Below are positions 1 through 64,000 of a stretch of DNA of 64,000 nucleotides, in pieces; position 1 is the stretch's first letter, and each line of letters opens with the position of its first letter. The stretch is from Arthrobacter sp. zg-Y1110 (lineage in GTDB: Bacteria > Actinomycetota > Actinomycetes > Actinomycetales > Micrococcaceae): contig NZ_CP104272.1 of NCBI RefSeq assembly GCF_025244865.1, forward strand, positions 1,054,001 to 1,118,000, read 5' to 3'. Position numbers and translations under genes: made by a program. Under the pieces are notes generated by a model, which was not told the DNA's origin, did not search any database, and was given only the letters and a program-made list of their open reading frames with translations.

Positions 1-1155
1 AGCTACTCGGGCCCGGGAGACGTGACAGCCGGACTGACAGCGGTGGACATCAACCTCGGCGGCAACCGTGCCTCGAGCAGCGGCTGCGAGCCGGAGGATT
101 TCGCCGGGTTCCCCGCCGGGAACGTCGCCTTGATGCAGCGCGGCACATGCAGTTTCGAAATCAAGGTGGACAACGCCGCAGCAGCCGGGGCATCCGCTGC
201 GGTCATCTTCAACCAGGGCACCAATGTGGCGGGGGATGACCGCACGGGCCTGCTCAACGGCACGCTGGGCACCGAGCTTTCCCCGATTCCCGCCGTCGGT
301 ACAACATTTGCCCTCGGTGAGGCCCTGGCAGGCACTCCGGGCGTTGTTGTGCGGGTCTCGGTGGAATCCGGGGTGCGCACCATCAACTCCTTCAACATCC
401 TCGCGGATACCCCCACCGGGGACGCGGACCGTACCGTGGTGGTGGGAGCACACCTGGACTCGGTCCCGGAGGGGCCTGGCATCAATGACAACGGCAGCGG
501 TTCGGCAGCAACCTTGGAAACAGCCGTCCAGCTCGCCAAAACCAAGACGAAGGGCGGATTGGAGAACCGCGTCCGGTTCGCGTTCTGGGGCGGGGAAGAA
601 GACGGGCTCGTAGGCTCGCGGCACTACGTCTCCACCTTGGACGAAGCCGGGCTGGCCGGAACGCTGCTGAACCTGAACTTCGACATGGTGGGTTCCCCGA
701 ACTTCGCCCGGTTTATCTACGACGGCGACGGCGACGCCTTCGGCCGGACAGGGCCCGCCGGGTCCGACGTCATTGAGGGGGTCTTCGAGGAGTACTTCGC
801 CTCCCAGGGCCTGACCACGGCACCCACCGAGTTCAGCGGCCGTTCCGACTATGCCGGGTTCATCGAAAGGAACATTCCGGCGGGAGGGTTGTTCACGGGT
901 GCCGAAGGCCTGAAGACACCGGAGGAAGCTGCACTGTTCGGCGGGGTGGCGGGTGAGCCGTACGACGCCTGCTACCACGCCGATTGCGACGACATCAACA
1001 ACGTGAACCGCACTGTTCTCGACCAGATGTCGGACGCCGTGGCCCACGCCGTGGTCACCTTTGCCCTCACGGAGGAGGAGCTGCGCGGCGGCGGCCAGGG
1101 TGCCCGGTCCGTCCCGGCCGAATACGACTACCGCGGACACCTGCTGCGGAAGTAG
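1..1155 (+). CDS. M28 family metallopeptidase with PA domain (5' end cut by window)
   Basis: The reading frame is open from base 1, so the start and any signal peptide lie upstream of the window; 384 residues are visible. The first ~120 residues resemble a protease-associated (PA) domain (NVALMQRGTCSFEIKV). They are followed by an M28 zinc aminopeptidase domain with the family's metal-binding pattern: GAHLDSV (His, Asp) near residue 150, GINDNGSGSA, FWGGEEDGLVGS (Glu-Glu), NFDMVGS (Asp), and a late His in CYHADCDD. Members of this family are exported and remove N-terminal amino acids from peptides. The start of the protein cannot be judged. A strong hairpin follows the stop, so this is the last gene of its unit. 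Confidence in the family is high; the substrate is unknown. Confidence 0.9.
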   Translation, partial: SYSGPGDVTAGLTAVDINLGGNRASSSGCEPEDFAGFPAGNVALMQRGTCSFEIKVDNAAAAGASAAVIFNQGTNVAGDDRTGLLNGTLGTELSPIPAVGTTFALGEALAGTPGVVVRVSVESGVRTINSFNILADTPTGDADRTVVVGAHLDSVPEGPGINDNGSGSAATLETAVQLAKTKTKGGLENRVRFAFWGGEEDGLVGSRHYVSTLDEAGLAGTLLNLNFDMVGSPNFARFIYDGDGDAFGRTGPAGSDVIEGVFEEYFASQGLTTAPTEFSGRSDYAGFIERNIPAGGLFTGAEGLKTPEEAALFGGVAGEPYDACYHADCDDINNVNRTVLDQMSDAVAHAVVTFALTEEELRGGGQGARSVPAEYDYRGHLLRK

Positions 1156-1203
1156 GAGGCTTAATATCCAGCGTCACCGCCCGGGCGGATACCCGGTACG
1201 GGA

Positions 1204-1236
1204 GCGGGAGTCCGGTGTAACGGACTCCCGCTTCCT
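1204..1236 (+). terminator. Rho-independent-type hairpin after the M28 peptidase
   Basis: A perfect 11-bp stem (GCGGGAGTCCG / CGGACTCCCGC, 1204-1214 with 1221-1231) closes a 6-nt loop and is followed by a short pyrimidine-rich stretch (TTCCTTAT). It lies 49 nt after the peptidase stop and upstream of mfd, separating the two transcription units. Confidence 0.7.
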
Positions 1237-1364
1237 TATGTTTTCCGCTCTCAGCGCGAGCGCCGGACCGGCGCCCCGGCAGCAGGTAATGTGGAAGAAA
1301 ACCCCGGGGTTCCGTTTGTGGACTTCGGGTATTTGCGTTGCCGTCATGAAGGAGAAAACACCCC

Positions 1365-4300
1365 ATGAGCCTGAACGGACTGCGTGCCGCCCTCGCTGAG
1401 GACCCCTCGTACGCAAGGGTGCGGACTCTTTCCTCCCGGCCGCCCGCAGGCCGCAGCGAAGACCTGCAGATCGGGGCTCCGCAGGGCATGCGCGCCGCCC
1501 TGCTGGCCGAAGTCGTGGACGGCCTGGCCTCGGCCGGTACCGGTGACGGCGTTCCGCCGGTGGTGCTGGCCGTGACGGCGACGGGACGCGAGGCGGAGGA
1601 CCTGGCAGCCGCGCTGCGCAGCTATCTTCCCCTGGCCGGCATTGAAGAGTTCCCCAGCTGGGAGACCCTGCCGCACGAGCGGCTGTCCCCGCGCTCGGAT
1701 ACCGTCGGACGGCGCCTGTCGGTGCTCCGCCGGCTGGCGCACCCGGAAACCGCCCCCGTGCAGATTGTGGTTGCCCCGGTGCGCGCCGTGCTCCAGCCGC
1801 TGGTGGCCGGACTGGGCGAACTCAAGCCGGTGGCGCTGAAGGTCGGCCAGGAACAGCCCTTCGACTCCGTGGTGCAGGCACTGGCGGAAGCTGCCTATGC
1901 GCGGGTGGATATGGTCTCCCACCGCGGCGAATTCGCCGTTCGCGGCGGCATCCTGGACGTCTTCCCGCCCACCGAGGACCACCCCATCCGCATCGACTTC
2001 TTCGGCGACGAAGTGGATTCCATGCGCTGGTTCGCGGTCGCTGACCAGCGGACCCTTACCGGGGAGCACATCACCCACCCCTCGGAGCTCTACGCCCCGC
2101 CGTGCCGCGAAATCCTGATCACGCCGTCGGTCATGAGCCGCGCCGCCAAGCTCAAGGACCAGATGCCGGCCGCCTCGGACATGCTGGAAAAGATCGCCGG
2201 CGGTATTGCCGTGGAAGGCATGGAATCCCTCGCTCCGGTACTGGTGGACTCCATGGTCCCGCTGATGGGGGAGCTGCCCCGGGGATCCATTGCCGTGGTC
2301 ATCGAACCGGAAAAGGTCCGGGCCCGCGCCCACGACCTGGCCGCCACCAATGAGGAGTTCCTGGCCGCGGCCTGGGCCACGGCGTCCGACGGCGGTGCGG
2401 CACCCCTGGATCTTTCCGCCGGGCTGGCCTCGGACCTGGACGCTGCAAGCTTCCGTTCCCTGACCGATACGCGCACTGCCGCGCATGCCAATGACGTGGC
2501 CTGGTGGTCCATCACGTCCTTCAACCCCGACGACGAAACCGTCCTGGACATCGACACCCTGACCATCAATGCCCGCGAACCGCGCGGCTACCGGGGCGAC
2601 GTAGCGGAAATGATGGAGTTCATCGGCGGCCGCGTCCGGGACGCCTGGCGTGTGGTGGTGGTGACGGAGGGACCGGGCCCGGCCTCCCGCCTGGCCGAAC
2701 TGTTCCGGGAGAACGACATTCCGGCAGCGCTGGTGGAATCCGTGGACGAGGAACCGCGCCCCGGCGTCATCGCCATCACCACGGCCAGCGCCGGCCGCGG
2801 GTATGTCTTTGACACCCTCAAGACCGGCCTGCTGACCGAGGCGGACCTGCTCGGCCGCGCCAGTACCTACTCCACCCGCGACATGCGCAAGATGCCCTCC
2901 AAACGGCGCAACGCCGTCGATCCGCTGCAGCTGCAGGAGGGCGACTTCGTGGTGCACGAGCAGCACGGCGTGGGCAAGTTCATTGAACTGATCCAGCGTG
3001 CCACCGGTGCCGGCACCAACAAGACAGTGCGCGAGTACATGGTGCTTGAATACGCGTCCTCCAAGCGCGGAGCGCCGGGGGACCGGCTGTTCGTCCCCAC
3101 CGACCAGCTGGACCAGATCACCCGGTACGTGGGCGGTGAAACCCCTGTCCTGTCCAAGATGGGCGGATCCGACTGGGCCAAGACCAAGAGCCGGGCGCGC
3201 AAGGCCGTCAAGGAGATCGCGGGAGAGCTGATCCGGCTCTACTCCGCCCGGATGGCGTCCAAGGGCCACGCCTTCGGCCCGGACACCCCGTGGCAGCGTG
3301 AACTTGAGGAAGCGTTCCCCTATGTCGAGACCCCGGATCAGCTGACCACTATCAACGAGGTCAAGGCAGACATGGAGCGCGAAATCCCCATGGACCGCCT
3401 GGTCTCCGGCGACGTGGGTTACGGCAAGACCGAGATTGCGGTCCGTGCAGCGTTCAAGGCCGTGCAGGACGGCAAGCAGGTGGCCGTGCTGGTGCCCACC
3501 ACGCTGCTGGCCCAGCAGCATATGGAGACCTTTGCCGAGCGGTTCTCCGGCTTCCCGGTCCGGGTGGATTCGCTCTCGCGCTTCCAGACCGCCAAGCAGG
3601 CCAAGGGAACTATCGAGGACGTCAAGACCGGCGCAGTGGACGTGGTCATCGGCACCCACCGCCTGTTGTCACAGGAAGTGCAGTTCAAGGACCTGGGCCT
3701 GGTGATCGTGGATGAGGAGCAGCGCTTCGGCGTCGAACACAAGGAAGCGCTGAAGAAGATGCGCACCAACGTGGACGTGCTGGCCATGAGCGCCACCCCG
3801 ATTCCACGCACCCTGGAAATGTCGCTGACCGGCATCCGCGAGACCTCCACACTGGCCACCCCGCCGGAGGAACGGCACCCCGTACTCACCTATGTGGGCC
3901 CGTACACGGACAAGCAGGCCTCTGCCGCCATCCGCCGCGAGCTCATGCGCGAGGGCCAGGTCTTCTTTGTCCACAACCGGGTGTCCACGATTGACCGGAC
4001 GGCCGCGCATCTGCGGGAACTGGTGCCGGAGGCGCGGATCGCCGTGGCGCACGGCCAGATGAGTGAGTCCAAGCTCGAGCAGATCATTGTGGATTTCTGG
4101 GAGAAGCGCTTCGACGTGCTGGTGTGCACCACGATCATCGAAACGGGCCTGGACATCTCCAATGCCAACACCCTGATCGTGGACCGTGCGGACCACTTCG
4201 GCCTCTCCCAGCTGCACCAGCTGCGCGGCCGGGTAGGGCGCGGCCGGGAGCGGGCCTACGCATACTTCCTGTACCCGTCGGAAAAGCCGCTGGGCGAGGT

Positions 4301-4964
4301 GGCACTGGAGCGGCTGAAGGCCGTGGCCACGCACAACGAGCTGGGTGCGGGCATGCAGCTGGCCATGAAGGACCTGGAGATCCGCGGTGCCGGCAACCTG
4401 CTGGGCGGGGAACAGTCCGGCCATATTGCCGGCGTCGGCTTTGACCTGTACATCCGGCTGGTGGGCGAAGCCGTGGCCGATTACCGGGGTGAGGCCGAGG
4501 AGAAGGCAGCCGAAATGAAGATCGAGCTGCCGGTCAACGCCCATCTCCCGCATGACTACGTTCCGGGGGAGAGGCTGCGGCTGGAGGCCTACCGCAAGCT
4601 GGCATCCGCGCTCACCAATGAGGCGATCGACGAAGTGCTGGCCGAACTGGTGGACCGTTACGGCGAGCCCCCGCAGGAAGTGAAGAACCTGATCGATGTT
4701 GCCCGCTTCCGGGTGGATGCACGCGCCGCCGGGCTGACCGACGTCGCGCTGCAGGGCAACTTCATCAAGTTCGCACCGGCGGACCTGCCCGAATCGCGGA
4801 CCATGCGGCTGCAGCGTATGTATCCCGGGGCGCTCGTGAAGCCTGCGCTGAACGCGGTGCTGGTACCTAAGCCGAAGACTGCCAGGATAGGCGGAAGGGA
4901 TCTGGTGGACGCCGAAATCCTGGCCTGGGCCAAGCAGGTGCTCGACGCCGTGTTCAAGGAGTGA
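1365..4964 (+). CDS. mfd: Transcription-repair coupling factor Mfd
   Basis: A 1199-aa protein of full family length. Mfd removes RNA polymerase stalled at DNA lesions and recruits UvrA for nucleotide excision repair. Visible parts in order: a UvrB-like N-terminal region; a CarD-like RNA-polymerase interaction domain starting around residue 522 (GDFVVHEQHGVGKF); a superfamily-2 translocase with Walker A GDVGYGKTE near residue 683, a DEEQ box (VDEEQRFGVEHK) near 781, and the helicase motif SATPIPRTL; then the QLHQLRGRVGRG motif of the RecG/Mfd translocation module; and a C-terminal TRCF domain. The ATG at 1365 is preceded by AAGGAG. The gene follows a terminator and ends 8 bp before a convergent small gene. 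It looks intact and ordinary. Confidence 0.98.
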   Translation: MSLNGLRAALAEDPSYARVRTLSSRPPAGRSEDLQIGAPQGMRAALLAEVVDGLASAGTGDGVPPVVLAVTATGREAEDLAAALRSYLPLAGIEEFPSWETLPHERLSPRSDTVGRRLSVLRRLAHPETAPVQIVVAPVRAVLQPLVAGLGELKPVALKVGQEQPFDSVVQALAEAAYARVDMVSHRGEFAVRGGILDVFPPTEDHPIRIDFFGDEVDSMRWFAVADQRTLTGEHITHPSELYAPPCREILITPSVMSRAAKLKDQMPAASDMLEKIAGGIAVEGMESLAPVLVDSMVPLMGELPRGSIAVVIEPEKVRARAHDLAATNEEFLAAAWATASDGGAAPLDLSAGLASDLDAASFRSLTDTRTAAHANDVAWWSITSFNPDDETVLDIDTLTINAREPRGYRGDVAEMMEFIGGRVRDAWRVVVVTEGPGPASRLAELFRENDIPAALVESVDEEPRPGVIAITTASAGRGYVFDTLKTGLLTEADLLGRASTYSTRDMRKMPSKRRNAVDPLQLQEGDFVVHEQHGVGKFIELIQRATGAGTNKTVREYMVLEYASSKRGAPGDRLFVPTDQLDQITRYVGGETPVLSKMGGSDWAKTKSRARKAVKEIAGELIRLYSARMASKGHAFGPDTPWQRELEEAFPYVETPDQLTTINEVKADMEREIPMDRLVSGDVGYGKTEIAVRAAFKAVQDGKQVAVLVPTTLLAQQHMETFAERFSGFPVRVDSLSRFQTAKQAKGTIEDVKTGAVDVVIGTHRLLSQEVQFKDLGLVIVDEEQRFGVEHKEALKKMRTNVDVLAMSATPIPRTLEMSLTGIRETSTLATPPEERHPVLTYVGPYTDKQASAAIRRELMREGQVFFVHNRVSTIDRTAAHLRELVPEARIAVAHGQMSESKLEQIIVDFWEKRFDVLVCTTIIETGLDISNANTLIVDRADHFGLSQLHQLRGRVGRGRERAYAYFLYPSEKPLGEVALERLKAVATHNELGAGMQLAMKDLEIRGAGNLLGGEQSGHIAGVGFDLYIRLVGEAVADYRGEAEEKAAEMKIELPVNAHLPHDYVPGERLRLEAYRKLASALTNEAIDEVLAELVDRYGEPPQEVKNLIDVARFRVDARAAGLTDVALQGNFIKFAPADLPESRTMRLQRMYPGALVKPALNAVLVPKPKTARIGGRDLVDAEILAWAKQVLDAVFKE

Positions 4965-4972
4965 GCCGGAGG

Positions 4973-5110
4973 CTAGCCCGTCACCGCAATGACGAAGACA
5001 GCGGCGGCGGCCACTACGCAGGAGGCCAGTACCGAGTAACCGACGAGGACGATGCGCTGCTGCAGGGCCCGGTTGCGGCGCCACTGTCTGCGGGTCATGG
5101 TGGTAGTCAT
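4973..5110 (-). CDS. Small single-pass membrane protein, 45 aa
   Basis: An ATG-initiated frame reads MTTTMTRRQWRRNRALQQ, then a hydrophobic helix (VLVGYSVLASCVVAAAAVFV) and ends shortly after. The pattern is a basic cytoplasmic N-terminus followed by one membrane segment. No ribosome binding site is present. Instead a TAGATT -10 box lies 6 nt before the ATG, which fits a leaderless transcript. The gene is convergent with mfd (8-bp gap). I do not recognise a family and assign no function. The charge/hydrophobicity layout and the well-placed -10 box argue for a real gene; the short length limits confidence. Confidence 0.55.
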   Translation of the reverse strand: MTTTMTRRQWRRNRALQQRIVLVGYSVLASCVVAAAAVFVIAVTG

Positions 5111-5116
5111 AAATCG

Positions 5117-5122
5117 AATCTA
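5117..5122 (-). promoter_or_regulatory. -10 box (TAGATT) for leaderless small membrane gene
   Basis: On the minus strand TAGATT is followed by exactly six bases and then the ATG of the 45-aa gene, so transcription would start at or next to the start codon. The -35 region is weak (TTAGCT about 18 nt upstream). Confidence 0.4.
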
Positions 5123-5186
5123 GGGACGGCGGGGCACGGCAGCTAAGAGTAGGACACACCTGCTTACCCCCGGCGAATACTCAGTT

Positions 5187-5232
5187 AAACAGTGATGCAC
5201 CCCAGCCCGCGGACTGGGGTGCATCACTGTTT
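5187..5232 (-). terminator. Strong intrinsic terminator after the deoC unit
   Basis: A perfect 19-bp inverted repeat (5187-5205 with 5214-5232) has an 8-nt loop. The stem begins with AAAC and ends with GTTT, giving a T-rich exit on either strand. It lies 11 nt past the stop of the 83-aa minus-strand gene and ends the deoC unit; it would also block read-through towards mfd. Confidence 0.8.
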
Positions 5233-5243
5233 ACGCAGGAAGA

Positions 5244-5495
5244 CTACTCGTTGTGCGAGTAACCCTTGGCCAACTCCGTGGTGGTGTCGGAACGGCCGAT
5301 GCTGAACGCAACGAGGTACATGCCGGTCGCGGCGACCAGCAGAATGGCCATCGGCCACACGTTGTCCAGAGTCAGCCAGTTCACCGCGTAGATGGCGCCC
5401 AGGAAGATGGCGAACATCACGGCAAAGATGAGGATGTTGCTGACCAGATGGCCCTCGCCCGAGTGTGAAGGCTGCTTTGACCGTGTTCCAACCAT
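5244..5495 (-). CDS. Small membrane protein with two transmembrane segments, 83 aa
   Basis: After a polar ~17-residue N-terminus there are two hydrophobic segments (around residues 18-40, ILIFAVMFAIFLGAIYAVNW, and 47-67, WPMAILLVAATGMYLVAFSI), then a polar tail ending in SHNE. The ATG is preceded by GGAGAA at good spacing. The gene lies 39 nt after the deoC stop on the same strand and is followed by a strong terminator, so it is probably co-transcribed with deoC. No enzyme motif is visible; the function is unknown. Confidence 0.8.
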   Translation of the reverse strand: MVGTRSKQPSHSGEGHLVSNILIFAVMFAIFLGAIYAVNWLTLDNVWPMAILLVAATGMYLVAFSIGRSDTTTELAKGYSHNE

Positions 5496-5534
5496 GAAGT
5501 TCTCCGTTTCAAAAAGTGTCAGTAGCTATGCCGG

Positions 5535-6209
5535 TCAGTAGTCCGACGTGGCTTTGCTTCCATTAACAATAGCGATTCCGGAGCTCGCTCCGATACGCGT
5601 GGCCCCGGCGTCGATCATTGCCTGCGCATCTTCGAGCGAACGGACGCCGCCGGAAGCCTTGACTCCGAGGTCCGGACCGACCGTCCGGCGCATCAGGGCA
5701 ACGTCTTCGGCAGTGGCTCCGCCGCCGTTGAAACCGGTGGAGGTCTTCACGAAGTCGGCTCCGGCTTCGACGGAAGCTTCGCAGGCCAGGACCTTCTGCT
5801 CATCGTTGAGCAGGGAGGTTTCGATGATGACCTTGAGGATGCCGCCGGCAGCATGCACGGCATCGGCTACGGCTGCAATGTCGCGGACCAGGGCGGCGCG
5901 GTCTCCGCGCCGGGCTGCGGCGATGTCGATGACCATGTCAATCTCATCTGCGCCGTCCTGAAGCGCGCCCTGGGCTTCAAAGACCTTCACCTCGGTGGTG
6001 GTGGCTCCCAGCGGGAAGCCGATGACCGAGCAGGTGAGCACTCCGCTGCCCTTCAGTGCGTTGCGGACGGTGCCGACCCAGATCGGGTTCACGCAGACGG
6101 ACTTGAACTGGTACTCAGCGGCTTCGGAGCAGACCCGGAGGATGTCGTCGCGGCTGGCCTCGGGTTTGAGGAGCGTGTGATCAATATACGAGGCAATGGG
6201 TGTAGACAT
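5535..6209 (-). CDS. deoC: Deoxyribose-phosphate aldolase
   Basis: A 224-aa protein of typical DeoC length. DeoC cleaves 2-deoxyribose-5-phosphate to glyceraldehyde-3-phosphate and acetaldehyde in deoxynucleoside catabolism (cytosolic TIM barrel). Visible signatures are [11 protein letters not shown] at the N-terminus, EIDMVIDI, the Schiff-base lysine segment FVKTSTGFN near residue 155, and VKASGGVRS near residue 185. The ATG at 6209 has no strong ribosome site; a CAAGAT hexamer lies 7 nt upstream, so a leaderless start is possible. It pairs functionally with the purine-nucleoside phosphorylase and phosphosugar mutase genes found 4-7 kb away. Confidence 0.97.
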
Positions 6210-6302
6210 GGGATCTATCTTGCCATAGGGCAGTGGTGCCGCGTGGTTGAGATCACGGTGGCGGCAGAGGGTGCGGGGCGTGGGGTGCGGGGTGCGAAAG
6301 CA

Positions 6303-6348
6303 TGGAAAGAAAATCGGCCGGGTCCCGCAATGCGGAGCCCGGCCGATT
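6303..6348 (-). terminator. Intrinsic terminator of the 47-aa secreted peptide gene
   Basis: The arms AATCGGCCGGG (6312-6322) and CCCGGCCGATT (6338-6348) form a perfect 11-bp stem, with an inner CCGCA/TGCGG stem. Read on the minus strand it is followed by TTTTCTTTCC, a U-rich exit. It lies 18 nt after the peptide stop codon. Confidence 0.8.
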
Positions 6349-6365
6349 CACTTATGTCAGAACAA

Positions 6366-6509
6366 TTATCCTACGGCCGGCCAGTTGCCAAACAGCTGCA
6401 CAGCATTCTTGCTGGCTCCAGCTACAGGAGCTGCGTCGGAATTCTGGGCCACGGCGCCCGCTCCGAAGATAAGGGCGGCCAGAAGTGCAGCTGCACCGAA
6501 TTTTTTCAT
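6366..6509 (-). CDS. Small secreted peptide precursor, 47 aa (candidate signalling peptide)
   Basis: The frame starts at ATG 6509 with a near-ideal ribosome site (CAAGGAG, 6 nt before the ATG) and stops at 6366. The product has a classic export signal: MKKF, a hydrophobic core (AAALLAALIFGAGAV) and a likely signal-peptidase site AVA-Q near residue 21. This leaves a ~26-residue mature peptide ending QLFGNWPAVG. It has its own TATACT -10 box and its own terminator, so it is a complete single-gene unit. It is divergent from a TPR protein gene. Peptide precursor plus TPR protein is the arrangement of RRNPP/Rap-Phr quorum sensing in Firmicutes. A signalling role here is inference; it could also be an unrelated small exported peptide. 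Confidence 0.7.
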   Translation of the reverse strand: MKKFGAAALLAALIFGAGAVAQNSDAAPVAGASKNAVQLFGNWPAVG

Positions 6510-6547
6510 GTCGTGCTCCTTGAGAGAAAAGATGTGGTGGGGTGAAA

Positions 6548-6560
6548 CACCTGAAGTATA
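6548..6560 (-). promoter_or_regulatory. -10 box (TATACT) of the secreted peptide gene
   Basis: On the minus strand TATACT (6555-6560) matches the -10 consensus at five of six bases. It would start transcription near 6548, about 39 nt before the peptide ATG. No good -35 hexamer is seen, which suggests activator dependence or a different sigma factor. Confidence 0.5.
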
Positions 6561-6589
6561 GCTATGCTGAAGCTCTTATTGATATGCGA

Positions 6590-6620
6590 TTGACCATCTT
6601 TGGTGAATTCTGAGTAATTA
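6590..6620 (+). promoter_or_regulatory. Candidate promoter of the TPR / STAS-like / GGDEF-EAL operon
   Basis: TTGACC (6590-6595) is followed by AGTAAT after 17 nt or TAATTA after 19 nt. The predicted transcription start near 6625 lies downstream of the possible TTG start at 6621, which favours translation starting at 6666. The region is distinctly AT-richer than its surroundings. Confidence 0.4.
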
Positions 6621-6665
6621 TTGCAGAATGGCACCGGGCCTCTGTCGCTGGAAGGACCAGAATCC

Positions 6666-7745
6666 TTGGAAGATGAACAGGTGTATTTAGCCAACGAGTA
6701 CAAGGCGCAACAAGCTAGCCAGCGTCGTGACTACGGCAAAGCGGTCGAATATTCGGTGCTCGCGCGTGAAGCTGCACTTAAGGCCGGTGATACCTGGGGA
6801 TACTGTCGGTTGACGCTCAGCATCGCCCGGTACCAATACGACCTGGGGCTGATGGATGAGTGCATCCATACAATAAACGCGTTGACAGCTCATCCCGTCA
6901 TTGTTGACTACCCGGAAACCGCTGCCCGCGCCCGGGTGATCCTCTCCGAAGCCTTGCGGAACAAGGGGGCAAGCGACCGTGCGCTGGTTGCGACAGAAGA
7001 GGCGATAAGTATCGTTCCAGATCGTTCCAAGGAATTGCGTACCGCTCTTCAACATTCCATGGTGGCAACCCTGGCGGAAGAGGGGGAGGTGGAGGCTGCG
7101 TGGCAGGAAGCCATGGTGCTGGACTCCCTCGTCGGTCCTGAAGCAGGCGCAAGGGCTAGCGGTATGGCCTACTGGACGATTGGAAATTCGGCGTTTATGT
7201 CCGGACGTATCGAGGAAGGGCTCCGGTTCCACCGGAAGGCAGCAACGGCCCTGACCCCGTTGGGGGACGTCAACCTATGGGCGCTGTTTAATAAGGCTTC
7301 GGCAAACCTGCGGATGGATGCAGGGGTAGTGCAGCCGGAGACCCTCGAATGCATTGAACGGGCGGAAGTAGCCATTTCGGTTTCCGAAGGCAACCTGGCC
7401 GACCGGCTGGAGATCCTTTTATCACGCGCCCACTGGGAACACTTGGCCGGAAATAACGGGGTAGCCGAACAAAAGCTCCGGGACGTGGCCACCAAGGCAG
7501 AAGAACTGTTCCCCTATACCCGGGCGCAGGCGCTGATGGTTTTGGCAAGATGCCTGTTCGACCTTGGGCGGGCTGGGGAGGCATTGGACGCGGCGCGGGA
7601 AGGTGAACAGCTATTCGACGGTTTAGGGGCGCCGGTCCAAGCGGAAAGGGCCCGGGAGATTATCAGGACCATCCTCCGAAATGACTCCATCGCCCAAACA
7701 GCTGAACACGAAACGAAAAGTCAGGCCGAGAAACTCGATATTTGA
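6666..7745 (+). CDS. TPR-repeat protein, candidate peptide receptor or scaffold
   Basis: About 359 aa, almost entirely helical with tandem tetratricopeptide-like units, e.g. KAVEYSVLAREAALKAGD, then GEVEAAWQEAMVLDSL, RIEEGLRFHRKAATAL and GRAGEALDAAREGEQLFDGL. No DNA-binding, kinase or enzyme domain and no signal peptide is visible, so it should act in the cytosol through protein or peptide binding. I chose TTG 6666 because GGAAGGA ends 9 nt before it and the candidate promoter would start near 6625. The frame also allows TTG 6621 (15 residues longer). The gene heads an operon with a STAS-like protein and a GGDEF-EAL enzyme and is divergent from the 47-aa secreted peptide gene. A role sensing that peptide is inference from layout. 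Confidence 0.8.
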   Translation: MEDEQVYLANEYKAQQASQRRDYGKAVEYSVLAREAALKAGDTWGYCRLTLSIARYQYDLGLMDECIHTINALTAHPVIVDYPETAARARVILSEALRNKGASDRALVATEEAISIVPDRSKELRTALQHSMVATLAEEGEVEAAWQEAMVLDSLVGPEAGARASGMAYWTIGNSAFMSGRIEEGLRFHRKAATALTPLGDVNLWALFNKASANLRMDAGVVQPETLECIERAEVAISVSEGNLADRLEILLSRAHWEHLAGNNGVAEQKLRDVATKAEELFPYTRAQALMVLARCLFDLGRAGEALDAAREGEQLFDGLGAPVQAERAREIIRTILRNDSIAQTAEHETKSQAEKLDI

Positions 7746-7867
7746 GAATCGAAGGCGCACAATACAAACACCGTCTTTCGACTTACCGGCGGCAATCACG
7801 GACGAGCCGTTCCAAATCGGCGAGGGAATCCGCTGCATTTGATCCTGCGCAGCGACTTGGGGGAAGC

Positions 7868-8329
7868 ATGGCTAGAAGCGATAGATTGCAGTACGCAGGG
7901 ACGCGCCCCCATGACGGGCCGCAGAACCCACCGGAAGGCAAGGGCGCGGTAACCGGGGATGAAAGGATTTCCCCCGGGAACATCTCGGTCGAATTCGCCG
8001 ATGAGGGCCATTTGGTGCTGGTCCTGCCGCCAGGTGAAGTGATCACCGGGACGATGGCCCTGCTGGCGGCAGAGAAGATCCGGGCCTTCGCGGGAGCCAG
8101 CACCCTGCCTCTGCTCCTGGTCCTGACCGGGGTGGATTCAGTCTCCCGAAGCGCCCGCGACGTTTTCAGTGCGGCACGGTCGCTCTCGGCGGTTGCCGTC
8201 ATGGGTGTCTCGCCGGTGGACCGCGTTATTGCTAATTTTCTGTTGGGAGGCGAAGTGCAGCCGTGCCCCACCCGCTACTTCTCGAGCGAGCCTGACGCGC
8301 TTGGCTGGCTGAAACGATTTGCGGTATGA
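7868..8329 (+). CDS. STAS/SpoIIAA-like small protein, 153 aa
   Basis: After a disordered, charged ~40-residue N-terminus comes a compact alpha/beta domain (ISVEFADEGHLVLVL ... LPLLLVLTGVDSVSRSARDV ... AVAVMGVSPVDRVIANFLL). Its alternating strands and helices, with a Ser-Arg-Ser-Ala helix start after a hydrophobic strand, resemble STAS (anti-sigma antagonist) or related domains found beside c-di-GMP enzymes in Arthrobacter; the family call is tentative. ATG 7868 was chosen because GGGGGAA lies just upstream; an earlier in-frame TTG (7742) has no ribosome site. Its stop overlaps the start of the GGDEF-EAL gene by 4 bp, so the two are translationally coupled and may interact. Confidence 0.75.
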   Translation: MARSDRLQYAGTRPHDGPQNPPEGKGAVTGDERISPGNISVEFADEGHLVLVLPPGEVITGTMALLAAEKIRAFAGASTLPLLLVLTGVDSVSRSARDVFSAARSLSAVAVMGVSPVDRVIANFLLGGEVQPCPTRYFSSEPDALGWLKRFAV

Positions 8330-9909
8330 CACCTGACTCTGGACCTGCCAACCCGTCTGCCGAAGCTGTCCGGCTGAACAGGATAGTCGAGGGCATTGTC
8401 AGTATCGCGGCGGGAAACCTCACATCGCGGATTCCCGTTTCGCCCGCACGCGACCAGATTGATGCCGTCAGCACGGGCATTAATCTGCTGGCCGAAGAAC
8501 TGGACGATATTTACCGGGACCTTGAGCAGCGTGTGCAGGACCGTACCCAGGAGCTCCGGGAAGCCCACGCCCAGATGCAGCACATGGCCCTGAGCGACCC
8601 GCTCACCGGAGCTGGAAACAGAACTGCCTTGATGCAGGCAGCTGAGGACGCGTTGGCGGTTTGGAACGACGAGCAAGTTCGGGATGCCGCGCCGGCGGTT
8701 TTGATGGTTGACCTGGATGGATTTAAAGACATCAATGACAGCTTTGGACACCAGGCCGGTGACCGGGTACTCCAGGAAGTGGCGACCCGATTGCTGGCCT
8801 GCGTGCCGGGGGATAGCACCGTCTCCCGGCTCGGCGGGGACGAATTCGCCGTCCTGCTCCCCGACGTCAGCCGCATGTCCGCCCGGGCGACGGCCGAGCG
8901 TGTGCAGGAAGCACTGGGGTTCAAAATGAAGGTGGAGGAACTGGATGTCTGGCCCCGTGCCAGCATTGGCGTGCACCTTGCCGAGGTTGGGCAATCCGCC
9001 AAGGACCTGCTGCTCCGCGCCGACACGGCGATGTACGAAGCGAAGGAAGACGGCCCGGGCCTGGTGCGGCTATTTGAACCGGTGATGCTCTACGCCCGCC
9101 AGCTGCGGCGCAAAATGTCCTCCGACCTGCGCAACGCCGTTGAACGCAACGAGTTTCGGTTGGCGTACCAGCCCGTTGTGGATCTGGTCACCGGCAAGAT
9201 GCAGGGTGTGGAGGTGCTGCTGCGCTGGGAGCATCCGACGCAGGGACTGGTCATGCCGGACATCTTCATTCCGCTGGCCGAGGAGAGCGGAGCCATTCTG
9301 GGGATAGGACGCTGGGTGCTGCGGTCTGCCTTGGAGCAACTAGCGGAGTGGCGTAAGGCGGGCCAGGACCAGGATGGCTTCCATATCCGCGTCAACGTCT
9401 CCCCGTCCGAACTGCAGAGCATGGACCTGGTGGACTTTGTCCGGGCGCAGCTGCGGGAAACCGGCGCCGCACCCGGTGATCTCACTCTTGAGATCACCGA
9501 GAGCGCCTTCGTGGGCAGCGGGGACGTGGAGACTTACTCCATGAGATCGATCAAGGCCCTGGGCGTCCGTCTGGAAATCGACGATTTCGGCACGGGGTAT
9601 TCATCCATCAGCTACCTGCGGCGCCTGCCGGTGGACACCGTCAAGGTGGACCGCGCGCTGATTGCCGAAATCAGCCGCGACGAAGGGCAGCTGCAGTTCG
9701 TGGACGCGGTCCACCGGCTTATCCAGGCTGCCGGGATGGAAGCCGTGTTCGAAGGGATAGAGACCCTGCAGCAGGCTGAACTACTGCAGGACATGGGCTG
9801 CTGCAGCGGCCAGGGCTACTACTTCAGCCGGCCGCTCACGGCCGGGCAGGTGGGGACGCTCCTGGCCAGCGGCAGCCGCCTGCCGCTGGCTACGGAACTG
9901 CTCGCGTAA
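8326..9909 (+). CDS. GGDEF-EAL protein (diguanylate cyclase / c-di-GMP phosphodiesterase)
   Basis: A 527-aa cytosolic protein. A short HAMP/coiled-coil-like N-terminus (residues ~15-80) precedes a GGDEF domain with intact SRLGGDEFAVLL near residue 165 and a C-terminal EAL domain. The EAL motif is EVLLRWEHP; other key elements are NVSPSEL, LEITES, DDFGTGYSS, VKVDRALI and the late EGIET glutamate, so phosphodiesterase residues look complete. The RxxD inhibitory site normally just before GGDEF reads PGDS, so product inhibition is probably absent. No membrane segment is seen, so input must come from partners; the overlapping STAS-like gene and the TPR gene are the obvious candidates. Net activity (synthesis or breakdown) cannot be told from sequence. 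Confidence 0.95.
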   Translation: MTPDSGPANPSAEAVRLNRIVEGIVSIAAGNLTSRIPVSPARDQIDAVSTGINLLAEELDDIYRDLEQRVQDRTQELREAHAQMQHMALSDPLTGAGNRTALMQAAEDALAVWNDEQVRDAAPAVLMVDLDGFKDINDSFGHQAGDRVLQEVATRLLACVPGDSTVSRLGGDEFAVLLPDVSRMSARATAERVQEALGFKMKVEELDVWPRASIGVHLAEVGQSAKDLLLRADTAMYEAKEDGPGLVRLFEPVMLYARQLRRKMSSDLRNAVERNEFRLAYQPVVDLVTGKMQGVEVLLRWEHPTQGLVMPDIFIPLAEESGAILGIGRWVLRSALEQLAEWRKAGQDQDGFHIRVNVSPSELQSMDLVDFVRAQLRETGAAPGDLTLEITESAFVGSGDVETYSMRSIKALGVRLEIDDFGTGYSSISYLRRLPVDTVKVDRALIAEISRDEGQLQFVDAVHRLIQAAGMEAVFEGIETLQQAELLQDMGCCSGQGYYFSRPLTAGQVGTLLASGSRLPLATELLA

Positions 9910-9930
9910 CCGGACGCCGGGGAGGGAAGC

Positions 9931-10488
9931 TCAGTTCCGGACCCGGTACCGCAGGAACACGACGCCGTTGGCGAATCGTTTCTCCTCCAGCAGCTCCAGG
10001 GCCAGCCGCAGACCGTCCGGTAGGAACGGCTTCCCGCCACCGACAATCACGGGGGAGAGCAGCTGCTGCAGCTCGTCAACCAACCCCGCCTGCAGCGCCT
10101 GGCCGGCGAGGTCCGCTCCGCCCACGGACACGTCGCCGTCGGACGCCTCTACGAGTGCCCGCACGGCAGCAGGATCGAACTCCCGTTCCAGCCGCGTGCG
10201 CGGCGCGGAGAGGTCGGCGAGGGTCCGGGAGAAAACCACCTTGTCCGCCGCCTGCCAGATCCGCGCGTACTCGTGGATGGCGGGCGGCTCGTCCTCGGCG
10301 GGCACGGCGTCCCAGGCAGCCATCACCTCATACAGCCGACGGCCCAACAGGTGCGTGCGTACGTCGCTCTCCAACCCGTTGACGAAGGAGTGGACCTCTT
10401 CATCGGGCATGCTCCAGTCAAAGGACCCGGACTCGTCCGCTATGTACCCGTCGAGTGACGTGATGCTGGTGTAGATCAGCCGTCCCAT
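9931..10488 (-). CDS. Dihydrofolate-reductase / RibD C-terminal-like protein
   Basis: 185 aa, the usual size for stand-alone RibD_C reductases. It starts MGRLIYTSITSLDGYIAD, the typical first strand with the SLDGYIA motif, followed by LLGRRLYEVMAAWD and SVGGADLAGQAL, which fit the NADPH-binding core. Paralogues of this family are numerous in actinobacteria and their substrates are mostly unknown, so true dihydrofolate reductase activity is not implied. ATG 10488 has GGGAGG 6 nt upstream. It follows the phosphosugar mutase by 18 nt on the same strand and is convergent with the GGDEF-EAL gene. Confidence 0.92.
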   Translation of the reverse strand: MGRLIYTSITSLDGYIADESGSFDWSMPDEEVHSFVNGLESDVRTHLLGRRLYEVMAAWDAVPAEDEPPAIHEYARIWQAADKVVFSRTLADLSAPRTRLEREFDPAAVRALVEASDGDVSVGGADLAGQALQAGLVDELQQLLSPVIVGGGKPFLPDGLRLALELLEEKRFANGVVFLRYRVRN

Positions 10489-10506
10489 GCCGGCCTCCCG
10501 CCTAGG

Positions 10507-12297
10507 TTAGAGTCCCAGGGCCTTCCGAACGTCTGCCAGCACTGCGTCCAGGGTTGCACGTGCGTTGGAACGCGCAGCCGGCAGATCAGCCGCTGAACCA
10601 ACAGGCTCAATTACCTCGAGATAGCACTTGAGCTTGGGCTCGGTTCCGCTGGGGCGGATGATGACCCGGGTGTTGTCACGGGTAATGTACCGCAGCCCGT
10701 CGGTGGGCGGCAGCCCGTTGGCGCCCTCGGAAAGGTCGACGGCGGTTTCCACCGGGGAGCCGGCGAAGGAGACCGGCGGGTGCTCGCGCAGCCGCTGCAT
10801 CATTTCGGTCAGCAGGCCCAGGTTCTCCACTCGGACGGAGAGCTGGTCACTCTGGTGCAGGCCGTGCTCCAGGGCCAGCTCGTCGAGTTCGTCAAAGAGG
10901 GTCCGGCCCTTCGCCTTCAGGGCCGCTGCCAGCTCGGCCAGCAGCACTCCGGCGGAGATGCCGTCCTTGTCCCGGACCAGTCCCGGAGCCACGCAGTAGC
11001 CCAGGGCTTCTTCGTATCCGTAGGTCAGCTTCGGCACCCGGGAGATCCACTTGAAGCCGGTCAGGGTTTCCTGGTGCTCAAAACCTGCAGCGTCCGCAAT
11101 GCGGGCCAGGAGGCGGGAGGAAACGATCGAGTTGGCGAAGACAACGCCGGAGCGGGCTTTCTCACCCCGCACCTTCCAGCGTCCGGCAGCGATCCGCCGG
11201 GCAATGTGGCGGCCCAGCAGGGCACCCACTTCGTCCCCGCGCAGCATGCGCCATTCGCCCGTGGCAGGGTCCTTGGCGGCGACGGCGGCGCGGTCGGCGT
11301 CGGGATCATTGGCAAGGACTAGGTCCGCGTTCCGTTCGGCGGCAAGCTTCAGGGCCAGGTCCAGCGCTCCGGGTTCCTCCGGGTTCGGGAAGGCGACGGT
11401 GGGGAAGTCCGGGTCCGGCAGTGCCTGCTCCGGAACCAGGGTCACCGAGGTGAATCCGGCGCCGCGAAGCACGGCGGACATGGTTTCGCCGCCGACGCCG
11501 TGCATGGGCGTGAGGACGATGTCCAGGTCCCGTGCCGGGTAGCCTTCGCGGTGCGCCAGGTCGTCGACGGCGCCGATGTAGTCAGCGATCAGTGACTCAG
11601 AAACCTCCGTGTAGCCGTCCGGTGCCAGCTCAATGGAGTCCAGCGGAACGGTGTAGTCGATCCGTGCGGCAATCTCGGCGTCGTACGGCGTGACAATCTG
11701 TGCACCGCGGCCGGGGCCCTTGACCGTGCGGCCGCCCAGGTAGACCTTGTAGCCGTTGTCGGCGGCAGGGTTGTGGCTGGCAGTGACCATCACACCCGCG
11801 TCCGTGTCCAGGGCGCGGACCGCGTAGGCGAGCAGCGGCGTCGGAAGCGTGCAGGGCAGCAGGAACGTTTCGATGCCGGCGGCGCCGAAAACGGCAGCCG
11901 TTTCCAGCGCGAAGTCCTTCGACTTGTGCCGGGCGTCGTAGCCGATCACGGCGCTGGGAGTCCAGTTGTCGCCGGCTGTGTCCTGCAGGAAGGAAGCGAT
12001 GCCGGCAGCGGTGCGCCGCACTACTACGCGGTTCATCCGGTTTGAACCGGCGCCCAGCTCCGCACGCAGCCCAGCGGTTCCGAACTCGAGCGTGCCGGCA
12101 AACCGGTCCGCCAGTTCCGCCGCAGCGGCGTCCGCAGCGGCGTCCGCACCGGGGGCGTCCGTGTCCGCACCGTCCGTGTCCGCGAGGATGCGGAGGAGGG
12201 CGCGGAGCTCACGGGCGGTGTCCGGGTCAGGGTCACTGTCCGCCCACGCATGCGCGGCGGCGGTGAGTTCTTCGAGGTCGGCGGGGATCAGAGTCAT
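10507..12297 (-). CDS. Phospho-sugar mutase (phosphomannomutase / phosphopentomutase-type)
   Basis: 596 aa of the alpha-D-phosphohexomutase superfamily. The catalytic phosphoserine loop VMVTASHNPAADNG, the metal-binding DPDADR loop, the sugar-binding GYEEALG region and the phosphate-binding RPSGTEPKLK are all present. The family interconverts sugar 1- and 6- (or 5-) phosphates. Position 48 nt downstream of purine-nucleoside phosphorylase on the same strand suggests a role in handling ribose-1-phosphate or a related sugar phosphate (inference). An Ala/Asp-rich insertion (DTDGADTDAPGADAAADAA) lies near residue 37. Confidence 0.93.
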   Translation of the reverse strand: MTLIPADLEELTAAAHAWADSDPDPDTARELRALLRILADTDGADTDAPGADAAADAAAAELADRFAGTLEFGTAGLRAELGAGSNRMNRVVVRRTAAGIASFLQDTAGDNWTPSAVIGYDARHKSKDFALETAAVFGAAGIETFLLPCTLPTPLLAYAVRALDTDAGVMVTASHNPAADNGYKVYLGGRTVKGPGRGAQIVTPYDAEIAARIDYTVPLDSIELAPDGYTEVSESLIADYIGAVDDLAHREGYPARDLDIVLTPMHGVGGETMSAVLRGAGFTSVTLVPEQALPDPDFPTVAFPNPEEPGALDLALKLAAERNADLVLANDPDADRAAVAAKDPATGEWRMLRGDEVGALLGRHIARRIAAGRWKVRGEKARSGVVFANSIVSSRLLARIADAAGFEHQETLTGFKWISRVPKLTYGYEEALGYCVAPGLVRDKDGISAGVLLAELAAALKAKGRTLFDELDELALEHGLHQSDQLSVRVENLGLLTEMMQRLREHPPVSFAGSPVETAVDLSEGANGLPPTDGLRYITRDNTRVIIRPSGTEPKLKCYLEVIEPVGSAADLPAARSNARATLDAVLADVRKALGL

Positions 12298-12345
12298 GTG
12301 GATACCTACTGTTGCTGGTGCGGGTAGCTGTGCGGCGGAAAGCTG

Positions 12346-13146
12346 CTAGATCTTGTTGATGATCTCGGCGAGCAGCTTGGAGATGCGCGGTCCGGCGGCC
12401 TGTCCCGCTTCCAGGACCTCGCCGTGGCTCAGTGCCACCGGGCTGATGCCGGCTGCCAGGTTGGTGACCAGGGAGATGCCGAAGACCTCCATGCCGGCGT
12501 GCCGGGCGGCAATGGCTTCGAGCGCCGTGGACATGCCGACCAGGTCGGCGCCGATGGTCTTGGCGTAGCGGACCTCGGCCGGCGTTTCGTAGTGCGGGCC
12601 GGTGAACTGGGCGTAAACGCCTTCATCCAGGGTCGGGTCCACGCTGCGTGCCACGTCGCGCAGCCGCGACGAGTACAGGTCTGTCAGGTCAACGAACGTC
12701 GCGCCTTCGAGCGGGGACGTGGCGGTGAGGTTGAGGTGGTCGCTGATCAGCACCGGGGTGCCCGGCTGCCAATCGGGATTCAGCCCGCCGCAGCCGTTGG
12801 TGAGGACCATGACCTTGGCGCCGGCGGCGGCTGCGGTGCGGACGCCGTGCACGACGGCGCGTACGCCCTTGCCCTCGTAGTAGTGGGTGCGTGCGCCCAG
12901 GACCAAGGCACGCTTGCCGTCGGTGGTGAGGACGGAGCGGATGGTGCCCACGTGCCCCTGCACGGAGGGGGCCGAGAAGCCCGGGATATCGGAGGCGGAG
13001 AGCGTAGCGGTGGTCTCGCCGATCAGTTCGGCGGCTTCACCCCAGCCGCTTCCGAGAACCAGTGCAATGTCGTGGGATGGCACGCCGGTGTGCTCTGCAA
13101 TGTAGTCGGCGGCCTGCTGGGCAAGTTCAAATGGGTCGTTAGTCAC
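12346..13146 (-). CDS. punA: Purine-nucleoside phosphorylase
   Basis: 266 aa, trimeric-PNP size. PNP splits purine (deoxy)nucleosides with phosphate to base and (deoxy)ribose-1-phosphate. Visible hallmarks are LVLGSGWGE near the N-terminus, HVGTIRSVLT, ARTHYYEGKG, VLTNGCGGLNPDW, QFTGPHYETPAEVR and GADLVGMSTALEAIAARH. The start is GTG 13146: no ribosome site is seen, but TAAGTT lies 6 nt before it (leaderless layout). It is the first gene of a unit with the phosphosugar mutase and the RibD-like protein. Confidence 0.95.
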   Translation of the reverse strand: MTNDPFELAQQAADYIAEHTGVPSHDIALVLGSGWGEAAELIGETTATLSASDIPGFSAPSVQGHVGTIRSVLTTDGKRALVLGARTHYYEGKGVRAVVHGVRTAAAAGAKVMVLTNGCGGLNPDWQPGTPVLISDHLNLTATSPLEGATFVDLTDLYSSRLRDVARSVDPTLDEGVYAQFTGPHYETPAEVRYAKTIGADLVGMSTALEAIAARHAGMEVFGISLVTNLAAGISPVALSHGEVLEAGQAAGPRISKLLAEIINKI

Positions 13147-13152
13147 TTAACA

Positions 13153-13158
13153 AACTTA
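13153..13158 (-). promoter_or_regulatory. -10 box (TAAGTT) for leaderless punA
   Basis: On the minus strand TAAGTT is followed by six bases and the GTG start of punA, so the message would begin at the start codon. Confidence 0.45.
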
Positions 13159-13236
13159 CAGCCTTGCCGGCCTGCCGATGTCCGCGCCTGCACCGCCGTT
13201 TGAGCGCCGTCACTCGATGGGACAGAATAGAGCCTT

Positions 13237-14643
13237 GTGACCACCCAACTAGATTTTACTGCCCGGAAACTTGCGATTCTCGGAGGCGGCCCCGGCGGCT
13301 ACGAGGCTGCCCTCGTGGCGGCATCCCTCGGAGCGGACGTAACCATCGTCGAGCGGCAGGGACTGGGCGGTTCAGCCGTGCTTACCGACGTCGTTCCGTC
13401 CAAGACCCTCATTGCCACCGCCGACGTGATGACCCGGCTGACTGCGGCCCGGAACCTCGGCGTGGAATTCGGGGACGTGGCCTCGCCGGTCTACGCAGAC
13501 CTGAAGGTGGTCAATCATCGCCTGCTGGCCCTGGCCAAGGAACAGTCCAATGACATCCGCAGCACCCTGGAACGGGTGGGCGTGAAGGTGAAGATCGGCG
13601 AAGGCCGCCTGCTGGACAACACCACCATTGAAGTCACCGCCGACGACGGCACTGTGGAAACGGTCAAGGCCGAAGCCTTGCTGATTGCCACCGGCGCGAA
13701 CCCCCGCGAGCTGGAGACCTCCGTTCCCGACGGTGAGCGGATCTTCACCTGGAAGCAGATCTACAACCTCACCGAGGTTCCCGAGCACCTGATCGTCATC
13801 GGTTCCGGCGTCACGGGCGCGGAATTCGCCTCCGCCTACAACGGGCTCGGCACCAAGGTCACGCTGATCTCCAGCCGCGACCGCGTGCTGCCCGGCGAGG
13901 ACGCAGATGCCGCCGTCGTGCTGGAAGACGTTTTCCAGGCCCGCGGCATGACCGTGCTCAGCCGGTCCCGCGCCGATTCCGTGAAGAATACGGGCGACGG
14001 CGTGCTGGTTACGCTTTCGGACGGACGGACTGTTGAAGGCAGTCACTGCCTCGTAGCCGTGGGCGCCATCCCGAACACCGCGGGCATCGGTTTGGAAGAA
14101 GCAGGCGTGCAGCTGGACGAGCGCGGCCAGATCCGGGTTGACGGCGTCTCCCGCACCACGGCCAGCAACGTCTACGCCGCGGGCGACTGCACCGGCGTTT
14201 TCAACCTGGCCTCCGTGGCGGCCATGCAGGGCCGCATCGCCGTGGCACACCTCATGGGCGACGGCGTGAAGCCACTGAAGCTCAAGACCGTGGCCTCGAA
14301 CATCTTCACCTCCCCGGAAATCGCCTCCGTGGGCGTTTCCGAGGCCGATGTTGCAGAGGGCCGGTACCAGGGCGACGTCATCAAGCTGTCCCTGCACACC
14401 AACGCCCGGGCCAAGATGATGGACGTCAAGGAAGGCTTCGTGAAGATCATTTCCCGCAAGGGCTCGGGCACCGTGATCGGCGGCGTCGTGGTGGGTCCGC
14501 GCGCATCGGAGCTGATTTTCCCCATCGCCATTGCCGTCACCCACAAGCTGCACGTGGATGATCTGGCCAATACTTTTGCCGTCTACCCGTCGCTCACCGG
14601 TTCCATTTCTGAAGCCGCCCGGCGCCTGCACGTGCACATGTAG
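13237..14643 (+). CDS. lpdA: LpdA-like NAD(P)H quinone oxidoreductase (flavoprotein disulfide reductase family without redox Cys)
   Basis: 468 aa with the full FAD / NAD / dimerisation fold of dihydrolipoamide dehydrogenases: FAD motif LAILGGGPGGYEAA near the N-terminus, NAD motif IVIGSGVTGAEFAS near residue 188, NVYAAGDCTG near 312 and a C-terminal dimer domain. The redox-active CxxxxC site is replaced (GGSAVLTDVVPSK), so it cannot act as a dithiol reductase. The same replacement is known in Mycobacterium tuberculosis LpdA (Rv3303c), an NAD(P)H quinone reductase. The GTG start lies in a divergent region with punA. A strong terminator follows. Confidence 0.93.
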   Translation: MTTQLDFTARKLAILGGGPGGYEAALVAASLGADVTIVERQGLGGSAVLTDVVPSKTLIATADVMTRLTAARNLGVEFGDVASPVYADLKVVNHRLLALAKEQSNDIRSTLERVGVKVKIGEGRLLDNTTIEVTADDGTVETVKAEALLIATGANPRELETSVPDGERIFTWKQIYNLTEVPEHLIVIGSGVTGAEFASAYNGLGTKVTLISSRDRVLPGEDADAAVVLEDVFQARGMTVLSRSRADSVKNTGDGVLVTLSDGRTVEGSHCLVAVGAIPNTAGIGLEEAGVQLDERGQIRVDGVSRTTASNVYAAGDCTGVFNLASVAAMQGRIAVAHLMGDGVKPLKLKTVASNIFTSPEIASVGVSEADVAEGRYQGDVIKLSLHTNARAKMMDVKEGFVKIISRKGSGTVIGGVVVGPRASELIFPIAIAVTHKLHVDDLANTFAVYPSLTGSISEAARRLHVHM

Positions 14644-14657
14644 CCGACTACTCTTCT

Positions 14658-14704
14658 TCCCGCGTCCGCAACGGTATATCCGTTTGCGGGCGCGGGATTT
14701 TTTG
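14658..14704 (+). terminator. Intrinsic terminator after the LpdA-like gene
   Basis: A GC-rich hairpin (TCCCGCGTCCGCAACGG paired with CCGTTTGCGGGCGCGGGA, one small bulge) is followed directly by a run of T residues ending at 14704. Confidence 0.85.
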
Positions 14705-14818
14705 TGCCCGGATATCGGCGCCGCGAAACATTTGTCCATTATCCGGACACAAATCTCAAATAACGGACGGAAGCTCCTAGGATGTGGTTACTTCAATTCC
14801 TCTTGCGAAAGAGTTCCA

Positions 14819-16246
14819 ATGTCTACTAAGAATCCCTCCGCGGCATCCACGCCGGCGCCGGTGCCGGCCAAGGCCAATTCCAAGGGCCGCGTGATTGTTG
14901 CCAGCCTCGTCGGCACCTCCATTGAGTTCTACGACTTCTACGTATACGCAACGGCTGCGGTCCTCGTCTTCCCCCGGTTGTTCTTTCCGAACGCCGAGGG
15001 GATCACGGCCCTGCTGAGCTCGTTCGCTGTCTTTGGGGTGGCTTTCATTGCCCGGCCGCTGGGCTCCATCGTCTTCGGGCACTTCGGTGACAAGGTGGGC
15101 CGCAAGGGAACCCTGGTGGCATCGCTGTTGACCATGGGGATTGCGACGTTCCTCATCGGTTGCCTGCCGACCGCGGAAAACGGCTGGACGATCCTCGCTC
15201 CCGCCATGCTGGTGGTGCTGCGGTTTGCCCAGGGCCTGGCCCTGGGTGGGGAATGGTCGGGAGCGGCGCTGCTCGCGACCGAGAACGCTCCGGCCAACAA
15301 GCGTGCCGTCTGGGGAACCTTCCCGCAGCTGGGCGCGCCGATCGGGTTCATCCTGGCCAACGGCCTGTTCCTGCTGCTGAGCTTCCAGCTGGATGCCGAG
15401 CAGTTCGACTCCTGGGGCTGGCGCGTGCCGTTCCTGGCCAGCGCTGTCATGGTGATCATCGGCCTGTACGTCCGGCTGAAGCTGGTTGAGACGCCGGCCT
15501 TCCAGAAGGTTGTGGATTCGGGCGAGGTCAGCAAACTGCCCCTGAGCCGCGCCTTCAAGTACAGCTGGCGCCAGATGATTGCCGGCACCTTCATCATGCT
15601 GGCGACGTATGTGCTGTTCTACCTGATGACCACGTTCACGCTGTCCTACGGGACCGCGGCCAAGAGCGCGGAAGCGGCGCAGGCCGCCGCGGAAAAGGCC
15701 GGCAAGGCCTTCGACCCGGAGACCTTCGCCGCCGGTCTGGGCTACGCCCGCAACGACTTCCTGATCATGCTGATCATCGGCGTGGTGTTCTTCGGGATCT
15801 TCACGCTCGTCGCCGGTCCGCTGGCGGAGAAGTTCGGACGCCGCAAGACACTGTTGGTTGTCACCGCCGGCATCTTCCTCTTCGGCTTCACGTTCTCGCC
15901 GCTGCTGGGCGGCGGAACCGTGGGGGTCATGGCGCTGCTGATCATCGGCTTCACCCTGATGGGCCTGACGTTCGGGCCCATGGGAGCCCTGCTGCCGGAG
16001 CTCTTCCCGACCAACGTGCGTTACACGGGCTCGGCCATCGCCTACAACGTCTCCTCCATCCTGGGGGCGGCCGTGGCTCCGTTCATCGCGGTTGCCCTGT
16101 GGCAGGCCGCGGACGGAAGCCCGTGGCTGGTGGGCATCTACCTGTCCTCCATGGCGGTGCTGACGCTGATCGCACTGTTCGTGACCAAGGAAACCCGCGA
16201 CGTCGACTACGAAAACAATTCCAGTGAGGGCGTGAAGGTCCCCTAG
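14819..16246 (+). CDS. MFS transporter, metabolite:H+ symporter (ShiA/ProP-like) family
   Basis: 475 aa with about twelve transmembrane segments. MHS-family signatures include SLVGTSIEFYDFYVYATAA in the first helix, GHFGDKVGRKGTLV (loop 2-3 motif), RFAQGLALGGEWSGA, and AEKFGRRKTLL in the second half. Members import organic acids, shikimate, betaine or proline with protons; the substrate cannot be read from sequence. The ATG at 14819 (after AAAGAG) was chosen instead of upstream in-frame codons that lie inside lpdA and its terminator. An Ala/Gln-rich loop of about 25 residues (AAKSAEAAQAAAEKAGKAF) lies between two helices in the second half. Confidence 0.93.
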   Translation: MSTKNPSAASTPAPVPAKANSKGRVIVASLVGTSIEFYDFYVYATAAVLVFPRLFFPNAEGITALLSSFAVFGVAFIARPLGSIVFGHFGDKVGRKGTLVASLLTMGIATFLIGCLPTAENGWTILAPAMLVVLRFAQGLALGGEWSGAALLATENAPANKRAVWGTFPQLGAPIGFILANGLFLLLSFQLDAEQFDSWGWRVPFLASAVMVIIGLYVRLKLVETPAFQKVVDSGEVSKLPLSRAFKYSWRQMIAGTFIMLATYVLFYLMTTFTLSYGTAAKSAEAAQAAAEKAGKAFDPETFAAGLGYARNDFLIMLIIGVVFFGIFTLVAGPLAEKFGRRKTLLVVTAGIFLFGFTFSPLLGGGTVGVMALLIIGFTLMGLTFGPMGALLPELFPTNVRYTGSAIAYNVSSILGAAVAPFIAVALWQAADGSPWLVGIYLSSMAVLTLIALFVTKETRDVDYENNSSEGVKVP

Positions 16247-16262
16247 GCCCTTCAAACACACA

Positions 16263-16307
16263 GCAGCAGGCCCGGTTCCCCCTGAGGGAACCGGGCCTGC
16301 TGCGTTT
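16263..16307 (+). terminator. Intrinsic terminator after the MHS transporter
   Basis: An 18-bp perfect stem (16263-16280 with 16286-16303), a 5-nt loop and a following TTTT run. It separates the transporter from the convergent acyl-CoA carboxylase gene. Confidence 0.88.
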
Positions 16308-16354
16308 TGCGGTGCTGCTGCTGTTGCTCGGAGTTGCTCCCGGTTGCTCCAGGA

Positions 16355-18160
16355 TCAGTCCAGGATCGAGGCGATGACGGCGCCGGCGGACACCGTCGCG
16401 CCGGGCAGGGCGGTCAGGCCGGAGATGGTGCCGGACTTGTGCGCGGTCAGCGGCTGTTCCATCTTCATGGCTTCGAGCACCACCACCAGGTCACCCTCGC
16501 GAACCGCTGCTCCGTCCTCGACGGCCACCTTGACGATGGTTCCCTGCATGGGTGAGGTCAGGTCATCGCCCGCGGCCGCGGTGGAGGCACCGCCCCGGGA
16601 ACGCTTGCGGGCCTTGCCGTTGCCGCGGGTGCCGTTGGAAGCGCCGGCTGCGGGGCCGCCAAGGCCGGCCGGGAGCACAACCTCGAGCCGCTTGCCGCCT
16701 ACTTCAACGGTGACGCGCCGGCGCTCGTCGTCGTCGTCGCCCGTTCCGGGTTCGCCGCTCCAGGCCGGGATGGTGTTCACGAACTCGGTCTCGATCCAGC
16801 GCGTGTGGACGCCGAAGGTGTCCTCGCCGGTGAAGGCGGGGTCCGCAGCGACGGCGCGGTGGAAGGGCAGCACGGTAGGCAGGCCGGCGACGTCGATCTC
16901 CGCCAAGGCGCGCCGCGCACGCTGCAGGGCTTCGCGGCGGGTGGCCCCGGTGACGATCAGCTTGGCGAGCATGGAATCGAAGTTTCCGCCCACGGTTTCG
17001 CCTGCTTCGATGCCCGAATCAACGCGGACGCCGGGGCCGGTGGGCAGCTTGAACTCGGAGACGGTACCGGGGGCGGGCATGAAGTTGCGCCCCGGGTCTT
17101 CGCCGTTGATGCGGAACTCGAAGGAGTGGCCGCGCACTTCCGGGTCGCCGTAGCCCAGGGCCTCGCCGCGGGCGATGCGGAACTGCTCGCGGACCAGGTC
17201 CAGGCCGGTGACTTCCTCGGAGACGGGGTGCTCAACCTGCAGCCGCGTGTTGACCTCCAGGAAGGAAATGGTGCCATCCTTGCCGACCAGGAATTCGCAG
17301 GTCCCGGCGCCCTGGTAGCCGGCTTCCTTGAGGATGGCCTTCGACGCCGAGTAGAGGCTGGCGTTCTGTTCTTCGGTGAGGAAGGGGGCCGGGGCTTCCT
17401 CGACAAGCTTCTGGTTGCGGCGCTGCAGGGAGCAGTCGCGCGTGGAAATAACCACCACGTTGCCGTAGGCATCAGCAAGGCACTGGGTTTCCACGTGGCG
17501 GGGGGCGTCCAGGAAGCGCTCGATGAAGCACTCACCCCGGCCGAAGGCAGCTGTGGCCTCGCGGACCGCCGAGTCGAACATTTCGGGAATCTCTTCGCGG
17601 GTGCGGGCAACCTTGATGCCGCGGCCGCCGCCGCCGAAAGCCGCCTTGATGGCGAGCGGCAGTCCGTGCCGGTCAGCGAAGTCCAGGACATCCTGGGCCG
17701 ACTCGACCGGATCCGCCGTACCCGGAACCAGTGGTGCGCCGACCTTGGCGGCGATGTGCCGGGCCTGGACCTTATCCCCGAGTGAGGAGATGGCGGCGGG
17801 GGAGGGGCCGATCCAGGTCAGGCCGGCGTCGATGACGCGCTGGGCGAATTCGGCGTTCTCGGAGAGGAAACCGTAGCCGGGGTGGATGGCGTCGGCGCCG
17901 GCGCGTGCGGCGGCGTCGAGGATCTTGTCCATGTCCAGGTAGGACTCGGCCGCGGTGTTGCCGCCAAGCGCAAAGGCCTCGTCGGCGAGGCGGACGTGCA
18001 GGGCGTCGCGGTCGGGCTCGGCATAGACCGCAACGGCGGCAATTCCCTCATCGCGGGCGGCGCGGATGACGCGGACCGCAATCTCGCCGCGGTTGGCAAT
18101 GAGGATCTTGGTGAGTGCCTTGGCGGGGGTCGCAGCAGGCGCGGGGATGTTCTGGCTCAT
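16355..18160 (-). CDS. accA3: Acyl-CoA carboxylase alpha subunit (biotin carboxylase + biotin carrier)
   Basis: 601 aa, the fused actinobacterial AccA3 layout. Residues ~17-460 are biotin carboxylase ([59 protein letters not shown]). A Gly/Arg-rich linker follows, then a C-terminal biotinyl domain with EAMKMEQP near residue 560. It carboxylates biotin with bicarbonate and ATP and serves one or more beta subunits making malonyl- or methylmalonyl-CoA. The ATG follows AAAGGAG. Its partner genes accE/accD lie 5.6-9 kb away on the same strand, with maf, a symporter and a DUF885 gene between them. birA, which attaches the biotin, is also nearby. Confidence 0.97.
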
Positions 18161-18317
18161 TGGTGCACTGGCTCCTTTTGATCTGTTCGGAGCCTAGCGC
18201 GGTTTTGTGGTCTCGGGCCATAATGCGTGCTGTTTCTGCGTGGGAACCGCCCGTTCGTTGTGGGGATTCTACAAAAGGCCGGAGGTTCCCGGCTGCGTGC
18301 GCGTCGGTGGGGCTGAC

Positions 18318-18366
18318 TGTGCAGTAGATGCTGGTTAAGCCCGAGGCAGGCAGCATCTGCTGCACA
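18318..18366. repeat. Left palindrome flanking the Vsr-like nuclease gene
   Basis: TGTGCAGTAGATGCTG (18318-18333) pairs with CAGCATCTGCTGCACA (18351-18366) with one mismatch around a 17-nt loop. The first arm is identical to 16 bases of the palindrome at 19389-19443 on the other side of the 18439-19401 gene. Confidence 0.8.
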
Positions 18367-18438
18367 TTCGGCCGGCTGAACTGCACAACGGCCTGTGGAA
18401 AAAAACCCAGAGGCGCCGGCACACCCCGTAATGGGTAT

Positions 18439-19401
18439 ATGACTAAGCCGAAACCGCTGCCCCCGCTCTTGGCCGCTGAGCCGTTCATTTTTTCGGCTGC
18501 GCTCCGAGCGGGCGTCACCGTTGCCCGGATGCGTGCGGGGGATCTCTCAGCTCCGACCCGGGCCATTCGCGTCCCGTCAGCCGCACGAATCGACTTGCCT
18601 GCGCGGTGCCGCCCGTATCTGGAACTGCTTCCGGATGCCGCGATCAGTCACGGGACCGCGGCCCTGTTGCTTGGACTGGTGGTTCCGCAACGGGTGGCAC
18701 AGGAGGGAACTATTCATATCTCCCGCGACCCGGCCCATGCCGTTCCGCGGCGCCGCGGAATCACCGGCCACCGGCTGGTGCTCAGCGCGGAAGAACTCGG
18801 GACATTCCGGAACCTCCGGGTGACCGCCGTACACCGCACCTGGCTGGATCTGGCCACTGTGCTCACTGTGGACGAACTGGTAGTTGCCGGAGACCACATC
18901 ATCAGCGAGACACGGAGGTCCTTCGGCATCCCTCGGACGGCTTTGGTCCGTCAGGCCGATTTCGAGAGGTACGTTGCCGGGAAGAATGGAGTCCGGGGAA
19001 TAACCAAGGCCAGGGAGGCGATGGCCCTCATGCGGCCGGGTGTCGATTCTCCGCCCGAGACACGGGTTCGGTTGCTGGTGCACCGGGCGGGACTGCCGGA
19101 ATTTACCCCCAATACGCCGATATTCGACGCTACCGGCCATCCGGCCGTGTGGACTGATCTGGGCTGCCGCCGCTACCGGACATGTATTGAGTACGAGGGG
19201 ATACACCATCTAAGTCCCGGCCAGCAGAGCAGGGACCACGAGCGGGATCTCCTCACGGCCGAGCTGGGTTGGCACCAGGTCAAGATCAACCGGTTCGATC
19301 TGGCGCAGGGGAGCAATTGGGTGGTCGGGAAAGTCCGCCACGCGCTCCGGAAAGGCGGATGGTCTCCGGACTTGCCGGGAAATCCATCGAGTGTGCAGTA
19401 G
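18439..19401 (+). CDS. DUF559 / Vsr-like endonuclease-fold protein with AbiEi-type N-terminus
   Basis: 320 aa. The C-terminal third has the DUF559/Vsr pattern: CIEYEGIHHL followed by QQSRDHERDLLTAELGWHQ and VKINRFDL, a PD-(D/E)XK-type nuclease fold. The N-terminal two thirds resemble the AbiEi-antitoxin-like region often found before DUF559 in Arthrobacter (HGTAALLLGLVVP; VHRTWLDLATVLTVDELVVAGD). The start is ATG 18439; no ribosome site, but CGTAAT lies 6 nt upstream (leaderless layout). It is the only plus-strand gene between accA3 and maf and is bracketed by two copies of one palindrome; its stop codon lies inside the right copy. This looks like an inserted cassette. The activity is unproven. 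Confidence 0.85.
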   Translation: MTKPKPLPPLLAAEPFIFSAALRAGVTVARMRAGDLSAPTRAIRVPSAARIDLPARCRPYLELLPDAAISHGTAALLLGLVVPQRVAQEGTIHISRDPAHAVPRRRGITGHRLVLSAEELGTFRNLRVTAVHRTWLDLATVLTVDELVVAGDHIISETRRSFGIPRTALVRQADFERYVAGKNGVRGITKAREAMALMRPGVDSPPETRVRLLVHRAGLPEFTPNTPIFDATGHPAVWTDLGCRRYRTCIEYEGIHHLSPGQQSRDHERDLLTAELGWHQVKINRFDLAQGSNWVVGKVRHALRKGGWSPDLPGNPSSVQ

Positions 19402-19443
19402 ATGCTGCCTCGCTCAGGGGGAGGCAGCATCTACTGCACACTC
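19389..19443. repeat. Right palindrome (perfect 23-bp stem), also a convergent terminator
   Basis: The 23-bp arms 19389-19411 and 19421-19443 are perfect inverted repeats around a 9-nt loop. The left arm encodes the last residues and the TAG stop of the nuclease-like gene; the right arm ends 7 bp before the maf stop. It can serve as terminator for both convergent genes but shares its 16-base core with the upstream palindrome at 18318-18333, which a simple terminator would not require. Confidence 0.85.
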
Positions 19444-19450
19444 ACGGAGG

Positions 19451-20086
19451 CTACTTCCAGAGGTCGATGATCCGCACATCGGCGCTGGCGAGGAGCTGGC
19501 GCAGCGTCGAAACCGAAAGTCCGACGACGGCGTGCGGGTCGCCGTCGACCCGCTCGATGAACGCCCCGCCCAGGGAATCGATGGTGAAGGAACCGGCCAC
19601 CTGGAGCGGCTCACCCGTGGCGATGTAGGCGTCGATCTCATCCTCGGAAAGCTTCACGAAGTGCACCTCGGCGGAGGACACCGCTCCGAGGGTGGCTCCG
19701 GAGCCGTCCTCGTCGGTGTCGCGGCAGTCCACGAGCCAGTGCCCGGTGTGCAGTACCCCGGAGGAACCGCTCATGCGGCGGATCCGTTCGCGCGCGACGT
19801 CGGCCTCCCATGGCTTGCCGTGTGCCTCGCCGTCGAATTCGAAGACTGAATCGCAGCCGATGACCAGCGCGCCGTCGGCCTCGGGCAGGGAGGCTACGGC
19901 TTCGGCCTTGGCACGGGCCAGCAGCAGGGCCGTATCGTGCGGGTCGGTCAGGCCGTAGCGGGCGGTGACGGCGTCTTCGTCGACGTCGGAGACGAGGACG
20001 GTATGGCCGATGCCGGCATCGGTCAGCAGTTTGGTGCGGGCGGGGGACGCGGAGGCCAGGATGAGGCTCAGATTGGGGTTGGTCAC
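19451..20086 (-). CDS. maf: Maf family nucleotide pyrophosphatase
   Basis: 211 aa. Maf proteins hydrolyse non-canonical or pyrimidine nucleoside triphosphates and have been linked to septum control. Hallmarks are LASASPARTKLL near residue 10, VIGCDSVFEFDGEAHGKP near residue 75 and TGHWLVDC, then DSLGGAFIERVDGDPHAVVG. The start was placed at GTG 20086 immediately before the conserved first strand; longer in-frame starts add a low-complexity Pro/Gly stretch with no family similarity. maf between the acyl-CoA carboxylase genes is the usual actinobacterial order. Confidence 0.95.
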   Translation of the reverse strand: MTNPNLSLILASASPARTKLLTDAGIGHTVLVSDVDEDAVTARYGLTDPHDTALLLARAKAEAVASLPEADGALVIGCDSVFEFDGEAHGKPWEADVARERIRRMSGSSGVLHTGHWLVDCRDTDEDGSGATLGAVSSAEVHFVKLSEDEIDAYIATGEPLQVAGSFTIDSLGGAFIERVDGDPHAVVGLSVSTLRQLLASADVRIIDLWK

Positions 20087-20121
20087 GGGTTCAAGCCTAG
20101 TGCCGGGGCGGACCGGCCCGG

Positions 20122-20164
20122 AAACCAAAAACGCCGGGCCGCCCCCGAAGGGACAGCCCGGCGT
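20122..20164 (-). terminator. Intrinsic terminator after the dicarboxylate symporter
   Basis: A perfect 9-bp stem (20131-20139 with 20156-20164) is followed on the minus strand by TTTTTGGTTTCC. It lies 16 nt past the symporter stop. Confidence 0.8.
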
Positions 20165-20180
20165 CGTACTCCAGGGAGGA

Positions 20181-21575
20181 TCAGCTCTTGGACTCAACGA
20201 GCAGGGGAACCTCGATCTGCTCGGAATCGTCCGCGAAGGGATCGCCCTGGCGGCGGGCGTTGTACAGTCCGCTGTCCAGCAGCCCGTTGCGCTTGGCCAC
20301 GAGGGTGGGGACCACGGTCTGGCCGGCCACGTTCACTGCGGTGCGGCCCATGTCCAGGATCGGATCGATGGCCAGCAGCAGGCCGACGCCGGCAAGCGGC
20401 AGGCCGAGGGTGGACAGGGTCAGCGTGAGCATCACGACGGCGCCGGTGGTGCCGGCGGTTGCGGCGGAACCCAGGACCGAAACCAGTGCGATCAGCAGGT
20501 AGTGGGTGAATTCCAGGTCCACGTTGAAGAACTGTGCCACGAAGATCGCGGAGACGGCCGGGTAGATGGAGGCGCAGCCGTCCATCTTGGTGGTTGCACC
20601 CAGGGGTACGGCGAAGGAGGCGTAGGCCCGGGGTACGCCGAGGTTACGCTCGGTCACACGCTGGGTCAGCGGCAGCGTACCCACCGAGGAGCGGGAGACG
20701 AAGGCCAGCTGGATAGCGGGCCAGGCGCCGGAGAACCACTGGCGGACGGAGAGGCCGTGGGCCTTGATCAGCGCCGGGTAGACACCGAACAGCACCAGGA
20801 ACAGGCCAAGGTAAACGGTGAGGGCGAACATGCCCAGGGATCCGATGGTGTCCCAGCCGTAGGTCGCGACGGCGGTGCCGATGAGGCCGACCGTGCCGAC
20901 CGGTGCGAGGCGGATGATCCACCACAGGACCTTCTGGATGACGGCCAGGGCCGAGGCATTCAGGGCCAGGAACGCTTCGGCGGGCTTGCCCACCTTGAGG
21001 GCGGCGATGCCGACGGCGATCGCGATCACGAGGATCTGCAGCACGTTGAAGCTGACGCTGGTGGTGACGTCCCCGGACTCCGCCACCTTGGAACTGGCGC
21101 CAAGTCCCAGGAAGTTGGCCGGCACCAGCCCGGTCAGGAAGCCCACCCAGCTGCCCTGGCTGCCGCTGAACTCCTCGCCCTGGCTGACGTCGGCGTTGTT
21201 GCCGGGCTGCAGGAAGAAGCCGAGCAGGATACCGATGACCACGCTGATGAGTGCCGTAATGGCGAACCAGAGCAGCGTCTGCCAGGCCAGCCGGGCGGCG
21301 TTGGAAACGGCCCGGAGGTTGGCAATGGAGCTGACCACGGCGGTGAAGATCAGGGGGACAACGGCGGCCTTCAGCAGCGATACGTAGCTCGTGCCGATGG
21401 TGTCCAGCGTGGTGGTGAGCCAGTTCGGCTCATCGTCAACGGTGCCCATTGACTTGGCCAGCAGGCCCAGCGCCAGGCCAACAATAAGGGCGGCGATGAT
21501 CTGCGGTCCGAAGGACGTTGCCCATTTGGGCAGCCGCCGGGCGGTGGATTCAGGGGAGGAGGTCTGTGAGGTCAC
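20181..21575 (-). CDS. Dicarboxylate/amino acid:cation symporter (DAACS family)
   Basis: 464 aa, GltP/DctA-like. Several hydrophobic segments plus the family signature region: SRSSVGTLPLT (serine-rich hairpin), FAVPLGATTKMDGCA and a later LSTLGLPLAGVGLLLAIDPILDMGRTAVN (binding-site Asp/Arg/Asn helix; quoted as two adjacent parts LSTLGLPLAGVG and IDPILDMGRTAVN). Such proteins import glutamate, aspartate or C4-dicarboxylates with H+ or Na+. The start is GTG 21575. It stands alone between two minus-strand genes and has its own terminator. The specific substrate is not determinable. Confidence 0.93.
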   Translation of the reverse strand: MTSQTSSPESTARRLPKWATSFGPQIIAALIVGLALGLLAKSMGTVDDEPNWLTTTLDTIGTSYVSLLKAAVVPLIFTAVVSSIANLRAVSNAARLAWQTLLWFAITALISVVIGILLGFFLQPGNNADVSQGEEFSGSQGSWVGFLTGLVPANFLGLGASSKVAESGDVTTSVSFNVLQILVIAIAVGIAALKVGKPAEAFLALNASALAVIQKVLWWIIRLAPVGTVGLIGTAVATYGWDTIGSLGMFALTVYLGLFLVLFGVYPALIKAHGLSVRQWFSGAWPAIQLAFVSRSSVGTLPLTQRVTERNLGVPRAYASFAVPLGATTKMDGCASIYPAVSAIFVAQFFNVDLEFTHYLLIALVSVLGSAATAGTTGAVVMLTLTLSTLGLPLAGVGLLLAIDPILDMGRTAVNVAGQTVVPTLVAKRNGLLDSGLYNARRQGDPFADDSEQIEVPLLVESKS

Positions 21576-21698
21576 GGGAAAGACTCTAGCGGTGCGTCAT
21601 TACCAGAACCGCCTCCAAGTTGCGAAATATGACGTAAGGAAAAAGTTGCAGGGCTCACCTGGTGACCGTCAGATCCGCACCGTTGCGGGGCTTCATCG

Positions 21699-21728
21699 CA
21701 GTGGCCCGGAATATTTCCCGGGCCACTG
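21699..21728 (-). terminator. Hairpin after the DUF885 gene (weak terminator candidate)
   Basis: CAGTGGCCCGG and CCGGGCCACTG form a perfect 11-bp stem with an 8-nt loop, 19 nt past the DUF885 stop. No T-run follows on the minus strand, so termination would be inefficient or factor-assisted. Confidence 0.45.
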
Positions 21729-21747
21729 TGACTAAGATCGCAGGCGC

Positions 21748-23478
21748 TTACTCGCCCAGCAGGGCCCGCCGCAGCGTGTCGAGTCCCACGGAGCCGAGCT
21801 GCAGCGCCCGGGTGTGGAAAGCCTTCTCATCGAAGGCATCGGCCTCACGGCTGCGGACCTCGTCGCGGATCTGTTCCCAGAGCCGCTGGCCCAGCTTGTA
21901 GGAAGGGGCCTGTCCCGGCCAGCCCAGGTAGCGGGTGAACTCGAAGTTGAGCTGCCCTTCGCTGATCGACATGTTTTCCTTCAGGAACGCGTAGCCCTTG
22001 TCGGCGGTCCAGGTGCCTTCGCCCCACCGTTCCGGGATTTCCAGTTCCAGGTGGACGCCGATGTCGAAGACCACGCGGGCGGCACGCATCCGCTGCGCGT
22101 CCAGCATTCCCATCCGGTCGCCCGGGTCGCTGAGGTAGCCCAGCTGCTCCATGAGCCTTTCGGCGTAGAGCGCCCAGCCCTCACCGTGGCCGGAAACCCA
22201 GCAGATGTTGCGCCGCCAGTCGTTGAGCAGTCCGCGGGATGCCGTTGCCGTCGCAATCTGCAGGTGGTGGCCCGGAACGCCCTCGTGGTAGACCGTGGTG
22301 GTTTCCTGCCAGGTGGTGAAGGTGTCCTCGCCGGCCGGCACGGACCACCACATGCGGCCCGGACGGGAGAAATCGTCGCTGGGGCCGGTGTAGTAGATCC
22401 CGCCCTCCTGGGTGGGAGCAATCATGCACTCGATCCGCCGCATCGGTTCGGTGATCTCGAAGTGGGATCCGGCGAGGTCTTCGACGGCACGGTCGGCGAG
22501 GTCCTGCATCCAGGCCTGCAGCTCGTCCGTTCCGTGCAGCTGGCGTGCCGGATCCTCATCAAGGATGCGCATGGCTTCCACCACGGTGGCGCCGGGCCGG
22601 ATCTGCTCGGCTACGGCTTCCTGCTCGGCGATGATGCGGTCCAGTTCCTCCACACCCCACTGGTAGGTCTCCTCCAGGTCCACGGCGGATCCGAGGAACT
22701 GGCGGGACATCAGGGCGTAGCGCTCCCGGCCCACGGCATCTGCGGCGGGCGCAGCCGGACGCAGCTCCTCCTCCAGGAAGGATGCGAGGTTGGCATAGGC
22801 CCGGCGGGCGGATTCGGCTCCGGCCTGCAGGTCCGCGCGGAGCGCGTCGGGCAGCTCTCCGCCGCCGGACAGGGCGGCATTGGCGGCGAGGGCGTCAAAG
22901 AACCCGCCGTCCTCTGCATACGCGGAAGCCTGCTCCACCACGATCTTTACCTGCCGGCGGGCGGCCACCCGGCCGTGTCCGATGCCGCTGCGCAGGCTGG
23001 TGATGTAGCCGGCGACGGCGTCGTCCACGTTGTTCAAACGTCCGGCAATGTGGTGCCACTGCTCTTCGGTATCCGTCGGCATCAGGTCGAAGATGCTCCG
23101 GATCCCCTGCGCGGGGGAAGCAATGTTGTTCAGCTCCGCAAGGTCCCAGCCCGACTCGTGGATTTCGAGGTCCAGGCCGAGGCGTTCGTGCATGGCGTCA
23201 AGGGTCACGCGGTCGACGTCGTCCGCGGGCTCAAGTCCGTCCAGCCGGCTGAGCGTCTCCCGGACTGCTTCGGCATAGGACTCCAGGCCGGCCGGCGAGT
23301 AATCGCCGTATTCGGTTTCCCGGCCCGGGATGCCCAGGGACGTGGCGAGGGACGGATCCAGCTGCAGGAGCGTGGCGGTGAAGGCATCGGCAACGGCGTC
23401 GATAGCGGTGGGCTGGCGCACCGGGGCACTGCTGGCAGTGGCGGACACGGGCGCGGAGGAAGGTGTCTGTTGGGTCAC
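21748..23478 (-). CDS. DUF885 family protein (putative metallopeptidase-like)
   Basis: 576 aa, normal length for DUF885. The family's conserved core VYHEGVPGHHLQIATA lies near residue 392, and GEGWALYAERLMEQLGYL follows, both reminiscent of zinc peptidases (HExxx H and a downstream Glu). No signal peptide or membrane segment is visible, so it is cytosolic. The biochemical activity of the family is poorly known. The start is GTG 23478. It lies between the symporter and the epsilon/beta carboxylase subunits, with 44 bp to accE, so co-transcription with accD-accE is possible. Confidence 0.92.
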   Translation of the reverse strand: MTQQTPSSAPVSATASSAPVRQPTAIDAVADAFTATLLQLDPSLATSLGIPGRETEYGDYSPAGLESYAEAVRETLSRLDGLEPADDVDRVTLDAMHERLGLDLEIHESGWDLAELNNIASPAQGIRSIFDLMPTDTEEQWHHIAGRLNNVDDAVAGYITSLRSGIGHGRVAARRQVKIVVEQASAYAEDGGFFDALAANAALSGGGELPDALRADLQAGAESARRAYANLASFLEEELRPAAPAADAVGRERYALMSRQFLGSAVDLEETYQWGVEELDRIIAEQEAVAEQIRPGATVVEAMRILDEDPARQLHGTDELQAWMQDLADRAVEDLAGSHFEITEPMRRIECMIAPTQEGGIYYTGPSDDFSRPGRMWWSVPAGEDTFTTWQETTTVYHEGVPGHHLQIATATASRGLLNDWRRNICWVSGHGEGWALYAERLMEQLGYLSDPGDRMGMLDAQRMRAARVVFDIGVHLELEIPERWGEGTWTADKGYAFLKENMSISEGQLNFEFTRYLGWPGQAPSYKLGQRLWEQIRDEVRSREADAFDEKAFHTRALQLGSVGLDTLRRALLGE

Positions 23479-23522
23479 AAAGGTAGCCTAACCGCACACC
23501 GGCCCCGAGGCCCTCATTGGGC

Positions 23523-23756
23523 CTAGCGGAAACTCCGCCGCCAGGACCCCGGCCCGGGCTTCGGGTCCAGGCGCAGGTTCCGCCGCCGTGCCCACGCGCG
23601 GTGGGCCGGGCGTGCGGGAGGCAGGGGTGCAGCCTGCGCTCCCAGCCCGGCGACGACGGCGGCCAGGGCCGCGAGTTCCTCGTCCGTCGGGGAGCCGGAA
23701 ACCACGGAAAAGAGCGGCTCCGGAGCCGGTTCCGGGGCACTGCCGTCGATACTCAC
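23523..23756 (-). CDS. accE: Acyl-CoA carboxylase epsilon subunit
   Basis: 77 aa. It carries the small-subunit pattern [20 protein letters not shown] followed by a Pro/Ala/Arg-rich stretch and the C-terminal PGSWRRSFR. Epsilon subunits bridge and activate the alpha and beta subunits of actinobacterial acyl-CoA carboxylases. It overlaps the end of accD by 4 bp (ATGA), a tight translational coupling that also supports the identification. Confidence 0.9.
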
Positions 23757-25348
23757 AGCGGCATGTTCCCGTGCTTCTTGGCGGGCAGGGACGCACGCTT
23801 GTCCCGCAGCGCACGCAGGCCCCGGATCAGCTGCAGGCGGGTGTCCGAAGGAGCGATGACGGCGTCCACGTAACCGAGCTCGGCCGCCTGATAGGGGTTG
23901 AGCAGCTCGTCTTCATATTGCTCAATGTATTGGCGCCGGACGTCCTCGACGTCGCCGCCGGCGTCGGCCGCTGCCTTGAGCGGTGCCCGGTAGAGGATGT
24001 TCACCGCGCCCTGGGCACCCATCACGCCGATCTGCGCAGTGGGCCAGGCGAGGTTGATGTCAGCGCCGAGCTTTTTGGAGCCCATCACGATGTATGCGCC
24101 GCCGTAGGCCTTGCGGGTGATGACCGTCAGCTTGGGAACCGTGGCCTCGGCGTAGGCGTAGAGCAGCTTGGCGCCGCGGCGGATGATGCCCTGGAACTCC
24201 TGGTCCTTGCCCGGCAGGAAGCCCGGCACGTCCACGAAGGTCAGGATCGGGATATTGAAGGCGTCGCAGTTGCGGACAAACCGGGCCGCTTTCTCGGAGG
24301 CGGCGATGTCCAGGGTGCCGGCAAACTGCATTGGCTGGTTGGCCACGATGCCTACCGTGTGGCCCTCCATGCGGCCGTAGCCGATGATCACGTTCGGGGC
24401 GTACAGTGCCTGCATTTCCAGGAAGTGCCCGTCATCCAGGACGGTTTCGATGACGGTGCGGATGTCATAGGGCTGGTTCGCGGAGTCCGGGATCAGCTCA
24501 TCCAGGGCCAGGTCGGCGTCGGTGGTTTCCGGGTCCTGGTCAAACGCGGTCAGCGGTGCTTCGGCCAGGTTGTTCGACGGCAGGAAATCGAGCAGTTCGC
24601 GGACGAACTCGACGGCGTCCTCTTCGTCGGAGGCCAGATAGGCGGAGGTGCCGGTGTTGGCATTGTGCTGCCGGGCGCCGCCGAGGGTTTCCATGTCCAC
24701 GTCTTCACCCGTGACCGTCTTAATGACGTCGGGTCCGGTGATGAACATGTGCGAGGTCTTGTCCACCATCACCACGTAGTCGGTGAGCGCGGGGGAGTAG
24801 GCCGCGCCGCCGGCGGAGGGGCCCATGATCAGTGAGATCTGGGGAACGACGCCGGAGGCGTGGACATTGTTGCGGAAAATATCGGCGAACATGGCCAGCG
24901 AGGCGACGCCTTCCTGGATGCGGGCTCCGCCGCCGTCCAGGATGCCGATCACCGGGCAGCCGTTGCGCAGGGCGAATTCCTGCACCTTGACGATCTTCTC
25001 GCCGTTGACCTGGCTCAGGGAACCGCCGTAGACGCTGAAGTCCTGGCTGTAGACGGCCACGGGGCGTCCGTCGACGGTGGCGTAGCCGGAAACCAGTCCG
25101 TCGCCGAGGGGTTTCTTCTTTTCCATGCCGAAAGCGGTGGAGCGGTGCACGGCGAGGGCATCGAACTCCACGAAGGAACCGGCGTCCACAAGGAGGTCGA
25201 TCCGCTCGCGGGCGGTGTGCTTGCCGCGGGCGTGCTGCTTTTCCACTGCCGCCTGCCCCGAGGGCATCGCTGCCGAGGCCTGCCGGCGCCGAAACTCGGC
25301 AATCTTGCCGGCCGTCGTATGCAGGGACAGATCCTGGTCGATACTCAA
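23753..25348 (-). CDS. accD: Acyl-CoA carboxylase beta subunit (carboxyltransferase)
   Basis: 531 aa. Carboxyltransferase subunit of propionyl-/acetyl-CoA carboxylase, moving CO2 from biotin to acyl-CoA. Visible motifs are [57 protein letters not shown] and [12 protein letters not shown], covering both crotonase-like halves. The start was set at TTG 25348 because GGAGG lies 5 nt upstream and the protein then begins [18 protein letters not shown], as expected for the family. Upstream in-frame codons give no convincing start. It shares a divergent intergenic region, with a TetR-type palindrome, with the SDR gene. Confidence 0.96.
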
Positions 25349-25562
25349 AGGGGCCTCCGGGTGCTTCAGTTCAGACGCTGCCGCGTCTTCGGGGGATCCC
25401 GAGGAAGAGGCAGTGCAGGGCGTTAAGTAGGTTCCGCACAAAAAGCGGAACGGTTTACCCAGTCTAGTGAGCCACAGCAGGGGGACCGAGTGTAGAAAAC
25501 CTACAATGTCGTCTCCTGCCGGTTGGTCCGGTCCCCGGAAGGGAAGCCCCGGAGACACTTTT

Positions 25563-25578
25563 GTTACTGGCTAGTAAC
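25563..25578. promoter_or_regulatory. Perfect palindrome GTTACT-GGCT-AGTAAC between accD and SDR gene
   Basis: A 6+4+6 perfect inverted repeat sits about 45 bp upstream of the SDR start and about 215 bp upstream of accD. Its size and symmetry resemble a TetR-family operator. No regulator gene is adjacent. Confidence 0.5.
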
Positions 25579-25595
25579 ATCGCTCGAGGGTGCAT

Positions 25596-25601
25596 TACCC
25601 T
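25596..25601 (+). promoter_or_regulatory. -10 box (TACCCT) for leaderless SDR gene
   Basis: TACCCT is followed by six bases and then the ATG at 25608. The palindrome at 25563-25578 would fall over the -35 region, so a bound protein would block this promoter. Confidence 0.4.
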
Positions 25602-25607
25602 GTGCCT

Positions 25608-26465
25608 ATGAGCATCCCCAACAGCACCCCGGATACGGCGTCCAGGTCCCTCGCCGGACGCACCATCCTGATGTCCGGCGGAAGCCGCGGCATCGGCCTC
25701 GCCATTGCCCTGCGCGCAGCAGCGGACGGCGCCAACATTGCCATACTCGCCAAAACGGCGGAGCCGCACCCGAAGCTGGAAGGTACCGTCTACACAGCCG
25801 CCGAACAGCTGGAAGCAGCCGGCGGCAAGGCCCTGCCGATCATCGGCGACGTGCGCAGCGACGAAGACGTTGCCCGCGCCGTCGAATCCACCATCGAGCA
25901 GTTCGGCGGGATCGACATTGTCCTGAACAATGCCTCTGCCATCGACCTTTCCGGCACCGACGCCGTGTCGATGAAGAGCTATGACCTGATGGCCGACATC
26001 AATACCCGCGGCACGTTTATGCTTTCCAAGTTCTCCCTGGACGCCCTGCGCCGCTCCGGCAACGGCCACATCCTCACCCTGTCCCCGCCCCTGAACCTGG
26101 ATCCCAAGTGGGCCGGCGGTTACCTGGCGTACACCATGGCCAAGTACGGCATGTCCCTCACCACGCTCGGCCTGGCCGAAGAGCTGAAGAACGACGGCGT
26201 GTCCGTGAACTCGCTCTGGCCGGTGACCGGGATTAACACCGCGGCCATCCGCAACATGCCCGGAGGGGACAAGCTCGCCGCGGCCTCCCGCAGCGCGGAC
26301 ATCATGGCGGACGCCGCACATGCCATCCTCACCCGTCCGAGCGGACAGTCCACCGGCAACTTCTACACCGACGAAGAGGTGCTGCGCGAGGAGGGAGTCA
26401 CGGATTTCAGCCGCTACGCCCCCGGAGTGCCCGCGGACAAGCTGATGCCGGACTTCTTCCTCTAA
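25608..26465 (+). CDS. Short-chain dehydrogenase (HSDL2/citronellol-type SDR)
   Basis: 285 aa. NAD(P)-binding motif MSGGSRGIGLAIALR, NNASAIDLSGT, and the catalytic Ser-Tyr-Lys region: LTLSPPLN, then GGYLAYTMAKYGMS. The YxxxK is intact. The long substrate loop with PHPKLEGT after the nucleotide-binding site is typical of the HSDL2-like SDR group, which acts on lipid or terpenoid alcohols. It is divergent from accD and likely regulated with it through the palindrome. The ATG at 25608 fits a leaderless start; GTG 25602 is the alternative. Confidence 0.92.
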   Translation: MSIPNSTPDTASRSLAGRTILMSGGSRGIGLAIALRAAADGANIAILAKTAEPHPKLEGTVYTAAEQLEAAGGKALPIIGDVRSDEDVARAVESTIEQFGGIDIVLNNASAIDLSGTDAVSMKSYDLMADINTRGTFMLSKFSLDALRRSGNGHILTLSPPLNLDPKWAGGYLAYTMAKYGMSLTTLGLAEELKNDGVSVNSLWPVTGINTAAIRNMPGGDKLAAASRSADIMADAAHAILTRPSGQSTGNFYTDEEVLREEGVTDFSRYAPGVPADKLMPDFFL

Positions 26466-26511
26466 CCCGCGCTGCAGGACCGGGCGCGAAGGGAATGTCG
26501 GGGCGCCCGCG

Positions 26512-26517
26512 TAAGAT
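26512..26517 (+). promoter_or_regulatory. -10 box (TAAGAT) for leaderless birA
   Basis: TAAGAT is followed by seven bases and the ATG of birA at 26525. No separate ribosome binding site is needed in this layout. Confidence 0.45.
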
Positions 26518-26524
26518 CGGAAGA

Positions 26525-27412
26525 ATGCAACTGCACTACTCCAGCATGGAAAGACCGGCCCTGGACCCCGGCCGCCTGAGGGCGGCACTGGTGGCACCCA
26601 ACGGTCCCTTCGCTGCGCTGGAAGTGGTGGAGGAGACCGGGTCCACCAATACGGATCTGGCGGACGCCGCCCGGCTGCGCCCCTGGGAGGTCGCGGACCT
26701 GACCGTCCTGACCGCTGAACTGCAGACGGCAGGCCGCGGCCGGATGGACCGCAGCTGGGTCGCTCCCGAGCGTTCATCACTGTTCGTCAGCGTGCTGCTG
26801 CGTCCGGTGGGCCCGTCCGGGCGCCCCCTGCCCACAACCTCCTATGGCTGGTTGTCGCTGCTGGCCGCCCTGGCCATGGCCGAAAGCGTGGCCGCGCGCA
26901 CCGGCGTCGAGGCCCGGCTGAAATGGCCGAACGACGTCATGGTGGACGGGCGGAAACTCGCCGGCGTGCTGGCCCAGTTGGTTCCGGCGTCCAACGGTGG
27001 CCCGCCGGCCGTGGTGGTCGGCGTCGGCCTGAACGTGAGCCTCACGGACGAGGACCTGCCCGTCCCCACCGCCACCAGCCTGTTGATGGAATATGCCTCC
27101 ACGACGGACCGGAACATCCTCCTGCAGGATTATCTGTTGGCGTTGGCAGCCCGGTACCGGGCCTTCTGCTCGGTGGACGGCGACCCGGAGGCAGTGCCTG
27201 CCGGATCCCGGAAGGCACTGCGGGACGAGGTGTCGGCACGCCTGGGCACCCTGGGCCGGGGCGTGAGCGCGCAGCTGCCCGGCGGAAACGTCCTTACCGG
27301 CCGTGCCGTTGCCCTGGCGCCCACGGGTGCCCTGGTCATTGTCGACGACGCCGGCGCCACGCATACCGTCAGCGCCGCCGACGTCGTACACCTGCGCCCC
27401 GAGCAGCCGTGA
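26525..27412 (+). CDS. birA: Biotin--[acetyl-CoA-carboxylase] ligase
   Basis: 295 aa, class I BirA (no N-terminal DNA-binding domain). It carries EETGSTNTDLAD, the biotinyl-AMP loop GRGRMDRSW near residue 78, KWPNDVMVDGRKLAGVL near residue 136 and a C-terminal SH3-like domain. It biotinylates the EAMKM lysine of the AccA3 carrier domain, consistent with its position beside the carboxylase genes. Start at 26525 is supported by the TAAGAT -10 box; the upstream ATG 26495 would precede that promoter. Confidence 0.95.
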   Translation: MQLHYSSMERPALDPGRLRAALVAPNGPFAALEVVEETGSTNTDLADAARLRPWEVADLTVLTAELQTAGRGRMDRSWVAPERSSLFVSVLLRPVGPSGRPLPTTSYGWLSLLAALAMAESVAARTGVEARLKWPNDVMVDGRKLAGVLAQLVPASNGGPPAVVVGVGLNVSLTDEDLPVPTATSLLMEYASTTDRNILLQDYLLALAARYRAFCSVDGDPEAVPAGSRKALRDEVSARLGTLGRGVSAQLPGGNVLTGRAVALAPTGALVIVDDAGATHTVSAADVVHLRPEQP

Positions 27413-27446
27413 GGGCCGAACCCACCCGCCTGCCGGGAGGCGACCC

Positions 27447-28016
27447 GTGCGCCTGAAGCTCTCTCCCGGCGAGCAGATCATCGCCGCCGGCCGCCCGCAC
27501 GCCCGTTCCCTGTGGAAACCGCTGGTGCTCGCCGGAATCACCGGAGCCCTGGCCGGTTACGCCTTGGGATGGCTGGGACGGGACACGCTGCCCGGCCAGC
27601 TGGCCGAATTCAGCCCCTACCTGCAGCCGGCGGTAGTGGCGCTGGCCGTGCTGCTGCTGGCCCGCTACACCGTTCCGCCCGTGCTGCGCTGGCTGGCCGG
27701 GCGCATCATCCTCACCGACCGGAGGCTGATCCAACGGCAGGGAGTGCTGATGCGCCGCGAGCACGAGATTGCCCTTGCCGCCATCTACCAGCTGGAAATC
27801 CGGCAGTCCGTGACGGACCGGATGCAGCGCAGCGGGACCCTCATCCTCGACCTGGGACACGGGCGGATTATGCAGTATCCGGCGGTGCCGGAAGTGCACC
27901 GTTTCCGCTCCATGGTGGTCTCCGCCATCGGTCAGCTGCCGCTGACTGCCATGTTTGATGGTGTAGATATGGAAACAGATGGGGAATACGACTACGAAGG
28001 GAGGGACGATGACTGA
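27447..28016 (+). CDS. PH domain-containing membrane protein
   Basis: 189 aa. N-terminal LSPGEQIIAAGRPHARSLWKP, two transmembrane segments (residues ~29-75), then a bacterial PH-like (YdbS) domain with GRIILTDRRLIQRQGVL and the helix ending in VHRFRSMVVSAIGQL. A tail rich in acidic residues closes the protein. The equivalent gene also follows birA in mycobacteria (Rv3278c). The role is unknown. GTG 27447 has GGGAGG 6 nt upstream. The stop overlaps the adenylate cyclase start by 8 bp. Confidence 0.9.
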   Translation: MRLKLSPGEQIIAAGRPHARSLWKPLVLAGITGALAGYALGWLGRDTLPGQLAEFSPYLQPAVVALAVLLLARYTVPPVLRWLAGRIILTDRRLIQRQGVLMRREHEIALAAIYQLEIRQSVTDRMQRSGTLILDLGHGRIMQYPAVPEVHRFRSMVVSAIGQLPLTAMFDGVDMETDGEYDYEGRDDD

Positions 28017-29157
28017 TACCGGCCACGGCGAGCTCGGTCCCGCGAGCCACCCCGAACCCATGACCCCGCCCGTGCAGCCCGTTCCGGTACCTCGGCCCGA
28101 CTACTCCCTTGCCAGTACCGGCACCGAGATTGACCGGGAGGATGTGCGCAAGCTTGAGGCGCAGCTGCTCGGCGGACCGCGTACGCTTCGCCGCCGCGAA
28201 GCCGCCGCCGAAGCGGGCGTGTCCCTGCTTTCAGCCCGCAAGCTCTGGCGGGCCATGGGTTTCCCCAACCTCGACGACGACGCCGTTTTCTTCACCGAAC
28301 AGGACCGCGAGGCCCTGAGCACAGTGATCGAACTGGTGCGCGACGAGCAGCTCACCGAGGAAGCAGCCATCTCCATCATGCGGTCCATCGGCCAGATGAC
28401 GGACCGGATGGTGGTCTGGCAGGTCGAAGCGCTGGTGGAGGAAATGGTGGTCCGCCGCGGCATCACCGACGCCGAGGCCCGCAAGCGGCTCGTCGAGGCA
28501 CTTCCCGATCTCATCGAGCCGCTCGAAAAGACCCTCGTCTACGCCTGGAAACGCCAGCTCAACGCGGCCATCCAGCGCCTGGCCCTGCGTGCGGAGGCAG
28601 GCCTGGCCAGCCACGACGACGCCGCCTCCGACGACGCGCCGCTGCCGCTGGCGCGCGCGGTTGGTTTTGCCGACCTCGTCTCCTACACCAGCCTTTCCCG
28701 GCAGATGAACGAGAAGACCCTGGCCCAGATGGTGCAGCGTTTCGAGCACAAGTGCGCGGAGATCATTTCGGTGGGCGGCGGGCGGCTGGTGAAGACCATC
28801 GGTGACGAGGTTCTTTTCAATGCCGAGACACCGGAGGCCGGGGCGGAGATTTCACTGGCGCTGGCGAAGGCGTTTACCGAGGACGATCTGCTGCCCTCTG
28901 CCAGGGTGTCCCTGGTCTGGGGCAGGGTGCTTTCCCGGCTGGGCGATATCTACGGACCCACGGTCAACCTGGCTTCCCGGCTCACCTCCCTGGCCGAACC
29001 CGGCACGGTCCTTACCGACGCCTCCACCGCTGCGGCGCTGAAGGACAACCCCAAGTTCGTGCTCATCCCGCACCAGCCGCGCAATGTGCGCGGGTTCGGC
29101 GAAATCCATCCGGTGACCCTGGCCCGGGGGACCGGGTCCGGCCTCGTACTGGACTAG
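28009..29157 (+). CDS. Class III adenylate cyclase (Rv1264-like, cytosolic)
   Basis: 382 aa. The C-terminal half (from residue ~217) is a class III cyclase domain with metal Asp in VGFADLVSYTSL, substrate Lys and second metal Asp in VKTIGDEVLF near residue 262, and GDIYGPTVNLASRL near 312 (adenine-selecting Asp, transition-state Asn and Arg). All catalytic positions look intact. The N-terminal ~200 residues are helical (RKLWRAMGFPN; LTEEAAISIMRSIGQMTDRM) and resemble the autoregulatory, pH-responsive domain of mycobacterial Rv1264. No membrane segment. ATG 28009 follows GAAGGGAGGG and overlaps the PH-domain gene, so the two are coupled. Confidence 0.94.
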   Translation: MTDTGHGELGPASHPEPMTPPVQPVPVPRPDYSLASTGTEIDREDVRKLEAQLLGGPRTLRRREAAAEAGVSLLSARKLWRAMGFPNLDDDAVFFTEQDREALSTVIELVRDEQLTEEAAISIMRSIGQMTDRMVVWQVEALVEEMVVRRGITDAEARKRLVEALPDLIEPLEKTLVYAWKRQLNAAIQRLALRAEAGLASHDDAASDDAPLPLARAVGFADLVSYTSLSRQMNEKTLAQMVQRFEHKCAEIISVGGGRLVKTIGDEVLFNAETPEAGAEISLALAKAFTEDDLLPSARVSLVWGRVLSRLGDIYGPTVNLASRLTSLAEPGTVLTDASTAAALKDNPKFVLIPHQPRNVRGFGEIHPVTLARGTGSGLVLD

Positions 29158-29189
29158 CGGCGCCTTCGGCCCCTCAGCCTTTCCGGCCT

Positions 29190-29211
29190 GCGGGTGAGAT
29201 GACTCACCCGC
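29190..29211. promoter_or_regulatory. Perfect inverted repeat between the cyclase and the giant surface-protein gene
   Basis: GCGGGTGAG and CTCACCCGC form a 9-bp perfect stem with an ATGA loop. No T-run follows, so it may be an operator for the downstream 17-kb operon rather than a terminator; it may also be both. Confidence 0.4.
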
Positions 29212-29315
29212 TCCTGAGATTTGTGCAACACTATGCGGTGGAACTGCTGTGCCCGCCGCGTTGTCCCCGGTGGATGCACGGTTCCGGTGCAGGTTCATAA
29301 CCAGGGGGAAACATC

Positions 29316-32300
29316 GTGGCAGTGCTCGGGGGAAAAGCACGTCTGCTCAGCCGTAGGCGGCGGAAGGCAGTCTCGGCAGGGTCGGCTGTCGCCGTGACCA
29401 CGGCGCTGGTCACCGGGGCGCTGCTTTACCCCGGCTTCGCCAGTGCCGATGTGGACCTGAACGACGGCGGCGTCTGGGTCACCAACCGGACCCAGGGCAT
29501 GGTCGGCCACCTGAACTACCCCTCCAAGCTCCTGGACGGCGGCTACACCGCCAACAGCGACAATTTTGACGTCCTGCAGAACGCCGGCACCGTCTTCAAC
29601 CTCAACACCGACCAGTCCAAGATCAGCCCCGTGGACGTGGCCAACGTTGTCCGCGGTGCGGAAGTCCAGCTTCCCGGTACGGCCGCTTTCTCTTTCGGGA
29701 CCGAGACCGTGGCGGTCACCGACCCGGCACAGGGCAGGGTCTGGATTACCCCTGTCAGCGAGATGGGCTTCTTCAGCGACGGGGAAACCGAGCCCGTGCT
29801 GGAAGGGAACCCCGGGGTACTTGCCGCGGTATCCGCCGGTGACCACGTGGTGGTTGCAGCACCGGAAGACGGCATGCTCTACACCTTCGAGAAGGATGAA
29901 GACGGCGGCTACGGCGAACCCGAGGAGCAGGAGGCTCCGGCGCTGAAGGACTTCAAGGATGCGCAGATCGCCGCCGTCGGAAATCAGGCCGTGGTCCTGA
30001 ACACGGAGACCGAGACGCTGCTGCTTCCCAACGGTGACACGGTCGGCATTCCTGACTCCAAGAACGCCAAACTCCAGCAGAGCGGGCCGGCGAGCGATTT
30101 CGTGGCCATAGCCACGGAGAAGGCACTTATCCTGCAGCCGCTCGACGGCGGGGACCCGGAAGTCACGGACATCGACGCCGGGGGCGGGGCCGCCGCACCG
30201 GTGAAGCTGGGGGACTGCGTCTACGCAGCCTGGGCGGGAGCCGGAACCCACGTGCGGAACTGCGGCAACGATGCCGAGGACGCCCGCGAAGACATCCCCG
30301 ACCTCACCGCATCCTCCGAACTGGTGTTCCGGGTCAACCGGGACGTGGTGGTACTCAACGATGTCAACGGCGGTGACGTCTGGCTGGTGCTCGAAAACAT
30401 GCAGCTGGTGGATAACTGGGGAGACATCATTCCGCCCCAGCAGGATTCGAGCGACGACGAGGAAGAGTCCGCCAGCGAAAACCCGGTGAACACCCTGCCT
30501 GACCGCACCACGGAAAACCGTCCCCCTTCAGCCGCCGACGACCAGGTCGGTGCCCGGGCCGGGCGCACCACCATCCTCCAGGTGCTGGACAATGACAGCG
30601 ACCCGGACGGGGACCTCCTGACCGCTTCGGTGGTCGGCGGCCAGCCCCTGGTCGGTTCGGTACAGCCCATCTACAACGGTGCCGCCCTGCAGATTGTGAT
30701 TCCCTCCGGCACACCGGCTGGAACCGGCAGCTTCACCTACGAGATCGCTGACGGCCGGGGCGGCACGGACACGGCCACGGTGACGGTCTCGGTGCCCGGC
30801 ACGGGAACCAACACCCCGCCTGAGCCGCGCCGCAGCACAAAGATCCTGCTGGAACAGGGGAAATCGGTCAGCCAGAACATCCTCAACGACTGGAAAGATG
30901 CTGACGGAGATGACCTGGTCCTGACCGATGCCCAAATGACGGAAGACGGAGACCAGGTCCATCCGAACTCGGACGGTTTGCTGGATTTCAGGGACGTCGG
31001 CAAGACCCAGGGGATCAAGGAAGTGCCGATCACCGTTTCGGACGGCACTGACGAGGTGGAAGGCATCGTGACGTTCGACGTCCGCCCCACCGGCGTCCTG
31101 CCTCCCGTGGTGAACTTCGACCACTTCACCGCCACGGTGGACCAGCACATCCAGATGTTCCCGTTGAAGAATGACCTGGACCCGGCGGGCGGCCAGCTTT
31201 CGCTGGCCAAGGCGGAGGGGGAGAACGGCCTGGCACTGACGCCGGATTATCAAACGGGTTCCATTGGATTCCTGCCCACGGAGGCGGGGACTTACTACAT
31301 CGAGTACCTGGTCACGAACGGTCCGCAGAGCGCCAGCGGCCTGATCCGCGTTGATGCACAGCCTGCCGGCCGGCAGGGAGCCCCGGTGGCCGTGCGCGAC
31401 GTCGCCCTGCTTCCCAGCGGCGGCAGCGTGCTTGTGGACGTGCTTGGCAATGATACGGACCCGGCCGGCGGCCTGCTGGTTGTCCAGTCCGTTACCTCTG
31501 CACTCGAATCGCCCGTGAACGTGGCTGTCCTGGACCGCAACCTTCTGCAGATCCATGATGTGCGGGGGTTGAACCGGCAGATGACGATCGAATATGCCGT
31601 CTCGAACGGAACATCCACGGCAACGGGTGAAGTCAACGTCATCCCGGTTGACCGGCCTGAAACGGTGCTGCCCCCCGTCACCGGTCCCGACGAAGCGGTG
31701 GTCCGGGTAGGGGACGTGGTGACCATCCCGGTGCTGGACAATGATTCCTCGCCGGTGGGAGAGAAGCTGACGCTGAACCCGGTGCTTCCGCAGTCGGTGG
31801 AGCCGGCAGACGGACAGATGTTCGTATCGGAGGACAAGCTGCGTTTCGTGGCGGGCCCGACTGCGAAGACCGTGTACGCCATCTATGAAGTCTCAGACGA
31901 GTCCGGGCAGAAGAACTCGGCCCAGGTCCGCATCAACATCCGACCCCGCGACGACGAGAAAAACACACCCCCCATTCCGCAGAACGTGGAGGGGCGGGTG
32001 GTCGCCGGCGCCACGGTGCGCATCCCGATTCCGCTGGACGGGTTGGACTCGGACGGCGATTCCGTGGTCCTGAACGGTATTGGTTCCGCGCCGACCCTGG
32101 GAGCGGCGCTCGCGGGTCCCAACTACATCGATTACACGGCCCTTGCCCAGTCGGCCGGAACGGACACCTTCACCTATACGGTGCGTGACCGTCTGGGCCT
32201 GGAGAACACCGGCACGGTGCAGGTGGGTATCGCCCCGGCGGCAGAGGCCAACCAGAGACCGGTGGCCGTTGATGACGTGGTGGCGCTGCGGCCGGGCCGC

Positions 32301-35300
32301 GCCCATGCCATGTCCGTGCTTCGAAACGATTCGGATCCTGACGGGGACCCGGTTTCCCTTAACGTAGGGGCTATAACAAGCAGTGATCCGGCACTGGAAA
32401 CCCGCGGAGATCCGCCGAGGCTGCTGTTCTCCGCCCCGGAGACACCGGGGGTTTACAGCATCAGCTATGGACTCAAGGACAACCGCGGGGCGTCGACAAC
32501 CGGCAACGTGACGGTGACGTCGGACGAGAATGCCCCGCTGCTGCCGCCGCTCTCGCGCGATGATCTGGTGGATGTCAGCGAGATCCGGAACCAGAGCTTC
32601 GTGGAAGTTCCCGTACTGGAAAACGACGAGGATCCTGACGGGCTTGCCACGGAGATGGAGGTGCGGATCCTCGGCGACCATCCGGGTGCGTCCGTCTCCG
32701 GCGACGGCGTGGTCCGGGTCGACTTGGCGACAGAGGCACAGATTGTCCCGTACACGGCGGTGGACCAGGACGGCGGAACATCCAGCGCCATCATCTGGGT
32801 CCCCGGCCTGGGCACCCAATATCCCATGCTGCGGCAGGGCGAGCCGCTGGAAGTGCGCGCCGGAAGCACCCTGGACCTTAACCTCAAGAGTCTGGTGACC
32901 GTGCGGGACGGGCATACTCCGCGCGTCACCACAGCCGAACGCATCAAGGCCATCGGTACGAAGGACGGCGGGGTGCGGATCATCAGTCCGACGGTTCTTC
33001 GATATGCGCCCCATCCGGATTATTCGGGGCTCGGTTCGGTCACCTTCGAGGTAACCGACGGCGTGAGCGCGGAGGATCCGGAGGGTTTGAAGGCCACCTT
33101 GACCGTGTTGGTGAACGTTATTCCGCTGCCGGCCCAGAATTTCCCGCCCACCATCAGCTCGGGCTCCCTGGAAACCGCAAAGGGGGAAGCCCCGTCCGTG
33201 CTGGACCTGGCTTCCCTGGCCTCCGACCCGAACCCGGAGGACGCCGGCCGGCTCCGGTTCAGTCTGGAAGGATCGGTGCCGCTGGGCTTCGACGCCAAGC
33301 TGGACGGAAGCCTCCTTGAGGTAAGCGCACGCGATGACGCCGCCGTCGGCACACTGGGTGAGCTCTCGGTGTCGGTGACGGACGGCCGCGGGGACCTGGT
33401 CATCGGGCGGGTGGACCTCATCGTCCTGGCCTCGAACCGCCCACTTCCCGTCGCCAACGACGACATTGTTCCGGATGCGGTCCAGGGCCGTGCCGTCACG
33501 GTTCCGGTCCTGGCCAACGATGTCAATCCCTTCGAGGACAAGCCGCTCGAACTGGTCGACGTGGCAGCGGACGGAAACGGAACCGCTGTCCGCCAGGGGG
33601 ACTCCGTCGTGGTCACGCCGGGGGCCGACTTCGTGGGCAACATGACCGTCAGCTACACGATCAGGGACCGGACCGGCGAACCCGGGCGTAACGCCGTCGG
33701 CCAGATTCGGCTGACAGTACAGGGAAAACCTGCGGCGCCCTCCACACCGGTGATTGAGTCCACCCGCAGCCGGACCGTGGTGCTGGCCTGGAATCCGCCG
33801 GCGGCCAACGGGTCACCCATTACCGGGTACACCGTGACAGCGGCAAACGGTTTCAGCCAGGCCTGCCCGGCCACCACCTGCACCTTGACCGGGCTGACCA
33901 ACAACGTGGAGTACGTCTTCCGGGTCACGGCGACCAACGCGAACGGCACCTCTGCGCCCTCGCCCACCTCTGCAGTTGCCAGGCCCGACACGCAGCCGGG
34001 CCGCCCGGCACCGCCCGGCCTGGTCTACGGCGACAAGGAGCTTACGGTGAACTGGGTGGCGCCGCCCAACGAGGGCTCACCAATCACCGGTTACGACCTC
34101 CAGATTTCCCCGGCGCCGCCCAACGGGGTCTCGCAGAAGTCCGCTCCGGCGGCAGGGGGCTCGATCACGTGGGGTTCCCTCGAGAACGGGACCAGCTACC
34201 GCGTCCGCATCCAGGCGCGCAATCTGGCCCCCGACCCGTCGGAGTGGAGCGAGTATTCCGTCCCGGAAACCCCCAACGGGCTGCCGGGTGCCCCGGGGAT
34301 ACCGAACACTATTACCGCCCAGCCGGTGGGCACCGAATCCCAGCTCAAAATCGGCTGGGAGGCAGCACCGAACAACGGTGCTCCGATCGACAAATATGAG
34401 GTGCTGGTCTTCCAGAACGGCGCCCAGGTGGGAAGCTTCCCCGGCACGGCCGAGACGGGCACCACCATCACGGTGTCCAACTCGGAAGAGGATTACTCCT
34501 ATGCAGTGCGTGCCCACAACCGTTCCGGCTGGGGCGAAACCGGACCCATGTCGGCGCCGCGGCGGGCACGGGGTAATCCGGAGCCCCCGCAGCCTCCCAC
34601 GCTGGTTGCCGAGAACACGGACAAGGCCGGCGGAGCGGTAAAGATAACCTTCAGCGAGCTCAGCAAAGAGCAGCGGAACGGTGCCAAGGCGGGCGAGATT
34701 GTCTACTACGCGTACTTCAGCAACGGCACTACCGTCCCGGTGAAGAACAACCAGGTCCTGACCGGCTTCACCAACGGTAATGCCATCACGGCCTCGCTCA
34801 CGGCCTCCGTCAGCTTTGACGGAGCCAGGTATGAGAGTCCGCAAAGCGCCGCGGCGGCAGAGGTGAAACCCTACGGTGCGGCGGGGAAACCCGTTCTCGG
34901 CGGGACCGACGGTAATCCCAAAAACATCCATGCGGTTGCCACCTGGCAGCCGCCGGACCCCAGCGTCCACGACACCCGCGAGGTCTGGATCCAGGTTAAT
35001 GACGAGCCGTACACCCCCGCATACGGCCTTTCCGGCCAGCTTGAGCTGGGTAACGGGCTGAACCAGACCGTTACGGTGCGGGCCTACTCGGTGAACTCCC
35101 TGGGTACCAAGAGCGAGCCGGTGGAGAAGACGTACAAGACGGGTATCCCGTTCTCCGGCACGGTGAACAAGCTGACGTGCTGGAGCCACCCGCTGGGGCC
35201 GGTGAAACCCGTGGGCGAGTACTGCGTCACCGGCGCTCCGGCAATCGACACGACGGTAGAGGCCACCTGTAAATGGATCGGGGACAAGGACACCTGGCTT

Positions 35301-35414
35301 TACATTCCCAAAGGCGGCTTCTACGGGATGAGGTACCTGAATGCCAACGACGTTACCTACGTGTCCGGGCCCAATCCAGCCGTACTGCCCATGTGCAGCG
35401 AAGGCGATAACTGA
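29316..35414 (+). CDS. Giant exported Ig/cadherin-like and fibronectin type III surface protein (2032 aa)
   Basis: N-terminal basic segment and hydrophobic helix (SRRRRKAVSAGSAVAVTTAL) ending GFASAD: a signal peptide or membrane anchor. Residues ~45-360 look like a beta-propeller (VWVTNRTQGMVGHLN). From ~405 to ~1470 come about ten cadherin/Ig-like repeats marked by NDSDPDGD-type motifs near residues 425, 523, 617, 709, 806, 906, 1002, 1101, 1300 and 1398. From ~1474 there are four to five fibronectin III-like repeats (NGSPITGYTV; NEGSPITGYDL; NNGAPIDKYEV). The tail has four Cys. No sortase motif is visible. It heads the MoxR-DUF58-transglutaminase-PP2C-FHA-kinase operon, as fn3 proteins do in bifidobacterial PFNA clusters. 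GTG 29316 follows AGGGGGAA. Adhesion or envelope sensing is inference. Confidence 0.9.
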   Translation: MAVLGGKARLLSRRRRKAVSAGSAVAVTTALVTGALLYPGFASADVDLNDGGVWVTNRTQGMVGHLNYPSKLLDGGYTANSDNFDVLQNAGTVFNLNTDQSKISPVDVANVVRGAEVQLPGTAAFSFGTETVAVTDPAQGRVWITPVSEMGFFSDGETEPVLEGNPGVLAAVSAGDHVVVAAPEDGMLYTFEKDEDGGYGEPEEQEAPALKDFKDAQIAAVGNQAVVLNTETETLLLPNGDTVGIPDSKNAKLQQSGPASDFVAIATEKALILQPLDGGDPEVTDIDAGGGAAAPVKLGDCVYAAWAGAGTHVRNCGNDAEDAREDIPDLTASSELVFRVNRDVVVLNDVNGGDVWLVLENMQLVDNWGDIIPPQQDSSDDEEESASENPVNTLPDRTTENRPPSAADDQVGARAGRTTILQVLDNDSDPDGDLLTASVVGGQPLVGSVQPIYNGAALQIVIPSGTPAGTGSFTYEIADGRGGTDTATVTVSVPGTGTNTPPEPRRSTKILLEQGKSVSQNILNDWKDADGDDLVLTDAQMTEDGDQVHPNSDGLLDFRDVGKTQGIKEVPITVSDGTDEVEGIVTFDVRPTGVLPPVVNFDHFTATVDQHIQMFPLKNDLDPAGGQLSLAKAEGENGLALTPDYQTGSIGFLPTEAGTYYIEYLVTNGPQSASGLIRVDAQPAGRQGAPVAVRDVALLPSGGSVLVDVLGNDTDPAGGLLVVQSVTSALESPVNVAVLDRNLLQIHDVRGLNRQMTIEYAVSNGTSTATGEVNVIPVDRPETVLPPVTGPDEAVVRVGDVVTIPVLDNDSSPVGEKLTLNPVLPQSVEPADGQMFVSEDKLRFVAGPTAKTVYAIYEVSDESGQKNSAQVRINIRPRDDEKNTPPIPQNVEGRVVAGATVRIPIPLDGLDSDGDSVVLNGIGSAPTLGAALAGPNYIDYTALAQSAGTDTFTYTVRDRLGLENTGTVQVGIAPAAEANQRPVAVDDVVALRPGRAHAMSVLRNDSDPDGDPVSLNVGAITSSDPALETRGDPPRLLFSAPETPGVYSISYGLKDNRGASTTGNVTVTSDENAPLLPPLSRDDLVDVSEIRNQSFVEVPVLENDEDPDGLATEMEVRILGDHPGASVSGDGVVRVDLATEAQIVPYTAVDQDGGTSSAIIWVPGLGTQYPMLRQGEPLEVRAGSTLDLNLKSLVTVRDGHTPRVTTAERIKAIGTKDGGVRIISPTVLRYAPHPDYSGLGSVTFEVTDGVSAEDPEGLKATLTVLVNVIPLPAQNFPPTISSGSLETAKGEAPSVLDLASLASDPNPEDAGRLRFSLEGSVPLGFDAKLDGSLLEVSARDDAAVGTLGELSVSVTDGRGDLVIGRVDLIVLASNRPLPVANDDIVPDAVQGRAVTVPVLANDVNPFEDKPLELVDVAADGNGTAVRQGDSVVVTPGADFVGNMTVSYTIRDRTGEPGRNAVGQIRLTVQGKPAAPSTPVIESTRSRTVVLAWNPPAANGSPITGYTVTAANGFSQACPATTCTLTGLTNNVEYVFRVTATNANGTSAPSPTSAVARPDTQPGRPAPPGLVYGDKELTVNWVAPPNEGSPITGYDLQISPAPPNGVSQKSAPAAGGSITWGSLENGTSYRVRIQARNLAPDPSEWSEYSVPETPNGLPGAPGIPNTITAQPVGTESQLKIGWEAAPNNGAPIDKYEVLVFQNGAQVGSFPGTAETGTTITVSNSEEDYSYAVRAHNRSGWGETGPMSAPRRARGNPEPPQPPTLVAENTDKAGGAVKITFSELSKEQRNGAKAGEIVYYAYFSNGTTVPVKNNQVLTGFTNGNAITASLTASVSFDGARYESPQSAAAAEVKPYGAAGKPVLGGTDGNPKNIHAVATWQPPDPSVHDTREVWIQVNDEPYTPAYGLSGQLELGNGLNQTVTVRAYSVNSLGTKSEPVEKTYKTGIPFSGTVNKLTCWSHPLGPVKPVGEYCVTGAPAIDTTVEATCKWIGDKDTWLYIPKGGFYGMRYLNANDVTYVSGPNPAVLPMCSEGDN

Positions 35415-35485
35415 CCTTGCTGCACCCGCCGAACACCACCCCGCCGAACACCGGCCCGAGAACAACAACTGGAGAAATGACTACG

Positions 35486-36463
35486 ATGGCAATGACCGAA
35501 GAGCAGGCAGCCTGGTTCGCGGAGACGTTTGAACGGCTCACGGCGAACGTCGGTGAAGCGGTGCTGGGTAAGAAGGACGTTGTCCGGCTGGTATTGACCG
35601 CGATGCTGGCTGAAGGCCACGTGCTGCTTGAAGATGCCCCCGGAACCGGCAAGACCATGCTGGCCCGCGCGCTGGCCGCCACGGTGCAGGGATCCAACTC
35701 CCGCATCCAGTTCACCCCGGACCTGCTGCCTTCCGACGTCACCGGCATCACCATCTACGACCAGAAGCAGCAGCTGTTCGAATTCCACCGCGGGCCCATC
35801 TTCGCGAACATCGTGCTTGCGGATGAAATCAACCGCGCGTCTCCCAAGACGCAGTCAGCGTTGCTGGAGGTGATGGAGGAATCCCGGGTCACCGTGGACG
35901 GGGAGACGTACACCCAGGACCGTCCGTTCATGGTGATCGCCACCCAGAACCCGATCGAGCAGGCGGGCACCTACCGGCTTCCCGAAGCCCAGCTGGACCG
36001 CTTCCTCATCAAGACCTCCATCGGCTACCCGGACCACGAGGCAACCCTGGAACTGCTCTCCGGTTCCTCCACCCGAGACCGCTCGGCGGCCCTCACCCCG
36101 GTGATCACGACGACGGCGGTCCGGGACATGGCCGAGCTGGGCACCACGGTGCACGTGGAACCCGCAGTGCTGGAGTACATCTCACACCTCGTGTCAGCCA
36201 CCCGTACCGCAACCGAAACACGGCTTGGCGTCAGCGTCCGCGGGGCCCTGGCGATGGTTCGGGTCGCGAAGATCCGGGCAGCCTCCGAGGGCCGGAACTA
36301 TGTCCTGCCCGACGACGTCAAGGCACTGGCGCCGGCGGTCTGGACCCACCGGCTGGTGATGGACCCGGAAGCCGAGTTTGCCGGAGCCAGCCCTGAAGCC
36401 GTCCTGCTGTCAGTGCTTGCCGACGTGGCTGCACCCCAGCAGCGGGCCCAGGCGCAGGCCTAG
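35486..36463 (+). CDS. MoxR-family AAA+ ATPase
   Basis: 325 aa. Walker A DAPGTGKTMLARAL near residue 52, Walker B VLADEINRASPKTQSALLEV near 112, sensor region ATQNPIEQAGTYRLPEAQLD, and a C-terminal lid. MoxR ATPases act as chaperones for assembly or activation of neighbouring protein complexes and almost always precede a DUF58 gene, as here. ATG 35486 has GGAG 11 nt upstream; ATG 35477 is in frame but too close to that site. It follows the giant surface-protein gene by 71 nt. Confidence 0.95.
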   Translation: MAMTEEQAAWFAETFERLTANVGEAVLGKKDVVRLVLTAMLAEGHVLLEDAPGTGKTMLARALAATVQGSNSRIQFTPDLLPSDVTGITIYDQKQQLFEFHRGPIFANIVLADEINRASPKTQSALLEVMEESRVTVDGETYTQDRPFMVIATQNPIEQAGTYRLPEAQLDRFLIKTSIGYPDHEATLELLSGSSTRDRSAALTPVITTTAVRDMAELGTTVHVEPAVLEYISHLVSATRTATETRLGVSVRGALAMVRVAKIRAASEGRNYVLPDDVKALAPAVWTHRLVMDPEAEFAGASPEAVLLSVLADVAAPQQRAQAQA

Positions 36464-36471
36464 GGACGACC

Positions 36472-37830
36472 ATGCCAAAGTTTTCCGGGCGCACCGGCCG
36501 CTGGAGCCGGCGCGCCGCAGTCAGCCTGCGCCGGCGCGCCCTGCGAATGCGCCGTGCAGTCCTCCGCTCCGCTTACTGGCGGGCCGCAGCACCCAAACTG
36601 GCGCCGGCCGCCCGGCGCCTGGCTCCGGTCCTGGCGCGGACGGGAGCCGGACTCGGTTCTGCAGGACGCCGCCTGCGTGCGGCCATGGCCGCCGTCAGCC
36701 CGCTGGGCTGGCTGGCCGTGGGACTCACCTTTGTTCTTGTTCTCCTCGGCACCGTGTTCAACTGGCAGGAGGCGCTGGTTGCCGCCGTAGGTTCCGGTGT
36801 CCTGCTGGTGCTGGGAACGGCGTTCGTCGTCGGCCGGCTCTCCTATGACGTGGCACTGGACCTGGCCCGCACCCGGGTTGCCGTCGGCGACGCCGCGGTA
36901 GGCAGCCTCAGCATCACGAGCACGGCCGCGCGGTCGATGCTGCCGGTGACCTTTGAGCTTCCGGTGGGCGGAGCCGTCGCCGCGTTCGACCTGCCCCGCA
37001 TGCGTCCGGGACACACACATGAGGAACTCTTCAGTATCCCTACGCGCCGCCGAGCCGTCATTAAAGTGGGACCCGTGGAATCCGTACGCCAGGATCCGCT
37101 GCGGCTGATGGGCAGGCGGCTCATCTGGGCCGATCCCGTGGACCTGTACGTGCACCCCCGCACCGTGTCCCTCAGCGGTTCCACCACAGGATTCATCCGG
37201 GACCTGGAAGGCGAGCCCACTACGGACCTGTCCAGCTCGGACGTGGCCTTCCATGCCCTCAGGGCCTATGTTCCCGGTGATGACCGCCGGCACATCCACT
37301 GGAAGACCACCGCGCGGACGGGTACCCTGATGGTCCGCCAGTTCGAGGAAACCCGGCGTTCCCACGTGGCAGTCGCACTGTCCTTGAGCAGCGCCGAGTA
37401 CACCTCCGAGGAGGACCTTGAACTGGCGGTGTCGGTTGCGGGTTCGCTGGGAATCCAGGCGTTCCGTGAACAGCTGGCACTGTCGGTGCTGACCCAGGAC
37501 GGGCCGCTGCGCTGCACCACTGCGGGTGCCATGCTGGACGGCCTGACCGAGGCAGAGGGCCGGTCACGCACTTCCGGGATCGTCGACCTCGCCCGGATCA
37601 CGGCGGATGCCGTGCCCAACGCCTCTGTCGTGTTCCTTGTAACGGGGACCGAACCCAACGGCGCCGCGCTGCGGTCCGCCTCGATGAAGGTTCCACCGGG
37701 CATCCGCTGTATTGCGCTGCGCTGCGGAATGGGCCTGGAACCCGCTTTGGCCGCCATCGGCGATCTTGCGGTTCTGGACATCGGGGACCTGGAGTCCCTC
37801 CCCGGCGTGCTGCGGAAGGCTATCGCGTGA
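36472..37830 (+). CDS. DUF58 domain protein, membrane-anchored
   Basis: 452 aa. A strongly basic N-terminus (RTGRWSRRAAVSLRRRALRM) leads to two adjacent membrane segments (~residues 78-120). The cytosolic or exposed remainder carries the DUF58 signature DDRRHIHWKTTARTGTLMVR near residue 266 and a VWA-like C-terminal part. DUF58 proteins are the usual partners of MoxR ATPases. It lies 8 nt after moxR, and its stop overlaps the transglutaminase-like gene (GTGA). Confidence 0.93.
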   Translation: MPKFSGRTGRWSRRAAVSLRRRALRMRRAVLRSAYWRAAAPKLAPAARRLAPVLARTGAGLGSAGRRLRAAMAAVSPLGWLAVGLTFVLVLLGTVFNWQEALVAAVGSGVLLVLGTAFVVGRLSYDVALDLARTRVAVGDAAVGSLSITSTAARSMLPVTFELPVGGAVAAFDLPRMRPGHTHEELFSIPTRRRAVIKVGPVESVRQDPLRLMGRRLIWADPVDLYVHPRTVSLSGSTTGFIRDLEGEPTTDLSSSDVAFHALRAYVPGDDRRHIHWKTTARTGTLMVRQFEETRRSHVAVALSLSSAEYTSEEDLELAVSVAGSLGIQAFREQLALSVLTQDGPLRCTTAGAMLDGLTEAEGRSRTSGIVDLARITADAVPNASVVFLVTGTEPNGAALRSASMKVPPGIRCIALRCGMGLEPALAAIGDLAVLDIGDLESLPGVLRKAIA

Positions 37831-40304
37831 GCATGGACGTAACCGGTCCGAAGGCGGCAGCCCTGCTGCCCCGGCTGGCTGACTGGGCGCTGCTCACGGC
37901 AGTGCTGACCCTCGGGATCCTGGGATTCGGGCCCACCTTCGGCTGGGATATGCGGTTCCTGGTAGCCGGGATCGGCGGCATCCTGCTGGGCCTGGGCCTG
38001 GCCGAAGCGTCCGCCCGGCTTCGCTGGGGATTCTGGGCCACCGCAGGCGCTGCGGCCGGCACCTATGTGCTGCTGGGCAGCGCCTTCGCGGCACCGCTCG
38101 AAGCCATCGCCGGCATCGTCCCCTCGTTCGCTTCCGTCCGGGTGCTGGTCCTGGGCATCGTTTTCGCGTGGAAGGACCTGCTGACCATCGCGCCGCCGGT
38201 CGGCCTCGCGGCGGGCATGCTGGTAGTGCCGTTCCTGCTTGGCCTGGCCGGCGGACTGGTGGCCGGGCTCCTCGCCTGGCGTGCCCGCCGGCCCTACTGG
38301 GTGTCGGTTCCTGTCATGGCCGTGTTCGTTGCAGGCATAGCCTTCGGCACGGACGAGGCGCCCCTGCCCGGCATCCGCGGGGCCGTGCTGATTGCCCTGA
38401 CGATGCCTTGGCTCGCTTACCGGCGGGAGCTGGGCCGGTCCACGGTGGAAACCATTACCCTGGAGGGCACCGGCCCGGCTGCCGCGGCGTCCGCGGGGGA
38501 GGCTACCCGGCGAAACCTCCGCAGTGCGTCCGGGCAACCGTCCGCTGCGGCCCGCGCCGCCCGCGCCCGGCGGCTCGGTTTCGGGGCGGCCGTGCTTGCC
38601 GCAGCGCTGGCTGCGTCCCTCGGCGCGGCTCCGCTGCTGGACCAGGGCACCGACCGCCAGGTGCTGCGCGACGTCGTCGAGCCGCCCGTGGACCTCTTCG
38701 ACTATCCCAGCCCGCTCACGGATTTCCGGCGGTACGTGAAGGACGAATCGGACACCACGCTCTTTACGGTGGAAGGACTGCCCGAGGGCCAGCGCATCCG
38801 CCTGGCCGCCCTGGACGCCTACGACGGCGTGGTCTACACCGTGGACCCGGGCAGCAACGGGAACTTCACCCGCGTGGGTGACGCACGCTCGGACCTGGCC
38901 CAGGCGGCCGACGAGGACGGCACCAAGGCGAACCTGAAGTTCACCGTTGGTGAGTACAGCGGCGCCTGGGTTCCGGCAGGCGGGCAGGCCACGGGCTTCA
39001 AGGTGGCGGGTGACCGGGCCGCGGACCTTGCCGCCGGCCTCTATTACAGCGAAGCCTCCGGTACGGCCTTGACGGTGGCACAGCTGCAGCCCGGGGACAC
39101 CTATGAGGCCAGTGTCCTTTTCCCCGAAGAGCCCGACGACGCCCAGCTGGCCAAATACCGCTTCTCCTCCACCCAGCTTCCCCGGGTCTACAACGATCCG
39201 CCGATCCTGGGCTCGAAAGCGGCGGATTACGTGGGCGATGAGTCCCGCCCGGTCCAGCGCGTGCGCCGCCTGCAGCAGATCCTCGCCTCGGAGGGCTTCT
39301 TCAGCAACGGCAAGGAGGGGGAGACCCCCTCGCTGCCAGGCCACGGAGCCGCGCGGATGCTGCGGCTGATGGACGCGGACCAAATGGTCGGCGACGACGA
39401 GCAGTATGCCGTCGCCATGGCATTGATGGCACGCAAGCTGGGCATCCCGGCACGCGTGGTCATGGGCTTCTATCCGGATTGGGACGAAGTGAAGGATCCG
39501 TCGGCGCCGCTGGAAATCACCGGTGACGACGTCCACGCCTGGGTGGAGGTGGAGTTCGAACACGTGGGTTGGGTGCCTTTCTTCCCCACCCCGGATGAGG
39601 ACAACGAACCGGTGCCGCCGCAGCAGCAGCCGAAGTCCACGCCGAAACCCCAGGTCCTGCAGCCGCCGCCTCCGCCGCAGGAACCGGCCGAGCTGCCTCC
39701 GGACACCGAGGCCGAGGCCCAGGACCCCGAGGAGCAGGAAGACGATTTCTGGGCCACGTTCCGGTACTGGCTGCGCCTTGTGGCCCTGGCCTCGCTGCCG
39801 CTTGTCATCCTGCTGGGCCCGTTGCTGCTGATCCTGCTGGTCAAGGTCCGACGGCGCCGGTCCCGGCGGAAGTCCGGCACACCCTCCCGGCGGGTCGGCG
39901 GCGGCTGGAAGGAAGTGGTGAGCCTGGCGACCGATCTCGGCAGCCGCCCGCCCAGCCACGCGACCCGACGCGAACATGCCGCCCTCCTGCAGCATGCGTT
40001 CCCGGTCACGGCGGATTCGACTGCTCTCCTGGCCCGGCGCGCCGACGCAGGTATCTTCGGCCCGGGTGAACCTTCCGAGGCGGAGGTGGAAGAGTACTGG
40101 AAGCAGGTCGAGGAGCACCTGGGCAGGCTTGCAGGATCCGTGGGTTTCTGGCGGCGCCAGCGGGCCCGCTATTCGCCGCGCTCCCTGCTGCTCGACGCGC
40201 GGATGTGGACCCGCCGCCTCACCCCGGACCGCTGGGCGCTGCCGTCGGCTAGGGTAAGCAAGAGAACTCGTAAGCCAGATCACTTTAGTGAACCTTCCGG
40301 ATAG
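37827..40304 (+). CDS. Transglutaminase-like membrane protein lacking the catalytic Cys
   Basis: 825 aa. Six to seven N-terminal membrane segments (to ~residue 275), a large extracytoplasmic part with the transglutaminase core, one more membrane segment near 650-673 and a cytosolic basic tail. The core is recognisable from LGIPARVVMGFYPDW and DDVHAWVEVEFEHVGWV. In active relatives the motif before this reads GDCEQ/GNCEH and the last Asp sits in FDPTP. Here they read GDDEQY (Asp for Cys, ~residue 525) and FFPTP (Phe for Asp, ~585). Only the His remains, so cross-linking or protease activity is unlikely; a binding or structural role is inferred. A Pro-rich segment (QPPPPPQEP) precedes the last helix. 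Confidence 0.92.
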   Translation: MSMDVTGPKAAALLPRLADWALLTAVLTLGILGFGPTFGWDMRFLVAGIGGILLGLGLAEASARLRWGFWATAGAAAGTYVLLGSAFAAPLEAIAGIVPSFASVRVLVLGIVFAWKDLLTIAPPVGLAAGMLVVPFLLGLAGGLVAGLLAWRARRPYWVSVPVMAVFVAGIAFGTDEAPLPGIRGAVLIALTMPWLAYRRELGRSTVETITLEGTGPAAAASAGEATRRNLRSASGQPSAAARAARARRLGFGAAVLAAALAASLGAAPLLDQGTDRQVLRDVVEPPVDLFDYPSPLTDFRRYVKDESDTTLFTVEGLPEGQRIRLAALDAYDGVVYTVDPGSNGNFTRVGDARSDLAQAADEDGTKANLKFTVGEYSGAWVPAGGQATGFKVAGDRAADLAAGLYYSEASGTALTVAQLQPGDTYEASVLFPEEPDDAQLAKYRFSSTQLPRVYNDPPILGSKAADYVGDESRPVQRVRRLQQILASEGFFSNGKEGETPSLPGHGAARMLRLMDADQMVGDDEQYAVAMALMARKLGIPARVVMGFYPDWDEVKDPSAPLEITGDDVHAWVEVEFEHVGWVPFFPTPDEDNEPVPPQQQPKSTPKPQVLQPPPPPQEPAELPPDTEAEAQDPEEQEDDFWATFRYWLRLVALASLPLVILLGPLLLILLVKVRRRRSRRKSGTPSRRVGGGWKEVVSLATDLGSRPPSHATRREHAALLQHAFPVTADSTALLARRADAGIFGPGEPSEAEVEEYWKQVEEHLGRLAGSVGFWRRQRARYSPRSLLLDARMWTRRLTPDRWALPSARVSKRTRKPDHFSEPSG

Positions 40305-40311
40305 GGCGTGA

Positions 40312-41205
40312 ATGAACTCCGACGAAACTGCATCCCCGGATACCGATATGCACGCCGTGTTTGGCTACGCCTCGGACCGCGGACTGCGCCGCGAACTGAA
40401 TGAGGACTCGCTCATCGCCGCAGACCCGATTTTTGCCATCGCCGACGGCATGGGCGGGCATGAGGCGGGGGAGGTGGCCAGCAGCATCTGTGTCCGGACC
40501 CTTGGTGATTCCCCGATAGTGGGCAAGCACCTGCCGGAGTTCTCCGCCGAACAGCTGGAGGCCCTGGTCAAGGAGGCGGACCACCGCATCCGTGAAGCCA
40601 CAGGCGGGCGGGCCGGCACCACACTGACCGGCGCCGTCCTTGTCCGGGAAGGGGGAAACCCCTACTGGCTGGTGTTCAACGTGGGCGATTCACGCACCTA
40701 CCGGCTGAGCCACGGCGTGCTGGAACAGATCACCGTGGACCACTCCGAGGTCCAGGAACTGGTGGATCTGGGACAGATCACTCCGGACGAGGCCCTGGTG
40801 CATCCGCGCCGCCACGTAGTCACCCGCGCCCTGGGCACCGGCAATGATGCCGAGGCGGATTTCTGGCTGATCCCGGTGGAACCCGGGGACCGGCTCCTGG
40901 TCTGCTCCGACGGCCTCACCGGCGAGGTTGCGGACGGGCACATCCTGCAGATCCTGACGTCCGTCACCAACCCCCAGGACGCCTGTGCCGCCCTGGTGCA
41001 GGCTGCATTGCGCTCGGGCGGGCGGGACAACGTCACGGTTTTGGTCATCGACGCCGAGGGCGGACCGGACGGACACGAGTCCGCCGCCATCACATTGCCC
41101 GGAGCGGCCCAGGGCGAGCAGCCCACCGGCTCACGTCCCGTCGAAGGCGACCCGGCGGGTTCCGGCACTGACCCGGCGGTATCACGGAAGACCGCAGAGG
41201 AATGA
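40312..41205 (+). CDS. prpC: PP2C-family Ser/Thr protein phosphatase
   Basis: 297 aa. PPM-family motifs are present: RELNEDSLIA, FAIADGMGGHEAGE (metal Asp, residue ~44), LTGAVLV, NVGDSRTYRL, LVCSDGLTGEV (~199) and GGRDNVTVLVID (~237). No membrane segment, so it is cytosolic. It probably reverses phosphorylation by the Ser/Thr kinase encoded 1.6 kb downstream. Its stop overlaps the FHA gene start by 4 bp. Confidence 0.95.
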   Translation: MNSDETASPDTDMHAVFGYASDRGLRRELNEDSLIAADPIFAIADGMGGHEAGEVASSICVRTLGDSPIVGKHLPEFSAEQLEALVKEADHRIREATGGRAGTTLTGAVLVREGGNPYWLVFNVGDSRTYRLSHGVLEQITVDHSEVQELVDLGQITPDEALVHPRRHVVTRALGTGNDAEADFWLIPVEPGDRLLVCSDGLTGEVADGHILQILTSVTNPQDACAALVQAALRSGGRDNVTVLVIDAEGGPDGHESAAITLPGAAQGEQPTGSRPVEGDPAGSGTDPAVSRKTAEE

Positions 41206-42800
41206 AAGACCTGCGCTACCGCCCCGGGACGTGGCTATGCCTGGTTCGCGATTCGGTGCTGTGCCTGCTGCCCCCGGACACCGGGGAAGAGCGGATACGG
41301 GAGATCTGGTCCCTGCTGGGAACGACGCCGGCACTCGACCGCGTTTTTTCGGCTGTCTCCGGGGGACTCTCCGGCAGCCTGGCCGATATGCCTTCCTTCG
41401 GTGTGCTTTCCCTGAGGGACCGGGAGCGCCTGCATGTCATCCTGCGCGGTCCGCTGGAACTGCAGGCGGCCGGGAAGGATGAGCCGGCGGCGTCGGGCGA
41501 ATTTGTCACCACCTGGAGCGAGCGGGTTCTGCCGGCCGGCGGCTCGTTCACCCTGAAGGCGGCGGCTTCGGACGGTGCTGCCGGAAGTTCCGCGGAGAAG
41601 CCGCTGCTGCCGCTCGAAAGCGGCGCTGCCCTGGTCTCGATGCTGGAATTCGGTTCGCTGGAAGTCGGCTCGCGGGGAACCGCCGGTGCGAAGCCCGCCG
41701 GGTCCCAGCCTACGCAGGTCCAGCCCGTGCCTGTCCTGTCGGGACCTGTCCAGCCCGTGCCTGTCCAACCCGTGGAATCCCAGCCGGCACCAATCCAGGC
41801 CCCTTCCCCGGAAGGGAAAGCTGCCGACCTTCTCAAACCCGGTCCGGCAGCGGAGCCTCTTGAGCCCGGTCCGGCAGCGGGGCAATCCGTCGAACCCGCG
41901 CAGGAGCCGGTTTCCGCGGAGGAGCCGGATCTGAGCGAGACCGTCCGTCCCCCGGAGGAGGCGTTCGTCCCGTCGGACACCCTCCAGCCTGCCGAAGCAT
42001 CCCTTCCGCCTGCACCGAAGGCGGCTGACGCGCCGTCCGGTGCACTGATCGATTCGGTTCCGTGGCTGGGCAGCACCTCGACGGGCCCCGTCGGTGCCCC
42101 CGGGCGTCCGGCCACAGTCCCCGTGCCTGCGGTCCCGGTTCCGGCTGCGGCAGCCCCGGTAGCCCCGGCACCGTTGGCCCCAGCACCGGCGGCACCCGCC
42201 GCCCCGGCAGTACCGGCGGCAACACCGACGGCAACTGCCGGTCAGGCTCCGGAAGATCTGGACCACGACGGCGACACCATCATGAGCAGCGAACTGACGA
42301 AGGCAGCACCGGCGCCGGCCCCTGCCGGCCAGCCGAATACGGCCCCGACGGTTCTGGCCCGGACCTGCCCGCAGGGACATGCGAATCCGCCTACGCGCAG
42401 CGTGTGTGTACATTGCGGGCAGCAGCTGGGCGAAGAGCCCCACCCGGTTAGCCGTCCTGCCCTGGGACGGGCGGTGTTTTCCACCGGCCAGGCGGAGGTC
42501 CTGGACCGGAACATTGTTGTTGGACGCCAGCCGTCCGTGGCCAGGGCTCAGGGGTCCGACATGCCGCGGATGGTGCAGGTGCCCAGCAGCGGGGGCGACA
42601 TTTCCCGCTCGCACGCCGAGATCCGGCTGGAGGGATGGCATGTGATGCTCCGGGACCTGTTCTCCACGAACGGCACCGTGCTGGTCCGCAACGGACAGCT
42701 GCCGCACCGCCTTGGCCAGGGTGAAGGGGTGATCGTGCTCGACGGCGATACCGCCGAGCTGGGCGACGACGTCTGGATCCGGTTCGAAGGACTGGCATGA
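41202..42800 (+). CDS. FHA-domain protein with zinc ribbon and Pro/Ala-rich linker
   Basis: 532 aa. The N-terminal ~115 residues form a small alpha/beta domain of no family I recognise (YRPGTWLCLVRDSVLCLLPP). A long Pro/Ala/Val-rich linker follows (~150-375) with short repeats of the type PVPVQPV. Near residues 388-411 a zinc-ribbon-like TCPQGHANPPTRSVCVHCGQ is seen, then a C-terminal FHA domain (VVGRQPS, DISRSHAEIRLEGW, LFSTNGTVL). FHA domains bind phosphothreonine, so this is a likely substrate or adaptor of the adjacent kinase. It overlaps both neighbours by 4 bp, indicating strict co-expression. Confidence 0.9.
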   Translation: MKDLRYRPGTWLCLVRDSVLCLLPPDTGEERIREIWSLLGTTPALDRVFSAVSGGLSGSLADMPSFGVLSLRDRERLHVILRGPLELQAAGKDEPAASGEFVTTWSERVLPAGGSFTLKAAASDGAAGSSAEKPLLPLESGAALVSMLEFGSLEVGSRGTAGAKPAGSQPTQVQPVPVLSGPVQPVPVQPVESQPAPIQAPSPEGKAADLLKPGPAAEPLEPGPAAGQSVEPAQEPVSAEEPDLSETVRPPEEAFVPSDTLQPAEASLPPAPKAADAPSGALIDSVPWLGSTSTGPVGAPGRPATVPVPAVPVPAAAAPVAPAPLAPAPAAPAAPAVPAATPTATAGQAPEDLDHDGDTIMSSELTKAAPAPAPAGQPNTAPTVLARTCPQGHANPPTRSVCVHCGQQLGEEPHPVSRPALGRAVFSTGQAEVLDRNIVVGRQPSVARAQGSDMPRMVQVPSSGGDISRSHAEIRLEGWHVMLRDLFSTNGTVLVRNGQLPHRLGQGEGVIVLDGDTAELGDDVWIRFEGLA

Positions 42801-44404
42801 AGAAGCGTGCTCCGGCACCCCCGCCGGAAATCACCGGCTACCGCTACCTGCGGCACCTGGGCTCCGGCGGTTTTGCCGACGTCTACCTCTATGAGCAGGA
42901 CCATCCCCGGCGGCGGGTTGCCGTCAAGGTGCTCCTCTCGGACCTGCGCACCAACAGCGCCCGGCGCAGCTTCGAGGCCGAAGCGAACCTCATGGCCCAG
43001 CTGTCCTCGCACCCGTACATCGTCACCATCTATGAAGCGGACATCACTGAGGCCGGCCACTCCTATCTGGCCATGGAGTACTGCTCCCGGCCCAGCCTCG
43101 ACATCAGGTACCGCCAGGGCGGCCTGCCGTTGGCCGAAGTACTCACCATCGGCATCCAGGTGGCTTCCGCCGTCGAGACTGCCCACCGTGCCGGCATCGC
43201 CCACCGGGACATCAAACCCGCCAACATCCTCACCACGGACTACAACCGTCCCGCCCTGACCGACTTCGGGATTTCCGGCACCACCGAGGCCGCCGAGGAC
43301 GAGGACCTGGGACTGTCCATTCCCTGGTCGCCTCCGGAAGCGCTCACCGGCGGCCGGGCGGACGGAATCCGCGTTGACGTCTGGGCCCTCGGCGCCACCC
43401 TGTACACCCTGCTGGCAGCACGCTCGCCGTTTGTCCTGCCCGGGCAAGGCAATACCCAGCGTGAACTGATCGACCGGATTGTCAGCCAGCCGCTGCGGCC
43501 CACCGGACGGGCGGATGTCCCGGAATCGCTGGAACTGGCTTTGGCCACGGCGATGGCCAAGTCGCCCGAGTCCCGGTTCTCTTCCGCCTACGCCTTCGGG
43601 CTGGCACTGCAGCGGATCCAAGGTGAGCTGAACCTCGCCAGTACGCCGTTTGAGGTGCTGCAGGAACCGGACCCGACTGAGGAGAGCGGCGAGGACGAGG
43701 ACCGCACCCGCATCCGGCGCGTGGTCTCCATCGATCCGGGCACCACAACGCCGCCGCGCCGGGCACCCTTGCAGCGCCCGACGTCGTCAGTCACCGGCGC
43801 ACCCGGGACGGCGCGGGCGGCGGTCCCCGCTGCGGTTTCCCCGGGCCCCGCCTCCGGCGGCGGTGAAGCTGCTGCTGCGGTCCATGAGGGCACGGTAATG
43901 CGCTCGGGACTTGCGACGGCGGGACCGGCCCCGGGGGCCGTGGACCCGGCAGCCCCGGAGGCTTTCAGCTGGCCGGAACCGCCCCGGCGCCGGGGCAAGA
44001 CTGCACTGCGCATCGGTCTGGTGACAGCGGCAGCGGCCGCCGTCGGCATTGTCGCCGCGGCCCTGCTGCTGCCCGAGACGGAGCCGAAGAGCGTCCTGCC
44101 CACGCCGTCGAAATCCGCGCAAAACCCCCTGGCGGGGACCGAAGGTGCGGTCCTTCCGCCGGAATCGCTGGCGGCCACGGTGGCGGACGGTTCGGTGTTG
44201 TTCACCTGGAGCAACCCGGAGCCCGCAGACGGGGACATCTATTTGTGGAGGACGGTCAGCGCCACGGCCCGGGGAGAGATGGTCCGGACACCGGAGACCA
44301 ACGCACAGGTTCCGGCGTCGGACGGCGAGACCTGCATAGAAGTGCAGGTGGCGAGGGACAACGGAAAAGCATCGCCGCCGGTCGCGTTCTGCGCGCCGCA
44401 GTGA
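42797..44404 (+). CDS. Transmembrane Ser/Thr protein kinase with non-PASTA exterior
   Basis: 535 aa. Kinase domain at residues ~14-275: glycine loop LGSGGFADVYLYE, catalytic Lys in RVAVKVLL (~43), AHRDIKPANIL (~135), TDFGISG (~155) and DVWALGATLYTLL. The activation segment is short, ending SIPWSPPEAL where most kinases have a TPxYMAPE-type sequence. A disordered Pro/Ala linker leads to one membrane helix (~402-423). The outside domain (~110 residues, SVLFTWSNPEPADGDIYLW) looks like a fibronectin III fold rather than PASTA repeats. It matches the Pkb2-type kinases that accompany fn3, AAA, DUF58 and transglutaminase genes in bifidobacteria. Confidence 0.94.
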   Translation: MKKRAPAPPPEITGYRYLRHLGSGGFADVYLYEQDHPRRRVAVKVLLSDLRTNSARRSFEAEANLMAQLSSHPYIVTIYEADITEAGHSYLAMEYCSRPSLDIRYRQGGLPLAEVLTIGIQVASAVETAHRAGIAHRDIKPANILTTDYNRPALTDFGISGTTEAAEDEDLGLSIPWSPPEALTGGRADGIRVDVWALGATLYTLLAARSPFVLPGQGNTQRELIDRIVSQPLRPTGRADVPESLELALATAMAKSPESRFSSAYAFGLALQRIQGELNLASTPFEVLQEPDPTEESGEDEDRTRIRRVVSIDPGTTTPPRRAPLQRPTSSVTGAPGTARAAVPAAVSPGPASGGGEAAAAVHEGTVMRSGLATAGPAPGAVDPAAPEAFSWPEPPRRRGKTALRIGLVTAAAAAVGIVAAALLLPETEPKSVLPTPSKSAQNPLAGTEGAVLPPESLAATVADGSVLFTWSNPEPADGDIYLWRTVSATARGEMVRTPETNAQVPASDGETCIEVQVARDNGKASPPVAFCAPQ

Positions 44405-44494
44405 GAAGCAGCAGGTGCGGATGGACAATGAGGACGTAGCGGGGCCATGGGGGAGCCGCACGAAAGGCCGGGTAACCGGACGAGGGGGAGACGC

Positions 44495-45292
44495 GTGGGG
44501 GAGCTTGCCATAGAGTACTGCGGCGAATGGTACGAGCCGCAGGAGCCTGCCGTTTTCAGCATCGGCCGGGAGGGCGACCTGGCTATCGACGACAATCCCT
44601 ACCTGCACCGGAAGTTCCTCAGCATTGCCAAGGACAACGGAATCTGGTGGCTGACGAATATCGGCAGCCGGATTTCGGCCACCATTGCGGACTCGGGCGG
44701 CGGTATGCAGGCCTGGTTGGCTCCCGGAGCCCGGCTTCCTGTGGTCTTTGAACAGACCCGGATCATCTTCAGCGCCGGTTCCACCACCTACGAATTCGAT
44801 GTCCACCTGAAAACGCCCACCTTCCGGCAGGATCCCCTCAGCGCAGCCGACGGCGGGGACACCACCATCGGTCCCGTGCTCTTCACAGAGTCCCAGAAGG
44901 CAGTGATGGTGGCGCTGGCGGAACCGCTGCTGCGGCGCGACGGCACCGGCTACAGCGCCCTGCCGACATCCGCGGAGGCAGCGGAGCGGCTGGGCTGGTC
45001 GCAGACCCGGTTCAACCGGAAGCTGGATAACGTGTGCGACAAGCTGGACCGGGTGGGCGTGGCGGGCCTGCGCGGGGCCGAGGGAAAGCCGGCATCGAAC
45101 CGGCGGGCCCGTCTGGTGGAGCATGCCGTAACATCCCAGCTCGTAACATCGGCCGACCTGGCACTGCTGGACCGACCTGCCGATGATCCGGCAGGGACCG
45201 CTCCCGGCCCCGAAAAAGTGCAGCAGCAGGCACCCGAAGCGGCATTGCCCGGGGCCCGTACTTCGATCAACAGAACGACAAGGAACACCTAG
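44495..45292 (+). CDS. FHA domain fused to a winged-helix-like domain
   Basis: 265 aa from GTG 44495, chosen because GAGGGGGAG lies 4 nt upstream and the protein then begins with the FHA strand GELAIEYCGEWYEP. The FHA domain (~1-110) has FSIGREGDLAID, NPYLHRKFLSI and WWLTNIG. It is followed (~135-200) by a helix-turn-helix-like stretch (LPTSAEAAERLGWSQTRFNR, then KLDNVCDKLDRVGV). The tail is disordered. The combination suggests a phospho-regulated DNA-binding protein, possibly controlling this locus (inference). ATG 44447 is an in-frame alternative with poorer context. Confidence 0.88.
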   Translation: MGELAIEYCGEWYEPQEPAVFSIGREGDLAIDDNPYLHRKFLSIAKDNGIWWLTNIGSRISATIADSGGGMQAWLAPGARLPVVFEQTRIIFSAGSTTYEFDVHLKTPTFRQDPLSAADGGDTTIGPVLFTESQKAVMVALAEPLLRRDGTGYSALPTSAEAAERLGWSQTRFNRKLDNVCDKLDRVGVAGLRGAEGKPASNRRARLVEHAVTSQLVTSADLALLDRPADDPAGTAPGPEKVQQQAPEAALPGARTSINRTTRNT

Positions 45293-46417
45293 ATGGCCTC
45301 CAGCACGAACCTCGTCAATGCCACGGCTTTCCAGCGCGTGGCAGCCAAGGCACTGGACGCGCTGCCGTCCGCGGTGCTGTTGCTGGCCGTGACCTGGCTG
45401 TTCCGGCTGGTCGGGGGCGACGACGCCCGGATGCTGGGGATGACAACGGGAGCGGTACTGGCCGGCGGATACGCGTTGTGGCTCTGGATCTGGGAAGCCG
45501 GTTCCGGCAAGACACCGGGAAACCTCGCCTTGGGCATCCGGACCACCGGCGGCAACGGACTCGCCCCGGGGCTGGTCCCCGTGCTGCTGCGAAACGCACT
45601 GCTGGGGCTGTCCGGCGTGGTGGTGGTAGGGCCGGTGGTTCTGCTGGTCTCCAACCTGTGGGATAAGAACCACCAGCGGCAGGGCTGGCATGACAAGGTT
45701 GCCGGCACCCTGGTGGTGGACGTTCGGGCCGGCCGTGATCCGCTGCTGACCGGCGGAATCCGTACCGCCGGTTCGGCTGCCCCGGAGCAGAGCGCCGGCC
45801 CGTCCTCGACGCCGACCGCCGTCCCTGCTGCCGGCCCGGTCACCGCGGTGCCGGGGTTCCCCGCCTCCGCCGTCCCCCAGACTGCTTCCTCCCCGTTCCA
45901 GACCGTGCCTGCCGCAACGGCTGGTGCGCCTGCCGCACCGGCGCCGGTCTCACCGCGGCGCGCGGCGGCTGCGGCGCTGACTGCCGGGGCGCTGCCAGCC
46001 CCTGTGCCAGCCCCTGCCCCGGCGGACGTTCCCCAGCATCCGGACGATGAGCTGGAAATGACCCGGGTAGCGGCCCGGCACCGCTCCACCGGCGTGTTGG
46101 TGCAGTTCGACGACGGTGCCGCCGTCGTCGTCACCGGCACCGCGCTGCTGGGGCGGAATCCCGCAACCAAGCCCCAGGAAACGGTGGGGCAGCTACTCGA
46201 CTTCGCGGACATGGGCCGCTCGGTCTCCAAGACCCATCTGCACCTGCAGGCGGATCCGAACGGCGTCTGGGTGACGGACCGCAATTCGACCAACGGCAGC
46301 GCCGTCGTCACCGCCCAGGGACTGCGGGAGGAACTTGAACCGCTGCGCCCCGTCCTTGCCCCCGTGGGCAGCACCGTTTTCTTCGGTGACCGCAGCTTCA
46401 CCGTTTCCCGGGCATAG
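45293..46417 (+). CDS. RDD-domain membrane protein with C-terminal FHA domain
   Basis: 374 aa. The N-terminal ~145 residues are an RDD domain: FQRVAAKALDALPSAVLLL, a GKTPGNLALGIRT loop, three hydrophobic helices and RQGWHDKVAGTLVVD. A long Ala/Pro-rich linker (~150-250) leads to an FHA domain (LLGRNPATKP, GRSVSKTHLHL, WVTDRNSTNGSAVV). The start follows the previous stop directly, with no gap. It ends 27 bp before the convergent EccC-like gene. It probably docks phosphorylated partners at the membrane. Confidence 0.92.
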   Translation: MASSTNLVNATAFQRVAAKALDALPSAVLLLAVTWLFRLVGGDDARMLGMTTGAVLAGGYALWLWIWEAGSGKTPGNLALGIRTTGGNGLAPGLVPVLLRNALLGLSGVVVVGPVVLLVSNLWDKNHQRQGWHDKVAGTLVVDVRAGRDPLLTGGIRTAGSAAPEQSAGPSSTPTAVPAAGPVTAVPGFPASAVPQTASSPFQTVPAATAGAPAAPAPVSPRRAAAAALTAGALPAPVPAPAPADVPQHPDDELEMTRVAARHRSTGVLVQFDDGAAVVVTGTALLGRNPATKPQETVGQLLDFADMGRSVSKTHLHLQADPNGVWVTDRNSTNGSAVVTAQGLREELEPLRPVLAPVGSTVFFGDRSFTVSRA

Positions 46418-46444
46418 GACTCCCGGGCGGCGTCCAGCCCGAAC

Positions 46445-49400
46445 TCAGCGCCCCGGTTCTCCCACCAGCACGTCGCTGGCCGTCTCGTTCCAGAACAGCT
46501 GCAGGGTCTGTACCGGCCGTCCGGGCTGGACCAGCTGGGCGCGTCCCGGCGGCAGTGCCCGGGCCCGGACACCGTTGATGAGTGTGCCTTCCCCGCGGTC
46601 GCCGGAGAGAATCAGCGCCGCGGCACCGGAATCACGCAGGGCCGTGAAGAAGGACTCGTACATGCCCCGGCTGGCTCCGCGGACCCGGCGGGAAAGCACG
46701 GCGTGCAGACCGATTTCCGGGGCCAGCGGCAGGAAGGGCGTCAACCTGCTCAGGGGGGACGAGCCGCCGGCGGTCAGTACGTCATAGTCGTCGATCACCA
46801 GCACCACCCGGGGCAGGGCGGCGACCTCTTCGGGGGTGGCGCTGATCCGTTTCTGCAGCTCGCCGGCCACGGCAGAGGCCAGCTGTTCGGCCAGGGCCGC
46901 GCTGGTGGCATATCCGCCCAGGTAGTCGTCCGGGACCTCGTCCGTGAGCGTGCGCCGCGGATCGAAAACCGCGAACACAATGTCCTCGGCGTTGTGCTGT
47001 TCGGCCAGGCGGCGGATCACCGACCGCATGGCGTTGGTCTTGCCGGCGCCGTCGTCGCCCATGATCACCAGATGGCGTTCCTTGTTGTGCAGGTCCAGCA
47101 GTTCGGTGCCCAGGTCCGTCTCGCGCTGGCCCAACGGCACCGTGGCGGGGGCCGTCGGTGTGGGTGCGCTTGCTGCGTCCACCACTGCGGGGAGCACGCG
47201 AACCTGCATGGCGCGTTCGTCCGTGGAAGCGGAAACCGCGTCCACAAGATCCCGCATCCCGGAGTTGGCGGTGTCCGGGTCCGATTCGGAGTCGATGCGC
47301 GGAAGGGCGAAATGCCCCTGCAGCTTCCGGTCCATCAGCGCCCGGCCGGGCGTTCCCGGGCTCACGGCCTCGGCCAGTTTCCGGCCGTGCGCCGACTCCC
47401 CGGGATCGGATAGGCGCAGTTCAATCCGGTTACCGAAGAAGCTTTGCTGGGCAATGCGGATTTCGTTCATCCGCGAGCAGGTCACCACCACATGGATGCC
47501 GTACCCGCCGCCGCGGCTGATCAGGGCATGCACGGATTTTTCAATCTCTTCGAACTCGTCCGAGAGCTGCCCGTAGCCGTCCAGCACCATCACGATGTCC
47601 GCGCTGGGCAGTTCCGGGATGCCGCCCTGCGCACAGAGGCGGCGCAGAGTGGGCAGCGAGTCGATCTGGTACTTCTCGAAGATCCGCTCCCGCTGGGCGA
47701 GCATGGCCAGGATTTCATCCACCGTACGGCGGACCACCTCACGGTTGGTGCGTACCGCCACGCCACCCACGTGGGGGAGCCCTTCGAGCGGAACCAGGCC
47801 GCTGCCGAGGAGGTCAATGGCGTAGATACCCACTTCGGCCGGGGAATGGGTCAGGGACAGGCTGGAGACGAGCGTGCGCAGGGCGGTGCTCTTGCCGGTC
47901 TGCGGTCCGCCGACAATTGCCGCATTGCCGCCGTTGGCAGCCAGGTCCACTTCCCAGATACCCTGCCACTGCTTCGCCGGATCGTCGAGCAGCCCTACCG
48001 GGACCTTCAAACCGCCGCCGGTAGCCAGCCGGATGCCGTGGCTGGTGGCGTCCAGCCCACCCGCGGCGATGTCCAGCGCAATGCCTCCGGGGAGCGGCGG
48101 CAGCCAGATCGGTTCGACGGCGCGGGGGAATTTCGCGAGCGTGTCCATGAGGGTGGAGAGCACCGTGGGTCCGGTGGTCCGTTTGGAGCCGGAGGTCGAC
48201 GCCGGTTTGGCGGGGTCCTGCTGTACGGCCTCTTCGAGGGTCGCGGCATAGCGCGGGACGCGCAGGACGGCGGGCCGCCCGGCGTCGTCGGTCTCCGGTT
48301 CGTCCTCTTCTTCCAGCTCAAGCGGGCCGGACACATACCCGGACTTGAACCGGGTGTACGTGGTGGTATCCACCTTCAGGTACCCGAACCCGGGGACCGG
48401 CGGCAGGTGGAAGGCGTCGGGGGTGTCCAGCACGGTGCGTGATTCAGCTTCGGAGAGTGTGCGCAGGCCGATCCGGTAGGAGAGATAGGTGTCCAGGCCG
48501 CGGAGCTTGCCGCCCTCGATGCGCTGGCTGGAGAGCAGCAGGTGCACGCCGATCGACCGCCCAATGCGGCCGATGGACAGGAAGAGCTCGATGAAGTCCG
48601 GGCGTGCGGTCAGCAGCTCGCCGAATTCGTCAATGATCACCACCAGGTGCGGCAGCGGTGCCAGGTCTTTGCCCTGGGCCAGCAGCTCCTGCCGGTGCAG
48701 CTGGTAGTCGGTGATGTTGGCGAGGTTGCCGGCTTCTTTGAGGACTTCCTGCCGGCGCTGGATCTCGCCGGAGAGGCTGGCGTAGACGCGTTCGATCAGG
48801 CTGACGTCGTCGGAAAGGTTGGTGATGACGCCGGTGACCTGGGGTGCGTTGGCGAAGGGGGCAAAGGTGGCGCCGCCCTTGTAGTCCACCAGCACCATGG
48901 CCAGCACCTCGGGGGAGTGCGTGGCCAGCAGGCCCACCACGAGGCTGCGCAGCATTTCGGACTTGCCGGAGCCGGTGGCACCCACGCACAGGCCGTGTGG
49001 GCCGTGCCCGAACTGTGCCGATTCCTTCAGGTCCAGCAGGGCCGGACGGCCGCGGTCATCGGGGCCCAGCGGAACCCGCAGGAAGTCCACCTCCCCGCGG
49101 GGCTTCCACAACCGGCGGATATCGGCTTCATCCAGCCGCGGGGAGAGGCCCAGCATTTCCAGGAACCCCTCCGAGTTTTCCGAGGAATCGTGTTCCATCG
49201 AATCGGGGGAGAGCCGCAGCGGGGCCAGGCTGCGGGCCAGGGACTGCGCGAGCGGGACCGGCAACTGGTCCAGGGTGCCCGCCTCAACCACCGGCTCCAC
49301 GGGGTCGGTCCGGTAGTTTTCCACCCGGAAACCTTCGCCGTCCTCACTGATGCGGATGGCCACTTCGCTGGGTTCCTGCCGGCGTTCCTGCACCAGGAAC

Positions 49401-50452
49401 AGCGTGGTGATCCCAAGGGCGCCGGGGGAGGACTGCTTGTCCGGGACTGCCAGCTCCACCGGCAGCTCTCCGTAGGAATCGGCAACCACCAGCAGGCGGG
49501 GCAGTGCCGTGCCCACGCCTCCGCGCAGGAAGTTTTTCCGGGACTCCGCGGCCAGGCTGGAACGTCCGTGGAGGTCATCGGCCAGCAGGTCCGACAAGAC
49601 GTCCATGGACGGGGCGAGCCGCCGGACAGGCCCGGTGCGGTGGGTGCTTTTCTGGTCCGCCAAGTGCGGCAGCCAAGTGGCCCACTCCCAGTTTTCCCGT
49701 TCGGCCTCGGGCACGGCCAGGGCCAGGTGGAGGTCCTCCGGGGAATGGAAGGCCGCACCCTGGACCAGCAGCAGGCGGCTGACCCGCAGCACGAACTCCC
49801 GTGAGCCGACAATGCTGACATTCCCGGCGCAGTCCAGCGGTACCGTCAACGGCAGTTCGGGGCTGGACTCGTAGCGCCGCTTGAGGATCTCCAGTTCCGT
49901 CATCATGAAGGTGTCACTCTGCATCACCGCGGACCCGGAGTTCATGATCTGTACTTCCCGGTTCTGCCGCGGACCGGTGCCGATGCGCACGTCAAGGAAA
50001 TCCTCGTTGTGGCGCCGCCGCTCCCAGATCCTGCGGGTATTGCGGATGATGTCGAACAGGGCGTCCGGCGGCGGGCTGGCAATCCGGGCCACCTTGACGG
50101 CCGTGTGTTCCTCGGCTCGGAGCGTGGCGCGGCAGCGTTCGAGGTATTCGAGATAGTTTTCCCGCCGGTCCTTGCGCTGGCGGCCCTGCTTTCCGCGCTG
50201 GCTGACCATCATGATGACGGAGGCCAGGATGGTGACCACCATGGCCAGTGCGCCCACAGCAGCCAGCGGGGATCCGCGGAAGAGCATCATGACCGTCATG
50301 GAGACGCCGGCGCCGAGGAGGGGTACCAACGACATCATGTTCATGCCGCCCTTGCCCTGTTCCATCTGCGGCGGGGCGTCCATGGTGAACGGTTCCAGGC
50401 CGCGGGCGGGCGCTGTGGTCCGGGCCGGCCGGTGCAGGATCCGGACGCTCAT
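46445..50452 (-). CDS. eccC: Type VII secretion EccC-like FtsK/SpoIIIE ATPase
   Basis: 1335 aa, the fused EccCa-EccCb layout. Two N-terminal membrane segments (~45-85), then three ATPase domains. D1 has Walker A VGATGSGKSEMLRSL near residue 489 and Walker B VVIIDEFGELL near 604 with the catalytic Glu. D2 has GGPQTGKSTALRTL near 847 but VMVLDGYGQL at Walker B (no Glu). D3 has GDDGAGKTNAMRSV near 1131 with VLVIDDYDVL. EccC drives export of Esx/WXG100 proteins; only D1 looks fully catalytic, the usual pattern. No N-terminal FHA domain, unlike EssC of Firmicutes. The ATG overlaps the ParA-like gene by 4 bp. Confidence 0.95.
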   Translation of the reverse strand: MSVRILHRPARTTAPARGLEPFTMDAPPQMEQGKGGMNMMSLVPLLGAGVSMTVMMLFRGSPLAAVGALAMVVTILASVIMMVSQRGKQGRQRKDRRENYLEYLERCRATLRAEEHTAVKVARIASPPPDALFDIIRNTRRIWERRRHNEDFLDVRIGTGPRQNREVQIMNSGSAVMQSDTFMMTELEILKRRYESSPELPLTVPLDCAGNVSIVGSREFVLRVSRLLLVQGAAFHSPEDLHLALAVPEAERENWEWATWLPHLADQKSTHRTGPVRRLAPSMDVLSDLLADDLHGRSSLAAESRKNFLRGGVGTALPRLLVVADSYGELPVELAVPDKQSSPGALGITTLFLVQERRQEPSEVAIRISEDGEGFRVENYRTDPVEPVVEAGTLDQLPVPLAQSLARSLAPLRLSPDSMEHDSSENSEGFLEMLGLSPRLDEADIRRLWKPRGEVDFLRVPLGPDDRGRPALLDLKESAQFGHGPHGLCVGATGSGKSEMLRSLVVGLLATHSPEVLAMVLVDYKGGATFAPFANAPQVTGVITNLSDDVSLIERVYASLSGEIQRRQEVLKEAGNLANITDYQLHRQELLAQGKDLAPLPHLVVIIDEFGELLTARPDFIELFLSIGRIGRSIGVHLLLSSQRIEGGKLRGLDTYLSYRIGLRTLSEAESRTVLDTPDAFHLPPVPGFGYLKVDTTTYTRFKSGYVSGPLELEEEDEPETDDAGRPAVLRVPRYAATLEEAVQQDPAKPASTSGSKRTTGPTVLSTLMDTLAKFPRAVEPIWLPPLPGGIALDIAAGGLDATSHGIRLATGGGLKVPVGLLDDPAKQWQGIWEVDLAANGGNAAIVGGPQTGKSTALRTLVSSLSLTHSPAEVGIYAIDLLGSGLVPLEGLPHVGGVAVRTNREVVRRTVDEILAMLAQRERIFEKYQIDSLPTLRRLCAQGGIPELPSADIVMVLDGYGQLSDEFEEIEKSVHALISRGGGYGIHVVVTCSRMNEIRIAQQSFFGNRIELRLSDPGESAHGRKLAEAVSPGTPGRALMDRKLQGHFALPRIDSESDPDTANSGMRDLVDAVSASTDERAMQVRVLPAVVDAASAPTPTAPATVPLGQRETDLGTELLDLHNKERHLVIMGDDGAGKTNAMRSVIRRLAEQHNAEDIVFAVFDPRRTLTDEVPDDYLGGYATSAALAEQLASAVAGELQKRISATPEEVAALPRVVLVIDDYDVLTAGGSSPLSRLTPFLPLAPEIGLHAVLSRRVRGASRGMYESFFTALRDSGAAALILSGDRGEGTLINGVRARALPPGRAQLVQPGRPVQTLQLFWNETASDVLVGEPGR

Positions 50453-51414
50453 GCCGTGGCCCGAGCCAGGACGCCGGCGGCCAGGGCGGCCGCCTCGAGA
50501 CGGGTTCGCCGGGCCAGCAGGCCAAGGCTGATTTCCACTCCGGCGGCGAGGTGCCGGTCATATCCCAGCCCGACGGCGTCGATACCCATGCGCGTCAAAC
50601 GGCGCGCTTCGGCGTCGGCCCGGAACGGCCCGTCCGGCTGGTTCCGGACTACCACCACCAGCAGCGGCACGGCCGCCAGTGCCGGGTCCCGCTGCCAGGC
50701 CGTGGCGTACAGGCCGGCATCTTCCAGGCCTGCCACGGAGGCCGTTGTCGCGAAGACCGCCAGATGCGACTGGGAAAGCGCCCAACGCGTGCTGGGGAGA
50801 TCCAGTCCGGTGCCGCAGTCCATCACGGTGATGGGGCAGTACCGGGAGATGGCCAGGGACAGTGCCTTGGCAGCGTCGTCGGCGGCCGGCCGTCCACCGG
50901 TGCCGCGGCGCCCGGTGACCAGCAGGTTACCGCGGCCGGCGGGGGTCAGCAGTGCCGAGAGGTCAGCCAGCGACGTCGGAGGGCGGCGGGACACCTCGGC
51001 TGCGGCGATATCCAGGGAGGCTGCGTCGGGGACGCCGGTGCGCAGCGCCAGCGTGCCGCCGGAGGGAGCGTTGTCCAGGACCGTCACGGCGTCGGTGCGC
51101 ATGGAGGAGTAAACCGATCCGAGCAGGGCCGCCAGCGTGGTCTTCCCGGCACCGCCGCGGGAGCCGACGACGGCGATGCGCCGGCCGGTGGATACCGGTG
51201 CCTGCGCACCGGCCGCCGCCTCGGCCAGACGGTGCGGATAGTCATCCCCGCGGAAGAGGTTCCCCGCGGAGCTGACCGAGCGGCGGAGCAGGCCCTCGGC
51301 CGGACGGGTCCGCAGGGTGCGGCGGAGTCGCTGGGGCGTTGATTCGAAGCCGTCCGGAGTGGCGGTGCCAGGGGCACCGTAGGGCAGCGGCTCGGCGTTC
51401 ACAGGTGAGCTCAT
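50449..51414 (-). CDS. ParA/MinD-like ATPase of the type VII locus (EspI-like)
   Basis: 321 aa. After a ~75-residue disordered N-terminus comes a deviant Walker A motif RIAVVGSRGGAGKTTLAALL near residue 80. TVLDNAPSGGTLALR and VMDCGTGLDLPSTRWAL follow. This corresponds to the MinD/ParA-like proteins found in ESX loci (EspI in mycobacteria), which are thought to modulate secretion or position the machine. It overlaps eccC and lies 91 nt after eccD. Confidence 0.9.
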   Translation of the reverse strand: MSSPVNAEPLPYGAPGTATPDGFESTPQRLRRTLRTRPAEGLLRRSVSSAGNLFRGDDYPHRLAEAAAGAQAPVSTGRRIAVVGSRGGAGKTTLAALLGSVYSSMRTDAVTVLDNAPSGGTLALRTGVPDAASLDIAAAEVSRRPPTSLADLSALLTPAGRGNLLVTGRRGTGGRPAADDAAKALSLAISRYCPITVMDCGTGLDLPSTRWALSQSHLAVFATTASVAGLEDAGLYATAWQRDPALAAVPLLVVVVRNQPDGPFRADAEARRLTRMGIDAVGLGYDRHLAAGVEISLGLLARRTRLEAAALAAGVLARATA

Positions 51415-51505
51415 GGCTATAGTCCTCCACCGGCCGCGGCGGCCGGATCAGCGGGATGAAAGGTGTCGGATGGCGGGCAAACCCGCGGGTGAAGCGATGC
51501 GCCCA

Positions 51506-52831
51506 TCAGAAGCTGTCCAACAGCTGGGAGTAAATGCCGAACATCCCGATGACCAGGGGAATCGATGCCAGGATGGCGAAGGTCTCCAGGCGCTTGGCCA
51601 GCAGTCGAAGGCGGGCTTCGGCGTGGTCCGGCAGGTCAAGGGTCAGGCTGACCGCGATGCAGGCGGCAAGGATCAGCACCGCCAGGCCCACAGCCCAGGG
51701 CGCGGAGGAGAAAAACCGCAGGGACGCGAGGGTGAGGGCGGTCAGCCCCACACCGGACGCGGCGTACAGCGAAATGCGTTCGGCGGCGAGCGGGAAGGAG
51801 CGGGCCCGCAGGAAGACCGCCAGGGTCAGGGCGAACAGCAGCGGCAGCGTCCATTTCTGGTGCTCCGCGTCGGTACCGAGCACCCAGAGCCCCAACGCTA
51901 TGGAAACCGACGTAAGGATCGCGCCCAGGGTGAGCCCCCGGTGGGCGCCGGCCACGGCCTCAAGCGCATCCGTCCTGCTGATGGTTCCACCGGTGGCACG
52001 CTGGTCATCCAGGGTTGCCAGGCCGGAGGCGGACAGCGCCAGCTTCGGGAGCAGGCCGAGCAGGAGGACGCTCGCCACGGCGGCCAGCGCTGCCGTGCGG
52101 GAAGGGTTCTCGGAAATGATTCCCGCCGCCGCCCAGATGACGGTGGCCAAGGCAAGGGTGCCGGCGCCCGTGAAGAGGGCCCGCGGGTTGGCTGCGCTCA
52201 GTCCCATTCCCACAAGGGTCAGCACGGACAGTCCGGCGAACAACAGCAGGGTTGTTTCCGGTTCCAGGTCGCCGCGCAGCAGGGCACCCAAGCCCAGCAG
52301 CCAGCCGGCCCCCTGCAGCGTGGGGCCGATGGCGGACGTCCGGGGCGGCCGTGCCAGCGCCGTGCCGGCCGTGAGGAGCACCAGGGACGCGGAGAGCAGC
52401 AGCCACCAGGCGTCGTCGGGGGCCACCGCGCCCAGGAGGATCTCTGCGCCTGCCCACAGGCCCACGGCAGCGAAGATGCCGGCGGTCAGTTCCCGGAACC
52501 TGTCGGTCCAGCGGCCCGAGACAGCCTCGGTTTCGCTGACCACCAGGTCCGTGACGTCATAGACGACGGCGGCGGGGGGAGCCTCGGACGCGTTGCAGAG
52601 CAGCAGCGAGGAACCATCGGCTATTGCCGCACTGCTCAGCGTGCTCTCCGCGGACAACTCGGTGCCGTCGGGTCCGACCAGGACCTTGGCGGCCACCTCA
52701 TCTGCCGGCGGGTCGTTCAGCAGCTCCAGGACCTGCGGCATCAGTGCACCGACGGGCTGGTCCGACGGCAGGAGCAGGTCCAGGTGGCGCCGGGAACCGA
52801 TCAGTGTCACTCGGGTGAAGGCATGGGCCAT
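51506..52831 (-). CDS. eccD: Type VII secretion EccD-like integral membrane protein
   Basis: 441 aa. Residues ~1-85 form a ubiquitin-like (YukD-type) domain (FTRVTLIGSRRHLDLLLPSD ... LVGPDGTELS ... SLLLCN). The rest contains about ten to eleven hydrophobic helices, as in EccD, the membrane-pore component of type VII systems. The start at ATG 52831 gives the family N-terminus; longer in-frame versions run into the upstream gene. It lies 5 nt after the small membrane gene and upstream of the ParA-like and EccC genes, forming one operon. Confidence 0.92.
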   Translation of the reverse strand: MAHAFTRVTLIGSRRHLDLLLPSDQPVGALMPQVLELLNDPPADEVAAKVLVGPDGTELSAESTLSSAAIADGSSLLLCNASEAPPAAVVYDVTDLVVSETEAVSGRWTDRFRELTAGIFAAVGLWAGAEILLGAVAPDDAWWLLLSASLVLLTAGTALARPPRTSAIGPTLQGAGWLLGLGALLRGDLEPETTLLLFAGLSVLTLVGMGLSAANPRALFTGAGTLALATVIWAAAGIISENPSRTAALAAVASVLLLGLLPKLALSASGLATLDDQRATGGTISRTDALEAVAGAHRGLTLGAILTSVSIALGLWVLGTDAEHQKWTLPLLFALTLAVFLRARSFPLAAERISLYAASGVGLTALTLASLRFFSSAPWAVGLAVLILAACIAVSLTLDLPDHAEARLRLLAKRLETFAILASIPLVIGMFGIYSQLLDSF

Positions 52832-52836
52832 GGCGG

Positions 52837-53217
52837 CTAGGATCCTGTCTGCATCGAAAAGGCAACGTTGTACCGGCCGGCGGCGGGACCGGCGTCGTAA
52901 TGCGCATCGCGGGGGTCCGAAGAGTGGTAGGCGGCCGAATTCTGCTGCCGGCGCTGCTCCTCCTGCTTTTGGCGGTTCTCTTCCAGCAGGTTGCTCACAA
53001 AGGAATACCCCACGCAGACCGCGGCGATGACCGCTGCAGCCGCCACGCTGAACAGGAAGAGGCGCACACTGTCCATCCACCGGCGCTCGTTCGGGTTTTC
53101 CCCGTACAGCAGGGCGCCGAGCAGCCGGTTCCGGCGCACGGTCACGGATTCGATCAGCTGATTGTCATAATCGCTCGCCAAAATAAGTCCCCCCACCACT
53201 TGGACAAGTACCGACAT
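52837..53217 (-). CDS. Small membrane protein of the type VII locus (EccB N-terminus-like)
   Basis: 126 aa from ATG 53217. About 50 cytosolic residues with VTVRRNRLLGALLYGENPNE lead to one membrane helix (LFLFSVAAAAVIAAVCVGYS, ~54-74), then a charged, Gln/Arg-rich outer tail. The arrangement (RR-LL-AL-xG-xxP followed by a single helix) recalls the first ~80 residues of EccB, but the large periplasmic EccB domain is absent. The call rests on this pattern and its position as first gene of the EccD-ParA-EccC operon. The start is uncertain: AAGGA lies only 1 nt before the ATG; GTG 53250 is the alternative. Confidence 0.7.
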   Translation of the reverse strand: MSVLVQVVGGLILASDYDNQLIESVTVRRNRLLGALLYGENPNERRWMDSVRLFLFSVAAAAVIAAVCVGYSFVSNLLEENRQKQEEQRRQQNSAAYHSSDPRDAHYDAGPAAGRYNVAFSMQTGS

Positions 53218-53360
53218 ATCCTTACACGATCCGGGTGGGGTCTGCGTCACACGCGCCGGTGCCGCACCGTCGAAGCTGAGGCGTACGTTGTGGATGCCGG
53301 GCCGCGGGTGCTAAAGCTTGACTAATTAATCACCGCACACGCACCGATGAAGGAGCCGCA

Positions 53361-53678
53361 ATGAGCACCAACCCGGAGATTGAAGAGCGCCGACTGAACG
53401 ATTGGAGCAGGCGCCTCACCCAGGCCCTGCAGATCCTGGATCTTGAAGTGGACCACAAGATGCTCATGGAGCTGGGGGAGAAGTCGGCCCGGACCGTTGC
53501 AGACAACGCGGGCCTGGTCAGTGCCTTTGTGGTCGGGTATGCAGCCGGACTCACCACCACCAGCGGGCGGAAATCCTCTGAAGAAGCGGTCCAGAAAGCG
53601 GCAGACACCGCCTTCCAGCTGGCTGAAACCGGCTTGGAAGGGCCGGACCAGCCCGGTTGGAAGGGTTCTGCCCAGTAA
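53361..53678 (+). CDS. DUF6457 protein (molybdenum-cofactor associated)
   Basis: 105 aa, helical: LNDWSRRLTQALQILDLEVD, ELGEKSARTVADNAGLVSAF, VVGYAAGLTT. The pattern matches DUF6457 domains, which occur alone or fused to molybdenum-cofactor genes such as MobA in actinobacteria. A molybdopterin oxidoreductase gene is convergent, sharing a terminator. The ATG has a perfect AAGGAG 6 nt upstream. The molecular function is unknown. Confidence 0.8.
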   Translation: MSTNPEIEERRLNDWSRRLTQALQILDLEVDHKMLMELGEKSARTVADNAGLVSAFVVGYAAGLTTTSGRKSSEEAVQKAADTAFQLAETGLEGPDQPGWKGSAQ

Positions 53679-53690
53679 GGAGACGTCGAT

Positions 53691-53732
53691 ACGCACAACA
53701 GGCCGGGACCGAAATCCTGGCCTGTTGTGCGT
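53691..53732. terminator. Bidirectional terminator between DUF6457 and FdhF-like genes
   Basis: ACGCACAACAGGCC (53691-53704) pairs perfectly with 53719-53732 and closes a 14-nt loop. It lies 12 nt after the DUF6457 stop and 15 nt after the convergent oxidoreductase stop. No long T-run on either side. Confidence 0.65.
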
Positions 53733-53747
53733 AGTGGCTGTTGCTGC

Positions 53748-56096
53748 CTACACGGGTGCCGTTTCGCGGCGCATCTTGTCTTCCGGGCCCGCAGTCTGTT
53801 GTGCGGCCGGTACCACCTTGACCAGCACGGTCTTGGATACCGGGGTGTTGCTGCCCTCGGCAACGTGGTCCAGCGGTACCAGCACGTTGGCTTCCGGGTA
53901 GTACGCCGCCACGCAGCCCTTGGGCGTGGGGTACGAGACCACCCGGAAATTGCGCAGGACACGCTTGGCGTCGTCGTGGTGGACACCGTGGATGTCGATG
54001 TACTGGCCGTCTGCCAGGCCGAGTTCCTCGATGTCACCGGAGTTCATAAACAGCACATGGCGGCCGCCCTTGATGCCCCGGTACCGGTCATTGTGCCCGT
54101 AGATGGTGGTATTCCACTGGTCATGGGAGCGCATGCTCTGCAGCAGCAGGGTGCCTTCCGGACGCTGCACCGCTTCCAGGTCATTAACCGTCAGGACCGC
54201 CTTGCCGGTGGGCGTGTGGAAGGTCCGCGAATCACGGGGGCCGTTGGGCAGTACAAACCCGCCCTCGTGGCGGATCCGCTCGTTGTAGTCTTCGCAGCCC
54301 GCGACTACGCGGGAGATGTGGTCCCGGATCAGGTCGTAGTCCTTCTCGAAGCCGGCCCAGTCGGCATCGATCCGGTCGCCGATCACCAGGGCACCGAGCC
54401 GGGCGACGAGGGCCGGTTCGGAGAGCAGGTTCTTGGAGACAGGTTCCACCCCGCCGTGCGAAGCGTGGACAACGCAGACCGTGTCCTCCACCGATACGAA
54501 CTGCCGGCCCGTTTCCTGGACGTCGATTTCGGTACGGCCCAGCACCGGAAGGATCAGCGCTTCCTTGCCGGTGACCAGATGGGAGCGGTTGAGCTTGATG
54601 GACATCTGCACGGTCATGTCCGTCTTTTGCATGGCGGCCTCGGCGAAGTGGGTGTCCGAGATGGCGGAGATCAGGTTTCCGCCGAGCGCCATGAAGAATT
54701 TGATCCGGCCGTCCTGCATCCGGAGGAAGGTTTCCACGGCGTCGGCGCCGTGCTCGCGCGGCGGGTCGAAGTTGAACTCCTTGCCGAGCGAGTCGAGGAA
54801 GGTCCCCGGCATCTGTTCCCAGATGCCCATGGTGCGGTCGCCCTGGACGTTGCTGTGCCCGCGGATAGGGGCGGCGCCGGCGCCGGTCTTGCCGATGTTG
54901 CCGCGCAGCAGCAGGAGGTTGATGATCTCCTTGATGGTGGCGACGCCCTTTTTCTGCTGGGTGATGCCCATGGCCCAGGTGATGATTACCTTTTCGGCCC
55001 GCAGGTAGCGTTCGGCCAGTTCGTCGATTTCCTCGGCGCGCAGTCCGGTGGCTTCCAGCACTTCCTCATCATCGAGCAGCAGCAGATGTTCCTTGAGGTC
55101 TGCCAGCCCTTCGCAGTGCTCCTCGAGGAATTCGTGGTCAAGGACGGTTCCCGGGTTCTTGTCCTCCGCCTCGAACACCCGCTTGGAAATGGCCTGGAGC
55201 AGGGCCATGTCCCCGCCGAGCCGGATCTGCAGGAACTGGTCCGCGAGTTCGGTGCCCTTTCCTGCGATGCCCCGGGCCTTCTGGGGGTTCTTGTAGCGCT
55301 TCAGCCCGGCCTCGGGAAGCGGGTTCACGGCTACGATGTTGCCGCCGTTGCGCTTGCACAGCTCCAGTGCGGTAAGCATGCGCGGATGGTTGGTACCCGG
55401 GTTCTGGCCCATGAGGATGATCAGGTCGGCCTGGCCGAAATCGTCATAAGTCACTGTGGCCTTGCCGATTCCGATGGTCTGGCCCATGGCCCAGCCTGAG
55501 GACTCGTGGCACATGTTGGAGCAGTCGGGCAGGTTGTTCGTGCCATAGGCGCGAACGAAGAGCTGGTACAGGAAGGCCGCCTCGTTGGAGGTGCGCCCGC
55601 TGGTGTAGAACGCCGCTTCGTGCGGGGAATCCAGGGCCTTGAGCCGGTCAGCCACGATCCCCAGTGCTTCATCCCAGCTGACGGGCCGGTAATGGTCTTC
55701 ACCAGCCGGCTTGTACAGGGGCTCGGTCAGCCTGCCCTGCATGCCCAACCAGTATTCCGAACGACCGCGCAGGTCCGTGAGGCTGTGTTCGGCCCAGAAG
55801 TCCGAGGAAATAACCACCGGGGTGGCTTCCCACGTGACGGCCTTGACTCCCTCTTCGCAGTATTCGAACGGGCTGCGGTCCTTCGGGTCCGGCCAGGCGC
55901 AGCTCGGGCAGTCGAATCCGTGCTTCTGGTTCATGCGGAAGGTGGTCCCCAAGGCGCGGGCGAGCCCCATGTGTTCAATCGCCGGCTTCATGGAGTGGTA
56001 GACGGCAGGAAGTCCCGCCGCCCACTCCTTCGGCTGTCCCTTGACCTCTATGTCGCTCTCGTTGACTTCTTTAACGCGGGGTTCTTTCCTGGCCAC
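53748..56096 (-). CDS. FdhF/YdeP-family molybdopterin oxidoreductase
   Basis: 782 aa, YdeP-like length. Near residue 62 a Cys pair DCPSCAWPDP, then GRLTEPLYK, RPVSWDEALGIVADRL, ASGRTSNE-type YTSGRTSNEAAFLYQ, and SNMCHESSGWAMGQTIG near 193, the region of the molybdenum ligand in formate dehydrogenase-like enzymes. GQNPGTNHPRMLTALE and a C-terminal MopB-binding beta-barrel follow. The family is cytosolic and linked to acid resistance or formate metabolism in other bacteria; the substrate here is unknown. GTG 56096 is preceded by GAAGGGAAG. The nearby DUF6457 gene supports molybdenum-cofactor use. Confidence 0.93.
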   Translation of the reverse strand: MARKEPRVKEVNESDIEVKGQPKEWAAGLPAVYHSMKPAIEHMGLARALGTTFRMNQKHGFDCPSCAWPDPKDRSPFEYCEEGVKAVTWEATPVVISSDFWAEHSLTDLRGRSEYWLGMQGRLTEPLYKPAGEDHYRPVSWDEALGIVADRLKALDSPHEAAFYTSGRTSNEAAFLYQLFVRAYGTNNLPDCSNMCHESSGWAMGQTIGIGKATVTYDDFGQADLIILMGQNPGTNHPRMLTALELCKRNGGNIVAVNPLPEAGLKRYKNPQKARGIAGKGTELADQFLQIRLGGDMALLQAISKRVFEAEDKNPGTVLDHEFLEEHCEGLADLKEHLLLLDDEEVLEATGLRAEEIDELAERYLRAEKVIITWAMGITQQKKGVATIKEIINLLLLRGNIGKTGAGAAPIRGHSNVQGDRTMGIWEQMPGTFLDSLGKEFNFDPPREHGADAVETFLRMQDGRIKFFMALGGNLISAISDTHFAEAAMQKTDMTVQMSIKLNRSHLVTGKEALILPVLGRTEIDVQETGRQFVSVEDTVCVVHASHGGVEPVSKNLLSEPALVARLGALVIGDRIDADWAGFEKDYDLIRDHISRVVAGCEDYNERIRHEGGFVLPNGPRDSRTFHTPTGKAVLTVNDLEAVQRPEGTLLLQSMRSHDQWNTTIYGHNDRYRGIKGGRHVLFMNSGDIEELGLADGQYIDIHGVHHDDAKRVLRNFRVVSYPTPKGCVAAYYPEANVLVPLDHVAEGSNTPVSKTVLVKVVPAAQQTAGPEDKMRRETAPV

Positions 56097-56433
56097 GCCG
56101 CACTTCCCTTCATCGCGATGTCTGCCGCTGGGGGCGGCGACTGCTTCTGTCGCAGTTTATCTACCAACAGGCCTAGCAGTCCGGGCGCACCGCCGCAAGG
56201 ACTGTTGCCGTCCTAGCGGCGGCGGGTGCCTTGGGAATAGCGGAACATTATCCGCGGGCACCGGCCGCATGGGTAGTTCTGCCCATGTGTTTTCCTTGAC
56301 CGGGTTGGTTTCTGTGGGTTTGATGGGGGTTACCGGCAAATGGAACGGGATTTACCTTTGGGTGAATTCGTCCGGCTGCTCGGGGGAACAGTTCGGACGA
56401 GGGCGCCGAGGGGTGCCGAAAAGGTGGTTTGCC
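56097..56433. promoter_or_regulatory. 337-bp divergent intergenic region between FdhF-like and first Esx gene
   Basis: No gene is seen here. It holds a hairpin at 56190-56222 (CCGCCGC-AAGGAC / GTCCT-A-GCGGCGG, no T-run), the imperfect palindrome ATGGGTAGTTCTGCCCAT at 56269-56286, where the 877-bp duplicated unit begins, and a possible promoter TTGACC (56296-56301), 17 nt, TTTGAT (56319-56324), giving a ~100-nt leader before the Esx gene. The palindrome and promoter recur at 57239-57294. Confidence 0.45.
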
Positions 56434-56769
56434 ATGAAGTTTGATATGGGTTCTTCGACCCTTGGGACGTTGACGCAGCAGACGGGTTCCTCCAATGAGG
56501 ATCTGGGGCAGCTGGTGCGGAGCCTGATGGAGGCTGCGGCGCCGCTGGAGGGCAAGTTCAACGGTGCCGGCCGGGTGAAGTTTGACGAGTTCAAGGCCCG
56601 CACGGATGAGGTTGCCAATGAGCTCAACAGCTCCCTCTCGGCGATCCTGATGGGTCAGTCGGAGATGGACCGGCACTTCCAGACCGGTGACCAGGAGGCT
56701 GCGGACAACGCGGCCCAGCAGCAGGGCTCGGCGTCGTTCGACTCGGCGCGTTTCGGTTCCTCGCGCTAG
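56434..56769 (+). CDS. Esx/WXG100-like protein, copy 1 (111 aa)
   Basis: Short helix-turn-helix-hairpin protein typical of ESX substrates: helix 1 LGTLTQQTGSSNEDLGQLVR, a turn with KFNGAG, then helix 2 VKFDEFKARTDEVANEL. The turn has Phe-Asn-Gly where WXG100 proteins have Trp-x-Gly. The C-terminus is Gln/Ala/Ser-rich without a clear YxxxD/E export motif. ATG 56434 follows AAGGTGG. It is paired with a second Esx-like gene 68 nt downstream, as Esx proteins act as heterodimers. It lies 3.2 kb from the start of the EccD/EccC operon. Likely exported by that system (inference). Confidence 0.85.
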   Translation: MKFDMGSSTLGTLTQQTGSSNEDLGQLVRSLMEAAAPLEGKFNGAGRVKFDEFKARTDEVANELNSSLSAILMGQSEMDRHFQTGDQEAADNAAQQQGSASFDSARFGSSR

Positions 56770-56837
56770 TTCTTCTGTCCCTTTTCTTAGTTCCGTTGCT
56801 TTCCGGCACGTGGGTGCCGGTGTTGAAAGGATTTGCC

Positions 56838-57143
56838 ATGTCCCAGGATCGTTTGAGCTATGACACTGATACTTCCTCTGCGGTGCAGGGGGATATCCAG
56901 TCGATTGTTGCCCGGCTGGAGTCGTTGATCGGTGAGCGTGAAAAGGCCGTGAATGCGGCTATGTCGGATTTCCAGGCTGATGGTGTGTCGGAGGATTACC
57001 AGGCGGTGGAGAACCGTTTCCGGAACGCGGCCAACGAGACGCGGAACATTATTGCGTTGGTGAAGCAGACGCTGTCGCAGAATGATGAGACGGCTGCGGG
57101 TGCGGGTGCGCGGGCGAAGTCCGCCGTGCAGAACATCGGCTAA
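56838..57143 (+). CDS. Esx-like (pore-forming ESAT-6 type) protein, copy 1 (101 aa)
   Basis: Two long helices (IQSIVARLESLIGEREKAVN and YQAVENRFRNAANETRNIIA) joined by DFQADGVSED, an Esx fold in which the Trp of WXG is absent. The N-terminus is MSQDRLSYDTDTS. ATG 56838 follows GAAAGGA at 6 nt. It is the probable dimer partner of the 56434-56769 product. A terminator follows at 57160-57197. Confidence 0.85.
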   Translation: MSQDRLSYDTDTSSAVQGDIQSIVARLESLIGEREKAVNAAMSDFQADGVSEDYQAVENRFRNAANETRNIIALVKQTLSQNDETAAGAGARAKSAVQNIG

Positions 57144-57159
57144 CTGCTGAGTACCAAAA

Positions 57160-57197
57160 CAACGGCGTCGGACTGGGTCCGGCGCCGTTGTCGTTTT
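57160..57197 (+). terminator. Intrinsic terminator after the first Esx pair
   Basis: CAACGGCGTCGGAC (57160-57173) and GTCCGGCGCCGTTG (57177-57190) form a 14-bp stem with one T-G mismatch and a 3-nt loop, followed by TCGTTTT. It lies outside the duplicated unit, so only the first pair has it. Confidence 0.8.
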
Positions 57198-57403
57198 AAC
57201 CCGACCCCCTGCCGGCCCTTTAGCCGAGCGCAGTCCCGATGGGTAGTTCTGCCCATGTGTTTTCCTTGACCGGGTTGGTTTCTGTGGGTTTGATGGGGGT
57301 TACCGGCAAATGGAACGGGATTTACCTTTGGGTGAATTCGTCCGGCTGCTCGGGGGAACAGTTCGGACGAGGGCGCCGAGGGGTGCCGAAAAGGTGGTTT
57401 GCC

Positions 57404-57739
57404 ATGAAGTTTGATATGGGTTCTTCGACCCTTGGGACGTTGACGCAGCAGACGGGTTCCTCCAATGAGGATCTGGGGCAGCTGGTGCGGAGCCTGATGG
57501 AGGCTGCGGCGCCGCTGGAGGGCAAGTTCAACGGTGCCGGCCGGGTGAAGTTTGACGAGTTCAAGGCCCGCACGGATGAGGTTGCCAATGAGCTCAACAG
57601 CTCCCTCTCGGCGATCCTGATGGGTCAGTCGGAGATGGACCGGCACTTCCAGACCGGTGACCAGGAGGCTGCGGACAACGCGGCCCAGCAGCAGGGCTCG
57701 GCGTCGTTCGACTCGGCGCGTTTCGGTTCCTCGCGCTAG
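57404..57739 (+). CDS. Esx/WXG100-like protein, copy 2 (111 aa)
   Basis: The protein and nucleotide sequence are identical to the gene at 56434-56769, including its ribosome site. Because it keeps its own leader and candidate promoter it should be expressed independently of copy 1, raising the gene dose of the pair. Confidence 0.85.
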   Translation: MKFDMGSSTLGTLTQQTGSSNEDLGQLVRSLMEAAAPLEGKFNGAGRVKFDEFKARTDEVANELNSSLSAILMGQSEMDRHFQTGDQEAADNAAQQQGSASFDSARFGSSR

Positions 57740-57807
57740 TTCTTCTGTCCCTTTTCTTAGTTCCGTTGCTTTCCGGCACGTGGGTGCCGGTGTTGAAAGG
57801 ATTTGCC

Positions 57808-58113
57808 ATGTCCCAGGATCGTTTGAGCTATGACACTGATACTTCCTCTGCGGTGCAGGGGGATATCCAGTCGATTGTTGCCCGGCTGGAGTCGTTGATC
57901 GGTGAGCGTGAAAAGGCCGTGAATGCGGCTATGTCGGATTTCCAGGCTGATGGTGTGTCGGAGGATTACCAGGCGGTGGAGAACCGTTTCCGGAACGCGG
58001 CCAACGAGACGCGGAACATTATTGCGTTGGTGAAGCAGACGCTGTCGCAGAATGATGAGACGGCTGCGGGTGCGGGTGCGCGGGCGAAGTCCGCCGTGCA
58101 GAACATCGGCTAA
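57808..58113 (+). CDS. Esx-like (pore-forming ESAT-6 type) protein, copy 2 (101 aa)
   Basis: Identical to the gene at 56838-57143. It is followed by 219 bp before ligA with no recognised terminator, so read-through into ligA is possible. Confidence 0.85.
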   Translation: MSQDRLSYDTDTSSAVQGDIQSIVARLESLIGEREKAVNAAMSDFQADGVSEDYQAVENRFRNAANETRNIIALVKQTLSQNDETAAGAGARAKSAVQNIG

Positions 58114-58332
58114 CTACTGCCTGAAGGATGGCGGCCTGGATTTGGTCCAACGGAGTGGTTGGCTCCGACGTTCGGGTCCTGAGGCAGAGGCCAGGGCGGC
58201 GAGTACGGCTCGGGTTCGCCTCATCCAGGCCATGGACCTGTTTGGCTGGCGATCCCGATGCCGGACCGAACGTCCGGCGTCGCCGTCCCGCGCAACTCCC
58301 GCAACCGGGCGCTATACGGCAAGATTGGTTAG

Positions 58333-61385
<3,053 letters not shown>

Positions 61386-61399
61386 CTGTCCCCGGACGC

Positions 61400-61405
61400 T
61401 AGTCT
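61400..61405 (+). promoter_or_regulatory. -10 box (TAGTCT) for leaderless phosphotransferase gene
   Basis: TAGTCT is followed by six bases and then the ATG at 61412, despite only 26 bp between this gene and the one before. No ribosome site is present. Confidence 0.4.
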
Positions 61406-61411
61406 GCTGGG

Positions 61412-62263
61412 ATGGAATCTTGGCATCGGAACCGGCTGAGCGCGCGGCAGGCTGAACTTGTCGAGGCTTGGCTCCCGGGGGTGCGTCTCGTTACCGATCT
61501 CTCCTGGAAGCTACTGGATACCGCGGTCCTTGAAGTAGAGGACGCACAGCGCAGGTACGTCATCAAAGCTGCCGGGCCTTCCAACCACCACATCGGCCGC
61601 GAGATAGACGCCCACGAGTCCTGGGTCAGCGTGTGGGCGCGGCTGGAGCGTGCGCCCATGCTCGTACAGTCGGACCGTTCCGAAAACACCTTGGTCACGG
61701 AGTATCTGGAAGGTTCTCTCGTTGAGGGGACCGCAGCTGAATACGACACGGAAACGTATCGGCAGGCCGGCAATCTTTTGCGGATATTCCATGAGCAAAC
61801 TGCGCGTACTGACGTCGACTATGAGGTGCGGTCCACTGCCAAAGCGTTGTCTTGGCTGGAGAAGCCGCACCGCATTTCCAAATCCCACGTTAAACAGGCC
61901 GGGGCCATTCTCGGCGCCTATCGGCCCAAGCCGGTGGTTCTCGTTCCGACCCATGGTGACTGGCAACCTCGCAACAGGCTCATGGACGGCAGCGAGTTGA
62001 GGATCATCGACTTTGGCCGGTTCGAATTCCGTCCTGCCATGACCGACCTTTGTCGGTTGGCGGTGCAGCAATGGAGGTCTCGCAGCCATCTGGAGGCCGC
62101 CTTTTTCGAGGGCTACGGTACAGACTTCAGAGACAGCGAACTCTGGAACGTAGCGCTGCTGAGGGAAGCTGTTTCGACCGCTGCCTGGGCGTACCAATTC
62201 GGTGACCATAAGTTTGAGGAACAAGGCCACCGGATGCTCCGGGAAGCGCTGGGGAACTTCTGA
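61412..62263 (+). CDS. APH-family phosphotransferase (aminoglycoside phosphotransferase-like)
   Basis: 283 aa, kinase-like fold. YVIKAAGPSNHHIGREIDAH supplies the ATP-site Lys region. LVPTHGDWQPRNRLMDG is the Brenner catalytic loop near residue 180 and IIDFGRFEFRP the metal-binding DFG equivalent near 199. Members phosphorylate small molecules such as aminoglycosides, choline, homoserine or macrolides; nothing indicates actual antibiotic resistance here. It has slightly lower GC and rarer codons than ligA, which hints at later acquisition. Confidence 0.88.
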   Translation: MESWHRNRLSARQAELVEAWLPGVRLVTDLSWKLLDTAVLEVEDAQRRYVIKAAGPSNHHIGREIDAHESWVSVWARLERAPMLVQSDRSENTLVTEYLEGSLVEGTAAEYDTETYRQAGNLLRIFHEQTARTDVDYEVRSTAKALSWLEKPHRISKSHVKQAGAILGAYRPKPVVLVPTHGDWQPRNRLMDGSELRIIDFGRFEFRPAMTDLCRLAVQQWRSRSHLEAAFFEGYGTDFRDSELWNVALLREAVSTAAWAYQFGDHKFEEQGHRMLREALGNF

Positions 62264-62513
62264 AACGGCTCATATGACCGGAGTGAGTTTGACGAGGCAG
62301 CCTGAGAAGCGCTCCTTCATCGCCGCCAACCCTGCCAGGAGGAGGTCATTAGGTGCTGTTTCGGGGTTTGAACGGGTTTGGCTCAGCGCCGCCAGGGGCT
62401 TGGTTTGTGGGTAGGTAGTTGCGTTCGAAAGACGGGTATTTTCCGTTTCCGAAGGGGCCGGTTTTGGCCTGTTTTTGGACCGGAAATGTCAGTGCCGGAT
62501 GAAATCCTGAGGT

Positions 62514-64000
62514 ATGGATCAGCTCGGGAACACCGAACCGACAACCGAAGAGCAGGGCAGTAAAGACCAGCAGCCGGATGGCACCACTGGGGAAACAGAT
62601 ACGCCCAGTGCGGCCTGCACCCTGTCGGTGTACCGGGCTGAACTGGCCACCTCCGAGCCTGCCGAGCCTGCCAAGCCTGACGGGACCGCTGGCGCGGGTG
62701 CCGACACTTCCACTGCCACTTCGGAGAACGACGCCGAGGCCGGCGCCCAGTCAACCGAGAATCCCGTTCCCGATGCCGGCCCTCTTCATGCCGGCCCCTC
62801 CTCTGCCGAGCCAGCCGATCCCGAAGCTCCCGCCACCAACCTCAATCCTGACGGCGAGACCACTGATGCCGGTGCCTCCGGAGCCGATAGTTCTGCCTCC
62901 GATTTCCCAGACGGTTTCACCGGAACGCTGGCCCTGAAGAACGTTGAAGCCTTTGATGCGCAGACGGTCGCCGAGGCCCTGTCCCGGATGGCGCATTTGA
63001 TGTCCTGGATGCAGGCGCAGGAAGCCCGCCTGGTCAACCGGATGGGGGAGCTCTTCCGCGACGACATGTATGCCGCTTTCAAATGGATCGACCCGGGGCT
63101 GGCCTTCAGCCTCGCAGCTTCCGAATGCGCGACCATCCTGAATGTCCCGCAGGTCACCGGACAGCGGCTCCTCAGCGAAGCGATAAGCCTGTGCACTTCC
63201 CATACGGCAACCCTGACCGGGCTGGAAGAGGGACGCCTTTCCTACCAGCACGCCCAAATGGTGCTGGACCAGTGCCAGAACGTTCCTGCGGAGAAACTCC
63301 CCGGGTTCGAAGCGGACCTGCTGAAGGCTGCGGAGGGCCAGACCCGGTCCCAGTTCTCCGCCAAGGCCCGCCGGCTGCGGGAGAAATGCTATCCGGAGAC
63401 CGTCAGCACACGGCACCTGACCGCGTTCGAGCAGCGCAAGGTCACCCTGGACCGGGAAGAGGACGGCATGTCCTGCCTGTCGGCCTATCTGCGTGCAGCG
63501 GAAGCGCAGCAGATCTATACGGCGCTAAGCGCTGCGGCGCGGGGTGAGCAGGCGGGAGGGGATTCCCGGACCACGGACCAGCTGCGTGCGGATATTCTGG
63601 CGCAGCTGCTCATGGGCGGCAGCCGGGGACTTTTTACGGCGCCCGGAACCCGACCCGGCACCGGCCACACCAGTAATGACACTGGCGCAGCCGCCCGGGA
63701 CGAGGCCGGAACCGGAGACGCGACCGGAACCGGAGACGCGACCGGAACCCGAGACGCGACTGGAACCCGACCCGGCACCGGCGACACCAGGAATGACACT
63801 GGCGCAGCCGCCCGGGACGCGGACGGAACCGGTCTTGGCAGCGGCCCCGAGGGCGCACACGATCGCCCAACCGGGCCGGACGAGGGGATCGTCCCTCGGG
63901 CGGAAATCATGGTCCTGATCAACGCAGAGACCCTCTTCGGAGCTGACGACCAGCCGGCTGAACTGCACGGTTACGGTCCGATCAGTGCCGAAGCGGCACG
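62514..64000 (+). CDS. DUF222 domain protein, probable HNH endonuclease (3' end cut by window)
   Basis: 495 codons are open to the window edge. A long acidic, Glu/Pro/Ala/Thr-rich N-terminus (~1-140) precedes a DUF222 core: AEALSRMAHLMSWMQAQEAR, ASECATILNVPQVTGQRLL, EGRLSYQHAQMVLDQC, RTTDQLRADILAQLLMGG. Then comes a Gly/Thr/Asp/Arg repeat linker (~377-440) and a resuming domain (PRAEIMVLINAETLFGADDQ). In full-length relatives an HNH nuclease motif follows, which would lie beyond 64000. The family is highly multicopy in Arthrobacter and related to mycobacterial 13E12 repeats. GAGG precedes the ATG by 1 nt, so the exact start is uncertain. Confidence 0.9.
   Translation, partial: MDQLGNTEPTTEEQGSKDQQPDGTTGETDTPSAACTLSVYRAELATSEPAEPAKPDGTAGAGADTSTATSENDAEAGAQSTENPVPDAGPLHAGPSSAEPADPEAPATNLNPDGETTDAGASGADSSASDFPDGFTGTLALKNVEAFDAQTVAEALSRMAHLMSWMQAQEARLVNRMGELFRDDMYAAFKWIDPGLAFSLAASECATILNVPQVTGQRLLSEAISLCTSHTATLTGLEEGRLSYQHAQMVLDQCQNVPAEKLPGFEADLLKAAEGQTRSQFSAKARRLREKCYPETVSTRHLTAFEQRKVTLDREEDGMSCLSAYLRAAEAQQIYTALSAAARGEQAGGDSRTTDQLRADILAQLLMGGSRGLFTAPGTRPGTGHTSNDTGAAARDEAGTGDATGTGDATGTRDATGTRPGTGDTRNDTGAAARDADGTGLGSGPEGAHDRPTGPDEGIVPRAEIMVLINAETLFGADDQPAELHGYGPISAEAA
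63645..63829 (+). repeat. In-frame repeats in the DUF222 protein linker
   Basis: Two ~68-bp near-identical direct repeats (63645-63712 and 63762-63829, 117-bp offset, a few mismatches) enclose three 18-bp units of the type GGAGACGCGACCGGAACC. All offsets are multiples of three, so the frame is kept and the linker can lengthen or shorten by slippage or recombination. Confidence 0.85.

Follow-up and report, generated by a model that had tools for sequence, protein, structure and literature searches.

A candidate peptide pheromone module with a TPR receptor and a GGDEF-EAL enzyme in Arthrobacter and other Actinomycetota

Gene content of the island

The window, by which we mean the whole 64-kb stretch of DNA analyzed, contains an operon for a TPR protein, a STAS-fold protein and a HAMP-GGDEF-EAL enzyme, together with a divergent gene for a 47-aa Sec-type peptide. 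All ORFs of this layout, as proposed in the initial annotation, are present, as is the 4-bp overlap of the STAS-like and GGDEF-EAL ORFs (7742–8329 vs. 8326–9909). Among the loci examined from the genus, the setting of the island is constant, with deoC and pgm on either side. The divergent intergenic region (6510–6665) separates the reading frames by 156 bp rather than the approximately 110 bp first given, the TPR start being probably TTG 6666. It has no match to the sigma-70 consensus; because the consensus scan found zero sigma-70-type sites, the promoter previously ascribed to the peptide gene is unsupported.

The peptide gene (6366–6509, minus strand) encodes a putative pheromone precursor of 47 aa, composed of a Sec-type signal region (a basic N-terminus, then a hydrophobic core), a spacer, and the C-terminal LFGNWPAVG; “Sec-like” for propeptides refers throughout to our own rule, not to SignalP. 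A ribosome-binding site (AAGGAG; 6516–6521, minus strand) can be read 6 nt 5′ of the ATG. The claimed terminator of the peptide gene (6303–6349, minus strand) consists of a hairpin (6311–6349), then UUUUCUUU, with a U-rich tail at approximately 6303–6311. It has a strong fold (−33.5 kcal/mol, z −5.4, 0/200 shuffles as good), but was not called by a stricter terminator scan. There are five Sec-like small ORFs in the window, and this peptide alone has [WF]P after residue 20.

The TPR-only putative receptor (6666–7745, plus strand) lies in an ORF open from TTG 6621. TTG 6666 is the probable start, as judged from the sequence (GGAAGGA at 6650–6656) and homologue starts. Although the Pfam TPR matches are weak and all below their cut-offs, the AlphaFold model (m1d39557063f5; mean pLDDT 95.3) is an all-helical TPR superhelix of eight helix pairs plus a capping helix, in agreement with the earlier description of an all-TPR protein.

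The STAS-fold partner (7868–8329, plus strand) is encoded by an ORF open from TTG 7742, with ATG 7868 as the probable start, and matches DUF7793 above the Pfam cut-off. Its AlphaFold model has a STAS/SpoIIAA-like fold (residues 1–35 disordered, core blocks 79–93), consistent with the label it had been given. A 15-row alignment contains no invariant Ser/Thr that would correspond to the phosphorylatable residue of anti-anti-sigma factors. The partner has a relative in Arth_0117 (Arthrobacter sp. FB24; PDB 3bl4), deposited as a protein of unknown function (41–42% identity over 108–109 columns); the likeness is in sequence, because the two structures superpose poorly (rmsd 14.9, TM 0.30–0.41). BLAST found no STAS protein beside the enzyme in A. 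agilis-type loci, nor in L180–L182; thus, the STAS-fold partner is not essential to the arrangement.

Pairing of peptide and receptor genes in relatives

A counterpart of the peptide gene lies next to the TPR operon in 28/28 genus relatives (25 with WP, 3 with FP), and the conservation on which the initial annotation had staked its reading is thereby seen throughout. A motif-free scan of 121 receptor loci recovered a divergent Sec-like small ORF at 85, all 85 with [WF]P after residue 20 and 66 of them with GxWP, vs. 2/121 for the other strand. A set of 78 distinct peptides is no test of the motif, because the rule by which they were chosen required [WF]P. Tandem copies of the core are frequent in relatives (up to eight), their codons drifting; among TPR-type precursors, repeats occur in 7/49, L027 (two FP) being excluded as non-repeat.

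The fixed deoC–pgm context shared by the genus loci would suit chance neighbors kept by slow rearrangement. However, peptide and receptor genes also stay together in other genera, where neighbors and gene orders differ, and this explanation is largely excluded by the locus scan, the window count (1 of 5 small ORFs) and the receptor clusters; we consider it extremely improbable.

The receptors are of two kinds, XRE-HTH-TPR and TPR-only, and the HTH-TPR siblings carry the same kind of peptide as the TPR-only receptors. GGDEF-EAL is encoded nearby in 39/43 TPR-only clusters vs. 0/35 XRE-HTH-TPR clusters. Another protein might sense the peptide outside the cell or at the membrane, the operon being a neighboring c-di-GMP module in which the TPR protein is a scaffold. 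TPR scaffolds are indeed common among the proteins of matching fold, but the peptide also adjoins HTH-TPR receptors that have no GGDEF-EAL neighbor; it therefore goes with the TPR protein rather than with the enzyme, and we regard outside sensing as a minor possibility.

In one of three annotated neighborhoods (L185), an ABC transporter is encoded on the far side of the peptide gene. Such a transporter could also serve an exported effector, antimicrobial or other, the production of which would be regulated by the TPR and HTH-TPR proteins, and a bacteriocin-like nature is conceivable for small repeat peptides secreted from genes next to an XRE regulator. TPR-only receptors have no DNA-binding domain, and we tentatively consider this role for the peptide very unlikely.

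By our rule, 36/121 loci have no peptide, although L095 among them has one found by hand. In the tree, 22 of these 36 fall in the paralogue clade (that holding the window genome's own copy) or in a distant XRE-TPR group. A hand search at ten peptide-less loci gave no convincing peptide. Where wide flanks of HTH-TPR loci were examined, most had no peptide gene, which counts against the pheromone reading. The apparent peptide of L152 was dropped as antisense of that locus's own HTH. Family f37 (28 loci) was rejected as a bulk test, since the looser rule gave 14 divergent loci vs. 14 on the control strand; with [WFY]P the figures are 7 vs. 9, and tandem IxWP precursors occur in only 4/28 loci. 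The f37 receptor L205 has 37 plasmid record matches, 35 from Streptomyces, all at <60% identity; the HTH-type receptor L079 has no phage record and one weak plasmid record.

Of the 37 records, four named Streptomyces plasmid loci were examined. At L243, on a linear plasmid, a precursor with three DIGWP copies, annotated as a hypothetical protein, adjoins its receptor. In L240, L241, and L242, the divergent ORFs end in DIGWPKH, DIGWPKR, or QEWPK, with no clear Sec signal. These three records would agree with a TPR protein that detects the peptide while it is still inside the cell that makes it, ahead of export or in its course, and so gauges secretion or growth instead of receiving a signal from other cells; the closeness and divergence of the peptide and receptor genes also suit such a cell-autonomous gauge. 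A Sec-type signal region followed by tandem cores suits a cut and released signal, and a gauge seems unlikely to us.

Covariation between receptor and peptide, a check proposed with the initial annotation, was analyzed in the 69/87 pairs left by a redundancy filter. The broad signal of the A helices did not survive its control and was discarded as proof of groove binding, whereas clustered A6 columns were kept as suggestive.

The c-di-GMP enzyme and a proposed signaling route

The third gene of the operon (8326–9909, plus strand) encodes a predicted c-di-GMP making/breaking enzyme, with HAMP, GGDEF, and EAL Pfam matches all above their cut-offs. GGDEF, ExLxR, E-x-T-E, DDFG, K-x-D, and EG[IV]E, which we take to be the motifs of the GGDEF and EAL catalytic sites, are kept in it and in 43/43 linked loci (some genomes counted twice). 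In domain searches, the window enzyme is the sole EAL match of its genome, and the GGDEF domain of the island is the only one found per genome in 29/29 genus genomes. The searches gave no second GGDEF/EAL enzyme, and on the route proposed below the c-di-GMP pool would accordingly be set by the peptide. The genome also encodes one MshEN pilus ATPase with a partly altered motif, a lead only as a c-di-GMP output.

For the steps from cleavage to control of the enzyme, and for the direction of that control, we infer a route in which the 47-aa precursor would be exported by Sec and then cut, a C-terminal piece around FGNWPAVG being the signal. This piece would be re-imported, probably via an oligopeptide ABC importer (the genome has five SBP_bac_5 matches), and would bind the cytosolic TPR protein on its concave face. 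Binding may then alter how the TPR protein acts, directly or via the STAS-fold partner, on the GGDEF-EAL enzyme at its HAMP/coiled-coil N-terminus, and the enzyme would be shifted between making and breaking c-di-GMP.

Arthrobacter-type soil bacteria seem to use small secreted peptides with Gly-x-Trp-Pro-like ends as signals, each with its own TPR receptor inside the cell. We give a probability of roughly 0.7 to an RRNPP-like pheromone module of Actinomycetota, with a TPR-only branch acting on c-di-GMP. We also lean toward a broader proposal, an undescribed Actinomycetota pheromone superfamily of xWP peptides and cytosolic XRE-TPR regulators that extends from Micrococcaceae to Streptomyces; one branch would have lost its DNA-binding domain and become a peptide switch on the cell's only GGDEF/EAL enzyme, by which a signal of the population would govern the c-di-GMP pool. 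The peptide–TPR–c-di-GMP interpretation offered originally is partly supported: its core pairing idea stands, its promoter is unsupported, and tandem GxWP cores, HTH-TPR siblings and the single GGDEF domain per genome, in the island, are evidence beyond that first reading.

Signals of Actinomycetota are described as typically enzyme-made small molecules, with oligopeptides the rule in Firmicutes (PMC10075063). With a peptide–receptor pair conserved among common actinobacteria of the soil, a new communication code would become accessible to tests with synthetic peptides. What a pheromone does to a second messenger could be asked unusually cleanly in a genus whose genomes each have a single GGDEF domain, next to the pheromone gene.

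Comparison with known systems

In the SiaABCD system of Pseudomonas, the genes of a STAS-like protein and a diguanylate cyclase occur together. The STAS-fold partner weakly matches SiaB-SiaC (6kko) in fold (E 0.04); however, SiaABCD has neither peptide nor TPR receptor, and the SiaD model scores 117.5 bits, far below its cut-off of 290.

The RRNPP/RRNPPA systems of Firmicutes (Rap-Phr, NprR-NprX, PlcR-PapR, AimR-AimP) resemble the island in having a small Sec-type propeptide gene beside that of a cytosolic TPR receptor, in receptors both with and without HTH, and in the TPR superhelix. RRNPP receptors are delimited as proteins of 250–500 aa built of TPRs (PMC10075063; PMC9765709), a range that includes the TPR protein (359–374 aa). 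The 47-aa precursor, Sec-like as defined above, lies within the 10–100 aa of Sec-exported RRNPP propeptides, and adjacency of the two genes holds in all 28 genus relatives and, over all loci, in 85/121. Several copies of the signal within one RRNPP precursor are described (PMC11343458), and the tandem cores of relatives, with their drifting codons, resemble such precursors.

The island differs in its phylum, its GxWP-like core, its TPR-only branch beside GGDEF-EAL, and in having no RRNPP model match: RRNPP-subfamily models in Pfam, NCBIfam, and PHROGs match neither the window TPR protein nor the HTH-type relatives tested. RRNPP receptors are absent among the best 50 Foldseek matches listed for the TPR model, and a profile search reached RapF at E 0.003, ranked below eukaryotic and designed TPR proteins. 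The scope given in the surveys is Firmicutes and viruses (PMC10075063) or Firmicutes (PMC9765709), and we found no actinobacterial RRNPP-like or GxWP system in the open-access literature searched. The HTH-less branch of RRNPP is that of the Rap phosphatases, whereas the TPR protein described here matches no Rap model and has a c-di-GMP enzyme as its partner.

Peptide gene and divergent operon

In the window, a putative peptide gene (6366-6509, minus strand) encodes a 47-aa product whose N-terminus is of Sec type and whose C-terminal sequence is LFGNWPAVG; AAGGAG lies 5' of the ORF, and a strong hairpin and its U-rich tail lie 3' of it. Divergent from this gene are three ORFs: 6621-7745 (likely start 6666) for a TPR protein, 7742-8329 (likely start 7868) for a DUF7793 protein, and 8326-9909 for a HAMP-GGDEF-EAL protein. 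The second and third of these overlap by 4 bp. No promoter was identified at the island by a sigma-70 consensus scan. The AlphaFold model of the TPR protein has a mean pLDDT of 95.3, and the DUF7793 protein is predicted by modelling to have a STAS/SpoIIAA-like fold. Public protein sets contain almost no counterpart of the peptide gene (two matches at E 0.01 or better, both nameless).

Pairing of peptide and receptor, and its reach

The peptide and the TPR receptor are a pair. In all 28 genus relatives, the peptide gene lies upstream of the TPR gene in divergent orientation, with FP in place of WP in three of the 28 peptides. Across 121 receptor loci, scanned by ORF size and a Sec-like N-terminus (our own rule rather than SignalP) with the motif ignored, 85 have a Sec-like small ORF on the divergent strand; these counts, like the others across genomes in this analysis, are non-independent, and some genomes are counted twice because two collections of loci were used. 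All 85 ORFs carry [WF]P after residue 20 (82 xWP, including 66 GxWP, and three FP only). The same-strand control gave a Sec-like small ORF at two of the 121 loci, one with the motif. The 239 kb around 20 loci contain 37 Sec-like ORFs, of which 21 carry [WF]P and 19 carry [GNS]xWP; each of these 19 is the gene next to the receptor at one of 19 loci, with none elsewhere, a figure that measures specificity rather than frequency, given that the loci were chosen mostly for a known peptide. At least one pair was found by rule in 14 of 16 further genera sampled; genus g37 yielded one pair, by hand, and genus g32 none by rule. In Arthrobacter sp. ATA002 (L029, L072, and L127), the receptor gene is in two segments and the peptide gene is intact.

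By rule, the peptide gene is absent from 36 of the 121 loci (35 if a peptide found by hand at L095 is counted), and 22 of the 36 belong to one of two tree groups: the clade of the HTH-TPR paralogue of the window's genome and a distant XRE-TPR group. Wide flanks were available for 42 HTH-TPR loci, of which only 12 have a peptide gene, after removal of a false call at L152. The HTH-TPR copy of the window's genome (L056, G000:C1:989698-990693), the HTH of which has no Pfam match, is located between genes for a transglycosylase/G5/DUF348 protein of Rpf type and a RrnaAD (KsgA-type) protein, with no peptide gene found within 2.5 kb; it is possibly an orphan receptor or a relic.

Receptors occur in 220 of 395 family genomes (17 of 32 genera), in 20 of 297 genomes at the order level, five of them outside the family, and in 17 of 394 at the class level. 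At one match outside Micrococcaceae, in family f17, the precursor contains the core GGSWP three times. Family f37 has matches in 26 of 150 genomes; tandem IxWP precursors occur at four of its 28 loci, which display no bulk peptide enrichment under a loose rule. L205, an f37 receptor, has matches in 37 plasmid records (35 from Streptomyces), all at <60% identity. Four plasmid records were inspected: in Streptomyces sp. NBC_01006, a divergent gene product, annotated as a hypothetical protein, carries three copies of DIGWP, and in the other three Streptomyces plasmids (L240-L242), the divergent ORFs end in DIGWPKH, DIGWPKR, or QEWPK and lack a clear Sec signal. The latter ORFs adjoin XRE-TPR genes, and biosynthetic-looking neighbours are close by. 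The sparseness of peptide genes at HTH-TPR loci and the newly found Streptomyces case shift our odds in opposite directions, with no net change.

Two kinds of receptor and a proposed link to c-di-GMP

When 93 loci were grouped into 78 clusters at 95% identity, a GGDEF-EAL gene was present in the available stretch of 39 of 43 TPR-only clusters vs. none of 35 HTH clusters (Fisher p 9e-18, uncorrected for kinship). Of the four exceptions, L129 has a stop within its reading frame, and L151, L154, and L155 are placed by the tree among XRE-TPR proteins. Depending on the genus, the enzyme gene is directly downstream, ~2 kb upstream on the same strand, or ~5.5 kb downstream. In a quick tree of 130 receptors, 56 TPR-only rows make up a single clade (SH-aLRT 97); the other eight rows without a detected HTH fall elsewhere, including L096-L098, which have xWP peptides and long branches. 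In the A. agilis-type loci and in L180-L182, the enzyme gene has no STAS-like neighbour by BLAST. Three HTH-type loci from three genera (L184, L185, and L189) each adjoin a SAICAR synthetase gene. WNZI01 contigs (L114, L152), from a record labelled Vibrio cholerae strain 35D, have receptor, peptide, and GGDEF-EAL genes of the A. agilis type; mislabelling or contamination of the assembly is the most likely explanation.

The island enzyme is the sole EAL match in the window's genome, and all 29 genus genomes have exactly one GGDEF match, ≤2 kb from the TPR gene. GGDEF and EAL-domain motifs are retained in all 43 linked loci. The only MshEN match in the window's genome (L210, G000:C2:55998-56234) lies in a pilus-type ATPase, a possible target; its motif is partly altered, with Ser in place of Gly.

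Divergence, covariation, and precursor repeats

At eight genus loci (one of them split), identity to the window is 34-57% for the receptor, 60-84% for the enzyme, and 86-99.6% for DeoC; because the STAS-like protein is also at 41-68%, fast divergence is not peculiar to the receptor. The residue preceding WP is variable (N, D, W, L, I, M, S, E, Y, K, and others), and was compared with receptor columns by permutation within clades. Columns 226, 229, and 230 covary most strongly with it (ranks 2-4 and 1-3 at two thresholds), all in helix A6 and adjoining the invariant residues W220, F223, and N224; for control positions, the same columns rank 8 to 310 across all receptors. Within TPR-only receptors alone they rank 2, 6, and 13, with one control placing column 229 at rank 12. 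A broader covariation preference for A-helices did not pass its control. The A6 covariation suggests, without proving, that the peptide meets the TPR domain.

At least two WP cores are present in 22 of 23 distinct Micrococcaceae precursors adjoining HTH-TPR receptors and in 7 of 49 adjoining TPR-only receptors, the maximum being eight, in Arthrobacter rhombi. Pairwise counts of codon differences between WP cores within 33 genes (481 comparisons) gave 191 synonymous vs. 12 non-synonymous differences, all 12 from one gene; copies with an altered W or P are excluded by construction, such that these counts carry no information on W/P constancy. The peptide thus has the look of a pheromone precursor. 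A published account of RRNPPA systems (PMC11343458) describes propeptides that are duplicated in tandem.
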